A DNA stretch of 57,889 nucleotides. Source: Pelagibacteraceae bacterium. GTDB lineage: Bacteria > Pseudomonadota > Alphaproteobacteria > HIMB59. This document shows positions 1 through 57,889 of this stretch, piece by piece (position 1 is the first letter of the stretch; the number at the start of each line of letters is the position of its first letter). The stretch spans positions 1-57,889 of the forward strand of contig PAHR01000004.1 of the NCBI GenBank assembly GCA_002705265.1. The letters are read 5' to 3'. Under the pieces are notes generated by a model. The model made no database searches and had not been told where the DNA came from. It saw nothing but the letters and a program-made list of their open reading frames with translations. The position numbers and the translations under genes are program-made.

Positions 1-899
1 TAAATAAGAATAAAATAATATTTAAACTTTTACCAGTAAGTCTTCATAAATATATTATTCTTCTAAGATTAGATAGGCCAATTGGATTTATGCTACTTTT
101 TTATCCTTTAGCTTTTAGTATGGCTTACTCTACAACATTTAATTTATTTTTTTTATATTATATTTTTATATTTTTTATTGGTTCTGTGACTATGAGGTCT
201 GCGGGCTGTGTGATCAATGATTTAATAGATAGAAAAATCGATATTAAAGTATCAAGAACTAAAGATAGGCCAATTGCCTCCGGATCAATTAAACTTAAAG
301 AGTCTTTTATAATATTGTTTTTATTATTATTATTAGGTTTATTAATTCTATTTTCATTAAATAAAAACTCTATAATTCTTGGATTTATTATTTTTCCTTT
401 GGTTATTTTATATCCATTAGCAAAAAAATATTTTTTTATGCCCCAGTTAATATTAGGTTTGATTTATAATTGGGGTGTTTTTATTGGATGGAGCACTATG
501 GGTTTAAAAATCGAATTTAATGAAGTAGTTATTCTTTATTTTTCATGTGTATCTTGGACCTTAATTTACGATACGGTATATGCAACTCAAGATATAGAAG
601 ATGACAAATATTTAGATCTCAACTCCTCAGCAATTCTATTTGGAAGTTATAAAAAGCCAATTTTAGCTTTTTTGATCTTTATACAGTTTTTTTTATTAAA
701 TTTACTTGGAAGTTATCTCAATTTAGGTGTTTATTATTCTTTACTTATAAGCATAGTAGGAATTATTATAGTCTTAGACTTGTTATTCATGTGGGATTTT
801 TCCAAAACAAAATCATTAGATTTTTTCAAAAGAAATAACTTATATGGATTAATAATTTTAATTATAATTTTAATTAGTAAGAACTTTTTACATGTCTGA
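1..899 (+). CDS. ubiA: 4-hydroxybenzoate polyprenyltransferase, 5'-truncated by window edge
   Basis: UbiA attaches a polyprenyl chain to 4-hydroxybenzoate in the inner membrane, an early step of ubiquinone synthesis. The frame (codons from base 3) is open back to the window edge. The family motif LRLDRPIG lies before the first ATG at base 90, so that ATG is not the start and the true start is outside the window. Both Asp-rich prenyl-diphosphate/Mg sites are present: NDLIDRKIDIKVSRTKDRP and, later, YATQDIEDD. Most of the rest is hydrophobic helices, as expected for this integral membrane enzyme. The stop overlaps the msbA start by 8 bases, which suggests translational coupling. A closely related prenyltransferase is possible, but both motif spellings fit the 4-hydroxybenzoate branch well, and coq7 at 23186 shows the cell makes ubiquinone. 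Confidence 0.92.
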   Translation, partial: NKNKIIFKLLPVSLHKYIILLRLDRPIGFMLLFYPLAFSMAYSTTFNLFFLYYIFIFFIGSVTMRSAGCVINDLIDRKIDIKVSRTKDRPIASGSIKLKESFIILFLLLLLGLLILFSLNKNSIILGFIIFPLVILYPLAKKYFFMPQLILGLIYNWGVFIGWSTMGLKIEFNEVVILYFSCVSWTLIYDTVYATQDIEDDKYLDLNSSAILFGSYKKPILAFLIFIQFFLLNLLGSYLNLGVYYSLLISIVGIIIVLDLLFMWDFSKTKSLDFFKRNNLYGLIILIIILISKNFLHV

Positions 900-2616
900 A
901 AATAAAAAAAACTTTTTTAGAATTTCAGCTTATTTTTTAAATTATAAGTTTAAATTATTTATTTCTATAGTTTGTATGATTATAGCAGCTATTTGTACAG
1001 GATTTCATGCTTGGCTAGTAAAACCAGCTCTAGACCAGGTACTAATTAATAAAGATCAATTTTATTTATATTTTATTCCCGCGGCAATCTTAATTACAGG
1101 AATTATAAAAGGTTTATGCAGCTATGTACAGGTAACCTCATTAACTTTTATGAGTCAAAAAATAATCGAACTTTTAAGAATTCAGGTTTTTCAAAGAATA
1201 ATTAATCTTCATTACAGTTTTTTTCTTGAAAATAAAACTGGATCTCTAATTACTAGAATAACTACAGATACTTACTACCTAAATGGCGCCATGGCAAAAA
1301 CTTATACCGCTTTAATTAAAGACTCTTTAACGTTAATTGTTTTAACTGGAAATATGTTTTATCAGAATTGGAAACTTTCAATAATTTCTCTAATAGTTTT
1401 TCCTCTAGCTTCTATTCCAATAAGAGTTTTAGGAAAAAAAGTAAGGAATGTTACAAAAAATCTACAACATCAAGTTGGAGAATTAGCTTCAATATTAGAA
1501 GAAATTTTTAAAGGTGCTAAACATGTAAAATCTTTTAACGCTGAGGACTTTGAATTGAACAAATCCAAAAAAGAGATAGAAAATGTAAGGTATTTAAACT
1601 TTAAACAAGAAAAAGTTATTGCTAGGGCTAGGCCTTTTACTGAAACCTTGGGAGCTTTTGCTGCAAGCTTAGCAATTTTTGGAGGAGGATTATTTGTTGT
1701 AAAGGAGGGTATGACGGCGGGGCAACTTACAAGTTTTTTAGTTAGTCTTATGCTAGCTTATCAACCTTTAAAAAACCTAATTAACCTTAATGTAACTTTG
1801 CAGACAGGCCTAGGAGCTGCCTCTAGAATTTTTTGGATAATAGACCATCAAAATGAAACAAAAGATGGTAAAAAATTTATAAAAGATAAATTTAAAAAAC
1901 TTTCATATAAAAATATTTTTTTTAAATATAAAAATCAAAATAAATATACTGTTAAAAATTTTAGTTTAGAAATAATAAAAGGAGACAAAATTGCTATTGT
2001 GGGGCCTTCTGGATCAGGTAAAACAACTTTATTAGGTTTGTTAATAAGATTGTTTGACATAGAAAAAGGAGAAATACTTCTGAATAACTATAATATTGAA
2101 AAATTAAAATTAAAAAACTTGAGAAGTTTTTTTAGTTTAGTTAGTCAAGACACAGTTTTATTTGATGGAACTATTGAAGAAAATATAAGGTATAATTCCA
2201 AAGCAAACATAAGAAAAATTAATAAAGCTGTTGAATATTCTTGTATTAAAAGTTTTATAAAAGATCTTCCTCAAAAACTTAATACTAAAATTGGTGAAAA
2301 TGGAATTAAATTATCGGGCGGACAAAGACAAAGAATAGCAATAGCAAGAGCCATTATTCAAGAAAAAGATGTCATACTTTTAGATGAACCTTCTTCAAAC
2401 CTTGACTTAAAAACAGAATCTGAAATATTTAAAAACTTAGACAAATTAAAAAATACAACTCTTGTAGTGATTGCTCATCGACTTTCTACAATTCAAAAAT
2501 TTAATAAAATAGTTTTCGTTCAAAATGGTGAAATTAAGGAAATTGGTACCCATAGCATTCTTATGAAAAATAAAAAAGATTATTACAAATTATTTCAAAA
2601 ACAAAATAAAGATTAG
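892..2616 (+). CDS. msbA: Lipid A export ABC transporter (MsbA-type, fused permease-ATPase)
   Basis: This half-transporter joins a membrane domain and an ATPase and works as a homodimer that flips lipid A-core across the inner membrane. At 574 aa it has the usual MsbA length. Residues about 1-320 form the six-helix exporter membrane domain. The ATPase shows Walker A GPSGSGKTT near 370, the signature LSGGQRQR near 473, Walker B VILLDEPSS near 492 and the switch histidine in VIAHRLS near 525. The call as MsbA rather than a generic multidrug exporter rests on the neighbours: a DUF374 acyltransferase, waaA, lpxK and an LpxL-type acyltransferase follow without gaps. The start overlaps the ubiA stop and the stop overlaps the next GTG start by one base. 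Confidence 0.9.
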   Translation: MSENKKNFFRISAYFLNYKFKLFISIVCMIIAAICTGFHAWLVKPALDQVLINKDQFYLYFIPAAILITGIIKGLCSYVQVTSLTFMSQKIIELLRIQVFQRIINLHYSFFLENKTGSLITRITTDTYYLNGAMAKTYTALIKDSLTLIVLTGNMFYQNWKLSIISLIVFPLASIPIRVLGKKVRNVTKNLQHQVGELASILEEIFKGAKHVKSFNAEDFELNKSKKEIENVRYLNFKQEKVIARARPFTETLGAFAASLAIFGGGLFVVKEGMTAGQLTSFLVSLMLAYQPLKNLINLNVTLQTGLGAASRIFWIIDHQNETKDGKKFIKDKFKKLSYKNIFFKYKNQNKYTVKNFSLEIIKGDKIAIVGPSGSGKTTLLGLLIRLFDIEKGEILLNNYNIEKLKLKNLRSFFSLVSQDTVLFDGTIEENIRYNSKANIRKINKAVEYSCIKSFIKDLPQKLNTKIGENGIKLSGGQRQRIAIARAIIQEKDVILLDEPSSNLDLKTESEIFKNLDKLKNTTLVVIAHRLSTIQKFNKIVFVQNGEIKEIGTHSILMKNKKDYYKLFQKQNKD

Positions 2617-3269
2617 TGTTAAAAAAAGTTACTAGAATAAATTGTATTCAAGAAATTATAGCTTCCATATTGTATTATTTATTATCTTTAATTAAGATTC
2701 TTAGTAATTGGCAAACCATCAATCCAGAAGTTATAGAAAAAATAGCAAACAAAAAAAAACCATTAATAATATTACTTTGGCATAATCAAATTATTGGAAT
2801 ACCGTACTGTTGGAACATAAACAAAAAATTGTATAATATAGTTTCCGATCACCCAGATAGCAAACTAAGTGCAAAAGTTCAGAAAAAATACGGTTTTGAG
2901 TCTATTGAAAGATCATCAAAGAAACCAACTACTATTTTTAGAAAATTAATCGAAATAGGAAAAAAAAATGACTGTATATTTATTACACCAGATGGCCCCC
3001 ATGGCCCAAGATATAATGTTAATTCAAATATATTTAACTTAGCTAAAAAAATTAAAGCAGATATCATATTCCTTTCTTTTAAAACAAATAAAAAAATATT
3101 TTTAAAAACCTGGGATAGGCTAAGACTCCCTATGCCATTTAGCAAGGGTTATTATTATTGGGGTAAAATAATTTCAACTGAAAAATATAATGAAAAAGAA
3201 TTTAATGAGACAATTATTAAAAATTTAAATAATGGTAAAAAAATAATAGATGACTATTTTAGTTTATAA
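2616..3269 (+). CDS. DUF374-family lysophospholipid acyltransferase-like protein
   Basis: A 217-aa protein of the DUF374 family, related to glycerolipid acyltransferases. Visible motifs are LLWHNQIIGIPY near 52 (the H of the acyltransferase HX4D-like box), SDHPDSKLSA near 77 with the following IERSS, and ITPDGPHGP near 124, which are hallmarks of this family. It has one N-terminal hydrophobic segment. It starts with GTG overlapping the msbA TAG (TAGTG) and overlaps waaA by 20 bases, so it is translated as part of the lipid A operon. In alphaproteobacteria this family commonly sits with msbA and waaA. A role in lipid A or envelope-lipid acylation is inferred from that context. The exact acyl acceptor is not known to me. 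Confidence 0.85.
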   Translation: MLKKVTRINCIQEIIASILYYLLSLIKILSNWQTINPEVIEKIANKKKPLIILLWHNQIIGIPYCWNINKKLYNIVSDHPDSKLSAKVQKKYGFESIERSSKKPTTIFRKLIEIGKKNDCIFITPDGPHGPRYNVNSNIFNLAKKIKADIIFLSFKTNKKIFLKTWDRLRLPMPFSKGYYYWGKIISTEKYNEKEFNETIIKNLNNGKKIIDDYFSL

Positions 3270-4416
3270 TACCATTCAATTAGTTACATATCCTTTTTTA
3301 ATTTTTTATTTTTTAATAAGGATATTAATTAAAAAAGAAAATTATAATTCTTTATCACAAAAATTGTTTTGCAGTCAAAAAGAAATTAAAGAATATGATT
3401 ATATTATCCATGTATCAAGTATAGGAGAGTTAAATTCTATTAACTTTTTATACGAACATCTCTTATTTAATAAAAAAATACTTATTACCTGCTCTACACT
3501 AACCTCATATAATTCTGCAAAATCAAAGTACCCTAATCAGGATATTTATTTTTTACCTATTGATATGTTTATAATTACGAATATTTTTCTAAAAAAAAAT
3601 AAAACAAAGGTTTTTATTTGGATAGACTCTGAAATTTGGCCCTATTATATTTTTGCCTTAAATAAAAAAAACATAAAGACCTATCTTATTAATGCCCGCA
3701 TATCAAAAAAGAGTTTTAATAGATGGAAATTTTTTAAAAACTTTATTAGTATAATTGGCTCTAAATACGAGAAGGTATTTGCTTCAAGTAAACAAGATCA
3801 AGATAGATTTAGTGAATTATTTAAAAGAGATATTTTTTATTACGGCAATTTAAAATTTTATCAAAAAACTAATATTACAAAAAAAAATAAAAATATAATT
3901 TGTTTTGGAAGTATTCATCATCAGGAATTTAAAGATATCATTGATATTATTTTAAATATTAATTTAAAAAAAATTGATGAAGTAATTATTATTCCAAGGC
4001 ACCCAATTAATGCTAGAATACTTAAAGGAGAAATGATTAAAAGCAATTTGAAAAATTCTAAAATTAAAATTATTGAAGAAATTGGTCAAAATATAGAAAG
4101 TTATAAAAAATCAAAAGTTACCATTATGGGGGGATCTTTTTTTAACCATGGTGGACAGAACCCGTTAGAGCCAGTTTCTTGTGGTTCTTATGTAATAAGT
4201 GGAGGGTACATTCATAATTTTAATTCAATTTATCAAGAACTAATTAAAGAAAATCTTTGTCATATTTCTAAAGGTGGTGACAATGATTTATTAGCTAGTT
4301 ATATTGGGGGTTTAATGTCAATAGAAGAATTAATGAATCAAGATAAAATAGAAAAATTATTTAATAGCAAACTTAATAATTTAAACAATATTATTGATAA
4401 AATTAAAGATGATTAA
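3250..4416 (+). CDS. waaA: Kdo transferase, 3-deoxy-D-manno-octulosonic acid transferase
   Basis: WaaA (KdtA, glycosyltransferase family 30) adds Kdo to lipid IVA at the cytoplasmic face of the inner membrane. The 388-aa product has an N-terminal membrane anchor followed by the GT-B fold. Family motifs are HVSSIGELNS near 54 (conserved GE, catalytic Glu), DSEIWPYY near 124 and INARISKKS near 147. The C-terminal half has GGSFFNHGGQNPLEP, the typical nucleotide-sugar binding loop of the family. It is slightly shorter than the enterobacterial enzyme (about 425 aa), which fits the compact genome. It overlaps the preceding acyltransferase and, by 8 bases, the lpxK start. Whether one or two Kdo residues are added cannot be told from sequence. 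Confidence 0.93.
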   Translation: MTILVYNTIQLVTYPFLIFYFLIRILIKKENYNSLSQKLFCSQKEIKEYDYIIHVSSIGELNSINFLYEHLLFNKKILITCSTLTSYNSAKSKYPNQDIYFLPIDMFIITNIFLKKNKTKVFIWIDSEIWPYYIFALNKKNIKTYLINARISKKSFNRWKFFKNFISIIGSKYEKVFASSKQDQDRFSELFKRDIFYYGNLKFYQKTNITKKNKNIICFGSIHHQEFKDIIDIILNINLKKIDEVIIIPRHPINARILKGEMIKSNLKNSKIKIIEEIGQNIESYKKSKVTIMGGSFFNHGGQNPLEPVSCGSYVISGGYIHNFNSIYQELIKENLCHISKGGDNDLLASYIGGLMSIEELMNQDKIEKLFNSKLNNLNNIIDKIKDD

Positions 4417-5371
4417 AGCTCCCAAATTTTGGTACAAAGAAAATATTAGTATATTTTCAATAGTTTTATTGCCTTTAAATATATTGTGGATATTTGGAGG
4501 ATTAGTTAAAAAATTAATTTCAAAAAAAAGAAAAGTAAGTATCCCGGTAATTAGCATTGGAAGTGCTATTATTGGTGGATCAGGCAAAACACCAACAGTT
4601 TTATTTATTTGTGATTTACTTAAAAAGATAGGATTAGATGCTCATATAGTCTCTAAAGGGTACGGGGGATATTACTCTCTAGCTAAAAAAGTTACAAAGG
4701 AATTAACTTATCAAGAAGTTGGTGATGAGGCTTTAATGATGTCATCTTATCACACTACTTGGGTAGCAAAAAATAAATATCAAGGTTGTAGAATGGCTGA
4801 AAAAGATGGAGCAGATGTAGTCGTATTAGATGACGGTCTTCAAAATTCAAGTATATTAAAAAATTTTTCAATTTATGTATTTGATGGAATTCAAAAATTT
4901 GGAAATAAATTTTTAGTACCAGCTGGACCTTTAAGAGAGAATGTTAAAAAAGCTTTATCTAAATGCTCTATAGTATTCCAAATAAATGAAGATGAAGTTA
5001 TGAATGAATTTAAAGATAAATTTCAATGTTTTGCAAAATATAAACTTGAAGAAAAACATCATTTATTAGATAAAAACATTATTGCTTTTGCAGGATTAGG
5101 TTTTAATAAAAAATTTTTCGATCAACTTAAGAGTTACGGATTTAAAGTTATAAAAACTGTAGATTTTCCTGATCATCATAAATATTCAGTAGAAGATATA
5201 TATAGTCTCTTAGATATAGCAAATACAATTGATGCTCATTTATTAACAACAGAAAAAGACCATATTAGAATTCCTAAAGATTTTAAAAAATCTATTAATT
5301 TTATTAAAGGACGTATTGAGTTAGAAAGCGAAGATGATTTGATACAGCAATTGAAGAAAAATATTGCTTAA
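4409..5371 (+). CDS. lpxK: Tetraacyldisaccharide 4'-kinase
   Basis: LpxK phosphorylates the 4' position of the tetraacyl disaccharide to make lipid IVA. The chosen ATG at 4409 gives the family-typical N-terminus MIKAPKFW and overlaps the waaA stop by 8 bases; an in-frame TTG at 4394 would add five residues. The P-loop is IGGSGKTP near residue 56, followed by VSKGYGG and DDGLQN, which are diagnostic of LpxK. The length (320 aa) matches the family. The stop overlaps the TTG start of the downstream acyltransferase by 8 bases. In classical biochemistry LpxK acts before WaaA; their reversed order here does not matter within an operon. Confidence 0.94.
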   Translation: MIKAPKFWYKENISIFSIVLLPLNILWIFGGLVKKLISKKRKVSIPVISIGSAIIGGSGKTPTVLFICDLLKKIGLDAHIVSKGYGGYYSLAKKVTKELTYQEVGDEALMMSSYHTTWVAKNKYQGCRMAEKDGADVVVLDDGLQNSSILKNFSIYVFDGIQKFGNKFLVPAGPLRENVKKALSKCSIVFQINEDEVMNEFKDKFQCFAKYKLEEKHHLLDKNIIAFAGLGFNKKFFDQLKSYGFKVIKTVDFPDHHKYSVEDIYSLLDIANTIDAHLLTTEKDHIRIPKDFKKSINFIKGRIELESEDDLIQQLKKNIA

Positions 5372-6218
5372 AAATATAAATCATTTTATAGAATATTTAT
5401 TTTTTAAAATATTTCAAAAAATTTTCCATATTATAGGTTTTAAAAAAACTTCAATTTTAGGAGGTTATATATTTAAAATAATAGGACCTTATACTAAATA
5501 TAATAAAATTATAAAAAATAATATGAGTTTAATATCTAATAATAAAGATACATTGCAAATAGAAGTAAATAAGAATTTAGAACAAATTGGAAAAACTTTT
5601 TTTGAATTTTTTTTAATAAATAATTTAAATTATATAATTTCAAAAGTCACAAATGAAGATGTTTTAAAAAAAATTAAAAATGAAAATCAATCATATTTAT
5701 TTATATCGGCTCATTACGGAAACTGGGAAATAACTAGGAATTACTTGGTAAACTATGGTTTTAATCTTCATTCTATATATAGACATGCAAATAATAAATT
5801 CATTGAAAATGAAATACAAAATATTAGAAAAATGTCTGGGTCATATTTTTATAAAAAAGGTAAAGAAAGTGCTAAAAATATGATTAAGGCAATTAAAAAC
5901 AATAACCATTTGGCAATACTAATTGATCAAAAAGATAACAGTGGCGATGATATTAACTTTTTTGACAAACAAGCTAAGACTAATACTGGATTTGCCTCTT
6001 TAGCCTTAAAATATAAAAAAAATATTTGTCCAATTAGGTCTTTAAGAAAAAATGATGGGAGTTTTGAAATAATTATCGATAATCCTATTGCTTATCATAC
6101 TTTTAAAGAAAAATCTGAGATTGAACTTACAGAATTTATATACAAAAATTATATTGAAAAATGGATTTTAGAAAACCCTTCCCAATGGTTATGGGCTCAT
6201 AAAAGATGGGGCACTTAA
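5364..6218 (+). CDS. lpxL: LpxL/HtrB-type late acyltransferase of lipid A
   Basis: This protein belongs to the LpxL/HtrB/MsbB family, which adds secondary acyl chains to Kdo-lipid A. It carries the catalytic HX4E box SAHYGNWEI near residue 117 and the family-typical C-terminal motif PSQWLWAHKRW. The 284-aa length is normal. It starts with TTG overlapping the lpxK stop (the only start that gives a full N-terminus) and closes the lipid A operon. The 3' end overlaps the convergent xseA gene by 4 bases. LpxL and LpxM cannot be separated by eye, so the symbol is for the family. Only one such gene is seen in this window. Confidence 0.85.
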   Translation: MLKNINHFIEYLFFKIFQKIFHIIGFKKTSILGGYIFKIIGPYTKYNKIIKNNMSLISNNKDTLQIEVNKNLEQIGKTFFEFFLINNLNYIISKVTNEDVLKKIKNENQSYLFISAHYGNWEITRNYLVNYGFNLHSIYRHANNKFIENEIQNIRKMSGSYFYKKGKESAKNMIKAIKNNNHLAILIDQKDNSGDDINFFDKQAKTNTGFASLALKYKKNICPIRSLRKNDGSFEIIIDNPIAYHTFKEKSEIELTEFIYKNYIEKWILENPSQWLWAHKRWGT

Positions 6219-7543
6219 TTTTTTTTTATATATAGTTCCCCTTCTTTAAATCTAATAGTAAATCCTTTTAGTTTTTTTAAATCAGATTTCTTTTTAATTA
6301 TTTTTTTTTTGTCTAAAATCAAACTGTATCCTTTGCTAAGATTTTTATCTATAGATGAATATTCAATCAATCTTTTGTAAAAAGATACTTTTTCTATCTT
6401 ATTTTTCATTTTAATATCTATAAATTTTTTAATATTAATTAAATAATTATTAATAAAAATATTATGGGCTTTTATTCTATTGAAAGGATTTGATTGGTTT
6501 AATTTATTGTAATTAATTTGAATTTTTTCTTTTTTTGAATCAATTATATTTTTAAATGTATTTGTAAGACTATTAATTAAAAAATTAATTTTTTCATTTT
6601 TTATAAAATTTTGATTAATAGATGTATTTAAGCCACTATGAAATTGCTTAATCCTAAATGAATAATTTTTATATATTAATTTAATAGATTTTTTTAAATC
6701 TAAATTAATTTTATCTAAATTTGAAAGTATCTCAATTTGACTAGGTGTGCATAATTCTGCTGCCGCGGAAGGTGTTGGCGCCCTTAAATCACAAACATAA
6801 TCTAATAAAGTATAATCAGTCTCATGACCTATTGCTGATATATTAGGTATATCAATTGAAAAAACTTTTTCTATAAGTTCAGTTTCGTTAAAAGGCATCA
6901 TTTCTTCTAAACTCCCTCCTCCTCTTGCAAATATAATCAATGATGGTCTTAATGAATTTTTTTCATCCATAAATAAATCTAAATATTCAACTAATTCTTT
7001 GTGTGTATTTTTTCCTTGAATTGTTACCGGACATATAAGTAATTTTGCTATTGGATATCTAGAATTTACTCTTTGAATAATGTCTCTGACAACAGACCCT
7101 GTAGGAGATGTAATAATAGCTATTATTTCTGGATGAGTTGGAATTTTAAGCTTAATTTCTTTATCAAAATAACCAAGTTTTTGAAATTTTTTCTTTCTTT
7201 CTTCTATTAATTTTAATATAGATCCTTCACCACTATATTCTAATTGATCTATAATAAGCTGATAAGAAGACCTTCCGGATTTTGCATAAGTGGTGATTCT
7301 ACCAAAAAAATTGTATTCGACGCCTTCCTCAAATTTAATCTCTAATTTGTCTAGATTTCCTTTCCAACAAATACATAAAAGAACCTCATCTTTTTCTTTA
7401 ATAGAAAAATAAGCATGACCTGATTTTGCTATTGTAATTGGCCCACTTTCTCCTTTAACTTTTACATATTCAAAAGATTTTTCTAGAGTATTTTTAATTT
7501 CTAAGTTTAATTCAGTTACAGAATATTCAGGAACATTATTCAT
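6215..7543 (-). CDS. xseA: Exodeoxyribonuclease VII large subunit
   Basis: XseA, with the small subunit XseB, forms exonuclease VII, which degrades single-stranded DNA to oligonucleotides in the cytoplasm. The N-terminal 100 or so residues are the OB-fold domain (PEYSVTELN start, then GRITTYAKSGRSSYQL). The catalytic domain shows TSPTGSVVRDI, FARGGGSLEEMMPFN, AIGHETDYTLLD and LRAPTPSAAAEL. A long Lys-rich, coiled-coil-like segment follows, and the protein ends with SKGYSLI near the C-terminus. The length of 442 aa is normal. It is divergent from purD with only 27 bases between the starts, so their promoters must overlap or lie in the coding regions. No xseB is seen in the window. Confidence 0.95.
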   Translation of the reverse strand: MNNVPEYSVTELNLEIKNTLEKSFEYVKVKGESGPITIAKSGHAYFSIKEKDEVLLCICWKGNLDKLEIKFEEGVEYNFFGRITTYAKSGRSSYQLIIDQLEYSGEGSILKLIEERKKKFQKLGYFDKEIKLKIPTHPEIIAIITSPTGSVVRDIIQRVNSRYPIAKLLICPVTIQGKNTHKELVEYLDLFMDEKNSLRPSLIIFARGGGSLEEMMPFNETELIEKVFSIDIPNISAIGHETDYTLLDYVCDLRAPTPSAAAELCTPSQIEILSNLDKINLDLKKSIKLIYKNYSFRIKQFHSGLNTSINQNFIKNEKINFLINSLTNTFKNIIDSKKEKIQINYNKLNQSNPFNRIKAHNIFINNYLINIKKFIDIKMKNKIEKVSFYKRLIEYSSIDKNLSKGYSLILDKKKIIKKKSDLKKLKGFTIRFKEGELYIKKN

Positions 7544-7570
7544 AATTTCAGTGTATAGTAATTCAATATA

Positions 7571-8833
7571 ATGATTGTAATAGTAATTGGCTCAGGTGCA
7601 AGAGAACATGCTCTATGTAGATTAATAAATAAATCAAAATTATGTGAAAAAATCTTCTGCTTGCCTGGTAATTATGGAATTAGCAAAATTGCAGAATGTA
7701 TAAATTTAAGCTCATCTGAACAAATTATTAAAAAATGTAAAGAAATAAATCCTGATTTGGTTGTTATTGGTCCAGAAAAATTCTTGGATGAAGGTTTGGC
7801 TGATAAACTTAGAAAAGAATCTATTAATGTTTTTGGTCCAAATAAAGAAGCAGCCAAATTAGAATCATCAAAAGATTATATGAAGCTATTTTGTAATGAA
7901 TTTAAAATTCCAACTGCTTATTCTAAAACATTTGATAATTTTAATGATTCCATAAATTTTTTAGAAAATAAAAAAGGTAAAATAGTTGTAAAATATGATG
8001 GGCTAGCTGCTGGTAAAGGTGTTTTTGTGTGTGAAAATATTGAAGATGCTAGACTAGCATGTAGAAAAATTTTCGTTGATAAAATATTTTCTGATCAAAA
8101 TAAAATTATAATTGAAGAATATATAGAAGGTAAGGAATTGAGCTATTTTGTATTAGTTGACAACAAAAGCTATGAAGTAATTGGTTCTGCTCAAGACTAT
8201 AAAAGAATTGGAGATAATGATACTGGTCCAAATACAGGTGGAATGGGAACTTTAAGCCCAGCTCCTATCTTAGACTCAGAATTAGAGAATAAAATTATAA
8301 CTAAAATTGTAGAACCAACTGTAAAGGGAATTCATAAAAAATCTTTAGTATTTAATGGCGTAATTTTTTTAGGCATAATTGTTGATAATCTTACTAGTGA
8401 GCCAAAACTTCTTGAGTACAATACAAGATTTGGTGACCCTGAAATACAATCCATCTCTATGCGATTAAAATCAGATTTTTTAGTTACCGCTCATTCTGTT
8501 TCAACAAATAAACTTTCATATGCAAATATTAAATTTTATGATAACCAAAAAGCAATTTGTTTAGTTCTTGCCACTAAAGGTTACCCAAATAGTTATCCAA
8601 AAGGTACCGTTATTAGAAATTTAGAAAAATTTAAAAATGACGAAAGTTTTTTTATATTTCATGCAGCTACTGTTAAAGAAAACAATCAAATTACAACTAA
8701 TGGAGGAAGAGTTCTTTCTTTAGTAGCTATAAATGAGGATTACGAAGGTTGTAGGAACAAAGTTTATAAAATAGCTGATGAAATTGATTGGAAAGAAAAA
8801 TATTTTCGACTTGATATTGGTCTTATTGATTAG
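7571..8833 (+). CDS. purD: Phosphoribosylamine-glycine ligase (GARS)
   Basis: PurD joins phosphoribosylamine and glycine with ATP in the second step of de novo purine synthesis. The 420-aa product has the N-terminal nucleotide-binding loop VIGSGAREHAL, the ATP-grasp elements VKYDGLAAGKGVFV and NTGGMGTLSPAP, and EYNTRFGDPE with Mg ligands. The N-terminal, ATP-grasp and C-terminal hammerhead domains are all present, so it is complete and monofunctional. It is divergent from xseA and convergent with the downstream deaminase gene, overlapping it by 11 bases at the 3' end. Confidence 0.97.
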   Translation: MIVIVIGSGAREHALCRLINKSKLCEKIFCLPGNYGISKIAECINLSSSEQIIKKCKEINPDLVVIGPEKFLDEGLADKLRKESINVFGPNKEAAKLESSKDYMKLFCNEFKIPTAYSKTFDNFNDSINFLENKKGKIVVKYDGLAAGKGVFVCENIEDARLACRKIFVDKIFSDQNKIIIEEYIEGKELSYFVLVDNKSYEVIGSAQDYKRIGDNDTGPNTGGMGTLSPAPILDSELENKIITKIVEPTVKGIHKKSLVFNGVIFLGIIVDNLTSEPKLLEYNTRFGDPEIQSISMRLKSDFLVTAHSVSTNKLSYANIKFYDNQKAICLVLATKGYPNSYPKGTVIRNLEKFKNDESFFIFHAATVKENNQITTNGGRVLSLVAINEDYEGCRNKVYKIADEIDWKEKYFRLDIGLID

Positions 8834-9254
8834 ATATTCTTTTAATCTTAAAAAAATTTTTAATCGAATTATCTGCCTCTATTTTGTGTTGAATTAATTT
8901 TGGATTTTTTATGTTTTTTCTAGAAGGATTTTTATTTTCAAAAATATAATGTACCTCTTTAATTCTTGAAGATTTAATTGCCTCCAAACATAAATTACAA
9001 GGCTGCATATTAGTTATCATTGATAATCCGTCTAACCTTTTTTGCTTCAATATATGACATGATTTTCTAATCACTAAAATCTCTGCATGAGCAGTTGGAT
9101 CATTATTTGATAATTCTTTATTATGATCAAAAGCTATAATTTCAAATGTATTGGGATTGAATATTAAAGCTGCAACTGGAATTTCATTTTTACTTTGCGC
9201 AATTTTACTTTGTTGCAATACAATTTTAAAAAATTCTGTTAATGTATTTTTCAA
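8823..9254 (-). CDS. TadA-like nucleoside/tRNA deaminase
   Basis: A 143-aa zinc deaminase of the cytidine/deoxycytidylate superfamily. The zinc and proton-transfer residues are clear: TAHAEI (H56, E58) and PCNLC (C86, C89). The DPTAHAEI context, RLDGLSM before the Cys pair and IKSSRIKEV after it follow the TadA layout, so tRNA-Arg A34-to-I editing is the likeliest role. Classical TadA has PCPMC, so PCNLC is a variant, and a guanine or other small-base deaminase is the alternative. The start is a TTG at 9252-9254; no ATG is available upstream of the active site. It is divergent from the amidotransferase gene, whose ATG begins on the same base. Confidence 0.72.
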   Translation of the reverse strand: MKNTLTEFFKIVLQQSKIAQSKNEIPVAALIFNPNTFEIIAFDHNKELSNNDPTAHAEILVIRKSCHILKQKRLDGLSMITNMQPCNLCLEAIKSSRIKEVHYIFENKNPSRKNIKNPKLIQHKIEADNSIKNFFKIKRISNQ

Positions 9255-9970
9255 TGATTAAACATAATAAACCATTAATAGGAATAACAACAGACTATGA
9301 AAATAACAATAAAAGTTATTCTAAATATCCTTGGTTTGCTTTAAGAGAAAATTACGTAAAATCGTTAGAAAAATTAGGCGCGAATTGTGTTATACTGCCT
9401 TTATCAAATAACATTATGAATTTAAAATTATTAGATGGTTTGGTTATAACTGGGGGTAATTTTGATATAGACCCGAAATACTTTGGTCAAAAAATAAAAT
9501 CTAAAAAAATAAAATTAAAATCTAAGAGAACTATTTTTGAATTAAAACTCATCAAAAAATTTATTGCTTTAAATAAACCAATACTAGGTATCTGTGGCGG
9601 AGCACAACTTATAAACGTATTTCAAAAAGGTACATTAATACAAGACATCAAAAGCTATTTAAATCATGAACAAAAAAATCCTAGAAATGAAACAAGCCAT
9701 GAAATTCAAATTATTAAAAATTCTTATATTAGCATGATTTATAAAAAAAAAATTGGTAAAGTAAATAGCGCACATCATCAAGCAGTTAATAAGCTTGGAA
9801 AAGATTTAGAACTAAGTGCAAAATCCAAAGATGGAATTATTGAAGCTTTTTATCATAAAAAACATCCTTATTGTGTTGGTGTTCAATGGCACCCAGAGTT
9901 TCTAATAACTAAACTAGATATTAATTTAATTAAAGATTTTGTAAAAAATGCAACTTTTAACATTAAGTAA
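9254..9970 (+). CDS. Class I glutamine amidotransferase-like hydrolase (peptidase C26)
   Basis: This family includes gamma-glutamyl-GABA hydrolase (PuuD) and related gamma-glutamyl hydrolases. The catalytic triad is visible: nucleophile C114 in LGICGGAQLIN, with H213 and E215 in GVQWHPE. KPLIGITTDY at the N-terminus and SAHHQAV near 172 are family features. I use the ATG at 9254 (238 aa), which gives the typical N-terminus; another in-frame ATG at 9242 would add four residues but overlap the divergent deaminase more. It overlaps the downstream pseudouridine synthase by 23 bases. The substrate is not determinable: no putrescine-pathway genes are adjacent, so PuuD itself is unlikely to be a safe name. 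Confidence 0.8.
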   Translation: MIKHNKPLIGITTDYENNNKSYSKYPWFALRENYVKSLEKLGANCVILPLSNNIMNLKLLDGLVITGGNFDIDPKYFGQKIKSKKIKLKSKRTIFELKLIKKFIALNKPILGICGGAQLINVFQKGTLIQDIKSYLNHEQKNPRNETSHEIQIIKNSYISMIYKKKIGKVNSAHHQAVNKLGKDLELSAKSKDGIIEAFYHKKHPYCVGVQWHPEFLITKLDINLIKDFVKNATFNIK

Positions 9971-10628
9971 AAAAGTTTCAAAACATCTTAAAATTTCAAG
10001 AAAAAAAGCTGAAGAGGTTATTAAAAAAGGATTTATTTTAGTTAATAAAATTGAAGAAAAAAGACCTTTTATAAAAATCCTAGATGGTTCTACTATAGAA
10101 ATAAAAAAAAAATTTAATGTAAAAAAAATTCAATTATTAATTTTTAATAAACCTAAGGGATGTATTACTACTAGAAATGATGAAAGAAAAAGAAAAACAA
10201 TTTATGATTTCCTACCCAAACGTTTTAATAATTTTCATTATATAGGTAGACTTGATTTTAATTCTGAAGGACTTTTACTTCTTACAGATAATACTAATTT
10301 AAAAAAAAAACTTGAAGATCCAAAATCAGAAATTGTAAGAAGGTATATAGTAAAAGTAGAGGGGTCCTTAAATGATAAGAAGTTAAAATCAATGAATCAA
10401 AAAATTTATTCTGAATTTACATATAAAAAACCTAATATTAAAATAATTAACCAAAGAAAAAATGAAGGTTTAGTTATGTTTGAATTAAAAGAAGGTAAAA
10501 ATAGAGAAATAAGAAAGATATGCGATTTATTCAATTTACGGGTTATAAATCTAAAAAGAGTTAGCTTTGGAAAATATCATCTCAAGAACATACCTTTAGG
10601 ATCTTATAGAAATATGACTATAGAATGA
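9948..10628 (+). CDS. RsuA/RluB-family rRNA pseudouridine synthase
   Basis: This enzyme isomerises a uridine in ribosomal RNA. Residues about 1-55 form an S4 RNA-binding domain (SKHLKISRKKAEEVI, then GFILVNKI). The catalytic domain has NKPKGCITT and the active-site motif YIGRLDFNSEGLLLLTDN, whose Asp near 101 is the nucleophile. GKNREIRKICDLF near the C-terminus is the other family signature. The length of 226 aa fits RsuA/RluB/RluE. The substrate site (16S or 23S) cannot be fixed by eye; RluB-like is most common in alphaproteobacteria. The start overlaps the amidotransferase gene, and the stop overlaps rsmD (ATGA), so the three are probably cotranscribed. Confidence 0.88.
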   Translation: MQLLTLSKKVSKHLKISRKKAEEVIKKGFILVNKIEEKRPFIKILDGSTIEIKKKFNVKKIQLLIFNKPKGCITTRNDERKRKTIYDFLPKRFNNFHYIGRLDFNSEGLLLLTDNTNLKKKLEDPKSEIVRRYIVKVEGSLNDKKLKSMNQKIYSEFTYKKPNIKIINQRKNEGLVMFELKEGKNREIRKICDLFNLRVINLKRVSFGKYHLKNIPLGSYRNMTIE

Positions 10629-11185
10629 AAGTAATATCTGGAATACTAAAAGGCAAAAACATAGATATACAAAAATCTATAAATTATAGGCCTACTCTTT
10701 CAAGAATTAGAGAAGATATATTTAATATATTACTACATAGTCCAAAAATAAATATTGATTTAAAAAATGATATTTTTGGAGATATTAGTTGTGGTTCTGG
10801 ATCAATAGGAATTGAAGCTTTATCTCGAGGTTTTAAACATTGTTATTTTAACGATATCAATGAAAAATCATTACAAATAATTACTAATTTTTTAAAAAAT
10901 TTTAATAATTTAAGTTTTGAATGCCATAATGAAGATATCGAAAATATGAATAATAAAATTAAATGGGAATTATTTGATATCATTTATTTTGATCCACCTT
11001 ACGAAATGGACGTAGAAAAAATCATTAAACAAAATATTTTTAGTATTAAAGATAATACAATTCTAATTATTGAAAGTAATAAGAATATATTCAAAAAAAT
11101 TGAGGAGTTATTTCTAAAGAAGTATAAAAATAAATATATTAAAATTTATAGTAGTAAAAAGATTAAAAAATTTTTAAACGTCTAA
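10625..11185 (+). CDS. rsmD: 16S rRNA (guanine966-N2)-methyltransferase
   Basis: RsmD methylates G966 of 16S rRNA using S-adenosylmethionine. The 186-aa protein begins MKVISGILKGK and has RPTLSRIREDIFNIL near 20-35, the conserved family entry. The Rossmann SAM site is DISCGSGSIGIEALSRG and the catalytic motif is FDPPYEMD near residue 122. The gene starts in an ATGA overlap with the pseudouridine synthase, pairing two rRNA-modifying enzymes in one unit. The 3' end overlaps the convergent DUF6787 gene by 23 bases. Confidence 0.92.
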   Translation: MKVISGILKGKNIDIQKSINYRPTLSRIREDIFNILLHSPKINIDLKNDIFGDISCGSGSIGIEALSRGFKHCYFNDINEKSLQIITNFLKNFNNLSFECHNEDIENMNNKIKWELFDIIYFDPPYEMDVEKIIKQNIFSIKDNTILIIESNKNIFKKIEELFLKKYKNKYIKIYSSKKIKKFLNV

Positions 11186-11453
11186 ATATTTTTTTTTCAA
11201 TTTCAATAAAATAACTAAATTGACCAAATACAATTGCAACAATTATTAAAACAATTTGATATATAGGAAAAATAATGATCAATTTTAGAATTATATAAAG
11301 AGGATAAAACTTAATAATATTTTGAAGATTTAAATAAATTAACAGTGGGCCAGATAAAAATAATGACAAACTACCGCTGATACCAAAAACAAAAAAAATT
11401 ATAATTAAATGAAAAAAAGATTTTGCTTTAAATAATTTTATTAAATAATTCAA
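11163..11453 (-). CDS. Small membrane protein, DUF6787-like
   Basis: A 96-aa protein with about three hydrophobic segments (roughly 15-40, 45-60 and 62-82). The pattern FFVFGISGSLSLFLSGPLL, then PIYQIVL, then FGQFSYF and a basic C-terminus resembles the DUF6787 family, which I recognise from memory only. Its function is unknown. It starts with TTG in a 4-base overlap with the pgi stop (TTGA), so it is likely translated by coupling to pgi. The 3' end overlaps convergent rsmD. Confidence 0.6.
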   Translation of the reverse strand: MNYLIKLFKAKSFFHLIIIFFVFGISGSLSLFLSGPLLIYLNLQNIIKFYPLYIILKLIIIFPIYQIVLIIVAIVFGQFSYFIEIEKKIFRRLKIF

Positions 11454-12595
11454 ATTTTGATTTTTGTATTTTTTTTTAATTTTTCCACAGCCGGCTGATT
11501 CAAAAAATTAATATTTTCAATTTTTGCTCTAAGAAAAATATCATAAATTAAAGTTATAATTAATTTAGTATAATCTTTTAAATTATTATCTATGCTTATT
11601 TCACCTATTATAGGTTTATTTTCACTGAGAGTTTTAATAGCACCTTTTTGAAGAATATCTAGCAAACTCTTTTGTTTATTTTTATTTTTTAATATAAAAA
11701 AAATATAAGATTTGTCATTTGGACCATCAATATATAATTGAAATTGACTATGTTGATCTATGGATCCCAAAGAAGATATATAAGTTATAGAATTTTTATT
11801 TTTTCCTAAACTTTCTGCAAAAATCTGTCTATACCATTCATTTAGAGTAGTTAATTTTTCATTATAGGAGAATCCTACAAAGATATTTGATTTTGATTTT
11901 TTTTGATAAAAATAAAAATTAAATAAATATTTACATATTTTTTCTCTATCTCTTCTAAATTCGGCAAATGCACTTTTTGATGATTTAATAATATTTTTGA
12001 TTGGGTATCCCAATAACGCTAATGGTAACAAGCCGGTAATAGAAAATATACTAAATCTACCACCAATATTGTGATCATGTTCAAAAGTTAAGATATTGTT
12101 TTTAATTGCATAATTTTTTAAAAAATTATCTGAATTTTCAGTTATAAAAATAAAATTTTTTTTAAAATTTTTTATCTTTTTTGTTTTTAGATACTTGCAT
12201 ACAAATTCTAAAAAATAATTTGTTTCTAATGTTTTTCCCGATTTAGATATAAATATGAATTTATCAAAGTTACTTATTTTGTGGTTATCGAGTTTTTTTA
12301 TTATTAATTCATCGTAGGGATTATCATAAATAAAAAGTCTATGGTCTATATTTGCTGGTTTTAAAAATTGCATAAGCATTTTGGAACTTAATGAAGACCC
12401 ACCCATACCAAAAACATGAATTTTATTTTTTTTATTAACTAATTTTTCAAATTTATATCTTTTAAAATAATTTTTATCAAAAATCGGTTTAAAAAAAGAA
12501 TGATTTTCAAATTCTTCAATGAAATAATTTTTTTTCTCTAAATTTTTATAATGTATTTTATCTGTACTTAATTTATTATTTAAAGATAAATGCAT
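11450..12595 (-). CDS. pgi: Glucose-6-phosphate isomerase, short form
   Basis: Pgi interconverts glucose-6-phosphate and fructose-6-phosphate. The SIS-type sugar phosphate site appears as GMGGSSLSSKML near 64-75 and SKSGKTLETNYF near 115, and GGRFSIFSITGLLPLA follows with the conserved GGRxS. The catalytic His region is IDQHSQFQLYIDGP near 275. The 381 aa are well short of the usual 450-550; the missing part is mostly N-terminal. A shortened isomerase of this kind is known from other reduced alphaproteobacteria, so I regard it as complete and not truncated. It lies 4 bases downstream of the DUF3035 lipoprotein gene and overlaps the DUF6787 gene. Confidence 0.85.
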   Translation of the reverse strand: MHLSLNNKLSTDKIHYKNLEKKNYFIEEFENHSFFKPIFDKNYFKRYKFEKLVNKKNKIHVFGMGGSSLSSKMLMQFLKPANIDHRLFIYDNPYDELIIKKLDNHKISNFDKFIFISKSGKTLETNYFLEFVCKYLKTKKIKNFKKNFIFITENSDNFLKNYAIKNNILTFEHDHNIGGRFSIFSITGLLPLALLGYPIKNIIKSSKSAFAEFRRDREKICKYLFNFYFYQKKSKSNIFVGFSYNEKLTTLNEWYRQIFAESLGKNKNSITYISSLGSIDQHSQFQLYIDGPNDKSYIFFILKNKNKQKSLLDILQKGAIKTLSENKPIIGEISIDNNLKDYTKLIITLIYDIFLRAKIENINFLNQPAVEKLKKNTKIKI

Positions 12596-12599
12596 TTAT

Positions 12600-13016
12600 T
12601 TATTCAGAAATATTTTTTGAATTTTCTTCAAATGGATCTATAGTATCTCCTAATGCTTTATTATTTTCTCTTTTACTCTTCCCCTTAAGTAGCCACTCAA
12701 AAAAACCATCTTCATTTTTATATCCTGTTTCATAATCTATTTGATCTCTGATATCTGAATTAGCATCTTTAGAATTTGTTTTATCAAGAATATCCTGCAC
12801 TAATGTTTGATCTGAAAATATTTTTTCATTAGATCCAATTATTATATCTTGCACTTGATTTTCATCAATACCATCAACCTGCCCCGGCTCAGGTAAATCA
12901 TATACTGGTGGAATAATTAAAGTTTTATTAAAATCAACAGATAATTCATTTAGTTTTCCTCTTTGACAACCAACAATGATAAAACTAAGAGTTAATATAA
13001 TAATCAAATTTTTCAT
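12600..13016 (-). CDS. DUF3035-type lipoprotein
   Basis: A small predicted lipoprotein. With the ATG at 13016 the signal peptide ends in the lipobox IVGC with C17 as the lipidated residue. After it comes NKTLIIPPVYDLPEPG, matching the short conserved PL-IPP-LP motif of DUF3035, and then a polar, Asp/Asn-rich tail of low complexity. A TTG at 13019 is an alternative start one codon earlier. It follows lspA in a TGATG overlap; the lspA-DUF3035 pair is a common alphaproteobacterial arrangement and supports the call. The signal peptidase encoded next door would be the enzyme that processes it. Molecular role unknown. Confidence 0.78.
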   Translation of the reverse strand: MKNLIIILTLSFIIVGCQRGKLNELSVDFNKTLIIPPVYDLPEPGQVDGIDENQVQDIIIGSNEKIFSDQTLVQDILDKTNSKDANSDIRDQIDYETGYKNEDGFFEWLLKGKSKRENNKALGDTIDPFEENSKNISE

Positions 13017-13531
13017 CAAATTTTTTTCCCAGATAAGATAGTAATCATTATGATAATGAAACCAATAGAAATATAACTATCCGCAAAATTAAACGCAGGC
13101 CAATGATAATTGGAAATATATAAATCTATAAAGTCAATTACATAACCTCTTAATAATCTATCAATAAAATTACCAATTGCCCCGGAAAGTATTAATATAA
13201 AAGAAATTTTTATAATAGTAGATTGTGTTTGAATTAATAAAAAAATTAAGTAAATAATTATTATCATTATTATTATCATTATTAAAACCTGACTTGAGTT
13301 AGGGTCATTAAATATTCCAAAAGCAAATCCGTAATTGACTATAAAAGTAATATTTAAAAACCTAATTAATTCATAAGACTCATATAAATTAAAATTGTTT
13401 TCAATTAAATATTTAGAAAATTGATCAAATACTATTAAAAAAAAAATGGTAATAGCATTTAGTAAATTTGTTTTTTTATTTTTTAACTTTATTCCAAACA
13501 TCATCACATCTGTTACATAACTGGAGTTCAT
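13016..13531 (-). CDS. lspA: Lipoprotein signal peptidase (signal peptidase II)
   Basis: LspA cleaves signal peptides of prolipoproteins in the inner membrane. The two catalytic aspartates are in GAIGNFIDRL and AFNFADSYI, and the conserved DQFSKY lies in the first membrane helix; four helices can be traced. The start is uncertain: an ATG at 13531 has a GAGG-like site 9 bases upstream but lies inside ileS by 56 bases, and ATGs at 13504 and 13501 give an N-terminus closer to the family average. A repetitive TTATTATCATT stretch encodes an Ile/Met-rich third of helix two. It lies downstream of ileS, the usual ileS-lspA pairing. Confidence 0.9.
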   Translation of the reverse strand: MNSSYVTDVMMFGIKLKNKKTNLLNAITIFFLIVFDQFSKYLIENNFNLYESYELIRFLNITFIVNYGFAFGIFNDPNSSQVLIMIIIMIIIIYLIFLLIQTQSTIIKISFILILSGAIGNFIDRLLRGYVIDFIDLYISNYHWPAFNFADSYISIGFIIIMITILSGKKI

Positions 13532-16256
13532 TTTTACTTACCTCTTCTTTAATGCACCAACATCTAACACATTTTGCGCCCTCAGCACATTGAACATCAA
13601 CGTAAATTTGATCATTATCAAAAGAGATTGAAGAGTTATTTTTATTTTCTAATTTATTAATATCTGTTTTACTAACTATACATATTTCTGACATATCAAT
13701 ATTTTTAATATTACTAATTAAATTTGGAGCTAAATACATAATAACTTTGGCCTGCAAACTTGATCCAATTATTTTTTCATTTCTTTTTAACTCTAAAGCA
13801 GCTGTAACTGTTTTTCTAATTTCTTTAATTTCAGACCATTTTTCTTCTAATTTTGCATCATGATAAATATAGTCATTATCATTTAAGCTTTGTAAATGAA
13901 TACTTTCAGAATTATTATATGTTCTTGATTTCCATGCTTCTTCACTAGTAAAAGACAAAATGGGAGAAAACCATTTTGACAAAAATTCAAATATAAAATG
14001 TAAGCAAGTTAAAGAAGAATTTCTCTTTAGATCATTTAAGGAATCGCAATAAAAACTGTCTTTTCTAATATCGAAATAAAAAGCAGATAATTCTATAGTA
14101 CAAAAATTTAAAAGCTGAACATAAATTGAGTGATAATCATGTTTTTCAATAAAATTTTTTAATTTATTGTGCATAGTAGATATTCTAGACATCATCAATT
14201 TTTCTAATTCTGGCATATTTTCAAATACAACTTTATTATCCAAACTAAAATTATTTAAATTGCCTAATAAAAATCTAAATGTATTTCTGATTTTTCTATA
14301 TGAGTCTATTTGAAAATTTAGTATTTTATTGTCTATTCTTATATCCTCAGAATAATCTGAAGCTATAACCCATAACCTTAAAATATCTGCTCCATATTTA
14401 TTAATGATTTCATCTGGAGATATAACATTACCAATAGATTTAGACATTTTCCTTCCTCTTCCATCAACAACAAAACCATGTGAAAGAATACTTTTAAAGG
14501 GAGCTTTGCCTCTCGTCCCACATGATTCAAGTAAAGAAGAATGAAAAAATCCCCTAAATTGATCTGATCCTTCTAAGTACATTGAAGCAGGTGAGGTTAA
14601 ATCTTTTCTATTTTCTAAAACATAGGAGTGAGTTGAGCCACTATCAAACCAAACTTCAACTACATCCTTAACTTGTTCATAGTCGTTTTCATCATAATCT
14701 GGATTCAGAAATCTAGAAGGTTCAGAGTTAAACCAAGCATCCCCTCCTTCTAATTCATAAATTTTAGCAATTCTCTCAATCACAGAGATGTCCCTCAAAG
14801 CATCGCCTGTTTTCTTGTTGACAAATATAGGTAGAGGGACTCCCCAAACTCTTTGCCTTGAAACACACCAATCTGGCCTATCAGATATCATAGTTCTCAA
14901 TCTATTTTGACCTTGAGCTGGGTAAAATTTTGTTTCATCAATTGCTTTTAGTGCTTTTTTTCTTAAATCGTTAGCATCCATTGAAATAAACCATTGCGAG
15001 GTATTTTTATAAACTAGAGGTGCCTTAGATCTCCAAGAATGAGGGTAGCTATGAGTTAAGGAACCTTTTGAAACTAAATTTCCACATTTTTCTATTTCTT
15101 CGCAAACTTCATTATCGACCTTAAAAATATGTTTACCTGCAAAAATTGGAATATGATCATAATAAATACCTGCTTCATTTATTGTCATCGGTAATTCTAA
15201 ATTATGTTCTTTACCTAGTAAAAAGTCATCAACGCCATGTACTGGACATATATGCACTATTCCTGTGCCTTGTTCAGTAGTAACAAAATTGCCATGTAAA
15301 ACTGGAACTATATATTCATATCCAGACTTATAAAGGGTATGAAAGCAAGAAGTTTGCAGAAGATCTTTTCCCTTAATTGAAAAATTAATTTTGTAATTAT
15401 TAATTATATTTTCCTTTAAAAAAGATTCACTAAGATTTTGAGAAATTAATATCTTATCTTCTAAATTTTTTTCTTTAATTGTGATTGATATATAATCAAG
15501 ATCATTGTTAATAGCTAAAGCTCTATTTCCTGGTATTGTCCAGGGCGTTGTAGTCCATATAACAATTGAGTGATCTTTTAACTTATTAACATCTGTTTTA
15601 GCAACTGGAAATTTACAATAAACTGTTGTCGATTTATGATCCGCGTACTCTACCTCTGCATCAGCAAGTGCTGTCTTTTCAACAACAGACCATAACACAG
15701 GTCGATGACCTTTATATAATCCACCACTTTCCAAAAACTTACCAAGTTCTCTAACTATTTGAGCTTCTGAATGAAAATTCATAGTAGTATATGGATTATC
15801 CCAGTCTCCAATAACACCGAGTCTTTTAAACTCTTTTCTTTGAATATCTATCCATTTATTTGCAAAATCTCTACATTCTTTTCTAAATTCTAAAATTGGC
15901 ACATCGTCTTTATTTAATTTTTTTTTTCTATACTGTTCTTCTATTTTCCACTCAATTGGCAATCCATGACAATCCCAACCAGGAACGTATATAGAATCTT
16001 TATTAAAAATTTGTTGATATTTAACAACAACATCTTTCAAAATCTTGTTTAAAGCATGTCCCATATGAAGATGACCGTTAGCATAAGGAGGTCCATCATG
16101 TAAAATAAATTTTTTCTTATCTTTTGATTTTTTTCTTAACTCTTCATAGAGATTATCTTCGTACCATTTTTTTATAATCTCAGGTTCTTTTGCAGGCAAA
16201 TCTGCCTTCATAGAAAAATTAGTTTTCGGTAATAAAATTGAATCCTTAATTTCCAT
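13476..16256 (-). CDS. ileS: Isoleucine-tRNA ligase
   Basis: IleS charges tRNA-Ile. The 926-aa class I synthetase carries the HIGH-type box PPYANGHLHMGHAL near 56-69, the editing domain (TTPWTIPGNRAL region), and the KMSKS loop GRKMSKSIGN near 600. The C-terminus holds a zinc-binding segment with Cys pairs at 896/899 and 914/917 (CVRC and CNRC), typical of the bacterial type. The N-terminal methionine overlaps the ribF stop by 11 bases and the C-terminus overlaps lspA, giving ribF-ileS-lspA in one transcription unit, a very common bacterial order. Confidence 0.98.
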   Translation of the reverse strand: MEIKDSILLPKTNFSMKADLPAKEPEIIKKWYEDNLYEELRKKSKDKKKFILHDGPPYANGHLHMGHALNKILKDVVVKYQQIFNKDSIYVPGWDCHGLPIEWKIEEQYRKKKLNKDDVPILEFRKECRDFANKWIDIQRKEFKRLGVIGDWDNPYTTMNFHSEAQIVRELGKFLESGGLYKGHRPVLWSVVEKTALADAEVEYADHKSTTVYCKFPVAKTDVNKLKDHSIVIWTTTPWTIPGNRALAINNDLDYISITIKEKNLEDKILISQNLSESFLKENIINNYKINFSIKGKDLLQTSCFHTLYKSGYEYIVPVLHGNFVTTEQGTGIVHICPVHGVDDFLLGKEHNLELPMTINEAGIYYDHIPIFAGKHIFKVDNEVCEEIEKCGNLVSKGSLTHSYPHSWRSKAPLVYKNTSQWFISMDANDLRKKALKAIDETKFYPAQGQNRLRTMISDRPDWCVSRQRVWGVPLPIFVNKKTGDALRDISVIERIAKIYELEGGDAWFNSEPSRFLNPDYDENDYEQVKDVVEVWFDSGSTHSYVLENRKDLTSPASMYLEGSDQFRGFFHSSLLESCGTRGKAPFKSILSHGFVVDGRGRKMSKSIGNVISPDEIINKYGADILRLWVIASDYSEDIRIDNKILNFQIDSYRKIRNTFRFLLGNLNNFSLDNKVVFENMPELEKLMMSRISTMHNKLKNFIEKHDYHSIYVQLLNFCTIELSAFYFDIRKDSFYCDSLNDLKRNSSLTCLHFIFEFLSKWFSPILSFTSEEAWKSRTYNNSESIHLQSLNDNDYIYHDAKLEEKWSEIKEIRKTVTAALELKRNEKIIGSSLQAKVIMYLAPNLISNIKNIDMSEICIVSKTDINKLENKNNSSISFDNDQIYVDVQCAEGAKCVRCWCIKEEVSKNELQLCNRCDDVWNKVKK

Positions 16257-17181
16257 TATTTAAAATTTCTTTAGCTTTAGAAATATCTAAAGGTATTTGT
16301 TTTAACAAATCTTCAACATTATTAAACTTAATTTCATCTCTGATTTTTGCAACAAATTTAACTTTGATTTCTTGTCCATAAATATTTTTATTAAAATTAA
16401 ATAAATGAGTTTCAAGCAAAGGGGTTTTTTTATTAAATGTTGGTCTCATACCGTAATTCGAAATACCTTCAAACTGTTTATTATTTAACAATACTTTAAC
16501 ACTATAGACACCTTCAGATAATTCTACTTGGTTTTTATTATATAATATATTGGCAGTTGGGATTCCAATAGTTCTTCCTCTTTGGTCACCTTTAATTACC
16601 TTACCACTAACTTCAAAAGGCCGTCCTAGCAAGATATTGGCTCTCAAAACATTTCCTTCTTTAATTAGATTTCTGATCATTGATGATGAAATTTTATTTG
16701 AAGAATTAACTTCCAAAAAATCATCAAATGTTAATAAATCAATATTATTTTTTTTTGAAAATTTTTTTAAAGAATTAATATCCCCTTTTCTATTTTTGCC
16801 ATATCTAAAATCTAATCCAGAAAATAATAATTTTAGATTTATGCATTTTAATAAAACTTTTTGTTCAAAATCTTCATAAGAATAATTAGAAAAATTTTTA
16901 TCAAATTTAATTGATATAAAAAAATCAAGTCCTATTTTATTTAATAAATCTAATTTAGTATCACTTGAGTCAATTAAAAACCCTTTATCTTTTTTAAAAT
17001 ATGAAATTGGATGAGGATTAAAACTTAATAATCCTGTGAAAAGATTTCTTTTTTTGGAAAAAATTTTTAATCTTTTTAAAATTTGTTGATGACCCAAATG
17101 AACTCCATCAAAATTCCCAATAGTTAAACCTAAAGGTTTTGTAATATTTAAATCTTCAATATTTTTATCAAAATATTCCAT
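16246..17181 (-). CDS. ribF: Bifunctional riboflavin kinase / FAD synthetase
   Basis: RibF makes FMN from riboflavin and then FAD. The N-terminal FAD synthetase domain has LTIGNFDGVHLGHQ near 19-32 (nucleotidyltransferase HxGH-type box) and SSSMIRNLI near 166. The C-terminal riboflavin kinase domain begins near 180 and shows KGDQRGRTIGIPTANI, the family signature, then GVYSVKV and ETHLFNF. The length of 311 aa is normal. It is 6 bases downstream of a flavin-reductase-like gene, so flavin production and flavin use may be coexpressed, and it overlaps ileS. Confidence 0.96.
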   Translation of the reverse strand: MEYFDKNIEDLNITKPLGLTIGNFDGVHLGHQQILKRLKIFSKKRNLFTGLLSFNPHPISYFKKDKGFLIDSSDTKLDLLNKIGLDFFISIKFDKNFSNYSYEDFEQKVLLKCINLKLLFSGLDFRYGKNRKGDINSLKKFSKKNNIDLLTFDDFLEVNSSNKISSSMIRNLIKEGNVLRANILLGRPFEVSGKVIKGDQRGRTIGIPTANILYNKNQVELSEGVYSVKVLLNNKQFEGISNYGMRPTFNKKTPLLETHLFNFNKNIYGQEIKVKFVAKIRDEIKFNNVEDLLKQIPLDISKAKEILNNGN

Positions 17182-17187
17182 TAAGTC

Positions 17188-17652
17188 TTAACTAATATAG
17201 CTTCTATCAAAATAGATGAGTGGATTACCTTTATTTTTATTTATAACTTTTTTAAAATTACAAATTATAATCTTATGATCACCAGAATTTATTTTTTTTT
17301 CTAATATACATTCTAATGTTACTAGAGATTCTTTAAAATATGGTATTTCTTTATTTGAAAGAATGTAACTTGTACTTTTCCATCTTATTTTTGGATTGGA
17401 AGAAAACTTATTTGATAATTTTTTTTGTTTATCAGAAAGTATACTAATATTTAAATAAGTATTTTTTTTAAATTTATTTAGGAAACTATTTTTATTATCT
17501 ATGCAAAATAAAATCTTTGATGGGACTAGAGACACACTTGTAAATGAATTTACTGTACATCCGTAGAATCCTTTCGATATATTACCTAAAGTTATTATTG
17601 TGATACCAGTTGCAAATCTGGAGAGTGACTCTAAAAAATCTTTTTTTTTCAT
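17188..17652 (-). CDS. Flavin reductase-like FMN-binding protein
   Basis: A 154-aa protein of the flavin reductase domain family, which bind FMN in a split-barrel fold and pass electrons from NAD(P)H to free flavin or to a partner monooxygenase. The recognisable stretch is FATGITIIT near 12-20, then YGCTVNSFTSVSLVPSKIL near 31-49, which is the flavin phosphate-binding region, and SGDHKIIIC further on. The protein starts at ATG 17652. It sits directly upstream of ribF. No partner monooxygenase lies next to it, so its electron acceptor is unknown. Confidence 0.82.
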   Translation of the reverse strand: MKKKDFLESLSRFATGITIITLGNISKGFYGCTVNSFTSVSLVPSKILFCIDNKNSFLNKFKKNTYLNISILSDKQKKLSNKFSSNPKIRWKSTSYILSNKEIPYFKESLVTLECILEKKINSGDHKIIICNFKKVINKNKGNPLIYFDRSYIS

Positions 17653-17665
17653 AATTCTAAGTTTT

Positions 17666-17751
17666 TGGTAGCGCTGGAGAGACTCGAACTCTCACAAGGT
17701 TTCCCTTACCAGATTTTGAGTCTGGCGCGTCTACCATTCCACCACAGCGCC
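17666..17751 (-). tRNA. tRNA-Leu (anticodon CAA)
   Basis: On the minus strand the sequence folds as a class II tRNA with a long variable arm. The acceptor arms are GGCGCTG at 17751-17745 and CAGCGCT at 17676-17670 (one G-U pair at the end), followed by A73 and an encoded CCA (17668-17666). The anticodon loop CTCAAAA at 17720-17714 gives anticodon CAA, reading TTG. The T arm contains GTTCGAG. It lies between the flavin reductase gene and the divergent LysE-type gene. Confidence 0.96.
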
Positions 17752-17870
17752 TTAGTTTTTTCATATGATTTTATATATATTAAATTAATAGAAATGCCAT
17801 TTTCTTATTTTTATTAATTTATGATTTGAAGTATTTTATTATTTACAAATAAGTCTAATATCTGAGTGCT

Positions 17871-18467
17871 TTGATATATTTCTCCTATATTTTGCCAATA
17901 TTTTTATACGCTAATATTATGGCATTCACTCCTGGACCCAACAATATAATATTATCAAATAACAGTATCAATCACGGCTTTAAAAATACTATACCATTAA
18001 TACTAGCAGTTTTTTTTGGATTTCTAACCGTGCTCTCTTTAGCTCTTTTAGGTATTGGAAAAATTTTTTTATTATACCCCTCTCTTACTTTAATAATGAA
18101 AATTATATCTTCCATATTTTTGTTATTTTTATCCTATAAAATATTTTTTTCATCAAGTTTTTCTGAAGATAAAAAGACAAAGCCATTAAGTTTCTTTCAG
18201 GTTTATTTTTTTCAAATAATTAATCCAAAAGTTATATTTGTTACAGTTTCTTCAGCTTCATTATTTTTACAAGGTAAATTCAATTACGAAATGGAATTTT
18301 TTATGATATTTTCATGTTTCGCATTTTCTACTATAACGAGTGGTATTACATGGGCATTAATAGGGCACTTATTTAAAAGATTTGCAGATGAAAAAAATAA
18401 AATAATTATTTTTAATAGATTTATGGCTGTTGCTTTAGCAATATGTATAATCATGATCATTCTATGA
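17871..18467 (+). CDS. LysE/RhtB-family amino-acid exporter
   Basis: A 198-aa inner-membrane protein with about six hydrophobic helices. The family signature is MAFTPGPNNIILSNNS near 17-32 (the TPGPN motif), and FFQIINPKVIFV near 110 is the second conserved piece. This family exports amino acids such as lysine, homoserine or threonine; the substrate cannot be told. The start is taken as TTG 17871, because an in-frame stop lies at 17856 and no ATG occurs before the TPGPN motif. It overlaps the next gene through ATGA. Confidence 0.85.
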   Translation: MIYFSYILPIFLYANIMAFTPGPNNIILSNNSINHGFKNTIPLILAVFFGFLTVLSLALLGIGKIFLLYPSLTLIMKIISSIFLLFLSYKIFFSSSFSEDKKTKPLSFFQVYFFQIINPKVIFVTVSSASLFLQGKFNYEMEFFMIFSCFAFSTITSGITWALIGHLFKRFADEKNKIIIFNRFMAVALAICIIMIIL

Positions 18468-20065
18468 TAAATTTTAATTTTAGATTTATAATTAATTTTA
18501 TAATAGGAATTGTTTTTTTAACACCAATAGTTTTAATTTTTTCAAAAGGATTATTTTCAATTTTTGAAATTAATGAAAAAATTTATTTAACTAGATATCT
18601 TTTTGGTTCTTTAAGCATTATTTTATTAGTATCTGTAATTGTTTTATTTATAAGCGTACCGCTTGCTTGGATAACCACTATGACAGAATTTAAAGGAAGA
18701 AAAATTCTTCAAATCTTATGTATTTTACCTCTTGCGGTTCCAGCATATATATCAGCATACTCATACGCCGAAATTCTTGAACCTGCAGGTTTTTTAAGCA
18801 TAGTATTAAATAATTTAGGCATAAATTTTATTGGTTTCTCAATCAGAAATATTTATTTTGCTTCTTTAATATTGTCTTTGTCTTTGTTTCCATATGTTTA
18901 TTTATTAACAAGAATTTCAATAATAAATCTATCAGCTAGATATATAGAAGCAGGAAGAACTATAGGGAAATCTCCTTGGGATTGTTTTTTTAAAATAGGC
19001 GTACCCATGAGTATGCCTGGAATAATTGCGGGATTAGCTTTAGCTTTAATGGAAACAATCAATGATTTTGGTGTTGCTTCGTTTTTTGCAATTAATACTT
19101 TATCTATTGGAGTTTATAACTACATATCAATTCTCAATAATCTTGATGCTGCTTTTGTATTATCTTTAACAATAATTATTTTAATGTTTGTCTTATATTA
19201 TTTTGAGCAAAAAATAAGAGGAAAAAAAAGTTATAGCAATTCAAATTATGAATTCTTAAACTGGACTAGATATAAATTATCTAATAAAAAAGCTGCTTCT
19301 GCATTATATGTTGGTATTTTGCCAGTATTGTTTGGTTATTTTATTCCAACAATATACATGATTTATACATATATAATTAATATCTATAAAATAGATTATG
19401 GTAACTTTTTTGAAAGTTTAATTAACACATTATTTTTAGGTGGAATTGTAGCGCTTGTTTGCTCTCTTATATCAATCATAATAAATTATTCTCAAAGATT
19501 TTCAAAAAATATTTTTTCTATATATATGAAAAAATTAATTAATTTAGGTTATGCCATACCTGGTGTGGTAATTGCCCTAGGAGTGATTTTTTTTATCATG
19601 GGATTAGATCAAATTCTAGACTACTTAATAATAAATAAGGTTATTATTAGCTCTACTTTGATAGGTTTAATATTGGCTTTGAGTATTAGATTAATTTCTT
19701 TATCAAATAATAGTATTGATTCAGGACTAGATAAGATTTCAAAATCAATTGATGATGCCTCACGAATGATTGGAAGAAGATACTCAACTACTTATTTTAG
19801 AATTATTATACCACAAATTAATTTAAGCATATTTGCGGGAATATTTTTAGTAATGGTAGATACTATGAAAGAATTACCAATTACTCTCCTTTTAAGACCC
19901 TTTGGCTTTGATACTTTGGCAACAGAATTATACGTTTACTCTTCAAATGAAGATGTTGAATTGGGTTCTCTTAATGCCATTGCTATTATTGCTTTTTTAA
20001 CTTTTGCTATTTTTCTTTTGGATAAAGTTATAGATAAGAAATTAATATTAAAATCTAAAAAATAA
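18464..20065 (+). CDS. Iron(III)/thiamine-type ABC transporter permease (FbpB-like, two-domain)
   Basis: A 533-aa permease made of two fused membrane domains, as in FbpB/AfuB/ThiP. Each half ends in the cytoplasmic EAA loop that contacts the ATPase: YIEAGRTIGKSPWDCFFKIGVP near 162 and DDASRMIGRRYSTTYFRIIIP near 430. ATG 18464 overlaps the LysE stop by 4 bases; an ATG at 18443 would add seven residues. Periplasmic binding and ATPase partners are not adjacent, so they must be encoded elsewhere if the system works. Iron is the most likely substrate from the overall type; thiamine or a sulfonate-like compound is possible. Confidence 0.82.
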   Translation: MINFNFRFIINFIIGIVFLTPIVLIFSKGLFSIFEINEKIYLTRYLFGSLSIILLVSVIVLFISVPLAWITTMTEFKGRKILQILCILPLAVPAYISAYSYAEILEPAGFLSIVLNNLGINFIGFSIRNIYFASLILSLSLFPYVYLLTRISIINLSARYIEAGRTIGKSPWDCFFKIGVPMSMPGIIAGLALALMETINDFGVASFFAINTLSIGVYNYISILNNLDAAFVLSLTIIILMFVLYYFEQKIRGKKSYSNSNYEFLNWTRYKLSNKKAASALYVGILPVLFGYFIPTIYMIYTYIINIYKIDYGNFFESLINTLFLGGIVALVCSLISIIINYSQRFSKNIFSIYMKKLINLGYAIPGVVIALGVIFFIMGLDQILDYLIINKVIISSTLIGLILALSIRLISLSNNSIDSGLDKISKSIDDASRMIGRRYSTTYFRIIIPQINLSIFAGIFLVMVDTMKELPITLLLRPFGFDTLATELYVYSSNEDVELGSLNAIAIIAFLTFAIFLLDKVIDKKLILKSKK

Positions 20066-20132
20066 TTTAATTAATGAAAATTTTTTAAATTCAAATGTAT
20101 ATAAATATATAATTTTATTTATAATTATTTAT

Positions 20133-20465
20133 ATGTTTATAACAAAAATTATTGTTGCTGGCATAATAATTGCTTTTGCAAGCTGGTTATCTGGTAAAAA
20201 ACCAGAGCTAGCAGGATTTATAATAGCATTACCAATCACAAGTTTAATTGTTTTAGTTTTTTCATATTTGGAACATAAAAATGTTGAAACTAGTATTACA
20301 TTTGCTAAAAGCATTGCAATAGGAGTGCCAATTTCTTATTTGTTTTTTTTACCTTTTTTTTTATCAAAAAGTTTTAACATGAACTTTTGGTTGATGTATT
20401 TTATTGGAATTTTAATGATATTTATTGCGTATATTGTACACAAATTAATTATGAGTTTTTTATAA
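20133..20465 (+). CDS. Small multi-helix membrane protein, DUF3147-like
   Basis: A 110-aa hydrophobic protein with about four helices. ASWLSGKKPELAGFIIALPITSL in its first third (described here as the KKPELAGF and ALPITS segments) and FFLPFFLSKSFNMNFW later resemble the DUF3147 family, whose function is unknown. The assignment is from memory of the family pattern. The gene follows the permease by 67 AT-rich bases and converges on mntR 54 bases further on; I see no clear terminator between them. Confidence 0.6.
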   Translation: MFITKIIVAGIIIAFASWLSGKKPELAGFIIALPITSLIVLVFSYLEHKNVETSITFAKSIAIGVPISYLFFLPFFLSKSFNMNFWLMYFIGILMIFIAYIVHKLIMSFL

Positions 20466-20518
20466 TTTTAAAAAAATTAATTTATAGTTTTAATCTAAAA
20501 TATTTTGTAAAAAATAAA

Positions 20519-20932
20519 TTACTTTTTTATATATTTTTTCATAATAGATAATGTTTCGGAACTTACGTGATGTTCTATTCCTTCACTATCTTCTTGAGCT
20601 ATTTTTTTAGAAATACCTAGTTTGAGTAAAAAATTTAAAACAATTTCATGTTTGTCTTTTGACTGTTCAGCTAAAATCATTCCCTTATCAGTTAAAAAAA
20701 TTGATCTATACGGCTTTGCATCTACTAATTTTAAACTTACTAAGCGTTTAATATTTTTATTTATTGTCGGTTTCGATACACCAAAATGTGAAGCTAAATC
20801 TGTATTTCTAGCTTCTCCTCTTGATTTAATTAAGTCACTTATTGCCTCTACATAATCCTCAAGAATTTCTTTTTTATTTTGGGTTCTAATCTTTGAATAT
20901 TGCCTTGAGTTTTTATACTTATTTTTTGACAT
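20519..20932 (-). CDS. mntR: Manganese-responsive DtxR-family repressor
   Basis: MntR is a homodimeric repressor that binds DNA when loaded with Mn(II). Residues about 38-76 are the winged helix (RNTDLASHFGVSKPTINKNI). The metal ligands I recall for Bacillus MntR (Asp8, Glu11, His77, Glu99, Glu102, His103) have counterparts with identical spacing here: D26, E29, H95, E117, E120 and H121. The Asp at the first site fits Mn rather than Fe specificity. There is no SH3-like C-terminal domain, as in MntR and unlike DtxR. It has a basic 18-residue N-terminal extension. The gene is divergent from a predicted manganese exporter, with 93 bases between the starts. Confidence 0.9.
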   Translation of the reverse strand: MSKNKYKNSRQYSKIRTQNKKEILEDYVEAISDLIKSRGEARNTDLASHFGVSKPTINKNIKRLVSLKLVDAKPYRSIFLTDKGMILAEQSKDKHEIVLNFLLKLGISKKIAQEDSEGIEHHVSSETLSIMKKYIKK

Positions 20933-20993
20933 TTAAAATCGATCATATTCATAAATAAAAATAATGCAAAATATAGTTTGTATTTGTTAGATA

Positions 20994-21022
20994 TGACTAT
21001 ATAAGTTAGTCAAGGCTAATAA
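20994..21022. promoter_or_regulatory. Candidate MntR operator in the mntR/exporter intergenic region
   Basis: The divergent gap carries two symmetric elements. TGACTA at 20994-20999 and TAGTCA at 21007-21012 are perfect inverted repeats 7 bases apart. Overlapping them, the 20 bases at 21003-21022 contain TTAG-TCAAGG-CTAA, a half-match in layout to the E. coli MntR box as I remember it (TAG and AAGGCTA core). The site ends 3 bases before the exporter ATG, so a bound protein would block initiation. A further imperfect repeat TGCAAA / TTTGTA lies at 20965-20982. Binding is inference from position and symmetry. Confidence 0.35.
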
Positions 21023-21025
21023 ATT

Positions 21026-22150
21026 ATGACAGAACTAATTTTATATCTTGGTAAGCGTTTAGAATATTTTAGGATTTCAAAAATGATACTGTCTTTAGTT
21101 CTATTTTCTCTTTTACTTTTTGAGAAAACTAGGTATTTGTTTATTCAATCAGTTGCAGATGCCTACATTGCTGTTACATCTTTTGTAGCCTTAACTTTAA
21201 TAATTTTTTACTCGTTAGAAAAAAAGAAATTTAATATTCAAAAATTTATAGAAAATAATAGAAGATTTGAAATATTTATTTGTGCTTTCTTGGGAGTTAT
21301 CCCAGGATGTGGCGGGGCAATTATGGTAATGAGTCTTTATACAAGAGGGGTTGTGTCTTTTAGTTCTGTTTTAGCAACTTTAATTAGTACAATGGGTGAC
21401 GCTGCCTTCTTGCTTTTAGCTTCAAATCCAAAAGCGGCTATGATTATTTTACCTATAACTTTATTGGTTGGTATATTAACTGGATATTTGTCACAACCTA
21501 TCTCTTATAAAATTGCTCCATCAATCATTAAAAAAAATATTGAAAAACTTAACTTACCTTTAAACAAAATACCAAATTTATTTTATAAAATATGGTTGTC
21601 TTGTATTATACCAGCTGTATTTCTTGGGTTCGTTAATGCTTTTAACTTAAATTATGAATTTCTATTTCTTCAAATAGATTTAATTACTTTATTTGCTTTT
21701 TTTGGAGGAATTTCATGTTTGTTTATGTGGGTATTTAATCCTTTAACAGATATTCAAATGGCTTCTATTAATGAAAATTCATTACGTAAGACAGTTGATA
21801 CAACTTGTTTTGTTACTGTTTGGGTTATTACTGCATTTGCTTGCTTTGAAATAATAAATTTAATGACAAATGGCAATATGTTTAATTATTTATTATTTCT
21901 TGGACCTTTTGTTCCTTTAGCTGCAATTTTAATTGGCTTTATTCCAGGATGTGGTCCTCAAATTATGATTACTTCAATGTACATTAGTGGGCAAATACCC
22001 TTGTCTGCACAATTAGGTAATTCAATATCTAATGATGGTGATGCTCTTTTTCCTGCTTTAGCTATTTCACCAAAAGTAGCTATTTTAGCCACGTTATATA
22101 GTGCAATTCCGGCTATTATAGTTGCATATCTTTGGTATTATTTTGTTTAA
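21026..22150 (+). CDS. Putative manganese/heavy-metal exporter, 10TM ArsP_2-like
   Basis: A 374-aa membrane protein with about ten helices, resembling the family described as putative 10TM heavy-metal exporter (ArsP_2, PF11449) and often labelled putative manganese transporter. It is internally duplicated: GVIPGCGGAIMVMSLYTRG near 90 and GFIPGCGPQIMITSMYISG near 308 align, and each is followed about 20 residues later by a GDA-F/L element (STMGDAAFLLLA and SNDGDALFPALA) and PKAA/PKVA. The repeated GCG cysteines are candidate metal contacts. The divergent mntR supports manganese. Exporters are usually induced, not repressed, by excess Mn, so if MntR controls this gene the direction of control is worth testing. 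Confidence 0.75.
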   Translation: MTELILYLGKRLEYFRISKMILSLVLFSLLLFEKTRYLFIQSVADAYIAVTSFVALTLIIFYSLEKKKFNIQKFIENNRRFEIFICAFLGVIPGCGGAIMVMSLYTRGVVSFSSVLATLISTMGDAAFLLLASNPKAAMIILPITLLVGILTGYLSQPISYKIAPSIIKKNIEKLNLPLNKIPNLFYKIWLSCIIPAVFLGFVNAFNLNYEFLFLQIDLITLFAFFGGISCLFMWVFNPLTDIQMASINENSLRKTVDTTCFVTVWVITAFACFEIINLMTNGNMFNYLLFLGPFVPLAAILIGFIPGCGPQIMITSMYISGQIPLSAQLGNSISNDGDALFPALAISPKVAILATLYSAIPAIIVAYLWYYFV

Positions 22151-22168
22151 ATAATAATATTTTAAAAT

Positions 22169-22729
22169 TTGTTTCATAAATTAAAATTACTAATTCAAAG
22201 CAAGTCTAAATCAAGATTTGCTCAACCGTTGCTAGGATTTATAGCTTTTATTGAAAGTATTTTTTTTCCTATACCTCCAGATTTACTTTTGCTACCAATA
22301 TGTTTTTTTAATAGGAATAAAATATTTTTTTCAATTATAAATTGCACATTATTTTCTGTATTGGGTGGATGTGTTGCTTATTTTTTAGGATTTTTCTTAT
22401 ACGAATCAATTGTTATTTATCTAGATGAAAGCAAAATTACAAAATATATTGATTTCTATAATAATTGGGGAGTTTTATCTGTCTTAATAGGCGGTTTTAC
22501 ACCTATACCATTTAAAGTCATTACAATAACAAGTGGTTTTATGAAATTTGATTTTACATTATTCATAGCCAGTTCAATTTTTGCAAGAGGGTTAAGATTT
22601 TTAATTGTGGGATTAATTATAAAATATTTTTCAGAAAAAGGGTTTTACTTTTTAAATAAATACAAGTTATATATATTTGTATTATTGCCATTTTTAATAA
22701 TTATTTTAATTATAAAAATAATGAAATGA
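22169..22729 (+). CDS. YqaA-family VTT/DedA-like membrane protein
   Basis: A 186-aa membrane protein of the YqaA branch of the VTT (SNARE-associated/DedA) superfamily. Family motifs are IESIFFPIPPDLLLLP near 29-44, GGCVAYFLGFF near 67 and GGFTPIPFKVITITSG near 108, with the two conserved F-P-I-P elements lying in re-entrant loops. DedA-type proteins are linked to lipid scrambling or undecaprenyl/phospholipid recycling; for YqaA no precise activity is known to me. The start is TTG 22169, 18 bases after the exporter gene. The stop overlaps dsbB (ATGA). Confidence 0.82.
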   Translation: MFHKLKLLIQSKSKSRFAQPLLGFIAFIESIFFPIPPDLLLLPICFFNRNKIFFSIINCTLFSVLGGCVAYFLGFFLYESIVIYLDESKITKYIDFYNNWGVLSVLIGGFTPIPFKVITITSGFMKFDFTLFIASSIFARGLRFLIVGLIIKYFSEKGFYFLNKYKLYIFVLLPFLIIILIIKIMK

Positions 22730-23205
22730 AAAAATTAATTAACATACAAAATTTAAATTTAATTATTTTTTTATTTTCGCTAATTGCTATATCCTTTGCT
22801 TTAATTTTACAATATTTTTTTGATCTAGCTCCTTGTGAATTATGTATTTTTCAAAGAATACCTTATTATATAATTATTTTCGTATTCTTATTTAAGATCT
22901 TTTTTAAGGTTAAAGAATATTTTATAACAACAATTATTTTTTTATGTTTAATATTTGAATTTGGGATTTCAGCTTATCATACACTTGTTTCTATAGGAAT
23001 TATTGAATTGGGGTCTTGCTCTAGATCGGTGAATCTACCTAATAATATCGATTCATTAAAAAATGCGCTTGAAAATAATACTTTGATCATAGACTGTAAG
23101 GAATCAAATAAGCAAATATTTGGAATTTATTTATCTGCCTATAATGTCTTTACTTCAATAATATTTCTGTTATCAATCTCAATAAATGCATTCAAAAAAA
23201 AATAG
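22726..23205 (+). CDS. dsbB: Disulfide bond formation protein B
   Basis: DsbB reoxidises the periplasmic oxidase DsbA and passes electrons to ubiquinone. The 159-aa protein has four hydrophobic helices. The first periplasmic Cys pair is CELC, set in LAPCELCIFQRIPYY; the second pair, C in LGSCSRS and C in IIDCKES, lies in the second periplasmic loop, as required. It overlaps YqaA by 4 bases and coq7 by 20 bases. Its neighbourhood to coq7, a ubiquinone synthesis enzyme, fits the quinone dependence. No dsbA is seen in the window. Confidence 0.88.
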   Translation: MKKLINIQNLNLIIFLFSLIAISFALILQYFFDLAPCELCIFQRIPYYIIIFVFLFKIFFKVKEYFITTIIFLCLIFEFGISAYHTLVSIGIIELGSCSRSVNLPNNIDSLKNALENNTLIIDCKESNKQIFGIYLSAYNVFTSIIFLLSISINAFKKK

Positions 23206-23743
23206 AAAGCGCCTAACCTCTGAAGAAAAAAAAATAATTGAAGAAATAATAAGAGTTGATCATGCTGGTGAGCATGGTGCTACTCAAATATATAGAGGAC
23301 AATTATCAGTATTTAAAAAAAAATCCCCTATATGGAATAAGATATTAGAAATGGCTGAGCAAGAAGAAATTCATAAATCAACCTTTGATGAATTAATTGT
23401 AAAAAATCATGTAAAGCCTACTGCTTTATTTCCCTTTTGGAATGCTGCTGGATATCTACTGGGTGTTGGCACAGCTTTATTGGGAGAAAAGGCAGCCATG
23501 GCTTGCACAGTTGCTGTTGAAGAAGTTATCGGCCATCATTATGAAGAACAAGCTGAAATATTAAAAACAAAAAAAATTGATTCAAACTTGCTTAAAATAG
23601 TTAAAAAATTTAGAGAGGATGAATTAGAACATCACGATACAGGTGTAAATCATCATGCAGAAATGACAAAGGGGTATGTATATCTTAGTAAAGCTATTAA
23701 GCAGGCATGTTATATAGCTATTAAAATTACAAAAAAGTATTAG
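23186..23743 (+). CDS. coq7: Demethoxyubiquinone hydroxylase
   Basis: Coq7 is a membrane-bound di-iron oxygenase that hydroxylates demethoxyubiquinone in the penultimate part of ubiquinone synthesis. The ferritin-like di-iron ligands are in IRVDHAGEHGATQIY near 24, AEQEEIHKSTF near 53, AVEEVIGHHYEEQ near 112 and FREDELEHHDTG near 143. The 185-aa length is normal. Start ATG at 23186 overlaps the dsbB end. It converges on an HNH gene with a 4-base overlap. Confidence 0.94.
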   Translation: MHSKKNRKRLTSEEKKIIEEIIRVDHAGEHGATQIYRGQLSVFKKKSPIWNKILEMAEQEEIHKSTFDELIVKNHVKPTALFPFWNAAGYLLGVGTALLGEKAAMACTVAVEEVIGHHYEEQAEILKTKKIDSNLLKIVKKFREDELEHHDTGVNHHAEMTKGYVYLSKAIKQACYIAIKITKKY

Positions 23744-24288
23744 TTTTTCTCTAAAATACTATCCCAATATAAGTAATCTCTCCAACTTTCATGCAAATAA
23801 TTAGAAGGAAAATTTTTACTCTTAATTCTTAATGAATATTGTGATGGTTCTTGAGGGTTTTTTAATATTTTAAATCCTACTTCCTTGAGAGATTTACTAC
23901 CTTTTTTCCAGTTACATAATGAACAAGATGTGACAACATTTTCCCAGCTCGTAATTCCTCCCTTTGATCTTGGAGTTAAATGATCAAAAGTTAATTCTCT
24001 AGTTTGGAATTTTTTATTACAATATTGACAAATAAAATCATCTCTTAAAAATACATTAAATCTTGTGAATGCTGGTTTATGACTATGGGGTATATAATCT
24101 TTAAGAGATATAACACTTGGTATTTTCATCTTAAAACTTGGTGAACTTACATATTGATCATACTCATTAACAATATTTACTCTATCTAGGAAAACGGCTT
24201 TTACTGTATCTTTCCAGGACCATATTGATAAAGGAAAATAACTTAAAGGCCTATAATCAGCATTTAAAACAAGAGATGGACAATTATT
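23740..24288 (-). CDS. HNH endonuclease-like protein, start codon unresolved
   Basis: The HNH zinc-finger domain is clear: FICQYCNKKF, then FDHLTPRSKGG with the catalytic His, then NVVTSCSLCNWKKG, so two Cys pairs frame the HNH core. The first ATG in frame, at 24129, gives 129 aa. The frame upstream of it stays open to 24288 and encodes CPSLVLNADYRPLS, WSWKDTVKAVFLDR and SPSFKM, which I recognise as the conserved N-terminus of this alphaproteobacterial family. The open stretch contains no ATG, GTG or TTG and begins just after an in-frame TAA at 24291-24289. Either initiation is unusual, the gene has a recent 5' frameshift, or an indel error sits in the A-rich bases near 24287-24290. It follows the esterase gene on the same strand. 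Confidence 0.75.
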   Translation of the reverse strand, partial: NNCPSLVLNADYRPLSYFPLSIWSWKDTVKAVFLDRVNIVNEYDQYVSSPSFKMKIPSVISLKDYIPHSHKPAFTRFNVFLRDDFICQYCNKKFQTRELTFDHLTPRSKGGITSWENVVTSCSLCNWKKGSKSLKEVGFKILKNPQEPSQYSLRIKSKNFPSNYLHESWRDYLYWDSILEKN

Positions 24289-24340
24289 TTAATCGAACAC
24301 AGTTTATAATAACATTTAAACTTAAAATGTTAATTAATTA

Positions 24341-24946
24341 TTATAGCCATTGATTTATTTTAACTTTCATATTTTCTATCGCTTCTTCACTAATACCATG
24401 ATCATGATCTTCTTGAATTATTAATTCATTAGTTATTTTTTTATTATTTAAATATTGGGTTAATTGTTCTGATCTTTCATATGGAACTACACTATCAGAC
24501 CTACCATGAAATATTAAATAATTCTGATTAACATTAATTTCTTTTAATTCATTTAAAATTGAATTTGGCAAACCACCTGATAAAGAAATAATACCCGCTA
24601 AATTATTTTTTGTTTTCAAGCCATAATAAGAAGCTAGCATTGCGCCCTGAGAAAAACCAACCAAAACTAAATCCTTGAAGTTAACTTTATGTTTATTTTT
24701 GAGATCTTTAATTATAGTGTCTAAACTTATAAAAGATTTAATGAGGCCTTTGTATATCTCTTGGGGTGTTCTTTCAATTAAATCAAACCATTGGTAACCA
24801 AAATAGTTGATAGGACATGGTTCTGGGGCATTCGGTGATTCAAACAAAATCTTACCATTCTTATCATTAATGTAGTCTTTTAGACCTAAAAGGTCAGACC
24901 CATTAGCTCCATAACCATGAAGAAATAAAACTAATTTATTCATCAT
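24341..24946 (-). CDS. Alpha/beta-hydrolase carboxylesterase (phospholipase/carboxylesterase family)
   Basis: A 201-aa serine hydrolase of the phospholipase/carboxylesterase (YpfH/EstB-like) family. The oxyanion-side motif is LFLHGYGANGSDLLGL near 7-22, the nucleophile Ser sits in VGFSQGAMLAS near 97, the Asp in HGRSDSVVPY near 149 and the His in EDHDHGIS near 182. There is no signal peptide, so it should be cytoplasmic. Two adjacent methionines at 24946 and 24943 are both possible starts. It is divergent from the HIG1 gene, with 38 bases between. Substrate unknown. Confidence 0.88.
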   Translation of the reverse strand: MMNKLVLFLHGYGANGSDLLGLKDYINDKNGKILFESPNAPEPCPINYFGYQWFDLIERTPQEIYKGLIKSFISLDTIIKDLKNKHKVNFKDLVLVGFSQGAMLASYYGLKTKNNLAGIISLSGGLPNSILNELKEINVNQNYLIFHGRSDSVVPYERSEQLTQYLNNKKITNELIIQEDHDHGISEEAIENMKVKINQWL

Positions 24947-24984
24947 TCATTCGACTTTTCAAATTATTTTGATATTGTCCGCTT

Positions 24985-25185
24985 ATGTTAGAAAGCAACA
25001 TTTTGCCTTTAGTTTTAGTTATTTGCATGTTTACTGCTCTAATTGTAGTAGTCATAGGAGTATTAGCAATGGCTAAAAATGGTAACTTTAATAAAAAATA
25101 TAGCAACAAATTAATGAGAATGCGTGTCTTATTTCAAGGAATTGCAGTAATTATTTTTGCGGCAATTATATATCTTTCAAGATAA
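24985..25185 (+). CDS. HIG1-domain twin-transmembrane protein
   Basis: A 66-aa protein with two membrane helices (about 6-28 and 47-63) joined by a short basic loop ending in KLMRMRVLFQGIAVI. This is the pattern of the bacterial twin transmembrane / HIG1_N family, related to mitochondrial hypoxia-induced proteins that associate with respiratory complexes. A role at cytochrome oxidase is inferred from eukaryotic relatives only. It precedes argH by 12 bases. Confidence 0.78.
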   Translation: MLESNILPLVLVICMFTALIVVVIGVLAMAKNGNFNKKYSNKLMRMRVLFQGIAVIIFAAIIYLSR

Positions 25186-25197
25186 AATATTAAATTC

Positions 25198-26592
25198 ATG
25201 GCTGAAAAAAATAAAAAAATATTATCAACACGTATTAATAACAAAACTTCACAGTTAATGGAGTCAATTAATTCGTCAATAGATATCGATTCTAGATTAT
25301 TTAACGAAGATATTGAAGTAACTAGGGCTCATGCAGCAGCATTACATAAACTCAAAATTTTGTCTAATAGCGAATTAATTAAAATTAATAAAGGATTAAA
25401 TAAAATTTCAAAATTACATAAATCAGGAAAAATTAAATTTAATAAATCAAATGAAGACATTCATATGAATATAGAATTTTTTCTTTATAAAATTATTGGC
25501 GAAACAGCATCTAAAATTCACACAGGAAGGTCAAGAAATGATCAGGTTTCAGCTGATACTAGACTTTGGGTCTTAAGATCTTGTAAAAAATTGCAAAAAC
25601 AAATTAAAAAATTAATGTCTGAAATTGTTAAGAAATCAAGATCCTATCAAAATAATTTGATTCCTGGTTTTACTCATTTACAAGTTGCTCAACCCGTGAC
25701 ATTAGCTCATCATTTATTAGCTTATTATGAAATGTTTAAAAGAGATTTAACTCAAATAGATTTTGTAGAAAAAGCAACTAATGAAAATCCACTAGGTAGT
25801 GCTGCTTTAGCAGGAAGTAACTATGATCTAGATATAAATTTACTAAATAAAGAATTAGGTTTCACTTATTCTAAAAAAAATTCTTTAGATGCTGTTAGTG
25901 ATAGAGATTTTTGCATTTATTTCCTTCAAAGCATATCTCTAATAAATCTTCATTTAGGTAAATTATCATCAGAACTAATACTTTGGTCTTCTAGTCAATT
26001 CAATTTATTCAAAATTAGCAATAAGTATTCAACAGGGAGTTCAATTATGCCTCAAAAAAGGAATCCTGATTCTTTAGAATTAATCAGAGGTAAGGCAAAT
26101 TTAACAAGAAACCAATCTTCTAATTTTTTAAATGTAGTCGCTAATTTACCTTTGACATATTTTAAAGACTTTCAAGAAGATAAAAAAATAGTCTTTGATA
26201 GCTATGACTCAACAAAATTATGCTTAGAAGTTATTACAGAAATAATAAAAGAGTCTAAATTTAATACTGAAAATTCTCTGGCTATTTGTGATGATAACTT
26301 TGCTTCTGCAACAGATTTAGCAGATTATTTAGTTGTTAAAAAAAAATTACCTTTTAGAGAATCTTACAAAATAATAGCTTCAATTGTAAAATTTGCTCAA
26401 AATAACAATAAAACCCTTGCTAAGCTTAGTTTGAATGAATTTAAAAAATTTTATAGCAAAATCGATCAAGAGATTTACAATTATATTGATATATCCAAAA
26501 GTATATTTAGAAAAAAAACTCCGATGAGCACTAATCCAAAAAAAGTTGAATTAGCCATCAAAAGAGCTGAAAGATTTTTAAATAAAAAATAA
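25198..26592 (+). CDS. argH: Argininosuccinate lyase
   Basis: ArgH splits argininosuccinate into arginine and fumarate, the last step of arginine synthesis. The 464-aa enzyme carries the fumarase-superfamily signature GSSIMPQKRNPDS near 281, plus HTGRSRNDQVSAD near 107 and GFTHLQVAQPVTLAHH near 155. It is complete. It is the first gene of an amino-acid synthesis block. Its TAA overlaps the start of a 49-codon lipoprotein gene by one base (TAATG), the argH-lipoprotein-lysA order common in alphaproteobacteria. Confidence 0.97.
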   Translation: MAEKNKKILSTRINNKTSQLMESINSSIDIDSRLFNEDIEVTRAHAAALHKLKILSNSELIKINKGLNKISKLHKSGKIKFNKSNEDIHMNIEFFLYKIIGETASKIHTGRSRNDQVSADTRLWVLRSCKKLQKQIKKLMSEIVKKSRSYQNNLIPGFTHLQVAQPVTLAHHLLAYYEMFKRDLTQIDFVEKATNENPLGSAALAGSNYDLDINLLNKELGFTYSKKNSLDAVSDRDFCIYFLQSISLINLHLGKLSSELILWSSSQFNLFKISNKYSTGSSIMPQKRNPDSLELIRGKANLTRNQSSNFLNVVANLPLTYFKDFQEDKKIVFDSYDSTKLCLEVITEIIKESKFNTENSLAICDDNFASATDLADYLVVKKKLPFRESYKIIASIVKFAQNNNKTLAKLSLNEFKKFYSKIDQEIYNYIDISKSIFRKKTPMSTNPKKVELAIKRAERFLNKK

Positions 26593-26741
26593 TGATCCCA
26601 ATAAAATTTTTTATATGTTTTTTTATAATTATTTTTTTAAATGGTTGTGGGAATTACAAGCCTAATAAGTTACCAATGGGAGTTATTGATAAGTCAACTT
26701 ATGTCTATCCCCCAGATCCAAATAAAAAGGATAATAATTAA
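26592..26741 (+). CDS. lptM: Tiny lipoprotein, LptM/YifL-like
   Basis: A 49-codon gene in the gap between argH and lysA. It encodes a signal peptide rich in Phe and Ile ending in the lipobox LNGC (C19 lipidated), then GNYKP and a short Pro/Asp/Lys-rich tail with YPPDPNKK. Very short lipoproteins of the LptM/YifL type, which help assemble the LPS translocon LptDE in E. coli, are encoded next to lysA in many proteobacteria, and that position is the main reason for the name. The TAATG overlap with argH and the 2-base gap to lysA make translation likely. The sequence is too short to prove the family. Confidence 0.68.
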   Translation: MIPIKFFICFFIIIFLNGCGNYKPNKLPMGVIDKSTYVYPPDPNKKDNN

Positions 26742-26743
26742 AT

Positions 26744-27931
26744 ATGATCGAAGATTTAACCAAAACATATGAAACTCCATTCTATTGCTATGATCAAAAA
26801 ATTATACAAGGTAAAATAGATTTTTTAAAATCACTTAATTTAAACTTCAATTATAGTTTATACTTCTCAGTAAAAGCTAACCCAAATTTAGCAATTATTA
26901 ATTTTTTTAAACAAAATAATATTGGGGCAACTGTGGTTTCTTCCGGTGAACTATTTAAAGCTATTAGAGCTGGAATAAATCCATCAAATATAGTTATCAA
27001 TGGATCAAGTAAAAATGAATTTGATTTGAAGTATGCAATTACTCAAAAAATTAACTGTATAAATATTGAGAATATTCAAGAAATAGATCTTATTGAATCT
27101 TATTCAAAAGAAAAAAATTTAAAAACAAACTTTGGAGTAAGAATCAATCCTGGAATTGATGCACAAACAATTGATAAGATTAGTACAGGTAAAACTGGTG
27201 ACAAATTTGGAATTGAGATAGAACAAATAGATTTTGAAAAATTAGCTAAATTAAATTATTCTAATTTAAAGGCCCTATCTATCCATATTGGAAGTCAAAT
27301 AACAAATTATAATAAATTAATAGAGTCCTATATAGCATTAATTGATTTAGCAAATAATTTAAAGAATAAAGGTTTTGAGATAGAAACACTTAATTTTGGT
27401 GGTGGGTTTTCAATACCAGAAGAAGGATATAAGAGTCTTGATTTTAAAATGTGGGCCGAGGAATTAAACAAAATAATGAAAAATAATAATTATAAAATAA
27501 TTTTTGAACCAGGTAGGTTTTTAGTTGCTGAGTCAGGAAGTTTAGTAACTAAAGTTAATTATATTAAAAAATCAGGTTCAAAAAATATTGCTTTATTAGA
27601 TAGTTCTTTTTCTGAGTATATAAGACCAGCTTTTTATAATATTAATCCTATGGTAGAAGTTTTAAAAAATAATTCGCAAAATAAAATTAAATATGATTTA
27701 GCTGGTGGTGTTTGTGAAACAAGTGATTTTTTCTTAAGAGATGTAGAACTGCCTATATTAGAAGTTGGAGAATTTCTAATTTTTAAAAATGTCGGCGCTT
27801 ATGGATCTTCGATGTCCTCTACATATAATAGTAGACCAAGACCTTTAGAAATTTTGTTTAAAAATAATGACCACAGAGTTATTAGGTCTAAAGATACTTT
27901 AGAAGACTTATGTAATAATGAAATTATGTAA
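26744..27931 (+). CDS. lysA: Diaminopimelate decarboxylase
   Basis: LysA decarboxylates meso-diaminopimelate to lysine using PLP. The 395-aa enzyme has the PLP-lysine site YFSVKANPN near 44-52, the conserved HIGSQI near 178, the phosphate-binding GGGFSIP near 222, FEPGRFL near 253 and the second-subunit cysteine motif GGVCETSDFF near 321. The N-terminus PFYCYD matches the family. It lies between the small lipoprotein gene and a YdcF-family gene, all on the plus strand with tiny gaps, so arginine, lysine and envelope genes share a unit. Confidence 0.96.
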   Translation: MIEDLTKTYETPFYCYDQKIIQGKIDFLKSLNLNFNYSLYFSVKANPNLAIINFFKQNNIGATVVSSGELFKAIRAGINPSNIVINGSSKNEFDLKYAITQKINCINIENIQEIDLIESYSKEKNLKTNFGVRINPGIDAQTIDKISTGKTGDKFGIEIEQIDFEKLAKLNYSNLKALSIHIGSQITNYNKLIESYIALIDLANNLKNKGFEIETLNFGGGFSIPEEGYKSLDFKMWAEELNKIMKNNNYKIIFEPGRFLVAESGSLVTKVNYIKKSGSKNIALLDSSFSEYIRPAFYNINPMVEVLKNNSQNKIKYDLAGGVCETSDFFLRDVELPILEVGEFLIFKNVGAYGSSMSSTYNSRPRPLEILFKNNDHRVIRSKDTLEDLCNNEIM

Positions 27932-27933
27932 CT

Positions 27934-28491
27934 GTGCTTACTCTTTTTAAAAGAATTAATTTTTTTATTTTTATTATTATATTAATTTTTTTTATAGGAT
28001 TTTTAAATTTTAAAAACTCTATACCTAAAGAACCTATGTCTTTCAAACAAACAGATGCTGTCGTAGTATTAACAGGAGATAGAGGTAAAAGATTAGAGAA
28101 AGGGTATGAACTTATTGATCAAACAAAAGACTCAAAAATGTTCATATCGGGTGTAGGTGGTTCAAAAACTGTACTTCAAAAAATTTTAGGTTTTGAAGAA
28201 AGTAAAATGGATTGTTGTATAGAGTTTGGATATAAAGCTGAGAACACATATCAAAATGCTGTAGAAACTAGATATTGGGCAGAATTAAACAATATAAAAT
28301 CTATAACTTTAATAACAACAGATTTACACATGCAAAGATCTCTATTTCTTTTTCACCAAATCACTAATTTGGAGATACAAAGTTATCCGGTTAGTTATAA
28401 AGAGTCCGTTATACCCTTAGAAAAATTATTTTCTGAGTATATTAAGTACTTTATTTCTAGGATAATATTCATTAAAAAATATGAAATATAA
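27934..28491 (+). CDS. YdcF/DUF218-family membrane-anchored protein
   Basis: A 185-aa protein with one N-terminal membrane helix (about 8-26) followed by a DUF218 domain. The domain shows TDAVVVLTGDRGKRLEKGYEL near 41-61, FISGVGG near 71, AENTYQNAV near 102 (conserved E-T-Q-A pattern) and LITTDLHMQRS near 129. DUF218 members such as ElyC/SanA influence envelope integrity and undecaprenyl-lipid metabolism; the exact activity here is not known. It starts with GTG two bases after lysA and overlaps plsC by 11 bases, a gene pair common in alphaproteobacteria. Confidence 0.83.
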   Translation: MLTLFKRINFFIFIIILIFFIGFLNFKNSIPKEPMSFKQTDAVVVLTGDRGKRLEKGYELIDQTKDSKMFISGVGGSKTVLQKILGFEESKMDCCIEFGYKAENTYQNAVETRYWAELNNIKSITLITTDLHMQRSLFLFHQITNLEIQSYPVSYKESVIPLEKLFSEYIKYFISRIIFIKKYEI

Positions 28492-29158
28492 ATTTCTACT
28501 ATTCTTTTATTTTAGCAGCGCTTTAGTTCTAATTTTCTCAATTCTTGGAATATTTATGTCTTACAAAAAATTTAGATTTTTTATAAATTTATTTACTAAA
28601 AATATGACATTTTCACTAAAAAAAATATGCAATATAGACGTACAAGTAAATAAAAATTCAGTAAATAAATTAGAAAATGGTTATTTGTATGCTTCTAAAC
28701 ATCAATCTATTTTTGAAACTGTTTACTTTAATAGCTTATTCTATAACCCTGTTTATATTTTGAAAAAAGAGTTACTTAATATTCCACTATTTGGGACTTA
28801 TTTAAAAAAACTAGGTATGATTGCTATTGATAGAAAACAAGGAATAAAAAGCTTAAAACTTGTTAATTATCAAGCGGCTAAACTAATCGATCATAGACCA
28901 ATTGTGATTTTTCCTGAAGGTACAAGAACTTCTTTTGGCGATCAACCAGATTTAAAACCTGGAATATATTCTATGTATAAAAATTTAAATCGACCTGTTA
29001 TACCAATTGCATTAAATACTGGAAAATTTTGGCCTAAGAGTAATCAAATGAATTTAGGTAATATGCAAATTGAATTTAAAGATCCAATTCAACCAGGTCT
29101 ATCAAAAGAAGAATTTTTATTAAAGCTAAAATTAGAAATAAATTCTCTTAATCATTAG
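28481..29158 (+). CDS. plsC: 1-acyl-sn-glycerol-3-phosphate acyltransferase
   Basis: PlsC converts lysophosphatidic acid to phosphatidic acid at the inner membrane. The 225-aa product has an N-terminal membrane helix, the acyltransferase block ASKHQSIFETVYF near 71 (HX4E variant of HX4D, known in this alphaproteobacterial branch), the substrate loop near 106 (GMIAIDRKQG) and the third block FPEGTRTSFG near 146. It overlaps the YdcF gene and converges on tyrC with an 11-base overlap. Confidence 0.9.
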   Translation: MKYKFLLFFYFSSALVLIFSILGIFMSYKKFRFFINLFTKNMTFSLKKICNIDVQVNKNSVNKLENGYLYASKHQSIFETVYFNSLFYNPVYILKKELLNIPLFGTYLKKLGMIAIDRKQGIKSLKLVNYQAAKLIDHRPIVIFPEGTRTSFGDQPDLKPGIYSMYKNLNRPVIPIALNTGKFWPKSNQMNLGNMQIEFKDPIQPGLSKEEFLLKLKLEINSLNH

Positions 29159-30044
29159 GTATAAATTTTCCTGCCATTTTAGCTTTAATAATACTTTTTC
29201 TTACTTTTCTTGTTTTTTCTAATTTTGAAAGGAGCAAAGAGGACTTTTTTTGCTTCATTTCTAAATTTAATTTTTTCATTTCTGAGATAAATGATTTTGA
29301 AAAATCATGAATTATATTTTGATTAACTAAAAAAACATCTCTCCAAAAATTAGGATTATTTTCTGTTATTCTTGTAAAGTCCCTGAATCCTCCAGCAGAA
29401 TATTTTACTATGCTTGATTTCATTGTTTTTTCTTTTTTCATTGCAGTAAGCACTAATGAATAAGCTATCAAATGCGGCAAATGAGAAGTTAGGCCAAGTA
29501 TTTTATCGTGTTTTTTTGCTGACATTATATCAACTTGCATTCCGAGTTTACGCCAAAAATCTTTTACAATTGTTATGCTTTTATTTTTTTTATTACCAAC
29601 TGGACAAATAATATTATAACGATCATGAAAAAGCTCAGCAAATCCATGTTCTAATCCTGATTTTTCTGTTCCAGCTATAGGATGAGAAGGAACAAATTTA
29701 AAATCATTTTTATAACTATCATTGTATAACTTTACGATATTTGATTTTGTTGAGCCAACATCTGTAACAATTGTAGTTATATTATTATTATTTTTTAAAT
29801 ACTTGAAAATTCCCTCATATTGAAGAACAGGGGTACAAATAACAATAAAATTGGCATTTTTTATAGCTTCAGAAACTGATGAAAAGTATTGAACTTTTTT
29901 AAATTTTGCCTTTTTTAATCTATTCTTAACGGTTTTATCTTTATCATAAACTAAAATTTGATTTGTAATTTTTGCTTTAAGAGCTCCTCGAGCAATTGAA
30001 GAACCTATTAATCCAAAACCTATAATTAGTATATTTTTAAACAT
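29148..30044 (-). CDS. tyrC: Prephenate/arogenate dehydrogenase
   Basis: This NAD(P)-dependent dehydrogenase converts prephenate (or arogenate) toward tyrosine. The 298-aa protein begins with the Rossmann motif IGFGLIGSSIARGA near 8-21 and later has VTDVGSTKSNIV near 96, SHPIAGTEKSGLEHG near 120 and TSHLPHLIAYSL near 195, all typical of the TyrA dehydrogenase domain. There is no chorismate mutase or ACT domain. It overlaps hisC by 8 bases; the hisC-tyrC pair is common in alphaproteobacteria and suggests that the HisC aminotransferase also serves aromatic amino acids. Confidence 0.92.
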   Translation of the reverse strand: MFKNILIIGFGLIGSSIARGALKAKITNQILVYDKDKTVKNRLKKAKFKKVQYFSSVSEAIKNANFIVICTPVLQYEGIFKYLKNNNNITTIVTDVGSTKSNIVKLYNDSYKNDFKFVPSHPIAGTEKSGLEHGFAELFHDRYNIICPVGNKKNKSITIVKDFWRKLGMQVDIMSAKKHDKILGLTSHLPHLIAYSLVLTAMKKEKTMKSSIVKYSAGGFRDFTRITENNPNFWRDVFLVNQNIIHDFSKSFISEMKKLNLEMKQKKSSLLLSKLEKTRKVRKSIIKAKMAGKFIPND

Positions 30045-31104
30045 TAAAATTATTTAATACTTCAACTACTCTTTTAATTTCCTTTTTAGTTCCAACACTC
30101 ATTCTAATAAAATTAGGCAAGCCATAGGATTTTAAAGACCTAACAGTAATTTTGTTTTTTATAGCAAAATTATTTAACATTTTGGATTTTTTTTCAGAAC
30201 CTAATTTTAATAATACAAAATTTGCATCTGTATCAATTATTTCAATATTATAGTTATTTAGTCGAGATAAAATATAAGATTTATTAGAAATATTTAATAA
30301 AGCTTGTTTTTTGACCCAATTTTTATTTAAAATATTATATGCCGCGGCTGAAGCGATCCTACTGACATTAAAAGGTTTTTTCACCTGATAGAGTTTTTGA
30401 ATTAATTGATTTTGAGCATACCCCCACCCCACTCTTAAACCTCCAAGCCCAAATATTTTGGAAAAAGTTTTAGTAACAATAATATTTTTAAATTTATTTA
30501 CCAAATGGATACCATCAGTATAGTCTGCATTTAAAAGATATTCGCTATATGCGGAATCTAAAACCAATATTGTTTTTTCATTTATTGATTTTATAAAATT
30601 AACCAATTCTTTTTTCAAAAAAATTGAACCTGTAGGATTATTGGGATTAGCCAAAAAAATGAGCTTAACTTTTGAATTATATTTTTTTTTAAAATCTTCT
30701 AATTTAAATTTAAAATTTTTATCGTTAAAAACTAATGACTTGCATTTAAAATTATTTGCAAAAACCCTGTACATTGCAAATGAATATTTTGAATACATTA
30801 CGTAATCGCCTGGCTTTGTAAACGCATTAAAAATCATTTGAAGAACTTCATCTGAACCTGCGCCAATAATTATATTCTGTTCTTTGATTTTATTATAATC
30901 AGCTATTTTTTTTATGAGAGATTGACTATTTAACTCAGGGTAAATATGAGAAAATTTCGCATTTTGAGATATTATTTTTTTTACTTTAGCTGGAATACCA
31001 TTATTATTTTCATTCGACGAAAGGCGAATAAACCCTTTAAAATTCTCCGCGCCTCCTTGATAGGTATTATTTTTATTCATAATTTTTCCCATATATTTAG
31101 ACAT
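30037..31104 (-). CDS. hisC: Histidinol-phosphate aminotransferase
   Basis: HisC is a PLP-dependent fold I aminotransferase of histidine synthesis. Visible pieces are IRLSSNENN near the N-terminus, IIGAGSDEVLQMIF, FLANPNNPTGSIF, VLDSAYSEYL and the PLP-lysine motif TKTFSKIFGLGGLRVGW. I use ATG 31104 (355 aa); a TTG at 31125 would add seven residues not expected in the family. Linkage to tyrC suggests a dual histidine/aromatic role. It is divergent from metX, with the SAM-II riboswitch of metX in between. Confidence 0.92.
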   Translation of the reverse strand: MSKYMGKIMNKNNTYQGGAENFKGFIRLSSNENNNGIPAKVKKIISQNAKFSHIYPELNSQSLIKKIADYNKIKEQNIIIGAGSDEVLQMIFNAFTKPGDYVMYSKYSFAMYRVFANNFKCKSLVFNDKNFKFKLEDFKKKYNSKVKLIFLANPNNPTGSIFLKKELVNFIKSINEKTILVLDSAYSEYLLNADYTDGIHLVNKFKNIIVTKTFSKIFGLGGLRVGWGYAQNQLIQKLYQVKKPFNVSRIASAAAYNILNKNWVKKQALLNISNKSYILSRLNNYNIEIIDTDANFVLLKLGSEKKSKMLNNFAIKNKITVRSLKSYGLPNFIRMSVGTKKEIKRVVEVLNNFNV

Positions 31105-31142
31105 AATTAAACTAATTAATGTCAAATATCACTATTTATCTA

Positions 31143-31170
31143 TTGACAAAATATTGAATTTAGCGATTAT
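31143..31170 (+). promoter_or_regulatory. Predicted promoter of the metX leader
   Basis: A perfect -35 hexamer TTGACA at 31143-31148 is followed 16 bases later by GATTAT at 31165-31170, a 4-of-6 match to TATAAT. A start about 7 bases further on would place the 5' end of the RNA just before the riboswitch aptamer, which is the arrangement expected for a leader-controlled metX-metW operon. Confidence 0.6.
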
Positions 31171-31171
31171 C

Positions 31172-31228
31172 TCCCATTACACCGATTTGATTTCAGCTTG
31201 CGGGTGATAAACAGCTAAAGCGCTTCTT
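31172..31228 (+). promoter_or_regulatory. SAM-II riboswitch upstream of metX
   Basis: The leader matches the SAM-II aptamer consensus as I know it. Stem P1 is CACC at 31180-31183 with GGTG at 31203-31206. Inside are the conserved GATTTGA (31184-31190) and AGCTTGC (31195-31201) elements, and downstream the AAACAGCTAAAGCG block (31209-31222). The pseudoknot pairs GCTT (31196-31199) with AAGC (31218-31221). SAM-II binds S-adenosylmethionine and typically shuts off methionine synthesis genes in alphaproteobacteria. It starts just after a consensus promoter and ends about 55 bases before the metX ATG, so control is probably at translation or early transcription; the sequence does not show which. 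Confidence 0.9.
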
Positions 31229-31281
31229 TTCCCCAAAATGTAGAAATTTTTTCGGTCGTAAATAAATAAAAAGTATTGAAA

Positions 31282-32406
31282 ATGAGAAATATTGTTAAAA
31301 ATAATGATTATCCTGGTTATGTTCTCCAATGCAATGAAGAGCTAATTTTAGATAGTGGAAAAATTATTAAAGATTTCAAAATTGCATACCAAACATATGG
31401 TTCATTAAATAAGGAAAAAAATAACTCTATTCTAATATGCCATGCACTAACCGGAGATCAATTTCCTGCAGAAAAAAACCCAATTACAAAAAAGTCAGGT
31501 TGGTGGGACTTAATGATTGGCCCTGGTAAGACTATTGATACTAATAAGTATTTTGTAATTTGCTCTAATGTATTAGGGGGGTGTGTGGGAACTACAGGTC
31601 CAAATGATATTAATCCAGAAAATAATAAGATTTATGGAATAGATTTTCCTACAATAACTATTCAGGATATGGTCAAATTACAAAAAATTTTAGTTGATGA
31701 ATTAAAAATTGATAAGTTGCTTTCAGTTATTGGAGGTTCAATGGGTGCTATGCAAGTGCTTCAATGGGCAGCAACTTATCCCAATTCTGTTAGGTCAGCA
31801 ATTTCTATAGCAGGAGCTTTAAAACACTCCGCACAAAATATTGCTTTTGATGAAGCAGGTAGACAATCTATTATGCTTGATCCTAATTGGAAAAATGGGA
31901 ATTATTTAAATGAAAAAACTAAACCCGAAAATGGCTTGTCAGTGGCAAGAATGATAGCTCATATTACTTATTTATCTGACGCAGCTTTTCAACAAAAATT
32001 CGGAAGAAATCTTCAAGAAAAAAAAGATTTATCTTTTGGTTTTGATATAGACTTTCAAGTTGAAAGCTATTTGCGCTATCAAGGAAAAAGCTTTGTAGAT
32101 CGATTTGATCCTAACAGTTACCTTTACATGACAAGAGCTATGGATTATTTTGATGTTTCAAATCAACTGATAGAGAATAAAAAAACTATTGTTTCAAACA
32201 AAATTAGGTTTTTAGTATTATCTTTTACTAGTGATTGGTTATTCCCAACTAAAGAATCACGATCCATAGTATCTTTGCTAAACTCAGTTGGTTCTCCTGT
32301 AAGTTCGGCAGAGGTAGTATCTGATAGGGGTCATGATAGTTTTTTACTTGATGTGCCTCAACAATTTAAAATAATAAGAGGATTTTTGGAAGGAATTAAA
32401 ATTTAA
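31282..32406 (+). CDS. metX: Homoserine O-acetyltransferase (or O-succinyltransferase), MetX
   Basis: MetX acylates homoserine at the entry to methionine synthesis. The 374-aa alpha/beta hydrolase has ALTGDQFPAEKNP near 55, the nucleophile Ser in IGGSMGAMQVLQW near 153, the Asp in SFTSDWLFP near 311 and the His in DRGHDSFLLD near 345. I use ATG 31282; a TTG at 31276 would add two residues. Acetyl versus succinyl specificity cannot be set safely by eye. It is preceded by a SAM-II riboswitch and followed after 1 base by metW, the usual alphaproteobacterial pair. Confidence 0.94.
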   Translation: MRNIVKNNDYPGYVLQCNEELILDSGKIIKDFKIAYQTYGSLNKEKNNSILICHALTGDQFPAEKNPITKKSGWWDLMIGPGKTIDTNKYFVICSNVLGGCVGTTGPNDINPENNKIYGIDFPTITIQDMVKLQKILVDELKIDKLLSVIGGSMGAMQVLQWAATYPNSVRSAISIAGALKHSAQNIAFDEAGRQSIMLDPNWKNGNYLNEKTKPENGLSVARMIAHITYLSDAAFQQKFGRNLQEKKDLSFGFDIDFQVESYLRYQGKSFVDRFDPNSYLYMTRAMDYFDVSNQLIENKKTIVSNKIRFLVLSFTSDWLFPTKESRSIVSLLNSVGSPVSSAEVVSDRGHDSFLLDVPQQFKIIRGFLEGIKI

Positions 32407-32407
32407 A

Positions 32408-33001
32408 ATGAGAAATGATTACAAAATTATATTTGATTTAATCCCTTCTAATTCAAAAGTTTTAGATATTGGATGTTCCTCAGGAGAACTGTTATCTCTC
32501 TTGAACCAAAAGGAAAATATTCAAACTCAAGGAGTTGAAATTAATCAAGAAAAAGTAGTTAAATGCTTAGAAAATGGACTTGATGTTGTACAAGGTGACA
32601 TCAATCAAATTTTGGAGGATTTTCCTCATAATCAGTTTGATTATTGTCTCTTAACAAAAACAATTCAAACTGTAAATCAACCAGATAAGCTTTTACAACT
32701 TTTAAAAAAAGTAGGTAAAAATATTATTATTAGTTTTGATAATTCTAATTACTATAAAAGGGTTATTGAATTTGCTTTTAAGGGAAGTTTCGATAAATTA
32801 CTTCAAAAATCAAATAAAGAACAATGGTTTAATTCTCCAAATATTCATCCATGTAGCATTAAGGATTTTACTATTTTAGCAAAGCAACTAGGTTTTAATA
32901 TTATAGAAAGCTTTGATGTAAAAAATAATAGAAGATTTAAATTTCCTAAAACTCCGTCTAATATATTCTGCAAAGAAGTTTTATTTAGTTTGAATACATA
33001 A
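32408..33001 (+). CDS. metW: MetW-type methyltransferase-like methionine biosynthesis protein
   Basis: A 197-aa Rossmann-fold protein. The SAM-binding motif SKVLDIGCSSGELLSLL is near 18-34, followed by GVEIN and the acidic loop. FDYCLLTKTIQTVNQP matches the MetW pattern. MetW is found almost always next to MetX in alphaproteobacteria and is thought to support it, possibly by stimulating its activity; the exact reaction is unsettled. It lies one base after metX and is therefore under the same riboswitch. Confidence 0.92.
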   Translation: MRNDYKIIFDLIPSNSKVLDIGCSSGELLSLLNQKENIQTQGVEINQEKVVKCLENGLDVVQGDINQILEDFPHNQFDYCLLTKTIQTVNQPDKLLQLLKKVGKNIIISFDNSNYYKRVIEFAFKGSFDKLLQKSNKEQWFNSPNIHPCSIKDFTILAKQLGFNIIESFDVKNNRRFKFPKTPSNIFCKEVLFSLNT

Positions 33002-33011
33002 ATATTTGAAT

Positions 33012-33371
33012 ATGAGAGAATTTTTTTTTATTTATAATGCTAAAGGAGGTAAATTTAATGAAATTCTTGATTTTATTCATAAAAAAACTTCGCCTTCAAC
33101 TTATAATTGTTCCCTTTGTATGATTACTTACAATTTTAAAATGAAAGAAAAATGGAAGAATTTTTTAAAAAATTCTTCTCATAAATTTTTATTTTTACAT
33201 ATTGAAGATCTAGTTAAATACAAATTAGAAAAATTCAAAAATGACCTTCCTATTTGTCTTGAAAAAATTGATGATAATTTTGAAATAATTATTGATTCAG
33301 CCACAATGAAACAATTACAAGATCAGGATGATTTAATAACATTATTTGAAGAAAAAACTAAACTCCAATAA
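33012..33371 (+). CDS. Conserved small protein of unknown function
   Basis: A 119-aa soluble protein. Recognisable features are FFFIYNAKGGKFNEILDF at the N-terminus, HKKTSPSTYNCSLCMITY near 24-41 with a CSLC Cys pair, then a Phe/Lys-rich middle and an acidic C-terminal half. I have the impression of a conserved family with the NAKGG, HK-SP-TY-C-LC pattern, but cannot name it or assign a function. I use ATG 33012; a TTG at 33006 is the alternative. It follows metW by 10 bases and overlaps the convergent TauE gene by 14 bases, so it may be carried on the SAM-II-controlled transcript. Confidence 0.7.
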   Translation: MREFFFIYNAKGGKFNEILDFIHKKTSPSTYNCSLCMITYNFKMKEKWKNFLKNSSHKFLFLHIEDLVKYKLEKFKNDLPICLEKIDDNFEIIIDSATMKQLQDQDDLITLFEEKTKLQ

Positions 33372-34104
33372 TTCCCTGATATATTAGTCTTAAAGAAGCT
33401 AAAACGATAAAAATATTAATTATTAGAAAAAAAGATTTGTCAGATAATTTACTGTTCATCCAATGACCTAAGATTACCCCAAATATTGCTATGGGAGAAA
33501 AAATCAAATACTCAATTATTTGTTTAAAAGACAGTATTTCTAAATAAAAGTACGGTAATATTTTTGCCACATTTATGAAAGCCATACTAAAAACTAAAGT
33601 GGCTACAAATTCTGTTTTTTTCTTATATTGGCTTATTAAATATGTATTCATCGGTAGCCCCCCTGAATGGAGACAAAAACTTGTAAACCCACTTAAAGAA
33701 CCCCAAAAAGATTTACTTCCATAAAATGGAATTGATTTTAAAAATTTTTTTTCTAATAAATAATTAAAAGTAACATAAGCTAAAGACAATGATCCAATAA
33801 ATATGCTGATAATATTTAAATCTATATTTTTAAATAATATTGTTCCTATAATTACTCCAATTAAAGTATATGGCATGAGCCCTAACACTCTTTTTTTATC
33901 GAAATATCTTCTATTTAAAAAACTAGCTATGGCATCACAAACTAACAACAAAGGTAAAAGAATTGAAATAGCTCGAAGAGGACCAAAGTTTATTGAAAGA
34001 ACAGCAACTGAAATTAAAGCCAAACCTCCTCCAGAAAAACCAGATTTTGAAATTGAAAAAAGCAATACACAAAAGGATACAATTAAATAATAACTTAAAT
34101 CCAT
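33358..34104 (-). CDS. TauE/SafE-family sulfite/organoanion exporter
   Basis: A 248-aa membrane protein with about seven or eight helices. The family features are FSISKSGFSGGGLALISVAVLS near 16-37 (GFxGGG motif) and FGPLRAISILLPLLLVCDAIASF, followed by the second half with SLSGFTSFCLHSGGLPMN. TauE/SafE proteins export sulfite, sulfoacetate or other organic anions. No sulfonate or taurine genes are next to it, so the substrate is open. It is transcribed toward the metW unit and lies 52 bases downstream of the methyltransferase gene on the same strand. Confidence 0.85.
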   Translation of the reverse strand: MDLSYYLIVSFCVLLFSISKSGFSGGGLALISVAVLSINFGPLRAISILLPLLLVCDAIASFLNRRYFDKKRVLGLMPYTLIGVIIGTILFKNIDLNIISIFIGSLSLAYVTFNYLLEKKFLKSIPFYGSKSFWGSLSGFTSFCLHSGGLPMNTYLISQYKKKTEFVATLVFSMAFINVAKILPYFYLEILSFKQIIEYLIFSPIAIFGVILGHWMNSKLSDKSFFLIINIFIVLASLRLIYQGIIGV

Positions 34105-34156
34105 AAAGATTAAGGTATTATAGTTAAATATTTATTTAAGAGAAGTTTATTAATTA

Positions 34157-34870
34157 TTAGATTGGAGCAAAATTCCTTTGAATATTTTGTTTCTTTTTTT
34201 TGTTTTCTAAATTTTTGGCATAGATTATTTTTTTTGAAATTTCCATTTTTAAACCACCTAAAAAAGGCACAGTAAGAGGTCCAATTTTTTCCAAAAACGG
34301 AGAAGATTTATAATTTATAAAATGCTTCCAAGGGGGAGTAAACAAATAATAGTAACTTCTTTCAGAGTAAAAATAAGGATCTAAAAGATAACTTATTTGT
34401 TTTTTAGAAAATGATCTTCCAAAACCAAATGGATTATTATCATATCTAGTCCATAAACCAGATCTTCTCGGAACTATTGAAACTAATACTCCATTGGGCT
34501 TTAAAACCCTCTGAGCTTCTTCAATAATTTTTTCAGGATTTTCTACTAACTCGAGTATATGAGATAAAAATATCACATCAAATGTATCTGGCTCAACTGG
34601 TAGAGCATATTCATCTACTACCTCCTGCTTAAGTTCTGAATTAAATTTTATAATGCCTCCTAGGAAATCGGGAACCATTTCATGTATATCACTTTGATGG
34701 TTTAATTCTTGAAAAAATTTAGTGTATGGAGAAGTATATCCCAATCCACAAACTTTACTTAAATTTTGATCAATTAATGCTTCAGAAAGTTTTTTTATAG
34801 TTTCCTTACAAACAATTTCCCCAATATTAGAGTTGTAAAAATTATTTATTGAAGAAGTTGTAATTTCCAT
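34157..34870 (-). CDS. Class I SAM-dependent methyltransferase (type 11-like)
   Basis: A 237-aa protein with the Rossmann SAM fold. Motif I is a weaker form, KVCGLGYTSPYTKFF near 39-53. DTFDVIFLSHILELVENPEKII near 97 and EAQRVLKPNGVLVSIVPRRSG near 119 are typical of the Methyltransf_11 type. It is divergent from gloB with 40 bases between; this methyltransferase-gloB pair is common in alphaproteobacteria. The C-terminal third is basic and hydrophobic, without a membrane helix I trust. Substrate unknown. Confidence 0.8.
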   Translation of the reverse strand: MEITTSSINNFYNSNIGEIVCKETIKKLSEALIDQNLSKVCGLGYTSPYTKFFQELNHQSDIHEMVPDFLGGIIKFNSELKQEVVDEYALPVEPDTFDVIFLSHILELVENPEKIIEEAQRVLKPNGVLVSIVPRRSGLWTRYDNNPFGFGRSFSKKQISYLLDPYFYSERSYYYLFTPPWKHFINYKSSPFLEKIGPLTVPFLGGLKMEISKKIIYAKNLENKKKKQNIQRNFAPI

Positions 34871-34910
34871 GGTTGTATTTTACATTTAATTTTCTTAAGA
34901 TTCTATTTGA

Positions 34911-35672
34911 ATGCAAAAACCAAACATATATATCTTCCCCCAACTAACAGATAATTATGGATATTTGATTAAAAATCCGCATGAAAATGAAGGTGCTATT
35001 ATAGACCCTTCTGATTTAGAAATGTGTGAAAAAATTTTAAAACTTAATGATTGTTCTTTAACCTATATACTCCTTACACATCATCATGACGATCATATTA
35101 GTGCCGTAAGTGACTTAAAAAAAAAATATAATTGTACTGTTATTGGTAATGAATCAGATGAACTACTACCGAGTTTGGATTTAAAGGTCAAGACAGATCA
35201 AGAAATATCAATATTAAATTCTAAATATAGAATTATTTCTACCCCAGGTCATACTATGCAGCATATTTGCTATTATAATAAAGATCATCATTTATTGTTT
35301 GCTGGCGATACTTTATTTAGTGTTGGTTGTGGAAGAATGTTTGAAGGAACTCCTGAATTTTTTTGGGAATCTCTATCAAAAATTAAACTATTGGATAATA
35401 AAACATTAATTTACTTTGGTCATGAATACACTCAAAGTAATGTTAAATTTGCTCTATCAATTGACCCAAATAATTCTGATCTTATTGAATATGGTAAATG
35501 GGTTGAGAGACAATATTTAGATTCCAGACCTACGGTACCTGCTAGTCTAGAAAGTGAATTGAAAATTAATCCTTTTTTAAGATGTGATAATTCATACTTT
35601 AAAAATTTTTTCAAATCAACTAATCCGGTTGAAATATTTAAAAAAATGAGGGCTGCCAAAGATACTTTTTGA
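34911..35672 (+). CDS. gloB: Hydroxyacylglutathione hydrolase (glyoxalase II)
   Basis: GloB hydrolyses S-D-lactoylglutathione to lactate and glutathione in methylglyoxal detoxification. The 253-aa metallo-beta-lactamase-fold enzyme has the dinuclear metal motif LLTHHHDDHISAV near 53-65, STPGHTMQHICYY near 109, FAGDTLFSVGCGRMFEG near 129 and FGHEYTQSN near 167, followed by the C-terminal substrate domain (NPFLRCDNS, then RAAKDTF). Start ATG 34911 gives the typical short N-terminus. Confidence 0.94.
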   Translation: MQKPNIYIFPQLTDNYGYLIKNPHENEGAIIDPSDLEMCEKILKLNDCSLTYILLTHHHDDHISAVSDLKKKYNCTVIGNESDELLPSLDLKVKTDQEISILNSKYRIISTPGHTMQHICYYNKDHHLLFAGDTLFSVGCGRMFEGTPEFFWESLSKIKLLDNKTLIYFGHEYTQSNVKFALSIDPNNSDLIEYGKWVERQYLDSRPTVPASLESELKINPFLRCDNSYFKNFFKSTNPVEIFKKMRAAKDTF

Positions 35673-35707
35673 TTGCTTGATCTATATTAATAGTTCAAAA
35701 TTTAGTT

Positions 35708-36898
35708 ATGTCTGAATTAACTATTGAGCAACAATTTAACAACAATAAACCAATACCTTTTAAAAAAGAATTGGAAAAGGCAATTTTAAATATTGAGAAA
35801 GCAAATGGCATTCCAAATCAATATTATATTGATCAAAAATGCATGGACTTAGAAAAAAAAATTATTTTTGATAAAAATTGGGTAGCAATAGGATTTACTA
35901 AAGATTTAAATGAACCAGGATCAGTGAAACCAATTACATTTCTAAATACTCCTTATCTTGTAATTAGGAGTAAAGAAGATAGTAAAATAAGAGTTTTTCA
36001 AAATGTTTGTCCTCATAGAGGAATGAAGTTAATTCAAGAACCAACTATTCTTAAAGGTGCTATAAGATGCCCCTACCACTCTTGGTGTTATAGTCAAACT
36101 GGAAAAAATTGTGCAACTCCTCATATTGGTGGCCCTGGAATTAATTTTCATAAAGACATTTCAAAAGAAGATTTAAATTTAATTGAGGTTAAATCCTTTA
36201 TATGGAGAGGTGTTATATTTGTAAATTTAGATGGAAAAGCAAAAAACTTTGAACAGGTTAATGAATCTATCTTAAAAAGATGGGAGTTATTTGATCAACC
36301 AATATTTAATGACAATAGTGAGTCTTCATTTAATCTAACAGTAAATGGAAATTGGAAATTAGCTGTAGAAAATTATTTAGAAGCCTATCATTTACCTTGG
36401 ATTCATCCTGGATTAAACTCTTATTCAAAATTAGAAGACCATGAAAATATTGTAAATTATGGGCATTACTCAGGTCAAATTAGTCATAAATACAAAGCTT
36501 CATATTCAACTGCTAAAAATTTTAAAAATTTTAAAAATTTAACTTCTGAATGGGATTCAAAAGGTGAGTATATTGTCCTTTTTCCTAACTTAATTTTAGG
36601 AGCTCAAAAAGATCATTTATTTAACTTAATTATAGAACCAATTGCAACAGGACAAATCAAGGAAAGTATAGAAATATATTACTCTGATCCAGAGATGCTA
36701 AATGAAAATTTTAAGTCTACAAGGTTAGAAAATGCAAATCTTTGGAAAACTGTATTTGAAGAAGATATTTTTGTTGTTGAAGGAATGCAAAAAGGCAGAT
36801 ACGCAAAGGGCTTTGACGGAGGAAAATTTTCACCAGTAATGGACTTACCTACCCATGTATTTCATGATTGGTATGCAAGAAAGCTTTTGGAAGCTTAA
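35708..36898 (+). CDS. Rieske 2Fe-2S aromatic-ring-hydroxylating-type oxygenase, alpha subunit
   Basis: A 396-aa oxygenase large subunit. The Rieske cluster ligands are CPHRG near 97 and CPYHSW near 117 (C-X-H and C-X2-H). The catalytic iron site is in ENYLEAYHLPWIHPGL near 222, with the two histidines spaced as usual, and a distal acidic ligand near the C-terminus. Relatives include aromatic-ring and quaternary-amine (glycine betaine, carnitine) oxygenases; in marine alphaproteobacteria these often work on methylamines or betaine. No reductase partner is adjacent. A three-fold 9-base repeat (near 36515-36541) encodes KNF-type triplets at about residue 274 and could slip. Confidence 0.87.
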   Translation: MSELTIEQQFNNNKPIPFKKELEKAILNIEKANGIPNQYYIDQKCMDLEKKIIFDKNWVAIGFTKDLNEPGSVKPITFLNTPYLVIRSKEDSKIRVFQNVCPHRGMKLIQEPTILKGAIRCPYHSWCYSQTGKNCATPHIGGPGINFHKDISKEDLNLIEVKSFIWRGVIFVNLDGKAKNFEQVNESILKRWELFDQPIFNDNSESSFNLTVNGNWKLAVENYLEAYHLPWIHPGLNSYSKLEDHENIVNYGHYSGQISHKYKASYSTAKNFKNFKNLTSEWDSKGEYIVLFPNLILGAQKDHLFNLIIEPIATGQIKESIEIYYSDPEMLNENFKSTRLENANLWKTVFEEDIFVVEGMQKGRYAKGFDGGKFSPVMDLPTHVFHDWYARKLLEA

Positions 36899-36965
36899 AT
36901 AATTTGAATTTAAAATACTTATTTACGAATAGTATTTATATAAAAATTTGATATTGTCACCACTC

Positions 36966-37211
36966 ATGGATGATATTTCTAAATTAGACACAGATATTAC
37001 AGAAGCTTTTCAAAAGAAACAGATGAAAAAAGTTTGCTCACTTTATTTTGAAGCAGCAAATTATTTTGAAAATAAATCTGATATCGAAGCTGCATGTTTT
37101 TTTTATACTCAGGCTCTTGTAATGGCATTAGAAGAGAATCATGACTTAAAAGAAAAAATCATTCATAAACTTGAAAAATATGGCAGAAATCAAGATACAA
37201 CTTTAAATTAG
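36966..37211 (+). CDS. Small hypothetical protein
   Basis: An 81-aa polar protein predicted to be helical, with two antiparallel-helix-like stretches (about 4-30 and 38-65) such as KKVCSLYFEAANYFE and EAACFFYTQALVMALEE; the pattern is TPR-like but too short to call a repeat. I use ATG 36966; TTG codons at 36948 and 36954 would extend it. It lies between the Rieske gene and ung, 14 bases before the latter. I do not recognise the family. Confidence 0.6.
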   Translation: MDDISKLDTDITEAFQKKQMKKVCSLYFEAANYFENKSDIEAACFFYTQALVMALEENHDLKEKIIHKLEKYGRNQDTTLN

Positions 37212-37225
37212 ATTAAAATTATTGA

Positions 37226-37903
37226 ATGGTATCTAATTCTATTCAACTTCCTCAAAGCTGGTTAAAGCATTTAGAAGAGGAATTCTCTAAACCCTACATG
37301 CTGTCTCTAAAGAAAAAACTAATTGAGTGTAAAAAAAGTAATAAAATTGTTTATCCAGAGGGTTCGTTGATTTTTAATGCATTTCAACAAACATATTTTG
37401 AAAATGTTAAAGTTGTTATTTTAGGTCAGGATCCTTATCATGGAAAAGGTCAAGCCCATGGGCTAAGCTTTTCTGTCCCAAATGGAGTTAAGCCGCCTCC
37501 TTCTTTAGCAAATATCTATAAAGAATTGCAAGAAGACTTAAAAAAAACATTTGATAAAAATAATGGAAATTTAGAAAGATGGTCCTCTCAAGGAGTTTTT
37601 TTACTGAACACCACTCTTACTGTTGAAAAATCTAGTCCGATGTCTCATAAAAATTTTGGATGGGAGCAATTTACAGATAAAGTTATTGAAGTTTTAAGCG
37701 AAAATAAAAAAAATATAGTATTTATACTATGGGGCTCTCATGCTCAATCTAAAATTAAATTAATTGATGAAAAAAAACATATGATTATTAAATCTGCCCA
37801 TCCATCTCCTCTTTCTTCTCATCGAGGTTTTTTTGGAAGTCAGCCATTTTCTAAAACAAATAATTTTCTTGAATCTAAAGAAATTGATATTATAAATTGG
37901 TAA
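37226..37903 (+). CDS. ung: Uracil-DNA glycosylase
   Basis: Ung removes uracil from DNA in base-excision repair. The 225-aa family 1 enzyme has the water-activating motif ILGQDPYHGKGQAHGLSFSV near 68-87 and the minor-groove loop HPSPLSSHRGFFG near 192-204, with GVFLLNTTLTVE and FILWGSHAQ between. It is complete. The start is ATG 37226. The next gene begins directly after its stop codon. Confidence 0.97.
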   Translation: MVSNSIQLPQSWLKHLEEEFSKPYMLSLKKKLIECKKSNKIVYPEGSLIFNAFQQTYFENVKVVILGQDPYHGKGQAHGLSFSVPNGVKPPPSLANIYKELQEDLKKTFDKNNGNLERWSSQGVFLLNTTLTVEKSSPMSHKNFGWEQFTDKVIEVLSENKKNIVFILWGSHAQSKIKLIDEKKHMIIKSAHPSPLSSHRGFFGSQPFSKTNNFLESKEIDIINW

Positions 37904-38320
37904 ATGAATAAAGATTTGTCACAGCTTGTAAGCTTTTTAGAAAAACTAATACTTTTTTTAATTCTAATATGCACAATTATTGCAATTGTTTTCGAAGTAT
38001 TAGAAATGGTTGAGTTAAAACATGTTGAGTTAGCAGATCTTCTTCTTCTTTTTATATATGTAGAGGTTATTGGAATGGTAAGAGTTTATTATGTTTCTAA
38101 TAGGGTTCGCATGACCTATCCATTATTTATCGCTATAACAGCTCTATCTCGATTAATTATACTACAAAGAAAAGATCTTAATCCAGAAATATTACTTTAT
38201 GAAGCTGGAGCGATTGTCCTCATTGCTATCGCAGCTGTAATATTAAGACTAAGATACCTTAAGCCACTAAAACCAACAGAGGATGTAGATGAATTTACAA
38301 ATAAGAAATCTAAGAAATAA
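37904..38320 (+). CDS. PsiE-family (phosphate-starvation-inducible E-like) membrane protein
   Basis: A 138-aa membrane protein with four helices (about 13-35, 45-65, 73-88 and 101-117) and a charged C-terminal tail. ELADLLLLFIYVEVIGMVRVYYVSN near 45-70 and a following RMTYPLFIAITALSRLIIL segment are the PsiE pattern. In E. coli psiE is induced by phosphate starvation; its molecular function is unknown. There is no Pho box that I can recognise. It starts at the base after the ung stop. Confidence 0.82.
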   Translation: MNKDLSQLVSFLEKLILFLILICTIIAIVFEVLEMVELKHVELADLLLLFIYVEVIGMVRVYYVSNRVRMTYPLFIAITALSRLIILQRKDLNPEILLYEAGAIVLIAIAAVILRLRYLKPLKPTEDVDEFTNKKSKK

Positions 38321-38357
38321 TTTCTTCGTCAATTATCATTATATTGAATAACCATAT

Positions 38358-39341
38358 ATGAAAAGTGTTGCCATTATTGGTACTGGTTTATCAGGATTAT
38401 CTTTAGCTCACCATCTACCGCCTTTAAATATTACTTTTTTTGAAAAATCATGGAAGCCTGGTGGAAGGATTAGTACAAGAAAGCACGAGCAAAATAAGTT
38501 TGATCACGGAGCACATTATTTATCAATTGACCACGGAGTTCTAGGTCTAACTGATTTTTTAGAAAAAAAAGATGCTATTAAAAAAGTTGATGCACTTTAT
38601 ACACCTAATTTCTCTAAAAATTCTAAAAAAGAAATTAAATCAATTTTAATTGGCACTCAAGGTATTGAAACTATACCTATGAACATTCATCGGTCACTTC
38701 ATTATAAGACTAATTTTTCCACAAAAATTACCTCAATTAAAAGAGAGAAAAATTCTTATTTCTTACACTCTGAAGATAATCAATTTGGTCCTTTTGATAT
38801 GGTTTTTTCATGTATTCCTTTTGAACAGGCAATACCCCTTTTTCAAGAACATATAGATTTAAATAATTACCCAAAACCAACATTTAGTTCTATTTGGACT
38901 GTAATGTTAGGATTTGATAAGCGATTAGGCACAGATCTTCAGTATGGATATTATTTAAATGAAAAAATAAGTTTTTTTATGAATCAAAATTTTAAACATG
39001 AGCAATTTGATCAGGAAAACTGGGTATTTAATATGAGATCTGATTGGACTGATAAACATTATCAAATTGAATCTTATGTTTTAGAAGACTTTGTTGCAAA
39101 TGAAGTAAAAAAAATATTTGACTCGGATGCCAGACCTATTTTTAAAAAATCACACAGATGGAAGTATGCTAATACTAAAAAAAGCTTAAGAGAATTAATA
39201 GGCAAGAGTTTTATAGAGTCTGTTGACCACAAGTTATACATATTGGGGGATTGGTGCGAAGGTCCAGCTATGCAAGATGCTTGGTTAGCCGGAAAAAAAT
39301 TAGCTAAACATATTAAAGAATTTAGTTTAAAAGCTTACTAA
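38358..39341 (+). CDS. FAD-dependent amine oxidase/renalase-like oxidoreductase
   Basis: A 327-aa flavoprotein. The N-terminal ADP-binding loop is VAIIGTGLSGLSLAHHL near 4-20, then FFEKSWKPGGRISTRK near 31-46, the conserved FAD contact of NAD(P)-binding amine oxidoreductases and renalase-like enzymes. The C-terminal FAD motif is LYILGDWCEGPAMQDAWLAGK near 290-310. There is no membrane segment. The substrate is not determinable. It ends 9 bases before tRNA-Ala. Confidence 0.85.
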   Translation: MKSVAIIGTGLSGLSLAHHLPPLNITFFEKSWKPGGRISTRKHEQNKFDHGAHYLSIDHGVLGLTDFLEKKDAIKKVDALYTPNFSKNSKKEIKSILIGTQGIETIPMNIHRSLHYKTNFSTKITSIKREKNSYFLHSEDNQFGPFDMVFSCIPFEQAIPLFQEHIDLNNYPKPTFSSIWTVMLGFDKRLGTDLQYGYYLNEKISFFMNQNFKHEQFDQENWVFNMRSDWTDKHYQIESYVLEDFVANEVKKIFDSDARPIFKKSHRWKYANTKKSLRELIGKSFIESVDHKLYILGDWCEGPAMQDAWLAGKKLAKHIKEFSLKAY

Positions 39342-39350
39342 TACAATTGT

Positions 39351-39426
39351 GGGGGATTAGCTCAGCAGGGAGAGCGCTACGCTGGCAGTGTAGAGGTCAG
39401 GAGTTCGATCCTCCTATCCTCCACCA
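39351..39426 (+). tRNA. tRNA-Ala (anticodon GGC)
   Basis: A 76-base cloverleaf with encoded CCA. The acceptor arm GGGGGAT (39351-39357) pairs with ATCCTCC (39416-39422, one G-U), followed by A73 and CCA. The anticodon stem CTACG/TGTAG holds the loop CTGGCAG, giving anticodon GGC, which reads GCC and GCU. The T arm has GGTTCGATCC-type GTTCGATC. Confidence 0.97.
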
Positions 39427-39474
39427 CAAATTTTTATTATTTGATAAATTTATAGTTATAAAATAATTCAGTTT

Positions 39475-39496
39475 AAAAGGGGCTCTGAAGAGCCCC
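39475..39496 (-). terminator. Rho-independent terminator of the 29-codon gene
   Basis: Read on the minus strand, GGGGCTC (39496-39490), loop TTCA and GAGCCCC (39485-39479) form a 7-bp GC-rich hairpin, followed directly by TTTT (39478-39475). It is one of the few GC-rich hairpins in the window and lies 35 bases after the stop of the minus-strand small gene. On the plus strand there is no U tract after the stem, so it is unlikely to serve tRNA-Ala. Confidence 0.72.
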
Positions 39497-39531
39497 CAAA
39501 ATATATAATAGAAGAAAAAATAATTTAAACG

Positions 39532-39621
39532 CTAGATTCTAGAACCAAGCCAACCAGCTACTAGCCAAATGGCCATAATTATAAAGGGATAATACCCCCC
39601 AAACATCATTAAATCACTCAT
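39532..39621 (-). CDS. 29-residue single-span membrane protein
   Basis: A 29-codon gene on the minus strand, too short for normal gene calling. The product begins MSDLMMFGGYYP and continues with one hydrophobic helix containing IIMAIWLVAGW, ending in GSRI. It is supported by a strong ribosome binding site (GAGGG 7 bases before the ATG, preceded by another AAGGA), and by its own intrinsic terminator 35 bases after the stop. It stands alone between tRNA-Ala and an unrecognised secreted protein gene. The function is unknown; its size and shape resemble small subunits or regulators that bind larger membrane complexes. Confidence 0.7.
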   Translation of the reverse strand: MSDLMMFGGYYPFIIMAIWLVAGWLGSRI

Positions 39622-39818
39622 ACTAATACCCTCGTTTCCTTATAGAATTATATATAATATGTAAATTATGCATATTAAATATTTAAATAAAAAAAATATA
39701 AAAAAAAATCAATATTTTAAAGGTTTTTTTTAATCAGGATTTATTAAGATATGTGTTATTTGCATTATATTTTTAATTAATCAAGTAATTCTACGAATCT
39801 AAATGTAAAAAAATACAT

Positions 39819-40403
39819 TTATTTATCAAGCAAGATTTTTATTAGGAGATTTAAATCAATTAAAAATTGATCTTCATTTATATTCGTATGTAGAAAATCA
39901 AAACACTTATTATTCTTAAAACCTTTATTTAAGTATTGATAAGGATCATCATAACTATTCCAACTTTTTGAAAATTCTTCGGCCGCTTCGAAATATGAAT
40001 CCAAAGAAGAACTAGTGCACTCATCACCAAATGCAGGACAATAATTTCCATGAGGATTATTCAAAATGAAGTTACTTATATAGGAATTTAATATAATAAT
40101 TTCAAAGTTTGGATAATTTGTTTTTTTAAAATTAGTTAAATCTTGATTATTAATATTAGTTAAAAACTGTCCTGATTTGGAATCATAATAAAAATTATAA
40201 TTTAAATTAATTGCTTCATCAAAATTTTCATTAAAAAAATCTTTTATATTTTCCCTGACAGATTCCTCTTCTATTGGATCCAACGTCCAATAAAGCTCTC
40301 CCAAATAACCTGCACAATAATCATTTAAGTCATTATCTATGATTGACTTCCCATAGACAATGTTTGTAAAAAATAAAAAAAATATTACCAGTAAAAATTT
40401 CAC
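39819..40403 (-). CDS. Secreted hypothetical protein
   Basis: A 194-aa protein I do not recognise. Residues 1-18 form a signal peptide ending in VYG, so the mature protein is periplasmic or secreted. The mature part is acidic and rich in Asn, Asp, Phe and Tyr. It has four cysteines after the signal: one in DYCAGYLGELYWTL near 29, two in YCPAFGDECTSS near 118-125 and one in KCFDF near 166, which could form two disulfides, in keeping with dsbB in this genome. It lies 31 bases after the 62-codon gene on the same strand. The 197 bases between it and the 29-codon gene are AT-rich (39622-39818), with no other gene that I see. Confidence 0.6.
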   Translation of the reverse strand: MKFLLVIFFLFFTNIVYGKSIIDNDLNDYCAGYLGELYWTLDPIEEESVRENIKDFFNENFDEAINLNYNFYYDSKSGQFLTNINNQDLTNFKKTNYPNFEIIILNSYISNFILNNPHGNYCPAFGDECTSSSLDSYFEAAEEFSKSWNSYDDPYQYLNKGFKNNKCFDFLHTNINEDQFLIDLNLLIKILLDK

Positions 40404-40434
40404 ATTTATAAATGTATAATACTTTTAATTTAAA

Positions 40435-40623
40435 TTAAATTAATTCAATAGAATTTTCTTTATTCATTACAATAGGCCTTCCATCATGGGCCGTGCTTAA
40501 AGGTATTATTTTTTCTTTATAACTTGCGCATAAAGTAGGAGCAGATCTAGTCTCTTTACCTAAATTTACCTCTAAATCTACAATGATTAATTTGACTTCT
40601 TCTAGAATTTTTAGCACTTTCAT
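40435..40623 (-). CDS. Small hypothetical protein with a strong ribosome binding site
   Basis: A 62-aa soluble protein that I do not recognise. It begins MKVLKILEEVKLIIVDLEVN, then has a polar middle with TRSAPTLCASYKEK and ends HDGRPIVMNKENS. The start is well supported: AAGGAG lies 8 bases before the ATG at 40623. It is divergent from the EamA gene with 49 bases between, and is followed by the secreted protein gene. A small cytoplasmic regulator or a fragment of a larger family are both possible. Confidence 0.55.
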   Translation of the reverse strand: MKVLKILEEVKLIIVDLEVNLGKETRSAPTLCASYKEKIIPLSTAHDGRPIVMNKENSIELI

Positions 40624-40672
40624 CTAATTTCTCCTTATTTTTATATTTAATGTTCATAATTTAATTTGCATT

Positions 40673-41560
40673 TTGGCTTATTTAAATCAATATTTAATCT
40701 TGTTATCATCTTTATTTAAATCAAAAGAAAGTGTTGCAATTGCTTTTGCTATAGCTGCATATCTTTCTTTTTCTTTGTTAGACTCAATTCAAAAAAATTT
40801 AATTATATACTTCGCTGCTTTCCAATTATTATTCATAAAGTATATCTTCACTTTAAGTCTCTCTTTAATAGAAGCCATAAGAAAAAGAAATTCCAAATTT
40901 TACGTTACAAGAAATATTAAGTTACAGCTACTAAGATGCATGTTATCAATTTTAGAATCTGGGTTCTTTGTACTAGCGTTTCGCTATTTAAGTCTTGCCG
41001 ATGCTCATACGATAGGAGCTTCTACGCCCATAATAGTTGTGATTTTTTCAATTTTATTTTTAAAAGAAAAAGTTTCTCCAAAAATTTGGGTAGCAATATT
41101 TATTGGTTTTTTAGGAGTTTTGGTAATTATGCGTCCTGGTTTATCAGTTTTTGATACAAAATCATTAATACCTTTAGCTGCAGCTTTTTTTTTAGGGCTA
41201 TATCAAGTTGTAACTCGAAAAGTTTCCGAGTTAGACCAAAATGAAACATCATTATTTTATAATGGCATTACTGGAATTAGTTTAATGGGATTTTTATGCA
41301 TATTTTACTGGAAGCCAATTAGTATTGAGTTTATGCCCTTTTTTATAGGTATAGGATTTTTTTACTCATTAGCCGTTTATCTACAAATAATCGCTTTAAG
41401 TAAAGCTGGAGCAAGCGTTGTTCAACCTTTTCATTACACACTTATTTTTTGGGCAATAATTTTTGGATACTTGTTCTATAATGATATTCCTGATTTATTT
41501 ACTATTTTAGGAGGTATTATTATTGCTTCATCTGGGATCTATATATTAAAAAATAATTAA
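40673..41560 (+). CDS. EamA/DMT-family transporter
   Basis: A 295-aa membrane protein with about ten helices made of two EamA repeats of five. The first repeat has FVLAFRYLSLADAHTIGASTPI near 100-120 with LGVLVIMRPG at its end; the second includes IALSKAGASVVQPFHYTL near 240. Members move metabolites such as amino acids, nucleotides or sugars across the inner membrane; the substrate is unknown. The start is TTG 40673. It lies 40 bases before the transketolase genes but probably is not part of that operon. Confidence 0.85.
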   Translation: MAYLNQYLILLSSLFKSKESVAIAFAIAAYLSFSLLDSIQKNLIIYFAAFQLLFIKYIFTLSLSLIEAIRKRNSKFYVTRNIKLQLLRCMLSILESGFFVLAFRYLSLADAHTIGASTPIIVVIFSILFLKEKVSPKIWVAIFIGFLGVLVIMRPGLSVFDTKSLIPLAAAFFLGLYQVVTRKVSELDQNETSLFYNGITGISLMGFLCIFYWKPISIEFMPFFIGIGFFYSLAVYLQIIALSKAGASVVQPFHYTLIFWAIIFGYLFYNDIPDLFTILGGIIIASSGIYILKNN

Positions 41561-41600
41561 AACCACCTTTATATATCTGTTTTGTTAGTTTAAATTAAAG

Positions 41601-42440
41601 ATGCTAAATTTTATGAATATCAATGAGCTAAGTATAAAATCAATTGAATACAGAAAGACCCTGTTAGAAATTATATACAATTCTGGTGCCGGTCATACTG
41701 GAGGAAGTCTTTCTTGCGTCGATATTTTAAATGTACTTTATAATGATGTATTAGGAATATCTCCTGATAATTTTGATTCAATTGAAAGGAATAGATATAT
41801 ACAAAGCAAAGGTCACTCAGTAGAAGCTCTCTATACTGTTCTTTGTGATAAAGGTTTTTTTAGCAGATCAGAACTGGATACTTTAAACAAATTCGACTCC
41901 CATTTTATTGGACATCCGACAAGAAAAGTCTCTGGTATTGAACATAATACAGGTGCCCTAGGTCACGGTCTCTCAGTTGCTACTGGGATAGCTCTAGCTT
42001 ATAGAATTGATGCAAATCCTTTTAAAGTGTTTACTTTACTTGGGGATGGTGAACTGTCAGAAGGTTCGGTTTGGGAAGCTTGTACTACGGCCAATAAATA
42101 CCAACTTGATAACCTTTATGTAATTGTAGACAGAAATAATTTACAAATAACTGGTGATACTGAATTGGTTAATCCAATAGAACCTCTTAATCAAAAATTT
42201 GAGTCTTTTGGTTTTTCTGTGAAAGAAATAAACGGACATGACCTTGGTGCATTAAAAGAAAATTTAAATGGAACGCCTTTTGAAAAAGATAAACCTAATT
42301 TAATAATTGCTAATACAATAAAGGGAAAAGGAATTAGCTTTATGGAGAATATAGTTTCATGGCATCACAGAGTTCCGACAGAAAAAGAATACAAATTAGC
42401 TATGTCAGAACTAGAAAAAGAATTAAAAAAATATGAATAA
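41601..42440 (+). CDS. Transketolase N-terminal subunit (split type)
   Basis: The 279-aa N-terminal half of a transketolase. It holds the thiamine diphosphate and Mg site GDGELSEGSVWEACTTANKY near 149-168 with VDRNNLQITG after it, and SGAGHTGGSLSCVDIL near 28 and IGHPTRKVSGIEHNTGALGHG near 106. The C-terminal half is the next gene, overlapping by 8 bases, so the enzyme is naturally split in two chains. Split transketolases occur in dedicated pathways, including the apulose-4-phosphate enzyme AptAB of D-apiose catabolism, and sit here with an FGGY kinase and a sugar importer. The ATG at 41601 is used; an in-frame ATG at 41613 is also possible. Confidence 0.88.
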   Translation: MLNFMNINELSIKSIEYRKTLLEIIYNSGAGHTGGSLSCVDILNVLYNDVLGISPDNFDSIERNRYIQSKGHSVEALYTVLCDKGFFSRSELDTLNKFDSHFIGHPTRKVSGIEHNTGALGHGLSVATGIALAYRIDANPFKVFTLLGDGELSEGSVWEACTTANKYQLDNLYVIVDRNNLQITGDTELVNPIEPLNQKFESFGFSVKEINGHDLGALKENLNGTPFEKDKPNLIIANTIKGKGISFMENIVSWHHRVPTEKEYKLAMSELEKELKKYE

Positions 42441-43374
42441 TACAATTGGTAAACCAAATCTAGAAATTTTTGCGGATACTCTTTTAAACGAAGCAAAAAA
42501 AAATAAAAATATTATAGTAGTTACTAGTGATTCAAGAGGATCAGGAAAACTTGTTAATTTTGGAAAAGAACTTCCCAGTCAATTAATTGAAGTTGGAATT
42601 GCTGAACAAAATTTAGTGGCAGTCTGTGCTGGTCTATCAGCCGGAGGAAAGAAAGTTTTTGGAGTCTCTCCTGCCAGCTTTTTGACCGCAAGATCTTTAG
42701 AACAAATTAAAAATGATATTGCTTATTCAAATCGTCCTGCTGTTATGGTTGGAATTAGTGCAGGCATAAGTTATGGACAATTAGGAGCTACCCATCATTC
42801 GATACATGATTATGCAACTTTACGCACAATCAACAATATGACCATAGTTTCTCCTGCCGATAACTTTGAAGCGTCTGAGGTGATTAAGCAATCTATAAAT
42901 TACGAGAAGCCTTTGTATATTAGATACGGAAAAAAACCTCTTTTAAATTTATATTCAAAAGAACAAAATTTTAAAATCGGGAAAGCCAATATATTAAAAA
43001 AAGGTAGTGATTTAGTTTTTATTGCTACTGGTGAAACAGTGCAAAGAGCGTATTTGTCAAGCCAACTCTTGGAAAAAGAAGGAATTCAATCAACAGTTGT
43101 AAGTATGCACACTTTAAAGCCTTTTGATAAAGAAACTTTCTTGGAAGCTATTTTAAATCAAAAAGTACTAATTTCTCTTGAAGAACACAGTGTATATGGC
43201 GGGCTTGGTGAAATGTGCGCAAGCGTAATTACTCAAGAAAAAATTAATATAAATTATAAAATTTTAGGCATACCTGATGAATATATGGTTAATGGCTCTC
43301 AATCTGATGTTTTAGATCATTACGGAATGTCGCCAGAAAAACTTACAAATTTAGCAAAATCTATGATCGAGTAA
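42433..43374 (+). CDS. Transketolase C-terminal subunit (split type)
   Basis: The 313-aa C-terminal half of transketolase, carrying the pyrimidine-binding domain (conserved Glu in EVGIAEQNLVAVCAGL near 55-70) and the C-terminal domain. GISYGQLGATHHSIHDYA near 113 is the typical His-rich loop. It would assemble with the upstream subunit to make one active site. A frameshifted single gene is unlikely because both halves have normal ends and the start lies 8 bases inside the partner. Its stop overlaps the kinase start (TAATG). Confidence 0.88.
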   Translation: MNNTIGKPNLEIFADTLLNEAKKNKNIIVVTSDSRGSGKLVNFGKELPSQLIEVGIAEQNLVAVCAGLSAGGKKVFGVSPASFLTARSLEQIKNDIAYSNRPAVMVGISAGISYGQLGATHHSIHDYATLRTINNMTIVSPADNFEASEVIKQSINYEKPLYIRYGKKPLLNLYSKEQNFKIGKANILKKGSDLVFIATGETVQRAYLSSQLLEKEGIQSTVVSMHTLKPFDKETFLEAILNQKVLISLEEHSVYGGLGEMCASVITQEKININYKILGIPDEYMVNGSQSDVLDHYGMSPEKLTNLAKSMIE

Positions 43375-44843
43375 TGAGTTATTTAACTATAGATCAAAGC
43401 ACATCCTCTACTACAGTATTTTTGTTTGATGAGAATTTAACGATTAAAAAGAAAATCTCAAAAAAACACCAACAAATTTATACGAGTGAAGGATATATTG
43501 AACATGACCCCAATGAAATTTATAAAAATCTTCTAGATTTAATGAAGGAACTAAAGGAATTTGTAATTTTACCACCAAAGTTTTTATCTATAACTAATCA
43601 AAGAGAAACTTTTGTTGTTTTTGATAAATCCGGTAAGCCACTTTATAATGCTATTGTATGGCAATGTAGAAGAGGTCAAAAAATTTGTGACTTAATTGCT
43701 CAAGACAGCAAAGTAAATGATATAATATCAAATAAAACTGGATTAAAGTTAGATACTTATTTTCCAGCTTCAAAATTGAAATGGCTTTTTGATAATCATC
43801 CTGAAATTAAAGAAAAAGTTGAAAATGGTGATGCTTTATTTGGAACAATTGATACTTATTTAATTTACCGTTTAACTAATTGTATGAATTATTTAACTGA
43901 CTCCACTAACGCATCGAGAACTTTATTGTTCAATTGCAAAAATAATAATTGGGACGATGATTTGAAAAAAATATTTCAATTAGATAAAATATCATTACCA
44001 GAAGTAAAAGAAAGTTCCAGTGAGTTTGGCTCAACTTCATTTGAAGGTTTATATGATCAAGACATAAAAATTTTTGGTGTAATTGGTGACTCACAGGCTT
44101 CTATGGTTGCAAATCAATGTTTTAAAGAAGGTGATACAAAAATTACTCTAGGTACTGGTGCTTGCACTTTAACTAATATAGGTACTAAACTCATTTCTTC
44201 TAAAAATGCCCTTACAGCACTTTCTTTTGTTCATGACAACAAACCTCAATTTTCTTATGAGTGCTTAACGGCTTTTGCTGGAGCGACAATTTCTTGGATA
44301 GAAAATAATTTAAAGATTATTGACAGCCCTCAGGAAACTGAAAAAATTTCTTTAGAGCTAGAAGATAGCGGGGGTGTTTATCTAGTACCGGCTTTTGCAG
44401 GATTAAGTGCTCCATTTTGGCTTCCTTCAGCAAAAGCTATGTTTTATGGAATAACAGCTTCAACAAATTACAAACATTTTGTTAGAGCTTCTTTGGAGTC
44501 AGTTGCTTATCAAATAGTAGCTTATCTAGAATATATAAAAGAAAAAGAAAATATCGAAATTCCAAAAATCATTATTGATGGAGGAATGATTAATAATCAT
44601 TTCTTAATGCAATTGATATCTGATTTAACAAATAAAAAAGTTTTGACTCCATTATTTGCAGATATGTCAGCTTACGGTTCTTTATTAATGGGAATGCTTG
44701 TAAGTTTAGGTTCAAAAAGTTTTAGCGACTTAGAAAAATTTTTAGTAAAATATGATACTTACTCTCCAAAAAATAATGAAAAAGCATATAAAAATTTTCA
44801 AGCATGGAAAAAAGTAGTTAATAATCATTTTATAAAAACATAA
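43374..44843 (+). CDS. FGGY-family carbohydrate kinase (GlpK-like)
   Basis: A 489-aa kinase with the actin-like fold of the FGGY family. The N-terminal ATP loop is LTIDQSTSSTTVFLFD near 4-19, with VWQCRRGQKI near 97, LFGTIDTYLIYRLTN near 161, TDSTNASRTLLF near 180 and GDSQASMVANQ plus LGTGACTLTNIG near 240-270. The spellings are closest to glycerol kinase, but the operon points to a ketose or polyol substrate: it follows the split transketolase and precedes a sugar importer. Apulose kinase (ApuK) is a fitting specific role, erythrulose or xylulose kinases are alternatives. The start overlaps the transketolase stop by one base. Confidence 0.85.
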   Translation: MSYLTIDQSTSSTTVFLFDENLTIKKKISKKHQQIYTSEGYIEHDPNEIYKNLLDLMKELKEFVILPPKFLSITNQRETFVVFDKSGKPLYNAIVWQCRRGQKICDLIAQDSKVNDIISNKTGLKLDTYFPASKLKWLFDNHPEIKEKVENGDALFGTIDTYLIYRLTNCMNYLTDSTNASRTLLFNCKNNNWDDDLKKIFQLDKISLPEVKESSSEFGSTSFEGLYDQDIKIFGVIGDSQASMVANQCFKEGDTKITLGTGACTLTNIGTKLISSKNALTALSFVHDNKPQFSYECLTAFAGATISWIENNLKIIDSPQETEKISLELEDSGGVYLVPAFAGLSAPFWLPSAKAMFYGITASTNYKHFVRASLESVAYQIVAYLEYIKEKENIEIPKIIIDGGMINNHFLMQLISDLTNKKVLTPLFADMSAYGSLLMGMLVSLGSKSFSDLEKFLVKYDTYSPKNNEKAYKNFQAWKKVVNNHFIKT

Positions 44844-44857
44844 ATAATCAAGCATAT

Positions 44858-44919
44858 TTAGCTAATATCAACACCTTTAACACAAACAATGTTGTTATTA
44901 ACAGCTAAGTTGATAAAAT
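44858..44919 (+). promoter_or_regulatory. Candidate promoter and operator of the sugar ABC operon
   Basis: The 111-base gap before the binding-protein gene holds symmetric elements: palindrome TTAGCTAA (44858-44865), inverted arms TATCAAC (44866-44872) and GTTGATA (44909-44915), AACAA-TG-TTGTT (44885-44896) and GTTATTAAC (44894-44902). TTGTTA (44892-44897), 16 bases and TAAAAT (44914-44919) could be the -35 and -10 boxes. The symmetric arms overlap these boxes, as expected for repressor sites of LacI or similar regulators. No regulator gene is in the window. Confidence 0.35.
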
Positions 44920-44954
44920 TAAAAATGTAAAACGTAAGTAGAGAGGAATAAGAA

Positions 44955-45905
44955 ATGAGAAATAACTTTCTTAAGATTTTTACTATTATTGCTTTTAGCT
45001 TATCCACTTTGTTTAGTGGAAGTGCTTTCGCTCATGATGGTAAAAAATATACAATTGGTTTTGCGGCTGCAAACCTTCAAGCAGATTTCTTTAACTTCAT
45101 TAAAGAATCTGTTGAGGCAGAAACTGCAAGACTTGGTCATAACAGTATTGTTGTTGATTCAGGTGGTGATGATGCAAAACAAGTAAGTCAAATTGAAGAT
45201 TTACTAGTTAAGCAAATAGATGCCTTAGTACTAATTATCTCCGGTAATACTGATGGTAATGCACAAATCAGAAAAGCAAAAGAAGCTGGCATACCAGTAA
45301 TAACTGTTGATAGAAACACAACAAACCCTCCAGGGGATTCCTTTATTGCATCAGACAGTGAAGTAGCTGCATATGAAATGGGTATGTGGGTTGCAGAACA
45401 AACTGGTGGAGAAGGTATTGTTGGAGTTATCCAAGGTCAATTAGGTTCAACTCCAGAAATCGCAAGAGATACTGGTTTTGAAAATGCAATTGCTCAATAC
45501 CCTGGCCTAAACACAGTTGAAAAACAAGCAAGTAAAATGTGGAGTAGAGACGAAGGTGTTTCTATTGCTCAAGATCTATTGACTAGAAATCCAGAAATTA
45601 CTGTTCTATTCGGAAGATGTGATGCTCTAGCTCAAGGTGCTGCTCAAGCTGCAAAAGCTATGGGTAGAGATGACATTTTAGTTGTTGGTTTTGATGGAGA
45701 TAGAGCGGCTTTACAAGATTTGAAAAATAATAATACTTTGTTAGCTGCTACAATGACTCAACAAACACTAACTATAGGAAGAAATGCTGTTAGATTTGCA
45801 ATTGATGCTATTGAGGGCAGATATATTCCTAGTGAAATGTTGTATGGATCTACTCTAACAACTCCAGGCAATGTTGATCAATTTATGGGTGAAGGACATC
45901 CATAA
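44955..45905 (+). CDS. Sugar ABC transporter periplasmic binding protein (RbsB type)
   Basis: A 316-aa periplasmic binding protein of the Peripla_BP_4/RbsB type. The signal peptide ends at AFA near residue 26. After it, IGFAAANLQADFFNFI, DSGGDDAKQVSQIEDLL and PVITVDRNT match the ribose-binding family fold. It has a strong ribosome binding site, GAGAGGA 8 bases before the ATG, and its base composition is less AT-rich than the neighbours, as expected of a highly expressed gene. It delivers a pentose, polyol or similar sugar to the permease encoded at 48254. Specificity is not readable by eye. A perfect AT-rich hairpin follows the stop codon. Confidence 0.92.
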   Translation: MRNNFLKIFTIIAFSLSTLFSGSAFAHDGKKYTIGFAAANLQADFFNFIKESVEAETARLGHNSIVVDSGGDDAKQVSQIEDLLVKQIDALVLIISGNTDGNAQIRKAKEAGIPVITVDRNTTNPPGDSFIASDSEVAAYEMGMWVAEQTGGEGIVGVIQGQLGSTPEIARDTGFENAIAQYPGLNTVEKQASKMWSRDEGVSIAQDLLTRNPEITVLFGRCDALAQGAAQAAKAMGRDDILVVGFDGDRAALQDLKNNNTLLAATMTQQTLTIGRNAVRFAIDAIEGRYIPSEMLYGSTLTTPGNVDQFMGEGHP

Positions 45906-45916
45906 TTTTAATTTAG

Positions 45917-45942
45917 AAAATAATTTTTTATAAAATTATTTT
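45917..45942 (+). other. Perfect inverted repeat after the binding-protein gene
   Basis: AAAATAATTTT (45917-45927), loop TTAT and AAAATTATTTT (45932-45942) form a perfect 11-bp stem, ending 3 bases before the next ATG. It is AT-only, so weak as a terminator, and it probably marks differential expression or stabilises the 3' end of the binding-protein mRNA. It may also affect initiation of the ATPase gene. Confidence 0.5.
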
Positions 45943-45945
45943 ATA

Positions 45946-47433
45946 ATGAGCGATCACCAAGGCCTTATAGTTAAAGAGGTTTCTAAGAGCTATGGTAATG
46001 CCAAAGTTCTCAATGAAGTTTCTTTTGAAGTTAAAAAAGGAGAGGTGGTCGCTCTACTCGGTGAAAATGGTGCTGGAAAATCAACCATATCATCAATAAT
46101 TGCTGGATCTGTTAATCGTGACTCGGGAGAAATGTCATGGAAAGGCAAAGATTATAATCCTTCTTCACCTGGACATGCAATTCAAAATGGCATTGGACTA
46201 ATACATCAAGAAACAAGACTATTAAAAGAACTCTCAGTAGCTGAAAATGTATTCGTGGGGAAACTTATTACTAAAAATGGGATAGTAGATTTTAAAACTA
46301 TGAATAAAATGGCCAGTGAACAATTAAAAAGACTAGGTCTTGAAATTTCACCAAAACAATTAGTTAAAAATTTAAAAATGTCTTCTCAGCAACAAATTGA
46401 AATTGCTAAGGCACTAACTCTAAATTCTGAATTATTAATTTTGGATGAGCCAACTTCATCTTTAGGGGAATCTGAAACAAAGTTTTTATTTGATAAAATT
46501 AAACAATTAAAAAGAGAAGGTGTTTCTTTTATATATATAAGCCATAGACTTGAAGAAATAGAACAAATAGCTGACAAAATTGTTGTACTAAGAGATGGTT
46601 ATCTTGTTTCTACATATGACAATGCAAATATTCCAATAAATCAAATTGCACACGATATGGTTGGCAGAGATGTTGATAGAATTTTTCCAACAATTGAAAA
46701 TAAATTTGATGAGGAAATCTTAAGGGTTGAAAATTTAAACTCATTTGATGGTTCTTTTTCAAATATTAATTTTTCTATAAATAAAGGTGAAATTTTTGGA
46801 ATTGCTGGACTAGTTGGCGCTGGAAGAACTGAATTAGTTAGAGCTATCTGCGGGGCTGACAAAACCTTATCAGGGGACATATATATTAATAATGAAAAAA
46901 TTCATTTACGTAGTCCTCAGGAAGCAATAAAAAATGGTATTGTGATGGTACCGGAAGATAGAAAAAGTTTAGGGTTATTATTAGCTCAATCAAATTCACA
47001 AAATATATCAATATCAAATTTTGATGTATTTTTAAAAAACGGCTGGGTTTGGCCTAACGATGTTTTAAGTTTTGCACAAAAAGGAATAGATCTAATGGGT
47101 GTTAAAGGAGTACCTGAACAAAATGCTAATGAACTATCAGGCGGCAATCAACAAAAATTGCTAATTTCTAAATGGATATCACGTAATCCAAAAGTACTAA
47201 TTTTTGATGAACCAACTAGAGGAATAGATGTTGGTGCAAGACACTCCATTTATCAAGTAATGAAGCAACTATCTGAGAAGGGAATTTCTATTATTGTAGT
47301 TAGTTCGGATTTAGAAGAAGTTGTGGGGTTATCACACAGAATGTTAATTTTAAGTCGTGGAGTTCAAAAAAATATTTTAACAAACAGTGAGAATATTTCT
47401 CGAGTTGAAATAATGAAACAAGCAACAAATTGA
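45946..47433 (+). CDS. Sugar ABC transporter ATPase, two-domain (RbsA type)
   Basis: A 495-aa protein with two fused ATPase domains. Domain one has Walker A GENGAGKST near 39, a degenerate signature LKMSSQQQIEIAKAL near 144 and Walker B LLILDEPTSSLGE near 163. Domain two has the modified Walker A GLVGAGRTE near 285 (as in RbsA, where it is degenerate), then VPEDRKSLGLL, the signature LSGGNQQKLLIS near 399 and LIFDEPTRGIDVGA near 419. This is the usual RbsA/XylG/AraG layout. It is 40 bases after the binding protein and followed by an SDR gene and the permease. Confidence 0.94.
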   Translation: MSDHQGLIVKEVSKSYGNAKVLNEVSFEVKKGEVVALLGENGAGKSTISSIIAGSVNRDSGEMSWKGKDYNPSSPGHAIQNGIGLIHQETRLLKELSVAENVFVGKLITKNGIVDFKTMNKMASEQLKRLGLEISPKQLVKNLKMSSQQQIEIAKALTLNSELLILDEPTSSLGESETKFLFDKIKQLKREGVSFIYISHRLEEIEQIADKIVVLRDGYLVSTYDNANIPINQIAHDMVGRDVDRIFPTIENKFDEEILRVENLNSFDGSFSNINFSINKGEIFGIAGLVGAGRTELVRAICGADKTLSGDIYINNEKIHLRSPQEAIKNGIVMVPEDRKSLGLLLAQSNSQNISISNFDVFLKNGWVWPNDVLSFAQKGIDLMGVKGVPEQNANELSGGNQQKLLISKWISRNPKVLIFDEPTRGIDVGARHSIYQVMKQLSEKGISIIVVSSDLEEVVGLSHRMLILSRGVQKNILTNSENISRVEIMKQATN

Positions 47434-47443
47434 AAGGATACTT

Positions 47444-48229
47444 ATGGAAAGATTTAATAATAAAACAGTAATTATAACAGGATCTGGTAGAGGGATTGGT
47501 AAAGAAATTGCTTTAAGATTTGCTAAAGAGAAAGCAAATGTAATATTAACCTCAAATGAAAAATTAGTTCATGAAACTTGTAAGGAATTTAATGAAATGG
47601 AACTAAAAGCTTCTTCTTTTGAAGCAGATGTTAGTGATAAAAATTCAGTTATAGAATTATTTAACTTTGCGGAAAAAACGTACGGAGAAATTAATATATC
47701 CGTTCATAATGCTGGGGTTATAACAATTGCAAAAGTTGAAGATCTAACTGAAAAAGAATGGGATTTTAATCTTGATGTAAATACCAAAGGTGTTTTTTTA
47801 TGTTGCCAACAAGCTATTTCCAAAATGAGGGCTTCAGGTAAAGGAGGTAGTATAATCAATATGGCTTCTGGACAAGCACGCGATGGTTTTATTTACACTC
47901 CTCATTATGCTGCAAGTAAATTTGGAGTTGTTGGATTGACTCAGAGTTTGGCTAAAGAAGTAGCCATAGAAAACATTAATATTAATGCTATTTGCCCTGG
48001 TATAATTGATACTGATATGTGGACTTACAATGATACAAAATGGGGAGAAATTCTTGGGGGATATAAAAAAGGTGAATTAATGAACGATTGGGTTCAAAAA
48101 AATGTACCAATGAAAAGGGTTGGAACTGGAAAAGATGTTGCTTCTCTTGTATCTTTCTTAGCTTCAGAAGATGCTAATTACATTACTGGTCAAACAATCA
48201 ATGTTGATGGGGGATTAATTATGTCCTAA
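47444..48229 (+). CDS. SDR-family oxidoreductase (sugar/polyol type)
   Basis: A 261-aa classical short-chain dehydrogenase. The NAD(P) loop is ITGSGRGIGKEIALRF near 11-26, the NAG motif VHNAGVITIAK near 86, and the catalytic Ser, Tyr and Lys are in INMASGQ, YAASKFG near 154. It closes with ANYITGQTINVDGG near 245. It has a good ribosome binding site, AAGGA 7 bases before ATG, and lies between the ATPase and permease genes of the importer, so a sugar or polyol taken up by this system is the probable substrate. The exact reaction is unknown. Confidence 0.88.
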   Translation: MERFNNKTVIITGSGRGIGKEIALRFAKEKANVILTSNEKLVHETCKEFNEMELKASSFEADVSDKNSVIELFNFAEKTYGEINISVHNAGVITIAKVEDLTEKEWDFNLDVNTKGVFLCCQQAISKMRASGKGGSIINMASGQARDGFIYTPHYAASKFGVVGLTQSLAKEVAIENININAICPGIIDTDMWTYNDTKWGEILGGYKKGELMNDWVQKNVPMKRVGTGKDVASLVSFLASEDANYITGQTINVDGGLIMS

Positions 48230-48253
48230 GCTTCTTAGGAAAATTATTAAAAT

Positions 48254-49210
48254 ATGGAAAATATAATCACATTTACAAAAAAAGTTTTTAGAGGAACTCA
48301 GGGCACTCTTTTAGGACTAATTATTTTAACTGTTTTCTTTTCCTTGGCTTCCCCTTATTTTTTTTCAGCTAGAAATTTTATAAATATTTTAGATCAAGTT
48401 ACCGTTCTAGGAATTATGGCTTTGGGAATGACTGCCGTCATAATTATCGGTGGTATAGACTTATCTGTCGCTTCCATTCTTGCTCTTTCAATGATGGTAA
48501 CCGGATGGGTTTGGGATGCATTTGGAGTCCCTTTGCATTATGCCTGTATAATTGGAATTTTTATGGGTTCAGTTGCAGGATTAATTAATGGTCTTTTGAT
48601 TTCATATTTGAGAATACCAGCTTTTATTGCCACTTTGGCCATGCTTTCAGCAGCTAGAGGGTTAGCAAATATATTTACCGACGGTAAGCAGATTTATGGA
48701 TTTCCTGAATGGTTAACAAATTTATCTGTGGTAAGACATTTTGGTTTTATACCTGTTACAATGTTAGTTCTTATATCCTTAACTATAATTTGTTGGGTAT
48801 TACTTAAATACAGAAAAGAAGGAAGGAATCTTTATGCTATAGGTGGTAATCCAGAAGTAGCTAGATTGTCAGGTATTAATGTTAAAGGTACTACAATTGT
48901 TGTTTATACTATTTCAGGTTTTTTAAGTGGTATTGCTGGGGTCTTGCTTACTGCTAGACTTAATACTTGCGTACCTCACGCTGCTTTTACATATGAATTA
49001 GATGTTATTGCTGCGGTTGTTATAGGTGGAGCAAGTTTAAATGGTGGTGTTGGGGGCATAGCCGGAACAATTGTAGGAGTTTTTATTATTGGTGTATTGA
49101 GAAATGGTCTAAACCTTTTAGGGTTTTCTCCTTTTGTTCAGGGTGTAGTAATAGGAGCTGTTATAGTCTTTGCAGTAGCTCTAGATACTTTCAAAAAGAA
49201 GGAAAGATAA
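48254..49210 (+). CDS. Sugar ABC transporter permease (RbsC type)
   Basis: A 318-aa membrane protein with about eight to ten helices of the RbsC/BPD_transp_2 type. The family pieces are LGIMALGMTAVIIIGGIDLSVASI near 49-72, IPAFIATLAMLSAARGLA near 122 and IAAVVIGGASLNGGVGGIAGT near 255-275, including the EAA-like coupling region near GGNPEVARLSGI. It works with the adjacent ATPase and binding protein. It is placed between two SDR genes. There is only one permease gene, so the permease acts as a homodimer. Confidence 0.93.
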   Translation: MENIITFTKKVFRGTQGTLLGLIILTVFFSLASPYFFSARNFINILDQVTVLGIMALGMTAVIIIGGIDLSVASILALSMMVTGWVWDAFGVPLHYACIIGIFMGSVAGLINGLLISYLRIPAFIATLAMLSAARGLANIFTDGKQIYGFPEWLTNLSVVRHFGFIPVTMLVLISLTIICWVLLKYRKEGRNLYAIGGNPEVARLSGINVKGTTIVVYTISGFLSGIAGVLLTARLNTCVPHAAFTYELDVIAAVVIGGASLNGGVGGIAGTIVGVFIIGVLRNGLNLLGFSPFVQGVVIGAVIVFAVALDTFKKKER

Positions 49211-49220
49211 ATTATTTTGT

Positions 49221-50000
49221 ATGAATTTTAATGGTCTATTTAATTTAGAAAATAAAGTTGTTTTTATTACTGGTGGGGGTAGAGGCATAGGTCAAAGTAT
49301 GGCTACTGGATTTATGGAATGTGGAGCAAATGTCTCTATTTGTGATCAAAATACAGAAGGAGTAAATGAAACAAAATCAATTTTAAAAGAAAAATTTGGT
49401 GATAAAAAAAAATTTGAAGGATTAGAGGTTGATGTAAGAAATCAAAATGAAATAAGAAATGCTATCCAAATAACTGAAAATAATATTGGGCCAATTGATA
49501 TTGCTATTAATTGTGCAGGGATAGCTAATGCAAATCCTGCTGAGACTTTATCTAAAGACCAATGGCAAAATATGTTTGATATAAACCTTTCTGGTCTTTT
49601 TTATTCTTGTCAAGAAGAAGCAAAAGCAATGATAACAAGAAAAAAAGGATCTATAATAAATATAGCTTCTATGTCAGGATCTATAGTCAATAGAGGTTTA
49701 AAACAAGTACATTATAATTCTTCTAAAGCAGGGGTTATTCATTTGACTAAAAGTTTAGCAATGGAATGGGTAGATTATGGAATTAGAGTCAACTCTATTA
49801 GTCCAGGATATACAAAAACACCAATGAATTTAAGACCAGAGATGGTTGACCAAGTAAAAATATTTGAGAATGAGACACCTATGAAAAGAATGGCAAGTCC
49901 CGATGAAATTGTTGGCCCAGCAATTTTTTTAGCAACTGATGCCTCATCTTTCTGCACAGGTATAGATTTAGTAGTTGATGGTGGTTTTGTTTGTTGGTGA
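49221..50000 (+). CDS. SDR-family polyol/sugar dehydrogenase
   Basis: A 259-aa short-chain dehydrogenase. The cofactor loop is FITGGGRGIGQSM near 16-28, with CAGIAN near 97, the Ser in NIASMSGS and the YNSSKAG Tyr-Lys pair near 159. The C-terminus, FCTGIDLVVDGGFVCW, resembles D-arabitol, xylitol and threitol dehydrogenases, which often end in this way. It is the second SDR in the operon, 10 bases after the permease gene. Two dehydrogenases suggest a polyol substrate oxidised to a ketose that the FGGY kinase then phosphorylates. Confidence 0.87.
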   Translation: MNFNGLFNLENKVVFITGGGRGIGQSMATGFMECGANVSICDQNTEGVNETKSILKEKFGDKKKFEGLEVDVRNQNEIRNAIQITENNIGPIDIAINCAGIANANPAETLSKDQWQNMFDINLSGLFYSCQEEAKAMITRKKGSIINIASMSGSIVNRGLKQVHYNSSKAGVIHLTKSLAMEWVDYGIRVNSISPGYTKTPMNLRPEMVDQVKIFENETPMKRMASPDEIVGPAIFLATDASSFCTGIDLVVDGGFVCW

Positions 50001-50073
50001 AAAATATATGATATAATATAATTTATATAAGTTGGAAAAATTATTCACAATTATAGAATTGATTAATTAAAAA

Positions 50074-51054
50074 ATGACAAAACAAAAATTCGGAGCAGGT
50101 ATATGGCACTTCGCAACATACTTAGATAGGTATGCCACTGATGGTTATGGCGAACCAAGGAGCGTATTAGATGCCATAGCACTTGCTGGAAAAGTTCGAG
50201 ACTTATCTGTAGTAGATATTAATTATCCATATTTTGGTGGTAGTTTTAGTAATGAAGATATTAAAAAAGCACTTGATAAAGAAAGTTTAGGTGTAATTGG
50301 CATTACACCTGAAATTTATACCAGAGAATTTTCCAAAGGAGCTTTTACTAATCCAGATCCAGGGGTAAGGCGAAGAGCTCATGATCTTATAACTGAAGCT
50401 TGTGACGCAGTACGTTACTTTAATGCTTCTTATGTAAAGCTTTGGCCTGGGCAAGATGGTTGGGATTATCCTTTTCAAGTTGATCATGGAGTAGTTTGGA
50501 AAAATTCAATGGATGGCGTTGGACAACTTGCGAGCGAAAACCCTGATTTAAAATTTGTTATAGAGTATAAGCCTCGTGAACCTCGTGTACATATGAACTA
50601 TGACTCGGTAGCTAGAACCTTACTTGGAATTGAAAAAATTGGCTTACCTAATATAGGAATACTTCTCGACTTTGGTCATGCAATTTATGGAGGTGAATCC
50701 GCAGCCGATTCAGCTCAACTAGCTATAGATTATGGACGGCTTTTTGGAATGGACGTTAATGATAATTACAGATCTTGGGATGATGATTTAGTTGCAGGTA
50801 GTCTTCACCCGATAGAACTATTTGAGTTTTTCTATGTATTGAAAAAAAATAATTGGGAAGGTGTTTGGAATCTTGATCAATTCCCTTTTCGTGAAGACAG
50901 TGTAGAAACAGCCGACCATGCTATTGATTTTTTAAAATCTATAGAAAAAGCACTTGAAGATTTAGATATTGAAGCATTATCAGAAGCACAGTCTAAGCAC
51001 GATGCAATAGGCGCTCTTAAAATTGCACAAAAAGCTTTATTTAAAAATATTTAA
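50074..51054 (+). CDS. TIM-barrel sugar isomerase/epimerase (xylose isomerase-like)
   Basis: A 326-aa protein of the xylose isomerase-like TIM-barrel (AP endonuclease 2 fold) superfamily. The metal ligands are suggested by E in [14 protein letters not shown] near 162, D and H in [13 protein letters not shown] near 204, D in [14 protein letters not shown] near 227 and D in [11 protein letters not shown] near 265. The N-terminus [20 protein letters not shown] resembles L-rhamnose isomerase-like and related aldose-ketose isomerases. It is the last gene of the sugar operon, 73 bases after the SDR gene. An aldose-ketose isomerase is expected before the FGGY kinase, so a D-apiose isomerase-like or rhamnose isomerase-like role are the main hypotheses. 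Confidence 0.82.
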
Positions 51055-51076
51055 AGTCAAATACAATTAAATTTAA

Positions 51077-52960
51077 TTGATTTACAGATCTGAAATTGAT
51101 GGGCTAAGAGCAATATCTGTTATTGCGGTAGTATTGTTTCATCTAAAATTAGATTTTTTTAGTGGTGGATTTTTAGGAGTAGATGTTTTTTTTGTTATCA
51201 GTGGATACTTAATAACAAATATTATTTACCAAGATTTAACAACCAATCAATTTAGTTTTATAAATTTTTATGAGAGAAGAATAAGAAGGCTTCTTCCAAT
51301 GATACTCATAACAATGATTATTACTTTGCCATTTGCTTATATTCTAATGATACCTTCTGAATTAATAGATTACTCTCACAGTTTTATAACATCTAGTTTT
51401 TTTACATCTAATTTTTATTTTTGGAGAGAGGATGGGTATTTTCGAGGAATTGATGGACTTAAACCTTTGCTTCATATGTGGAGCTTGTCAGTTGAAGAAC
51501 AGTTCTATATTTTATTTCCAATATTTTTATTTTTTTTATTTAAATTAAAACAAAAGATAATTTATTTTATTATAATTTTTGCATTAATCAGTTTTTTTAT
51601 TAATTTAATATGTCTTTATAAATCAGAAATTTCTAGGGAAGCTGTTTTCTATCTACTGCCTACAAGGGGTTGGGAAATTTTACTTGGAAGTCTATGTATA
51701 TTTAAAAAAAATATTAAATTTAATGTATCTAGTAATCTGATATCAGGTTTTGGTTTAATTATAATTCTTATTTCTTTTATTATTTTAGACTCAAGTTATC
51801 CTTTTCCATCACAATATTCACTATTGGCAGTAATAGGTACTGTTTTAATTATATTGTTTGGTTCTAATGAGACAATTGTAGGAAAAATACTTTCATATAA
51901 TCCTCTAGTTAAAGTTGGTTTGATAAGTTTTAGTATTTATATTTTACATCAACCTTTATTTGCTTTTATTAGATTATCAAACCTGGAAGGAAACTATAAC
52001 TATTTCATTTATATAATAAGTTTACTTTTATTGCCTACATCTTATTTATCATGGAAATATATTGAAAAGCCATTTAGAAAAAGAGGAAAAAATGAGATAA
52101 TATCAACAAAAAACACATTTATAGTTTTTTTTATATTTTTATTATTTTCTGTTTTTATTTGGCTGACAATAAATAAAACTGATGGATTTTTAAACAGGTA
52201 TGATGATAAAGATAAATACCTTGCAAATTTTGATTTAAAAGAAGCTGAAGTTTTTGTAGAAAAGAAATTTAATAGTCTTATTTTAAATCAATTTGAAAAC
52301 AATAAACTTTCAAATGTTTTAATAATTGGCGATAGCATAGCCATGGATTTCGTTAATATAATTAACGAAAATAATCTTTCGGGTAATATTAATTTATCAA
52401 CTTATTATATAAGTAGATCTTGTGGTAATCTTTTTTTGAAAAATGATTACTTAGTTCCTAAAATGAGTAAAGCCGATATTAATAGATGTCTTAATACCGA
52501 CAGGTATTATAATGAGGTTCTAAGAAAATTAATCATCAAATCTGATTACATTATTTTGGTATCTGCTTGGAGGAAATGGATTATACCTCTGCTTCAAGAA
52601 AGCATAAATAATATAAATAAACTTTCTAAAGCTGAAGTTATAATAGTAGGCAATAAAAATTTTGGTGATATAGAATTTAAAAAATTATTGAAATTAAACT
52701 CAGAACAAAGATTAAATAAAAGAAATAAAGTTTATCAAAGACACACAGAAATAAACGAAATTTTAAAAAATAATTTTGATAATTTTGTAGATTTTCAAGA
52801 ATTATTTTGTCAGGACAAAATAACATGTAAAATTTTTACTGATGAAAATTATTTAATAACTTTTGATGGTGGTCACTTGACTAAAAAAGGGGCTAAACAT
52901 TTAGGTAATAATTTTATTAAAAAATCTGCCATTCTTAAAAATATTTTTTATAAAAATTAG
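51077..52960 (+). CDS. OafA/OatA-type O-acyltransferase with SGNH domain
   Basis: A 627-aa two-domain protein. Residues about 1-365 are an acyltransferase 3 membrane domain with ten or so helices (YRSEIDGLRAISVIAVVLFH near 3-22, and YERRIRRLLPMI near 65). The C-terminal part is a periplasmic SGNH-like hydrolase domain with LIIGDSIAMDF near 411 and a DxxH pair in FDGGHLTKKGA near 596. Such proteins acetylate surface polysaccharides, O-antigen or peptidoglycan. It starts with TTG 22 bases after the isomerase gene and overlaps the convergent dehydrogenase by 4 bases. No polysaccharide cluster is near, so its target is open. Confidence 0.87.
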   Translation: MIYRSEIDGLRAISVIAVVLFHLKLDFFSGGFLGVDVFFVISGYLITNIIYQDLTTNQFSFINFYERRIRRLLPMILITMIITLPFAYILMIPSELIDYSHSFITSSFFTSNFYFWREDGYFRGIDGLKPLLHMWSLSVEEQFYILFPIFLFFLFKLKQKIIYFIIIFALISFFINLICLYKSEISREAVFYLLPTRGWEILLGSLCIFKKNIKFNVSSNLISGFGLIIILISFIILDSSYPFPSQYSLLAVIGTVLIILFGSNETIVGKILSYNPLVKVGLISFSIYILHQPLFAFIRLSNLEGNYNYFIYIISLLLLPTSYLSWKYIEKPFRKRGKNEIISTKNTFIVFFIFLLFSVFIWLTINKTDGFLNRYDDKDKYLANFDLKEAEVFVEKKFNSLILNQFENNKLSNVLIIGDSIAMDFVNIINENNLSGNINLSTYYISRSCGNLFLKNDYLVPKMSKADINRCLNTDRYYNEVLRKLIIKSDYIILVSAWRKWIIPLLQESINNINKLSKAEVIIVGNKNFGDIEFKKLLKLNSEQRLNKRNKVYQRHTEINEILKNNFDNFVDFQELFCQDKITCKIFTDENYLITFDGGHLTKKGAKHLGNNFIKKSAILKNIFYKN

Positions 52961-54114
52961 CTGAAAGAGATCCATTTACTGTTATGTCTACTTGACTCAA
53001 CGGATTTTTCTACAAACTTAATACCATTCAATCCATCATAAACACTTGGAAATATAAACTGAGAAGTTGCCTTGCCTGTTTCTATTTTTTCCCAAATGGC
53101 ATTTGCAACATCGGAATAAATATTAGCAAACCCCTCTAAATAACCCTCTGGATGTCCCGGAGGAATTCTTGAAACAGCATTAGCATCAGGGTGAGTTTCT
53201 GCTCCAGAGCGAGTAAGAGTCACACTAGGCTTTCCATGTGGAGAAAATTTTAGATAGTTGGGATTTTCTTGGTTCCAAGAAAGACCTGCTTTTTCTCCAT
53301 AAATTCTAATTGTTAATCCATTTTCATTTCCCGGCGCTACTTGACTTGACCAAATTGAGCCCTTTGCACCCCCTTCATACCTTAACATTACTTGAACATT
53401 ATCATCCAAGACTCTTCCTTCAACAAAAGTAGATAATTCTGCAGAAAGTTCCTTTAAATTTAAACCAGTAGTAAAAGAAATTAAGTTAAATGCGTGTGTG
53501 CCAATATCACCTATACAGCCACCAGCGCCGGATCTCTTAGGATCAGTTCTCCATGATGCTTGCTTGTAACCGTCTTCACCCTCTTTGGATTCAAGATTAG
53601 TAGTTAACCAATCTTGAGCATATTCAGCTTGTATAACTCTAATTTTTCCTAATTTATTATCTTTAATCATTGCCCTTGCCTGTCTAACCATTGGGTAACC
53701 AGTGTAATTATGAGTAAGCGCAAATATAGCATTGCTTGATTCTACAGCTTTAACTAAAGAAACTGCCTCTTCTAAATTTAGTGTAAGTGGCTTATCGCAG
53801 ATAACATTTATATCTTTTTTTAAAAAAGAAACTGCTGGCCCATAGTGAACATGATTAGGTGTAACAATTGCTACTGCATCTACTTTGTCTTCCCTAGTAG
53901 ACTCTTTTTCTGCCATTTCTTCATAACCGCTATAACAGCGACTTGGATCAACTCTAAGTTCACTAGCTGATAACTTCGATTTTTCTAAGTCAGATGAAAA
54001 AACACCTGCAACTAGCTCATAGTGATCATCAATTCTTGATGCTATGCGATGAACAGCTCCTATAAATGCGCCTTGACCCCCACCTATCATGCCAAGCCTA
54101 AGTCGCCTTCTCAC
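52957..54114 (-). CDS. Gfo/Idh/MocA-family NAD(P) sugar dehydrogenase
   Basis: A 385-aa oxidoreductase. The Rossmann loop is LGMIGGGQGAFIGAVHR near 7-23, the substrate-side motif is VICDKPLTL near 111 (DKP in place of the more usual EKP), and the catalytic Asp-His are in GDIGTHAFN near 203. It starts with GTG directly after the stop of the upstream TIM-barrel gene. Family members oxidise sugars, inositol and glycosides, including C3 oxidation of glycosides. Together with the TIM-barrel partner and the adjacent importer it probably handles an imported sugar or glycoside. Confidence 0.88.
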   Translation of the reverse strand: MRRRLRLGMIGGGQGAFIGAVHRIASRIDDHYELVAGVFSSDLEKSKLSASELRVDPSRCYSGYEEMAEKESTREDKVDAVAIVTPNHVHYGPAVSFLKKDINVICDKPLTLNLEEAVSLVKAVESSNAIFALTHNYTGYPMVRQARAMIKDNKLGKIRVIQAEYAQDWLTTNLESKEGEDGYKQASWRTDPKRSGAGGCIGDIGTHAFNLISFTTGLNLKELSAELSTFVEGRVLDDNVQVMLRYEGGAKGSIWSSQVAPGNENGLTIRIYGEKAGLSWNQENPNYLKFSPHGKPSVTLTRSGAETHPDANAVSRIPPGHPEGYLEGFANIYSDVANAIWEKIETGKATSQFIFPSVYDGLNGIKFVEKSVESSRHNSKWISFS

Positions 54115-55164
54115 TTAAATACCTAAAATTTTCTTGTTAGCGGCTTTGTCCATACCTGATCCTGCAAAATCATCAAAAGATTTTTCGGTTACTCTAATTA
54201 AATGTTTTGTAATAAATTCTGATCCTTCTCTAGCTCCATCCTCTGGGTGTTTTAAACAACACTCCCATTCTAAAACTGCCCAATTGTTAAACCCGTAGGT
54301 TGTTAATTTTGAAAAAATTCCTTTAAAATCAATCTGTCCATCTCCTAAAGATCTAAAACGACCAGCTCTATTTTTCCAAGATTGATATCCTCCATAAACT
54401 CCTTGTTTGCCAGTGGGGTTTAATTCTGCATCCTTAACATGAAACATTTTTATTTTTTCATGATAAATATCTATATGTGCTAAATAATCCAAATTCTGTA
54501 AAGCATAATGACTAGGGTCATACATCATATTACAACGATTATGATTTTTAACTTTTTCAAGGAACATTTCAAAAGTTATTCCATCATGAAGATCCTCACC
54601 AGGATGAATTTCATAGCAAACATTAACTCCACACTCATCAAATTTATTTAAAATAGGCAACCATCTTTTTGCTAATTCATCAAAAGCATTATCAATAAGC
54701 CCAGCTGGACTTTGAGGCCAAGGATAAACATAAGGCCAAGCTAAAGCTCCAGAAAAAGTCACATGATTGTGCAGTCCTAAGTTTTTTGAAGCTTCTGCAG
54801 CCATCATTAATTGATTAACTGCCCATTCTTGCCTTTTCTTTGGGTTTCCTCTTACTTCCTCAGCGGCAAAACCGTCAAACATAGAGTCGTAAGCTGGATT
54901 AACAGCAATGAGTTGACCCTGTAAATGTGTGGATAAATCGGCCAATTCCAGGTTATGATTTTTTAATGTTGAAAGTATTTCCTCACAATAAGATTTACTT
55001 GAAGATGCTTTTTTTAAATCAAACAGTCTTCCGTCCCAAGTTGGAATTTGTACAGCTTTATATCCTAAACTAGAAGACCACTTGCAAATGGCTTCTAGAG
55101 AGTTAAAAGGCTTATTGTCTCCAGCAAATTGTGCTAAAAAAATACCTGGTCCTTTAATAGACAT
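54115..55164 (-). CDS. TIM-barrel sugar phosphate isomerase/epimerase-like protein
   Basis: A 349-aa protein of the xylose isomerase-like TIM-barrel superfamily. Predicted metal ligands are E in VCYEIHPGEDLHDG near 180, D and H in NMMYDPSHYALQ near 214, H in MFHVKDAE near 245 and E in AVLEWECC near 293. Pairing with a Gfo/Idh/MocA dehydrogenase is common, and some relatives are hydrolases or lyases of 3-keto-glycosides rather than isomerases. It is transcribed with the dehydrogenase and divergently from the binding-protein gene, 104 bases away, so the two directions may share regulation. Confidence 0.85.
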   Translation of the reverse strand: MSIKGPGIFLAQFAGDNKPFNSLEAICKWSSSLGYKAVQIPTWDGRLFDLKKASSSKSYCEEILSTLKNHNLELADLSTHLQGQLIAVNPAYDSMFDGFAAEEVRGNPKKRQEWAVNQLMMAAEASKNLGLHNHVTFSGALAWPYVYPWPQSPAGLIDNAFDELAKRWLPILNKFDECGVNVCYEIHPGEDLHDGITFEMFLEKVKNHNRCNMMYDPSHYALQNLDYLAHIDIYHEKIKMFHVKDAELNPTGKQGVYGGYQSWKNRAGRFRSLGDGQIDFKGIFSKLTTYGFNNWAVLEWECCLKHPEDGAREGSEFITKHLIRVTEKSFDDFAGSGMDKAANKKILGI

Positions 55165-55268
55165 TATTTACTAATAATATTCCATTTGTATAGATTATGC
55201 AAAATAATCATTTTCTTATCAAGACTATTGTAATAATATTCATAAGGTTAATTAACGGAGGAAATAAA

Positions 55269-56579
55269 ATGAAAAAAATAATTTCATTAATATTATTGCC
55301 TTTTTTTGCATTAATGTTTTCAACTAACGTAAAAGCTGAATCATTAACTCTTGGTTGGGCCGCATGGGATCCAGCAAATGCTTTGGTAGAGCTAAGTAAA
55401 GAATTTACTGCAGAAACAGGTATTGAAATGAACTTTGAGTTCGTGGATTGGACTAGCTACGCTGACAGAATGCTTAACGAACTAAATAACAAAGGTAAGA
55501 CTTTTGACCTTTTAGTTGGAGATTCTCAGTGGATTGGTGGTGGCGCAGTAAACGGTCACTATGTTAAACTAAATGATTTCTTTGATAGAGAAGGCATTTC
55601 AATGAATGACTTTTCAGATGCTACTGTTTATGCGTATTCAACTTGGCCAAAAGGTTCAGAAAATTATTACGCTCTCCCTTTAATGGGTGATGCTTTAGCA
55701 TGGGCTTATAGAAAAGATTGGTTTGATAGACCTGAACTACAAAGCGAATTTAAATCTAAGCATGGTTATGATTTAGGCGTTCCTAAAACTTGGACTGAAT
55801 TGCATGATATGTGTAGTTTCTTTCAAGGAAGAGAAATTGATGGTGTAGTTCGTTATGGCGCAGCATTAAATACAGAAAGAGGTTCTGAAGGTATTACTAT
55901 GGGTGTAACTGCAGCTATGTATGCTTGGGGAATGGAATATGAGGATCCAAATAATCCTTATCATTCTGATGGCTTCTTTAATGCTCCTAATGTTGTTGAG
56001 GCAGTTGATTTCTACAAAAAAATGTATGAAGATTGCTCACCTCCAGGACACTCAAATGCCTATATGGGTGAAAACTTAGATGCGTATAGTTCAGGACAAG
56101 TTGCATTTCAAATGAACTGGTATGCTTTCTGGCCAGGTGTTGCCAAGGGAGATAAAGACGGAAGAGTTACAGGTTTCTTCGCAAACCCTTGTCAAGAAAT
56201 CTGTGCAGCTACACTTGGTGGCCAGGGAATATCTGTTGTAAATTATTCTGACAAAAAAGAATTAGCTCAGCAGTACATTAAGTGGTTTGCTAAACCAGAT
56301 ATTCAACAGAAATGGTGGGATCTTGGTGGATATTCATGTCATAAAGACGTACTAGGATCACCTGATTTTGTAAAGTCAGCTGTTTACGCTCAAGGCTTCT
56401 TAGACTCAATGGGAATTGTTAAAGACTTTTGGCAAGAACCATCATTTGTTGAGTTGTTAATACCTATGCAAGAAAATATGCATGACTATATAGTCAATGG
56501 CAAAGGTTCTGCTAAGGGAGCTCTAGATAATATTATCGAAGAGTGGGAAGAAGTATTTGAGTCTGAAGGTAAACTTTAA
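55269..56579 (+). CDS. Sugar ABC transporter periplasmic binding protein (CUT1 type)
   Basis: A 436-aa extracellular solute-binding protein of family 1 (maltose/oligosaccharide type). The ATG at 55269 has a near-perfect ribosome binding site, GGAGG 7 bases upstream, and gives a signal peptide of about 23 residues ending in VKA; an upstream ATG at 55197 would add a charged, unlikely extension. The mature part includes FDLLVGDSQWIGGG, YYALPLMGDALAWAYRKD and WYAFWPGVAKG. Family 1 proteins bind oligosaccharides or glycosides. It is divergent from the dehydrogenase pair and followed by a GC-rich hairpin and two permease genes. Confidence 0.92.
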   Translation: MKKIISLILLPFFALMFSTNVKAESLTLGWAAWDPANALVELSKEFTAETGIEMNFEFVDWTSYADRMLNELNNKGKTFDLLVGDSQWIGGGAVNGHYVKLNDFFDREGISMNDFSDATVYAYSTWPKGSENYYALPLMGDALAWAYRKDWFDRPELQSEFKSKHGYDLGVPKTWTELHDMCSFFQGREIDGVVRYGAALNTERGSEGITMGVTAAMYAWGMEYEDPNNPYHSDGFFNAPNVVEAVDFYKKMYEDCSPPGHSNAYMGENLDAYSSGQVAFQMNWYAFWPGVAKGDKDGRVTGFFANPCQEICAATLGGQGISVVNYSDKKELAQQYIKWFAKPDIQQKWWDLGGYSCHKDVLGSPDFVKSAVYAQGFLDSMGIVKDFWQEPSFVELLIPMQENMHDYIVNGKGSAKGALDNIIEEWEEVFESEGKL

Positions 56580-56600
56580 GACTTAATATTATATTAGTTT

Positions 56601-56621
56601 GGGCGGATGTAATATCCGCCC
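56601..56621 (+). other. GC-rich intercistronic hairpin after the binding-protein gene
   Basis: GGGCGGAT (56601-56608), loop GTAAT and ATCCGCCC (56614-56621) form a perfect 8-bp stem that stands out in this AT-rich DNA. It lies between the binding-protein stop and the permease start, with no U tract after it. Such hairpins often stabilise the binding-protein mRNA or cut down permease expression, giving the usual excess of binding protein. Confidence 0.65.
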
Positions 56622-56644
56622 ATCAAAATCTTATTTAAATTAAA

Positions 56645-57547
56645 ATGAAAAAATTAGTGATTAAAAGTAAGGGGCTGTCAGATAAAGCAATTGGGTGGCT
56701 ATTCATCGCCCCTACTATTATTTTGTTACTTTTAATCAATGTTTACCCTCTTATCTACGCGATAAGAATGTCCTTTACAAACTTTTATGCCAACAAACTT
56801 ACACAAGTTGTCAAAAATGTTGGTCTTAAAAACTATTACAAAATTTTAGGTAAAGAAGCTATTTGGGAAAAGATGCAAATTACTGCTCACTTTATGTTTT
56901 GGACTTTATCCCTTCAAATTATTATTGGTTTATCTCTTGCTCTTTTACTAAATAAAAAGTTTAAGGGAAATGAGCTTTTAACAACGACGATCGTGCTTCC
57001 AATGATGTTATCTCCTGCAGTGGTTGGAGTTTTTTGGGGTTATTTATATAACCCTCAAGTAGGTCTTTTTACCTATATAGTTAATTTTTTTTATGACTTT
57101 GGTTCATTTGATATGCTTGGTTCTGGCACTCTAGCTCCATGGGCAATAGTTATAGTTGATACATGGATGTGGACTCCTTTTACGATGCTAATTTGTTTAG
57201 CTGGACTAAGATCAATCCCTGGATATTTATACGAGGCAGCAGAAGTAGATCGAGCAAGTAAGTGGCAACAATTTGTGTACATTACACTGCCTTCTGTTTT
57301 ACCGTTTCTTTTGTTGGCTCTTTTATTTAGGGGAATAGAAAATTTTAAAATGTTTGACATGGTCATGGAATTGACTGGAGGCGGACCTGGATCTATGACT
57401 GAGTTAACATCGATGAATTTGAAAAGAGAGGCTTTTGAAAAATGGAAAACTGGTTATAGCTCAGCTTATGCAGTCATTTTATTTGTAACAATTTTTGGCT
57501 TTGGAAATGTTTATGTCAAAGTCATGAATAAGGTTAAGGATAGGTAA
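56645..57547 (+). CDS. Sugar ABC transporter permease, MalF/UgpA type
   Basis: A 300-aa membrane protein with six helices of the CUT1 permease type. The EAA-loop motif is YLYEAAEVDRASKWQQFVYITLP near 195-217, with the coupling-helix EAA...G pattern shifted to EAAEVD. FIAPTIILLLLINVYPLIYAIRMSF near 19-43 is the first helix with the usual MalF/UgpA start. GGPGSMTEL near 258 is also typical. It pairs with the next permease, whose ATG overlaps its stop (TAATG). Its ATPase is not in the window. Confidence 0.92.
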   Translation: MKKLVIKSKGLSDKAIGWLFIAPTIILLLLINVYPLIYAIRMSFTNFYANKLTQVVKNVGLKNYYKILGKEAIWEKMQITAHFMFWTLSLQIIIGLSLALLLNKKFKGNELLTTTIVLPMMLSPAVVGVFWGYLYNPQVGLFTYIVNFFYDFGSFDMLGSGTLAPWAIVIVDTWMWTPFTMLICLAGLRSIPGYLYEAAEVDRASKWQQFVYITLPSVLPFLLLALLFRGIENFKMFDMVMELTGGGPGSMTELTSMNLKREAFEKWKTGYSSAYAVILFVTIFGFGNVYVKVMNKVKDR

Positions 57548-57889
57548 TGGATACTTCTCGTTCACCTATGGAGCCGAGTGGATTTTCAAGAAAAATTGCA
57601 GCTTTTATAATTATTGTTTACACGGTTGTAACGTTAATTCCAATCACATGGATTGTGCTAACTGGATTTAAAAGTGTTGATAGTGCTGTTTCTTACCCTC
57701 CAGAAGTAATTTTTGAGCCTTCTCTTGAGGGGTACGTTAATCTATTTACTGCCAGAACAAGACAATCTGAAGAGTACCTAAACTCGCTTCCACCTCCTGA
57801 AACTTGGTATGAGGAATTAGTAAGAAGTAAAGAGATGGTGATCACAGGTCCATCAAAATTTTTTAGCAGATATTTAAACTCAATGATTA
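57547..57889 (+). CDS. Sugar ABC transporter permease, MalG/UgpE type, truncated by window edge
   Basis: Only the first 114 codons are in the window. The ATG overlaps the upstream permease stop by one base. The product has a short polar N-terminus, one membrane helix near 18-38 (IVYTVVTLIPITWIVLTGFK) followed by the SVDSAVSYPPE segment with the LTGFK-type entry common in MalG-like permeases, and SRYLNSMI near the cut, where the second helix would begin. The periplasmic loop between 45 and 100 is longer than in many relatives. The frame is open to the last base. Confidence 0.88.
   Translation, partial: MDTSRSPMEPSGFSRKIAAFIIIVYTVVTLIPITWIVLTGFKSVDSAVSYPPEVIFEPSLEGYVNLFTARTRQSEEYLNSLPPPETWYEELVRSKEMVITGPSKFFSRYLNSMI

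Follow-up and report, generated by a model that had tools for sequence, protein, structure and literature searches.

The window analyzed here is a 57.9-kb contig from a 1.34 Mb draft genome of a HIMB59-type alphaproteobacterium. Among its relatives are G029, assembled as one contig of 1,410,127 bp, a record named 'alpha proteobacterium HIMB59 isolate MED-G104' and single cells of uncultured Alphaproteobacteria. A minus-strand open reading frame (ORF) at 39532–39621 translates as MSDLMMFGGYYPFIIMAIWLVAGWLGSRI*, a product of 29 residues. The features of the locus, in the direction of transcription and followed by the convergent neighbor, are:

39657..39675, minus strand: palindromic operator ATATGCA-TAATT-TACATAT, with 0–1 mismatch at 39/39 homologue loci
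39647..39652, minus strand: TATAAT, a probable -10 element inferred from the sequence, 4 nt past the operator
39629..39633, minus strand: Shine-Dalgarno sequence GAGGG, 7 nt before the ATG, read from the sequence
39532..39621, minus strand: gene of a 29-residue single-span membrane protein, assigned from translation, homologues and pN/pS
39475..39497, minus strand: 3' stem-loop GGGGGCTCTTCAGAGCCCC followed by UUUU, the presumed transcript end, from the sequence and rare in the window
39351..39426, plus strand: tRNA-Ala(GGC), convergent and outside the unit, identified by ARAGORN and Rfam

An earlier note on this DNA had described the 29-residue minus-strand ORF, a hydrophobic helix within it and GAGGG 7 bases before its start, and all three are present. 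The Kyte-Doolittle hydropathy of the product reaches a maximum of 1.81 (19-residue window) over residues 4–22, consistent with a protein of fewer than 50 residues with one hydrophobic helix. Its acidic N-terminal and basic C-terminal ends suggest an N-out/C-in topology. Nine positions are invariant in eight representatives of the family (M1, G9, Y11, P12, F13, M16, W19, G23 and G26), and the motifs kept across the family are G-x-Y-P-F, M, W and G-x-x-G-[SA]. The start codon is preceded by a GAGG/GGAGG-type site in most homologues. The protein has no match in Pfam or NCBIfam, searches of PHROG and PDB gave no usable match (the single PDB match has an E-value of 3.2), and a literature search on HIMB59 and small proteins found nothing.

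A search profile built from the eight representatives identified homologues in 39 of the 52 genomes of the genus, including 9 of the 10 near-complete ones, with one copy per genome and product lengths of 25–29 residues. Between the window copy and its homologues, pS is 0.62–0.94 and pN 0.18–0.26 per site. The resulting pN/pS of about 0.26 is a value before saturation correction, and the synonymous differences are close to saturation. Judged from these values, the gene is under purifying selection. The earlier note would have given up the gene if it were not conserved at the protein level; it is conserved, with pN well under pS. Since homologues occur in 39/52 genomes and pN is about 0.2 against a pS of about 0.7–0.9, the ORF lies well beyond chance and is, on this comparison, a member of a 25–29 residue family rather than a singleton. 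We regard it as nearly certain, from these sequence comparisons, that the ORF is a real protein-coding gene, one of a genus-wide family of 25–29 residue proteins with one transmembrane helix.

The small gene is absent from one near-complete genome (G061) and from several partial ones. The rest of the order, including the sister family, contains no homologue aside from weak partial matches, and 386 sampled genomes of the class contain no convincing relative. Several candidates were rejected. The matches in L101 and L102 are short (E 0.007–0.008), and L102 has an internal stop; those in L028 and L063 look like chance matches; and a viral match (L100) lies antisense within a 404-residue ORF and is also attributed to chance. 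A contig titled as a Flavobacteriaceae MAG (L076) carries a HIMB59-type small gene with its usual neighbors and is probably misbinned.

The surroundings of the gene vary. Within the main clade it has a pncC/cinA-like gene on one side and an acyl-CoA synthetase or aminotransferase gene on the other, and in the window and G023 it is found elsewhere, adjoining an unrelated gene for a 194-residue protein. The latter product, at 39819–40403 upstream of the small gene in the window, is probably secreted, has a relative beside the small gene in G023 and matches neither Pfam nor NCBIfam at E 1e-5. The palindrome, the ribosome site and a GC-rich 3' stem-loop accompany the small gene across these differing neighborhoods. 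The proposal that the gene stands alone is thus borne out, with promoter region, ribosome site and stem-loop all retained, and the sequences compared support a real, free-standing gene that codes for protein and has a promoter region and 3' stem-loop of its own.

The GC-rich stem-loop at 39479–39497 begins 34 nt past the stop codon, with just four U after it on the minus strand. Perfect stems of 7 bp or more that include 5 or more GC pairs are rare in the 57.9-kb window, and this is one of only two. The other strong GC-rich stem-loop has a 9 bp stem and lies at 56600–56622, between a gene that ends at 56579 and another that begins at 56645. The plus-strand side, towards tRNA-Ala, has no T-run, and the stem-loop thus faces the small gene. 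Every homologue has a GC-rich stem-loop after its stop codon, with a sequence that varies by clade (GAGGGCAG..CTGCCCTC, GGGTGG..CCACCC, GAGGGTA..TACCCTC and GGGGCTC..GAGCCCC). Because most of these lack a U-run, we consider the element only a likely terminator. A consensus terminator scan did not list the stem-loop at 39479–39497, as four U are too few. What the earlier note called an intrinsic terminator is thus confirmed as a stem-loop where that note placed it.

The palindrome ATATGCA-N5-TGCATAT, with at most one mismatch, is found upstream of all 39 distinct genuine homologue loci, 49–70 nt before the codon of the G-x-YPF motif. The 52 genomes contain 85 such sites at 0–1 mismatch, compared with 2 for a reversed-pattern control (summed totals), and most of the 85 precede the small gene or lie some 25 nt ahead of a type III glutamine synthetase gene. 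TATAAT likewise lies 5 nt past the operator in G023 and, in G014, at the TRAP operon. In two genomes another palindrome resembling the operator lies 74 bp upstream of the first one (G009:C6:22007-22025 and G062:C2:51558-51576). Other explanations of the palindrome fare poorly. An RNA hairpin is disfavored by a C-A mismatch in the stem of the window copy; a generic promoter element is rejected, since the complete genome has just three intergenic sites; and a mark of methylamine use alone is rejected because the palindrome is retained at the small gene where glnT was not found. An operator-like sequence, ATTTGCAAACTTTGCATAT, from three genomes was discarded since it lies inside the conserved coding sequence of a transporter permease.

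Searches with two mismatches allowed in three genomes gave further sites inside coding genes, except for a convergent intergenic site in G000 and the glnK-amtB promoter site that surfaced in G017. The glnK-amtB site, TATTC-N7-GCATA, occurs in all 16 genomes checked, including that of the window, with or without the small gene. The relaxed core TATKC-N7-GCATA was chosen after this site had been seen, so that its specificity is partly post hoc; independent support for the putative operator is its conservation over the genus. The complete HIMB59-type genome, G029, has the exact relaxed core at 7 places, and just three of these are intergenic, namely those at glnK-amtB, at the small gene and at glnT. 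In the genome of the window there are 6 exact places, glnK-amtB being the sole intergenic one, and the small gene has the core with one mismatch. Between the operator and a -10-like element, the spacing seems not to be the same at glnK as at the small gene.

The glnT site is present in about 29 genomes. This gene, which encodes a type III glutamine synthetase of the glnT/gmaS family, runs divergently from a second amt and has glutamate-synthase-like genes nearby; the model matches for the co-targets are TIGR03105, above its cut-off, PF00909 and PF00543. The glnT promoters of the window's genome and of several other genomes have no operator, and in several genomes with the small gene and its operator no glnT was found. 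At L248 the glnT site was flagged as 'inside' by an artificially long ORF and is actually upstream of the likely start. In one genome glnT matched as two overlapping pieces with an in-frame TGA (G062:C3:64441-65525), which probably reflects an error in sequencing or a broken gene.

At 0–1 mismatch, the operator is also found in one genome each before TRAP, glycine betaine and sugar-type binding-protein genes. The positions are L174 2118–2136, before a TRAP binding-protein gene that is followed by a glutamine-synthetase-like gene; L176 2156–2174, before an OpuAC-type binding-protein gene; and L175 1917–1935, before a sugar-type binding-protein gene. Because single species carry the operator at such genes, the regulon may be broader than nitrogen and concern uptake generally. 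Since the operator is common to glnK-amtB and glnT, the small gene seems to belong to a very small regulon for nitrogen scavenging.

A candidate regulator can be named. NtrC-type nitrogen operators have the form TGCACC-N5-GGTGCA. The palindrome described here resembles them in being palindromic, in its TGC/GCA ends and in its location before nitrogen assimilation genes, and differs in that its half-sites are 4 bp closer (TGC-N7-GCA compared with TGC-N11-GCA). Each genome has two HTH_8 proteins: one, of about 415 residues and encoded beside a TrkA-like gene, is an NtrX-like response regulator, and the other is RegA-like. The HTH_8 family search found no NtrC in these genomes, and the NtrX-like protein is the only one of NtrC type. 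Its best match is the NtrX model, yet far under the curated cut-off. NtrX of SAR11 has been described as involved in regulating the nitrogen-limitation response (PMC13198564). NtrX possibly reads the palindrome and controls the regulon.

Combining these observations, we propose a mechanism in three steps. A real gene would encode a one-helix membrane protein of a genus-wide 25–29 residue family. Through an operator in common with glnK-amtB and, in most species, with the glnT that is divergent from the second amt, the protein would be co-produced with ammonium and amine scavenging, probably during nitrogen limitation, with NtrX as the suggested regulator. We consider this second step likely as a whole, the sites being seen directly and the common regulator being deduced from them. 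The helix, through its G-x-x-G-[SA] packing face and YPF motif, would then dock on a co-induced transporter, likeliest Amt, and tune or protect it, as MgtS, MgtR, MgtU and AcrZ do their partners. Docking on an Amt-type transporter with such an effect is a tentative proposal. The single helix with its small-residue packing face, the good ribosome site and the operator in common with ammonium uptake are what a small protein binding a co-produced transporter would be expected to show. Possible co-regulation with a transporter is indicated at the level of sequence, by the operator common to the small gene and glnK-amtB both in the genome of the window and in the complete HIMB59-type one. The small gene of the main clade also lies about 11–14 kb from glnK-amtB, which would be weak support at best for a link to Amt. 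The 'transport complex' idea of the earlier note is favored because the operator is common to ammonium-uptake genes. Taken together, a small membrane protein controlled by nitrogen status that tunes or protects a transporter, likeliest Amt, is the reading we prefer, with confidence a little short of even.

Proteins of this kind are known. MgtU, MgtR and MgtS (28–31 residues) and AcrZ (49 residues) act on transporters (PMC10710835). The three enterobacterial Mgt proteins are like the small protein in size, in their one membrane helix and in being produced with transporters under nutrient limitation (PMC10710835); they differ in sequence and in the nutrient, Mg2+, no homology is claimed, and the partner here is a proposed one. 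AcrZ is likewise a small single-helix protein lying along its transporter (PMC10710835), although it is longer and serves a drug efflux pump; again, no homology is claimed. In Methanosarcina mazei, sP36, also a small protein tied to ammonium transport and nitrogen status, binds AmtB1 and GlnK1 (PMC10714827). However, it is archaeal, has 61 residues, is dispersed in the cytoplasm in nitrogen limitation and is recruited to the membrane on upshift (PMC10714827), and no homology is claimed. The family described here would be a genus-restricted addition to the single-helix membrane proteins made with a nutrient response.

Among the alternatives, the most serious is that the conserved protein belongs to the same regulon and has another partner, such as an ABC or TRAP permease, NtrY, an FtsH-type protease or the lipid bilayer itself. 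The operators before transporter binding-protein genes in single species, and the retention of the small gene where the glnT/amt1 cluster was not found, are consistent with such a partner. However, the recurrent co-targets are the two amt loci, and the glnK-type amtB is found in most of the genus. We regard this alternative as a real possibility, on the doubtful side.

The earlier note had also suggested a subunit of a respiratory complex. Its size and single helix do resemble those of CydX-type subunits. However, no family model, CydX-type or other, matches the protein, no oxidase or other respiratory gene is near the small gene in any of the contexts seen, and the operator is shared with nitrogen genes instead; a small accessory subunit of a respiratory enzyme is improbable. 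A type I toxin of the TisB/Hok kind, silenced by antisense RNA, is suggested by TisB, itself a 29-residue membrane peptide. The single copy per genome throughout the genus, the strong ribosome site, the operator common to metabolic genes and the lack of an Rfam antitoxin match at the locus make this a shade more improbable still; the Rfam scan of the window found tRNAs only, and antitoxins outside Rfam would escape it. Finally, a leader peptide or RNA element in which coding is incidental would account for a short ORF followed by a stem-loop, but is scarcely credible given that the gene is followed by a convergent tRNA and about 5 kb without a same-strand gene of at least 100 residues in the window, that its amino acids are conserved though synonymous sites are near saturation, and that its neighbors vary between species.

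HIMB59-type bacteria are abundant, streamlined ocean plankton with few regulators, and that a 29-codon unit stays conserved in a genome of this kind suggests a function of value to the cell. The operator would define a concrete, testable nitrogen regulon, comprising glnK-amtB, glnT, the small gene and perhaps other uptake genes, in a group with almost no known regulation. The preferred reading would also offer a bacterial counterpart for comparison with the archaeal small protein that controls AmtB. Its strongest form, which we think unlikely as it stands, is that a genus-specific microprotein, controlled through a TATGC-N7-GCATA operator not described so far and probably recognized by NtrX, acts directly on Amt when nitrogen is scarce, gating or stabilizing it. 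If true, this would add an extra layer over PII control.
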